Assembly: GCA_021813595.1 (NCBI GenBank)
Contig: JAKAKF010000056.1
Location: 1 to 7,707, forward strand
DNA: 7,707 nucleotides
Reading direction: 5' to 3'
DNA from: a bacterium
GTDB taxonomy: Bacteria; SZUA-79; Acidulodesulfobacterales; Acidulodesulfobacteraceae
Below, one piece after another: positions 1-7,707 of this stretch (its first letter is position 1; every line of letters begins with the position of its first letter). The position numbers were made by a program, and so were the translations under genes. Below the pieces are notes generated by a model, which saw nothing but the letters and a program-made list of their open reading frames with translations, was not told where the DNA came from and did not search any database.

Positions 1-496
1 CTATGGATTCAAAGTCCAGCAAAAGGAGAAGTTCGTCGTTTTCGACCTTAATAATGCCGGTTACTTTGGAATCGACCGAACTTACCGAAGAAAGTTCGGG
101 CGCGTTGATATCGTCCCATGAAACGCGCCTGATTTTTGTAGTCTCGTGAACTATAAAGCCCACTTTAATTCTGTTAAATTCGGTTATAATAACCTTAAAA
201 TTTCTCCGGTCTAATTCATCCGGCTCGGCTATTCCCATCCATTTAGGAAGATTTACTAAAGGAACTACGGAGCCCCTTAAATTAAACATACCCTCGACAA
301 ATTCCGACGTATTTGGAGTTTCCGATATGTCTTCCGGCATTTTAATAATTTCGATGACTTTGGCGACGTTTATTCCGTAAATCCCTTCTCTTTCTTCTCC
401 TTCTTCGTCTATCCTGAACAGCCTGAAATCGACCAGCTCCATTCTGTTCTGCCCGACTTCCAGGATATCGTGCCCCGGATTTATCTGGTTTGCCAT
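1..496 (-). CDS. cheV: CheV-type chemotaxis coupling protein, N-terminal part (cut by window edge)
   Basis: The reverse strand reads about 165 codons from ATG at 496 with no stop before the window edge. The protein opens with the stretch ILEVGQNRMELVDFRL, then YGINVAKVIEIIK and a FNLRGSVVPLVNLPKWMG block, the typical pattern of the CheW-like domain of CheV. CheV couples chemoreceptors to the CheA kinase at the inner face of the membrane and normally carries a C-terminal phospho-receiver domain, which would lie outside this window. A Shine-Dalgarno AGGAGA sits about seven bases before the ATG (near 503-508), which supports the start. The gene follows the diguanylate cyclase in the same direction after a 75-base gap, so co-transcription is possible. 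A long CheW is the alternative; the N-terminal motif around residues 10-25 favours CheV. No membrane segment is seen. Confidence 0.88.
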   Translation of the reverse strand, partial: MANQINPGHDILEVGQNRMELVDFRLFRIDEEGEEREGIYGINVAKVIEIIKMPEDISETPNTSEFVEGMFNLRGSVVPLVNLPKWMGIAEPDELDRRNFKVIITEFNRIKVGFIVHETTKIRRVSWDDINAPELSSVSSVDSKVTGIIKVENDELLLLLDFESI

Positions 497-571
497 AATC
501 TTTCTCCTATTTAATATAATATATTAAAAATTTATAAGCGATACCGCATTTATTTTTTTCTTTTAATATCT

Positions 572-1324
572 TTAATCATCGACCCATGGATTTTCTTCCA
601 CCTCTATAATATCGCCTAAGCCGTCCTCCGAAATTATCCTGTTTCTGCCCCTGTTTTTTGCTTCGTAAAGAAGATTGTCCAAGCGTTTTAATAAGTCTTT
701 AGAGTTGTTTTCGAATTCCTTCCTGTAAAACGTAACTCCTATGCTTATCGTAACTTTTTTTATATCCTTAGCCTGTATCTTTAAAATCATCTGTTTTATC
801 TTTCTTGCTACGTCTATAGCGCTCGTAATATGCGTAGAAGGAAGACACAGCATAAACTCTTCGCCTCCGAACCTTGAGGCTATATCGGACTTTCTCGTAT
901 TTGCTTTCAATACGTTTGCCACTTCTTTTAAAATAACGTCCCCTTTGTCGTGGCCGTAAGTATCGTTAATTTTTTTAAAATGGTCTATATCGCACATTAT
1001 CAAAGAAAGAGGAATATCGTATCTAGAACTTTGGGCGAAAATATTATCGTAAAAGATATCGAAATATCTTCTGTTGTAAAGCCCCGTGAGCCCGTCAGTC
1101 AAAGCCATATTTTCGAGGTCGTCGTCGAATACGGCCTTTTTTAATCTTACCGCCGCTATAATCGCCGCCAGAGATAAAGCCAACAAAATTAAATCCTGAT
1201 AAAAAATAACCCTTGAAATTAGACCCGATATATTTATAAAATTAATGAATAAAAAAACCGATACCGATATTATCTGAATAATAATTAATAAAATAATTAT
1301 ATAATAATATCGTTTTTTATCCAT
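572..1324 (-). CDS. Membrane-anchored GGDEF diguanylate cyclase
   Basis: A 250-residue protein predicted to make cyclic di-GMP from two GTP. Two hydrophobic segments (about residues 7-30 and 40-60) form a simple membrane anchor with almost no periplasmic sensor domain between them. The GGDEF domain starts at DGLTGLYNRRYF (residues 77-88), carries the DIDHFKKINDTYGHDKGD block (112-129), and has an intact active site GGEEF at 153-157. An RxxD inhibitory site (R144, D147) stands exactly five residues before GGEEF, so product inhibition by cyclic di-GMP is expected. The domain closes with TISIGVT and YEAKNRGRNR. No EAL domain is present. The ATG at 1324 has no clear Shine-Dalgarno sequence. The stimulus is unknown. 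The neighbouring cheV, in the same direction, suggests a link to motility control (inference). Confidence 0.94.
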   Translation of the reverse strand: MDKKRYYYIIILLIIIQIISVSVFLFINFINISGLISRVIFYQDLILLALSLAAIIAAVRLKKAVFDDDLENMALTDGLTGLYNRRYFDIFYDNIFAQSSRYDIPLSLIMCDIDHFKKINDTYGHDKGDVILKEVANVLKANTRKSDIASRFGGEEFMLCLPSTHITSAIDVARKIKQMILKIQAKDIKKVTISIGVTFYRKEFENNSKDLLKRLDNLLYEAKNRGRNRIISEDGLGDIIEVEENPWVDD

Positions 1325-1442
1325 AATAAATAATTAAAACAAATTTTATTAAACAAATAAACAAAAAGCTTTTAAACAAATTTTATATTTTTTTCAAATT
1401 TATTACAATTTATTTTTTTATTACTAAAAACGGCCGAAATAA

Positions 1443-1799
1443 ATGAAACTTATTAAATTAAACAGAAATTCCGAAACATCGTTTGAAAATATTATAGTAT
1501 TAATCTTTATTTTCGTCCTCGCGGTTATCTTAGCCCATAGATACCAAGGTATTATAAAATACGCGAAGACGGCGGCATATAAGGAAGATGTACAAAAAAT
1601 TAACGCCGCCCTTATAGTTTACAGAATAAAATACGGTAAATTTCCGGATAATCTTTCCGTTTTGGTAAAAAAAGGATTTATCGTAAACATTAAAACAGAT
1701 AAGGAAAGCTATCCGATTTCGCCTTTCGGCACAAGATTCGTTTACGGAAAGAAATACGGCAGAGTCTTATATTTTGGCGGCGGCGGTGCAGGGACTTGA
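1443..1799 (+). CDS. Type IV pilin / pseudopilin-like protein, 3' end altered
   Basis: An open frame of 118 residues with a short basic leader (residues 1-9), then SETSFE and a hydrophobic helix (about 17-31). If a prepilin peptidase cuts after S10, the glutamate E15 falls at +5, as in type IV pilins and type II secretion pseudopilins. The usual glycine at -1 is a serine here, so processing is uncertain. The soluble part has the pseudopilin-like pattern INAALIVYRIKYGKFPDNLSVL (split as residues about 47-68), followed by YPISPFGTRFVYGKKYGRV. The last residues (FGGGGAGT) are read from antisense tRNA-derived sequence beginning near 1776, so the natural C-terminus was probably replaced or shifted when that DNA arrived. 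No good Shine-Dalgarno precedes the ATG. It diverges from the diguanylate cyclase gene. No other pilus genes are in view; a non-functional remnant is possible. Confidence 0.6.
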   Translation: MKLIKLNRNSETSFENIIVLIFIFVLAVILAHRYQGIIKYAKTAAYKEDVQKINAALIVYRIKYGKFPDNLSVLVKKGFIVNIKTDKESYPISPFGTRFVYGKKYGRVLYFGGGGAGT

Positions 1800-1825
1800 A
1801 CCCCGGAAAATTAGCTATATGAGCC
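1782..1825 (-). pseudogene. tRNA 3'-end fragment, degenerate (left copy)
   Basis: Read on the minus strand, this contains a tRNA T-arm and the 3' acceptor strand: CGGGG, the loop TTCAAGT, CCCTG, then CACCGCC at 1788-1782. The 26 bases at 1782-1807 are identical to those at 3999-4024. The block ATATGAGCC (1817-1825), which covers the CAT anticodon loop, is also shared, but the anticodon stem between has diverged and no longer pairs. After the acceptor strand the sequence reads G-CCG rather than discriminator-CCA. There is no D-arm or 5' acceptor strand upstream, so it cannot be a working tRNA. It overlaps the last codons of the pilin-like gene on the other strand. The best reading is an attachment-site remnant. 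Confidence 0.7.
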
Positions 1826-1841
1826 TTTCTGCGTCAGCCTT

Positions 1842-2321
1842 TTAATCTTTAATTCTAGATGCAGGATCAGCGGCTTCGAGATTTGAAGTGCAATTAGGGC
1901 ATCGTTTGGCGGCTAGGGGGATGCTGGTAGCACAGAATGGGCAGTCCCTGGTTAATACCGGCGGAGCCGGTTTAGGATTGAGGCGATTGATAGCCCGAAT
2001 AAGACTGAATATCACCAGGGCGATGATCAGAAAGCTGATGATAGAATTAATGAACAATCCGTAATTCAGGGTCACAGCACCCGCTTTCTCTGCAGCGGCG
2101 AGCGTCGCGTAAGGGCCTGGGGTCTTACCTTCGTGAAGGATCAGGAACAGATTGCTGAAATCTACCTTGCCCAAAATCAGACCTATGGGCGGCATTATCA
2201 CATTTTTTACCAAGGAAGTAACAATGGCGGAAAAAGCTACGCCGACCACAAAGGCTACCGCCATGTCTATCACGTTACCGCGCTGTAAAAACGTTTTGAA
2301 ATCTTTAACGAAACTTCCCAT
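1842..2321 (-). CDS. mscL: Large-conductance mechanosensitive channel MscL with C-terminal zinc ribbon
   Basis: Inner-membrane channel that opens under membrane tension to release solutes during hypo-osmotic shock. The N-terminus (VKDFKTFLQRGNVIDMAVAF) and first helix match MscL, followed by VIMPPIGLILGKVDF, a periplasmic loop, and a second membrane helix (about residues 87-108). The C-terminal tail carries CPFC and CPNC, a four-cysteine zinc-ribbon-like extension found in a subset of MscL proteins. The start is set at ATG 2321 because GGGAG lies five bases upstream; a GTG two codons earlier overlaps that site. The gene is clearly richer in G+C than its neighbours: lines sampled by eye gave about 42-57 percent, against about 28 percent in the adjacent sensor gene. 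This suggests separate acquisition. It has its own promoter at 2394-2422 and ends next to the left tRNA fragment. Confidence 0.95.
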   Translation of the reverse strand: MGSFVKDFKTFLQRGNVIDMAVAFVVGVAFSAIVTSLVKNVIMPPIGLILGKVDFSNLFLILHEGKTPGPYATLAAAEKAGAVTLNYGLFINSIISFLIIALVIFSLIRAINRLNPKPAPPVLTRDCPFCATSIPLAAKRCPNCTSNLEAADPASRIKD

Positions 2322-2393
2322 AAACACTCCCTGCGTATTAAGTTTTTAATAGAACGCTAAAATCGGCAATTAATCCGCTTTATTTTTTTTTAT

Positions 2394-2422
2394 ATAATAT
2401 CGTACGGCGCAAAACAAGTCAA
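2394..2422 (-). promoter_or_regulatory. Sigma70-type promoter for mscL
   Basis: On the minus strand TTGACT (2422-2417) is followed after exactly 17 bases by TATTAT (2399-2394). Each box differs from consensus by one base. Transcription would begin near 2387 and give a leader of about 65 bases before the mscL ATG. The A/T run at 2381-2392 sits just downstream of the -10 box. Confidence 0.65.
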
Positions 2423-2507
2423 GCCAAAATAAAAACCTGAATGTCCGTTATTGCGCATTAGGCGCAAGAAAATAAGAATATAAATTTTTAAGTCAGGAAT
2501 TGGGCCT

Positions 2508-3410
2508 TTATTTATCCTTATTCTTATCCGCAAGCATTTGCAGCGCCTTAAGATAGCTTGCTTTAAGCCTATTGAACGATTTAGCCAGTAATCCTATTTC
2601 ATCATTCCCTTTTACTTTAAAATTTTCGTTCGATTTTCCCATAGAAACATCCTCGGCTAATTTAGTCAGTTCATGAATTGGTTTAATGATAGCTTTATTG
2701 ATAAAAAATAGCGCTACGATAAATGCCAAAAAAGGAAGGATAAATATTACCAGTACTATTATTAAAGAGCTTTTTAAAGCTACTTTATCTATATATTTTG
2801 TAGGGACTAATACGCTTAACAATCCGACGACTTGCCCTGCTTTCCAATGCCACCCGTGCGTATCGCCGTATTTTTTAACTATAGCCTGCGTAATAGGGGA
2901 TTTGTTTTCGGGATTGCCGTGACAAATCATACATCCCTTTTTTGCCACTACTGGTTTCATAACGTAAAAGTAAGAACGTCCGTTAAAAATGTGATAGCCG
3001 CTTAATGATTTAATACCGGGATTGTTTTTAAATTTTCGTATAATTTTTTGCTGGAACGTATTTGCTTTATTTTTTAGATTTAGCGGGTTTAAAGTAGGTT
3101 CGGAATAAATGTAATGAGGAAGAAATTTTTTAATACGTTTAGCAACGCCAAGCGCTACAAATGTTGCAGATTCCGCCTGTATAACAAATTTAGGAGTGGC
3201 TTTCATGACGGCAGACCTTAATTTTTTCGAAGTATAATCTCTTACCGATTTTTCGGCATACAAAACCATCGCCGCTTCGTGCGTCAGCTCGTTTTTTTTG
3301 AATTTTTGAATATAATAAAAAGAAACGGCGGCGACTAAGATGTTGGCACAGAAACCGATAATTATCATAATTAACGAAAATTTCATTTTCAAAGACGCAT
3401 TTTCGAACAT
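2508..3410 (-). CDS. Tll0287-like (DUF3365) haem-c sensor with HAMP domain, no output domain
   Basis: A 300-residue membrane sensor when read from ATG 3410. This start is chosen because GGAGGGG lies seven bases upstream; a longer frame from 3434 would place that ribosome site inside the coding sequence. A membrane helix (about residues 11-35) leads into a periplasmic domain resembling the Tll0287-like family. It has one c-type haem attachment motif CMICH at 160-164, preceded by YFYVMKPVVAKKG, as in this family. A second helix (about 216-238) is followed by a HAMP domain (about 240-292; KPIHELTKLAEDV, then NDEIGLLAKSFNRL) and a short tail ending NKDK. These sensors are thought to respond to redox state or small ligands. 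No kinase, methyl-accepting or cyclase output domain follows, so signalling would need a partner, or the protein is truncated. It lies inside the tRNA-bracketed segment, upstream of mscL in the same direction with a 186-base gap. Confidence 0.85.
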   Translation of the reverse strand: MFENASLKMKFSLIMIIIGFCANILVAAVSFYYIQKFKKNELTHEAAMVLYAEKSVRDYTSKKLRSAVMKATPKFVIQAESATFVALGVAKRIKKFLPHYIYSEPTLNPLNLKNKANTFQQKIIRKFKNNPGIKSLSGYHIFNGRSYFYVMKPVVAKKGCMICHGNPENKSPITQAIVKKYGDTHGWHWKAGQVVGLLSVLVPTKYIDKVALKSSLIIVLVIFILPFLAFIVALFFINKAIIKPIHELTKLAEDVSMGKSNENFKVKGNDEIGLLAKSFNRLKASYLKALQMLADKNKDK

Positions 3411-3606
3411 TTCTACCCCTCCTTTTTTAAGCAATATTTTATTTTTATATTTTAATTGCCGTTAAAAGTTAAATATATATTATAGATTTTATCATAAAAA
3501 AATATTACTAAAATTAATTTGATTTTACATTATATTAAATTTTCTTTCAATAAAAAACATGCACTTACGCGCTTATTGTAGAATCGTATAAAGAAAACGG
3601 CATATC

Positions 3607-3918
3607 TTAGCACAGGGTTCTATTAAATTTCAGCAGGGTCGAAAACATTAAGGAAAGCAGGAGAATTAAAAAATTACTCCGCTCTTTATCCGCTTTATTT
3701 GCTTTTATTTTTCCAGGTATGTTAAAACGGTTTCTGATTGTATCGGCGTAAATTGCCGATGCTATTTCTCGAGACGTTTCTCTATCTTATGTTTTGAAGA
3801 AATATTGACGTAATTTATTATCTATCCTGAATTTGCGCCAATAAGTTACGCCTCTTTTGCAGATATTAATACCGTATCCGCTATATCCGTTTTTGTATCC
3901 AAAATTTATTAAATTTAC
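3607..3918 (-). pseudogene. Possible decayed coding remnant, unrecognised
   Basis: On the minus strand one frame stays open from about 3918 to 3607 apart from a single TAA at 3789-3787. The first part reads GYKNGYSGYGINICKRGVTY and on to YFFKT. The second part (59 codons) reads SREIASAIYADTIRNRFNIP, then a lysine-rich stretch, then the hydrophobic segment FLILLLSLMFSTLLKF. Neither half has a start codon or Shine-Dalgarno sequence in a useful place. I do not recognise the family. In DNA this AT-rich an open frame of this length by chance is possible but not common, so this is a tentative remnant within the tRNA-bracketed segment. Confidence 0.25.
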
Positions 3919-3994
3919 CTAAATTTTAGTAAAATTTAATAATTATGCAGAGTAGCACTATTTGCTTCGGAGGTTGAAATACTGCGGTTTTAAG

Positions 3995-4044
3995 TGGTGG
4001 CGGTGCAGGGACTTGAACCCCGGACACTACGGATATGAGCCGTA
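3995..4044 (-). pseudogene. tRNA 3' half with CAT anticodon and CCA end (right copy)
   Basis: On the minus strand the sequence has a perfect five-pair anticodon stem (TACGG at 4044-4040, CCGTA at 4032-4028) around the loop CTCATAT, giving anticodon CAT (methionine or lysidine-modified isoleucine tRNA). A variable region, a T-arm (CGGGG, TTCAAGT, CCCTG, with one G-U pair), the acceptor strand CACCGCC, discriminator A and encoded CCA (3997-3995) follow. The matching 5' acceptor strand GGCGGTG and a D-arm are absent upstream on this strand, where the DNA is AT-rich spacer. It is therefore a 3' half, not a functional tRNA, as left when an element integrates into a tRNA gene. It shares 26 identical bases plus nine more with the copy at 1782-1825. 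Confidence 0.75.
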
Positions 4045-4216
4045 AAGTATTTTGAACTAACCTATTTATTTAATTAAATAATTTGTATTATAAAAAATAG
4101 GCTGCATGCGGAATTGTATTTCTTATAATTTTTAATCTTATAATTATAATTAATAATATTTTGACTAATATTACCAACTAATTTAAATTTTATTATTACA
4201 TGAAAATTTGCAATTA

Positions 4217-4247
4217 TAAAATTGATAGCGGCAAGATTAATCCGCTA
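4217..4247 (-). terminator. Probable intrinsic terminator of the MNT/HEPN operon
   Basis: Twenty-one bases past the HEPN stop, the minus strand has TAGCGG (4247-4242), a ten-base loop, CCGCTA (4231-4226), and then TCAATTTT. The stem is six pairs and the T tract is interrupted, so it is a weak but correctly placed terminator. Confidence 0.45.
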
Positions 4248-4267
4248 ATTATTTCATTATTCTTTAT

Positions 4268-4681
4268 TTATTTTTTATCAATATAATTCAAAGCTGTTTT
4301 ATTAATTTCGGTTATGAAACCTTCCGCTTCCATTAAGGAGGCTAAAACTTCATCCTTATTAAATTTTACAAAATCTCCATAATCGCCTGTTTGTCTGTTT
4401 TCAAAAGCGTTACTTAGAATTTTGTAATATTTTTTATCAAGTATGCCGCTATGGATAAATGCTTTGTTGAATTCGCCTTTTAGTGCGCCGTGATTCTTCG
4501 TCGAAAAATCTCTCGTCAACATTAATGCTTCGACTGAATAAAAACAAGCGTAATAAATCCTGTTAACCGCTAAAATTAAATGATTTAATTCTAAAGCCTC
4601 TTTAGCTTCTATTATAGTTTCATTAGCCCTGTCTATTCTGTATTTTATTAATGGAAATTTATCTTTTTCGGGCAAAGTCAT
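4268..4681 (-). CDS. HEPN-domain protein, partner of MNT nucleotidyltransferase
   Basis: A 137-residue all-helical protein of the HEPN family that pairs with minimal nucleotidyltransferases. Family signatures are the helix LAVNRIYYACFYSVEALMLT (37-56), KNHGALKGEFNK (62-73), the IHSGILD turn (76-82) and FENRQTGDYGDF (93-104). The RNase motif RX4-6H of many HEPN toxins is not evident; R96 is followed by QTGDYGDF, the form common in the UPF0332-like branch, so RNase activity cannot be assumed. Its ATG overlaps the stop of the upstream nucleotidyltransferase gene as ATGA, which means translational coupling. In related pairs the HEPN protein is the toxin and the MNT protein inactivates it by nucleotide transfer; applying this here is inference. 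The gene is followed by a likely terminator. Confidence 0.87.
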   Translation of the reverse strand: MTLPEKDKFPLIKYRIDRANETIIEAKEALELNHLILAVNRIYYACFYSVEALMLTRDFSTKNHGALKGEFNKAFIHSGILDKKYYKILSNAFENRQTGDYGDFVKFNKDEVLASLMEAEGFITEINKTALNYIDKK

Positions 4682-5148
4682 AACTCTATACCTTCTTTTC
4701 TAATATTTCTATATAATGGAACGACTCCGGCAAGATTTGTTTCGACGTAGCTTTTATTTTTCACTTGAAAATCGATAGAAACGCAATATTTTACCTGAAT
4801 ATCCGTTAATATGTCTAATATTTCATTTTTAACTTTTTTATCAACCGGCAAGAAATAAAGTTTTTCAAGTTCTTCAAAAGATATACTTTTGTTTATTTGG
4901 TGATTATCTTTAATAATAATCATTAAATCTATATCGGAATATTCTTTGTAATCCCCTCTTGCCTTAGAGCCGTAAAGTATTATTTCGGCATCCGGATATT
5001 TTTCTTTAATCTTTTCTTTTAATTCAGAAAGAGCTTTTTTCTCCATGGGCGAAAGATAATTTGAAAAGTAAACCGGTAAGGTATTACTTTCTATATTTTT
5101 ATTGTTTTTAACTGTTTTTTTATCGGTTTTATATGATCTATTTTCCAT
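4678..5148 (-). CDS. Minimal nucleotidyltransferase (MNT) protein, first gene of the MNT/HEPN pair
   Basis: A 156-residue protein of the polymerase-beta-like nucleotidyltransferase fold. The active-site signature is intact: G60-S61, R64-G65-D66, D72-I-D74 (YGSKARGDYKEYSDIDLM), and a third acidic residue at D126 in CVSIDFQV. Enzymes of this group transfer nucleotides to a partner protein; with a HEPN neighbour the likely role is antitoxin. Residues 1-30 are rich in lysine, asparagine and serine and lie outside the usual domain, which begins near residue 35 at MEKKALSELKEKI. No Shine-Dalgarno stands before either ATG. An extended -10 box ends six bases before the first ATG, which would fit a leaderless message starting at residue 1; ATG codon 35 (5046) is the alternative start. 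It overlaps the HEPN gene by four bases. Confidence 0.88.
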   Translation of the reverse strand: MENRSYKTDKKTVKNNKNIESNTLPVYFSNYLSPMEKKALSELKEKIKEKYPDAEIILYGSKARGDYKEYSDIDLMIIIKDNHQINKSISFEELEKLYFLPVDKKVKNEILDILTDIQVKYCVSIDFQVKNKSYVETNLAGVVPLYRNIRKEGIEL

Positions 5149-5154
5149 AAAATA

Positions 5155-5163
5155 ATTATAACA
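5155..5163 (-). promoter_or_regulatory. Extended -10 promoter element before the MNT gene
   Basis: The minus strand reads TGTTATAAT (5163-5155), a perfect TGnTATAAT. There is no recognisable -35 box 16-18 bases upstream, where the DNA is nearly all A/T. Transcription would start close to the ATG at 5148. Such boxes arise easily in AT-rich DNA, so confidence is limited. Confidence 0.4.
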
Positions 5164-5298
5164 TATTTTTAATTTAAGAATTTTTTTTCAGATTTGCTTT
5201 TTAAAAATTTTTCCATTCACAGGCATTTTCTTAAAATATTAGAGTATTATATCGCTGACATAAAATTCTGAATGGTCTCTAACGCTTCACTAAATGGA

Positions 5299-5574
5299 TT
5301 ATCCTACAAATTCTTTCATCCTTTTAGCATAATAAGATGGATATCGATCAATGAACAAAATGGCCGTATCTTTTTTCAGCCTGAGTTCCTTTTTTATATC
5401 TTCCATATAGATACTTGTTATATTTAACGATTTGAATATATCTTGCGAAATTACTCGGTCAGAAAAACCTAACTCGTATATAGCAATGACGGCCTTTCTT
5501 TGTAGCCCATATTTTAGACGTTTCTGAAAAGCCTGAAGCCGCTTTATTAAGTTTTCATTGCTATTATTATCCAT
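5299..5574 (-). CDS. Unrecognised 91-residue protein, possibly the tail of a larger protein
   Basis: I do not recognise this family with confidence. The sequence is soluble and mostly helical, with a basic N-terminal helix (NLIKRLQAFQKRLKYGLQRK, residues 8-27), the segment AIYELGFSDRVISQDIFKSL (31-50) and a C-terminus with LFIDRYPSYYAKRMKEFVG. The ELGFSDRV segment and the closing YPSYYAKRMKE remind me of the extreme C-termini of large helicase-like proteins, so it may be a detached tail; that is a memory-based inference. An in-frame stop lies about twelve codons upstream of the ATG. There is no Shine-Dalgarno sequence before the ATG, which weakens the case for an independent working gene. It sits between two toxin-antitoxin modules, all on the minus strand, with gaps of 150 and 72 bases. 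Confidence 0.5.
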   Translation of the reverse strand: MDNNSNENLIKRLQAFQKRLKYGLQRKAVIAIYELGFSDRVISQDIFKSLNITSIYMEDIKKELRLKKDTAILFIDRYPSYYAKRMKEFVG

Positions 5575-5646
5575 GACTATAATAAATTCACAAATAGTGC
5601 GCCATAGTCAAATTTATATTTTCTTTATTTTAAATAATTTTTATTA

Positions 5647-5955
5647 TTAGTCATTTTTTATTCCGTCCTTAGTTTTACTGAAATCAATCCGCATATCGTA
5701 GCCTATGGCGGCGGCATATTCTATCAAAGTGGATATGTTGGGCATGATTTTGGAATTAGCGCTTTCGAGCCTCGAGATGTTGCTTTTGGCGGTATTCATC
5801 CTTTCGGCTATATCTTCCTGCGTAAGCCCTTCAGATAACCTTAAGCTTATGAGCTTAGATTTAATATCGTACAAAGGCTTCAGCCTGTCATAATCTAGTT
5901 TGACTTCTGTATTTTTTAAAGCTTTATCTTTAAATTCTTTAAATGTCGGCCTCAT
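5647..5955 (-). CDS. XRE-family helix-turn-helix antitoxin (HigA-like)
   Basis: A 102-residue DNA-binding protein, the likely antitoxin and autorepressor of the operon. The helix-turn-helix reads LTQEDIAERMNTAKSNISRL (residues 44-63), within a Cro/C1-type fold (about 30-86), with a short tail YDMRIDFSKTKDGIKND. The N-terminal arm (1-28) may contact the toxin. The start is ATG 5955: AAGGAGGT lies six bases upstream, inside the end of the toxin gene, and the toxin TAA overlaps this ATG by one base (TAATG), giving coupled translation. A longer open frame reaching 6069 only reads through the toxin gene in another frame. The 18-bp inverted repeat at 6284-6301 is the probable binding site. Confidence 0.92.
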   Translation of the reverse strand: MRPTFKEFKDKALKNTEVKLDYDRLKPLYDIKSKLISLRLSEGLTQEDIAERMNTAKSNISRLESANSKIMPNISTLIEYAAAIGYDMRIDFSKTKDGIKND

Positions 5956-6275
5956 TATTTTACCTCCTTCATTCTTTTTAAAGCAGTTTCTATTTCTTTC
6001 TTCGGGGTCTTTTGGGTTTTCTTGATAAAAGAATGTAATATTATTATCTCGTTTTTTAAAGCAAAGCAAAATAGCGACCTTCCTATGCCTTCCCTGCCCT
6101 TTGCCCTGATTTCGAATAATCCGCGTCCTATGGCTTTGGTATGGGGGCTTCCCAAATCAGCGCCGAATTTTTCTATCAGTTCTGCTATATGCAAAAAATC
6201 GGCTAATATACCCGGCGGGAATTTATAGGTTTCTCCTTCAACTTTTTTATCGAAAAATGTTATTTTCCACGCCAT
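5955..6275 (-). CDS. HigB / phage Gp49-like toxin of the RelE superfamily
   Basis: A 106-residue protein of the Gp49-like HigB group, predicted to cut mRNA at the ribosome and so halt translation. Family motifs are seen in order: LADFLHIAELIEKFGADLG (24-42), GRGLFEIRAKGREGIGRSLF (50-69, the basic core strand region) and LHSFIKKTQKTPKKEIETA (80-98). Length and motifs match the family, so it looks intact. It is the first gene of the operon, the order typical of HigBA and opposite to RelBE. The ATG at 6275 (MAWKITFFDKK) is the natural family start but has no Shine-Dalgarno sequence; the promoter -10 box ends six bases before it, so the message may be leaderless. Weak toxin initiation followed by a strong ribosome site for the antitoxin would favour antitoxin excess. 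Confidence 0.91.
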   Translation of the reverse strand: MAWKITFFDKKVEGETYKFPPGILADFLHIAELIEKFGADLGSPHTKAIGRGLFEIRAKGREGIGRSLFCFALKNEIIILHSFIKKTQKTPKKEIETALKRMKEVK

Positions 6276-6281
6276 AAGGTT

Positions 6282-6310
6282 ATGTTATCATTTATGATAA
6301 CTAAAGTCAA
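6282..6310 (-). promoter_or_regulatory. Promoter of the toxin-antitoxin operon
   Basis: The minus strand has TTGACT (6310-6305), a 17-base spacer, and TAACAT (6287-6282). The -35 box is one base off consensus and the -10 box two. Transcription would start at or next to the toxin ATG (6275). The inverted repeat at 6284-6301 fills the spacer and overlaps the -10 box. TATCAT within the spacer is an alternative -10 box but lacks a good -35. Confidence 0.6.
6284..6301. promoter_or_regulatory. Operator palindrome of the toxin-antitoxin operon
   Basis: GTTATCAT-TT-ATGATAAC: perfect eight-base arms with a two-base centre. It lies between the -35 and -10 boxes of the operon promoter and overlaps the latter, which is where a XRE antitoxin dimer would block RNA polymerase. 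Binding by the neighbouring antitoxin is inferred from position and symmetry. Confidence 0.7.
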
Positions 6311-6361
6311 ATAAAGATTAATTTAAAAATATCCATGAGAGAAAAGCAGAGAAAAAAATAC

Positions 6362-6390
6362 TTGACATCATATTTATCTTTTGAAATAAT
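6362..6390 (+). promoter_or_regulatory. Strong plus-strand sigma70-type promoter
   Basis: A consensus -35 TTGACA (6362-6367), a 17-base spacer and AATAAT (6385-6390), one base from the consensus -10. It is among the best promoters in the window, points away from the toxin-antitoxin operon, and has no coding frame for 400 bases downstream. Transcription would begin near 6397 and run into the folded region at 6427-6605. Confidence 0.6.
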
Positions 6391-6396
6391 AAAAAT

Positions 6397-6610
6397 AATT
6401 AATTATTTCTCGATAGTAATCGACTTCCGGCGATGCCATTTCTTGTCTGAGTTAAAGAAATGTTATTGCCCATTAAGGATAATATCGAAAGTATTATCTG
6501 GGTAATAATTAGCTCTATGCCGGCAAATTTTAACTCTGCTGAAAGATTTTAGATTCTAAACCTAAAATCTTTAAAAAGGAATACTACTGAAGATTTATTC
6601 CTTTTATCTT
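6397..6610 (+). ncRNA. Candidate structured small RNA (unknown family)
   Basis: This interval has its own promoter, no open frame of note, and dense complementarity. The outer stem CCGGCG (6427-6432) pairs with TGCCGG (6518-6523). Inside it are hairpin CATTTCTT/AAGAAATG (6437-6444 with 6455-6462) and, directly abutting, a long hairpin TTATTGCCC/GGGTAATAA (6463-6471 with 6500-6508) continued by GATAATA/TATTATC (6478-6484 with 6492-6498). Together they form a three-way junction. An 11-pair hairpin (6542-6552 with 6562-6572) and a nine-pair hairpin running into T-rich sequence (6574-6605) follow. I do not recognise a known RNA family. The alternatives are an untranslated leader for the small gene at 6793, or a miniature inverted-repeat element. 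Coordinates are estimated from the promoter and the last hairpin. Confidence 0.4.
6574..6609 (+). terminator. Possible intrinsic terminator of the candidate RNA
   Basis: AAAAGGAAT (6574-6582) pairs with ATTCCTTTT (6597-6605) across a 14-base loop, and the next bases (ATCTTT) are T-rich. The stem is A/T-heavy and the T tract broken by ATC, so it is a weak terminator; the 11-pair hairpin just before it (6542-6572) may help. Confidence 0.35.
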
Positions 6611-6621
6611 TGCGGCTCGAA

Positions 6622-6640
6622 GAATATTTTTAAAATATTC
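6622..6640. repeat. 19-bp palindrome
   Basis: GAATATTTT (6622-6630), a single T, then AAAATATTC (6632-6640): perfect nine-base arms. It lies between the candidate RNA and the small gene. It may be a protein-binding site or an RNA hairpin; its A/T composition means chance is possible. The rest of 6641-6780 shows no gene, only a TATAAT at 6709-6714 without a -35 box and a T-rich run before the ribosome site at 6779-6786. Confidence 0.4.
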
Positions 6641-6792
6641 AAAAAACACCGCGTCCATTCTACTCTACGGACAGTTTCGTCCAAAAAATAATTCTTTAAA
6701 TCAATTCATATAATTTTAACCAAAAGGTCTTTAATTAACCGCTATTTTTGCGTTTATTTAACGGCCTTTATTTATTTTAAGGAGGTGTTATT

Positions 6793-6960
6793 ATGTATGA
6801 AGAAATTTACCAAATTTTAAGCCTATATAAAAAGGTTCAACTTTGTCTAATTAACGAAAAAGGACGCATAATCTTAAATTCCTTTAATTGCTTAAATGAT
6901 ATCGATTTTAATATGCTAAAAAGACGAAATTCCGATATTCTGTGTTTTAAGGCAAGGTAG
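6793..6960 (+). CDS. Small hypothetical protein (55 residues)
   Basis: Starts MYEEIYQILSLYKKVQLCLI and ends DILCFKAR. A near-perfect Shine-Dalgarno AAGGAGGT (6779-6786) stands six bases before the ATG, the strongest argument that it is translated. No signal peptide or membrane helix is seen. The middle (VQLCLINEKGRIILNS, about residues 15-30) looks like a beta hairpin of the kind found at the start of small PAS-like or roadblock-like folds, but this is only an impression. Two of its three cysteines lie in CLI (18) and NC (33) contexts with no metal motif. It may be transcribed from 6362 through the structured leader, or from a weak -10 at 6709. Function is unknown; it could also be a regulatory leader peptide or the intact start of a truncated gene. 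Confidence 0.5.
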   Translation: MYEEIYQILSLYKKVQLCLINEKGRIILNSFNCLNDIDFNMLKRRNSDILCFKAR

Positions 6961-7002
6961 ATTTTTATAGCCTTAAACCCCTTATATTTCCTTATCTTCC
7001 CC

Positions 7003-7034
7003 CAGACCTCTCTTTTCGCAAAAAGAGAGGTCTG
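7003..7034. repeat. Perfect inverted repeat, 14-bp stem with tetraloop
   Basis: CAGACCTCTCTTTT (7003-7016) and AAAAGAGAGGTCTG (7021-7034) are exact complements around CGCA. Neither strand has a T run after the hairpin, so it is not a textbook terminator. It lies 43 bases past the small gene and may stabilise the 3' end of its message, stop transcription by a T-less route, or be a copy of a dispersed palindromic repeat. Confidence 0.8.
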
Positions 7035-7115
7035 AAGACTGCAAGTGTAGTAATTACCTGCATTTAAAGTTAATTTTTGATGAAATTATTTTTATAAATT
7101 TCTACCCGGCTGAAT

Positions 7116-7238
7116 TACATTTTGCGCCGAAAGGCGGTAAATGTAGTTGCCGATTCTATATATCTGGCCCACCGCGGGAAGCGGTAAATGTGGCGCATAA
7201 CGCGCTTTTGCATTTAAGAAATTACCGGCCTGATATAG
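7116..7238. repeat. Folded repeat region of unknown function
   Basis: A hairpin at 7116-7145 has TACATTT/AAATGTA, a 2x2 mismatch, CGCC/GGCG and a GAAA tetraloop. A second motif has ACCGC (7171-7175) pairing with GCGGT (7181-7185). GCGGTAAATGT occurs twice in direct orientation (7135-7144 region and 7181-7191), and TGCATTTAA twice (near 7060 and 7209). GCGC/GCGC (7193-7196 with 7202-7205) nests inside AAATG/CATTT (7186-7190 with 7211-7215). CTATATATCTGGCC (7156-7169) and GGCCTGATATAG (7227-7238) enclose most of it as imperfect inverted repeats. It contains no gene and is more G+C-rich than its surroundings. It could be a structured RNA, a recombination site or a replication or transfer origin; nothing seen decides between these. 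Confidence 0.4.
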
Positions 7239-7308
7239 ATTAAGGTAGTATAAAAATAATCTCGTTTAAAAAATTATAGATAAAGTTTGACGGGAGAGTT
7301 GCGTTTTC

Positions 7309-7359
7309 AAAGCGGTATTGCAAGGCTTATTTAATTTATCTTGCAATGCCGCTTTTTTT
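7309..7359 (+). terminator. Strong intrinsic terminator
   Basis: AAAGCGGTATTGCAAG (7309-7324) pairs with CTTGCAATGCCGCTTT (7340-7355), 16 pairs including one G-U, across a 15-base A/T-rich loop, and runs directly into seven T residues (7353-7359). It ends about 39 bases before the next ATG, so it either closes transcription of the 6793-7300 region or acts as an attenuator for the gene at 7398. No promoter is obvious between it and that gene. Confidence 0.8.
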
Positions 7360-7397
7360 ATTTAATTAAACTCATAAACATAAAGGAGGTGATTAAA

Positions 7398-7697
7398 ATG
7401 GGGAAACTATTAAATTATTTTGAAAACAATCCGGAAAAGTTTTTACCCTTAAGACATCAAAACACTCTTAAAACACAGGCGCAGCATAAACAAATAATCC
7501 GTCAATTTATAAAATACGCCGAAAATCTTGGGATTTGCCATACCAAAAAACTTAACGAAAACGTAATTGCAAAATACATCAAGGAAAGGCTTTCAAAAAA
7601 ATCCCCGGAAACCAAAAGGAAACATAAAATTTGGTTATTTATAATGTATAAAAAATTAAATAAAAGGGAGGTTAGAGATTATGTCAAAAATCTATGA
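7398..7697 (+). CDS. Small protein resembling a tyrosine-recombinase SAM-like core-binding domain
   Basis: A 99-residue protein from ATG 7398, chosen because AAAGGAGGTGATT (7383-7394) lies just upstream; the open frame reaches further back only into the terminator hairpin. The pattern RHQNTLKTQAQHKQIIRQFI, then KYAENLGI, VIAKYIKERL, KSPETKRKHKIWLFIMYKKL (about residues 19-88) is that of the all-helical N-terminal DNA-binding half of phage-type integrases: a four-helix bundle in which the TxxxY-like helix is followed by an S/P-ET-RKHK helix. The catalytic half with its Arg-His-Arg-Tyr residues is missing: a stop follows at 7695. The next gene starts inside it at 7681, so this is either a compact standalone DNA-binding protein in an operon or an integrase split in two. 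The domain call is by eye only. Confidence 0.55.
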   Translation: MGKLLNYFENNPEKFLPLRHQNTLKTQAQHKQIIRQFIKYAENLGICHTKKLNENVIAKYIKERLSKKSPETKRKHKIWLFIMYKKLNKREVRDYVKNL

Positions 7698-7707
7698 TAT
7701 CAGGAAC
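7681..7707 (+). CDS. Start of the next gene, cut by window edge
   Basis: ATG 7681 begins MSKIYDIRN and stays open to the edge. GGGAGG (7666-7671) lies nine bases upstream and the frame differs from the preceding gene, which it overlaps by 17 bases. Too little is visible to name it; if it carries a recombinase catalytic domain, the two genes would be a split integrase. Confidence 0.45.

Follow-up and report, generated by a model that had tools for sequence, protein, structure and literature searches.

Sequence comparison established the fold, the conservation, the promoter association and the variety of downstream genes described below, and on this basis the interval at 6362-6610 of the window (the whole stretch of 7,707 nucleotides analysed here) contains a genuine structured RNA, which belongs to a family absent from Rfam 15. 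This pseudoknotted RNA of ~110 nt would form the 5′ terminus of mRNAs transcribed from mobile elements of a single small phylum and probably controls the transcription of the genes behind it. It is likely a cis-acting leader of some kind; for processive antitermination as its mechanism, which is suggested by analogy with known systems, we estimate a probability of roughly 0.4.

Fold and covariation of the RNA

From 5′ to 3′ the RNA consists of P1, the letters GAC, the outer stem P2 (CCGGC with GCCGG), the letters AUGC, P3 (eight pairs) and P4 (five pairs), followed by AUNAGCUUA, the 3′ side of P2 and finally the strand complementary to the P3 loop (Table 1). The unpaired letters GAC (after P1), AUGC (before P3) and AUNAGCUUA (after P4) are kept in most of the diverged copies.

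Table 1. Features of the RNA and of the unit that carries it, in window coordinates
Feature	Position	Strand	Remarks
Extended -10 promoter TTGACA-17-AATAAT	6362..6390	+	11/12 matches
RNA core, match to model R1	6401..6541	+	100.4 bits; model built without the window
P1 hairpin, TCGAT/ATCGA	6410..6423	+	double-sided changes in 3/5 pairs (17-copy alignment)
P2 outer stem, 6427-6431 with 6519-6523	6427..6523	+	double-sided changes in 3/5 pairs
P3 hairpin, 6437-6444 with 6455-6462	6437..6462	+	double-sided changes in 7/8 pairs
P4, 6463-6467 with 6504-6508, plus window-particular expansion	6463..6508	+	double-sided changes in 1/5 pairs
Pseudoknot, P3 loop 6449-6454 with 6531-6536	6449..6536	+	pairing kept with other letters in L061, L062, L063, L064
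Two later hairpins	6542-6572 and 6574-6605	+	predicted pairs compared in five leaders
RepB-type primase gene remnant, large internal deletion	6793..6960	+	ribosome site 6780-6786
Strong hairpin with T-run, terminator-like	7310..7362	+	-20.0 kcal/mol (-21.3 in G026)
99-aa ORF	7398..7697	+	faint similarity to integrase N-terminal SAM domains (at best 17.7 bits against a cut-off of 22.3)

The initial annotation had proposed a candidate new RNA in this interval, with the same promoter, an outer stem, a hairpin of 16 pairs and two further hairpins. The promoter was found as described. Five pairs of the outer stem are confirmed, while the sixth, G6432-T6518, is absent from the family structure used; the 16-pair hairpin at 6463-6508 exists in the sequence, but only the five pairs of P4 are familial, the rest being an expansion that is peculiar to the window among the aligned copies. 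The proposed structure was incomplete, as it missed the pseudoknot. Both later hairpins are present as well, with double-sided changes in three of 14 predicted pairs, although two of the five leaders fail to form several of these pairs; the last one, said to run into T-rich DNA, was not among the terminators, none of which was listed on the + strand in 6200-7100.

That the structure exceeds chance, as had been claimed, is borne out by the + strand of 6397-6610, which folds at -55.1 kcal/mol (z -5.39; none of 200 shuffles as low). The - strand reaches a z-score of -3.70, likewise with 0/200 shuffles as low. The free minimum-energy fold of this interval lacks P2, and this stem was accepted because copies were compared rather than from that fold. 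A 56-aa frame overlapping the RNA (6335-6505) matches no Pfam family.

In the 17-copy alignment, which was fitted to the nested structure (the pseudoknot being left out of the models), all 390 cells pair and 14 of the 23 nested pairs show double-sided changes, compared with a mean of 6.1 in shuffles (0/500 reaching 14) and 2-6 in slid versions. An unfitted MAFFT alignment of eight copies has 97.2% of its cells paired, which was matched by 4/500 shuffles, and a covariation score matched by 1/500; its four pairs changed on both sides are not unusual (123/500). In that same alignment 89.1% of the pseudoknot cells pair, with no double-sided change. Among diverged copies the pseudoknot is rebuilt with other letters: the common pairing GAGTTA/TAACTC is replaced by TCGGAGT/ACTCCGA, TTGGAGT/ACTCCAA, GAGCA/TGCTC, TTTTTTGG/CCAAAAAA or GCTGG/CCAGC. 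The loop-tail pairing of each copy with itself beats re-dealt pairings, only 4 of 20,000 of which reach it, in a test on seven copies hand-chosen as diverged representatives, two of them close to each other. The fitted data contain ten G-U cells and no A-C cells, and thus favour the + strand as the folded one. Chance structure was rejected on the shuffle z-score, the double-sided changes in the 17 copies and the rebuilt pseudoknots. The proposal of a candidate new RNA is supported because homologous copies with compensatory changes exist, and no Rfam family falls on the RNA.

Family extent, promoter and neighbouring genes

Model R1, built from eight copies with the window left out, detects the window at E 6.8e-23. 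In a DNA search of 99 genomes, E <1e-5 was reached, among the matches listed, only in the genus and family of the window. On 30 genomes of the phylum (one family, six genera) R1 gave 16 matches in 11 genomes at E ≤0.1; these and the window form model R2, which on the same genomes gave 19 matches in 13 genomes at E ≤0.01, plus ten weaker rows at E ≤1. One weaker row was accepted (G023, E 0.037, nearly identical to the copy in G014) and the other nine (E 0.18-0.99) were left out of the count, as was a fragment at the end of G005:C4. The accepted copies number 21, window included. In another family search two of 19 rows (E 0.68 and 2.7) were excluded before counting. The searched assembly of the window's own genome ends at about window base 4085, so the absence of a match there is uninformative. 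Among 386 genomes, 12 match R2 at E ≤0.01, all within the window's family, and the 356 from outside the phylum gave no match at this threshold under filters strict enough to lose the G027 copy found in the phylum search. Several copies per genome occur in G005, G004, G002, G015 and G019, and the contigs G004:C80 and G005:C63 each carry two copies, upstream of different genes.

Rfam 15 gave three matches to the window at E ≤5, none in 6362-6610, and six to 18 related loci at E ≤1, none on the RNA. No match to 6280-7400 was returned by blastn against phage and plasmid records. Two pattern matches in viral contigs were taken as chance, neither having a model match at E ≤1, and the recombinase ORF was not found in those contigs. 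A pattern scan of the genome collection returned 26 stretches, of which 11 were strongly confirmed by the model; these lie on nine contigs that all equal contigs of the set in length, and none was counted as new. The other 15 were taken as chance. Searches of open-licence papers listed no title describing the RNA. A strongly diverged likely copy was seen by eye in L031 (6814-6958, G005:C63), with the same promoter, P1, P2, a P3 of ten pairs and a pseudoknot of seven (GGGATTA/TAATCCC), and without P4; it was listed by neither model and stands outside the 21.

In the window the promoter has its -35 hexamer at 6362-6367 and its -10 hexamer, preceded by TG, at 6385-6390, with a 17 nt spacer. A promoter-like site of at least 10/12 lies upstream of 17 of the 18 copies scored (all of the 21 except L034:11314, at a contig end, L105 and L106), the exception being L107 with 9/12. 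From the end of the -10 to the model start the distance is 9-20 nt, and exactly 11 nt in 8/18. Random AT-rich 75-mers from twelve loci satisfy the same criterion in 2.8% of 20,000 cases; since the copies are related, the promoter figure represents conservation and not independent events.

A same-strand gene was found downstream of 18 of the 21 copies, at a distance from the RNA of 180-1163 nt and with intervening DNA that differs between gene types. Ten copies precede the tyrosine-recombinase type (seven Pfam-scanned, four above the cut-off and three only below it, and three by eye), three an SSB (in one case just the beginning of the gene, recognised by eye where the contig ends), three a RepB-type primase (one being the window's remnant) and two a DUF6094 methylase after a small ORF. 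For the remaining three, no same-strand gene was found: L059 and L105 lie at contig ends, and L107 faces a convergent integrase. ERF, SNF2-type helicase, actin-like, Rep3 and Replicase proteins near some copies indicate several plasmid-like or integrative elements. Since the downstream genes differ between copies, the near-constant site directly 3′ of the promoter identifies, as read from these loci, a promoter-plus-leader cassette of mobile-element operons. Recombinase-type leaders are long (750-1160 nt; L063 8671-9423, L104 2705-3540) and share non-coding stretches by eye, e.g. CTGCAT..CCCAGTTA..TGCGG, where further structured RNA is possible.

The tiny gene with a ribosome site that the initial annotation placed behind the RNA has that site, but proved to be a primase remnant. 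Its first ~47 residues align to the primases of G026, G008 and G015, and the rest of the frame is sequence lying 3′ of the primase gene in G026 and G015; by this alignment the start of a primase gene coding for ~250 aa has been fused to the DNA that follows the gene, pointing to an internal deletion of several hundred bases. RepB_primase and RepB_primase_C domains exceed the Pfam cut-off in all three intact relatives, and the remnant has no match. Further 3′, G015 retains the arms of the terminator-like hairpin around a larger loop, and such a hairpin lies between the primase gene and the recombinase ORFs in all three genomes aligned. About 38 nt separate its T-run from the next start codon, that of the 99-aa ORF, which is kept in G026 (88%) and G015 (91%); in G026 its counterpart is followed by a 330-aa recombinase-type ORF (L039:5165-6157, above the Pfam cut-off).

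Between the primase remnant and the recombinase ORF, positions 6961-7300 make up another non-coding stretch that is conserved and highly structured. It contains a perfect hairpin with covariation at 7003-7034 and, near 7155-7240, a cross-shaped part; five of its 110 predicted pairs have double-sided changes (three sequences). An origin, an attachment site or a second regulatory RNA are candidates. On the other side of the RNA lie toxin-antitoxin-like pairs, HEPN with nucleotidyltransferase at 4268-5148 and Gp49-type with helix-turn-helix at 5647-6275, as cargo beside the element's RNA. The latter agrees with the toxin-antitoxin neighbour claimed earlier, but is not a constant one, as a 175-189-aa ORF occupies its place in G026 and G015. 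A tRNA-like piece on the - strand at 3999-4064 (Rfam tRNA 23.3 bits, below the cut-off of 29; no ARAGORN gene) and a shorter repeat of it, seen by eye at 1780-1808, are possible scars of tRNA-site integration.

Candidate roles of the RNA

In the explanation that we favour, transcription would start roughly 13 nt before P1, and the nascent RNA would form P1 and a domain of P2, P3 and P4 that the pseudoknot holds in place. The RNA would then act in cis on whatever lies behind it, most likely by altering polymerase so that it reads through the terminators of the operon (processive antitermination, put/canT-like). The covariation and the preference for the + strand are consistent with this, as are the near-constant place behind a promoter (17/18 against 2.8% in the control), the two copies on single contigs and the occurrence of one RNA before unrelated genes, which, given the distances and the differing DNA between, probably excludes masking of a ribosome site. 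The conserved hairpin ahead of the recombinase ORF fits antitermination because transcription from upstream must pass it, if no promoter lies between. Against it, 17 leader stretches hold no excess of terminators (nine on the coding strand versus eight on the other), in a scan that covered hairpins ≤45 nt and therefore missed the G015 form; the terminator at 7310 could be under the control of the structured region 6961-7300 alone; and the G008 primase relative has a promoter followed by a different folded leader (L022 1190-1500) without a match to the RNA. Among the three options of the initial annotation (free RNA, leader of the small gene, miniature element), a leader comes nearest, although not one dedicated to that gene, as the RNA also precedes SSB, methylase and recombinase genes.

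Other roles can be weighed on the same observations. The letters GAC, AUGC and AUNAGCUUA, kept in most of the diverged copies, would suit a riboswitch-like leader in which they form a pocket and binding of a ligand or protein sets operon transcription, but this is rather doubtful: no common expression platform follows the core, where the DNA varies with the type of gene, and the downstream genes share no metabolite. The position close to the 5′ end and the independence from the gene behind would also be expected of an RNase-resistant cap, whose pseudoknotted end might shield long mobile-element mRNAs; we consider such a stabiliser unlikely. A trans-acting small RNA, cut out or terminated after the core, targeting RNAs or protein and gaining dose from additional copies, could explain why conservation ends sharply just 3′ of the pseudoknot in the SSB, methylase and recombinase types. 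The window, however, has no terminator 3′ of the core, which also speaks against the free RNA proposed earlier, and with a same-strand gene behind 18 of 21 copies this role is quite unlikely.

Very improbable is a promoter or priming site on single-stranded DNA (Frpo/ssi type), active when the element enters as one strand. A primase is nearby, and SSB and methylase genes are described as typical of plasmid leading regions (PMC11541004), but by DNA folding the -35 hexamer has a mean pairing ≤0.44 on either strand in 16 of 18 copies, and the G-U cells without A-C cells point to the + strand. The pairing of the -10 varies between copies (0.18-0.96; 0.96 in the window). Several copies per genome might recall a miniature transposable element, an option raised by the initial annotation; compensatory changes, a constant promoter, the usual same-strand gene behind and a shared unit, from promoter to pseudoknot, whose ends are not inverted repeats by eye make it extremely improbable.

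Tentatively, the cassette could represent a new class of antitermination or polymerase-addressing RNA, pseudoknotted unlike put and spread across primase, SSB, methylase and recombinase operons of one phylum, in which one RNA would provide one control over the life-cycle operons of different elements. Whatever its mechanism, the family is missing from Rfam 15 and marks the operons of mobile elements in these genomes; the phylum in which it occurs has been little studied, and the natural divergence among its copies provides material at hand for testing the pseudoknot.

Comparison with known systems

Frpo/ssi units resemble the cassette in that both combine a promoter with a folded part and precede SSB and methylase genes, on plasmids in the case of Frpo/ssi; as described in PMC11541004, Frpo has its -10 and -35 inside the fold, whereas in the cassette the conserved structure follows the promoter, whose -35 is for the most part unpaired. 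The published RNAs found to share the arrangement of the cassette, put and canT, are antiterminators. The put RNA of HK022, a cis-acting antiterminator of ~70 nt, occurs twice per phage, behind both early promoters, with putL just downstream of PL (PMC9378689). Both put and the cassette RNA are structured RNAs of a mobile element, close behind promoters and with two copies on one element's contig. The folds differ, which counts against antitermination, as put has two stem-loops and the cassette RNA a hairpin and a three-way domain with a pseudoknot; the likeness was judged by fold, the sequence side consisting only of the blastn search of the window region against phage records, which gave no match. 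The criterion for put is terminator read-through together with contact to the polymerase zinc-binding domain. The antiterminator RNA canT of Tn916 lies downstream of the main promoter of this integrative element and was tested as a 452-bp fragment (PMC11658703). As in the cassette, the RNA is placed 3′ of a promoter; element terminators lie ahead of genes, as the terminator-like hairpin does before the recombinase ORF. The likeness is drawn from layout, not from sequence or fold, and in that account there is one canT per element. Few RNAs alter polymerase from within the nascent transcript, those named in PMC11658703 being put, EAR, canT and conAn2, and if antitermination is the correct reading, the cassette RNA would add one covariation-supported family more, with several copies per element.
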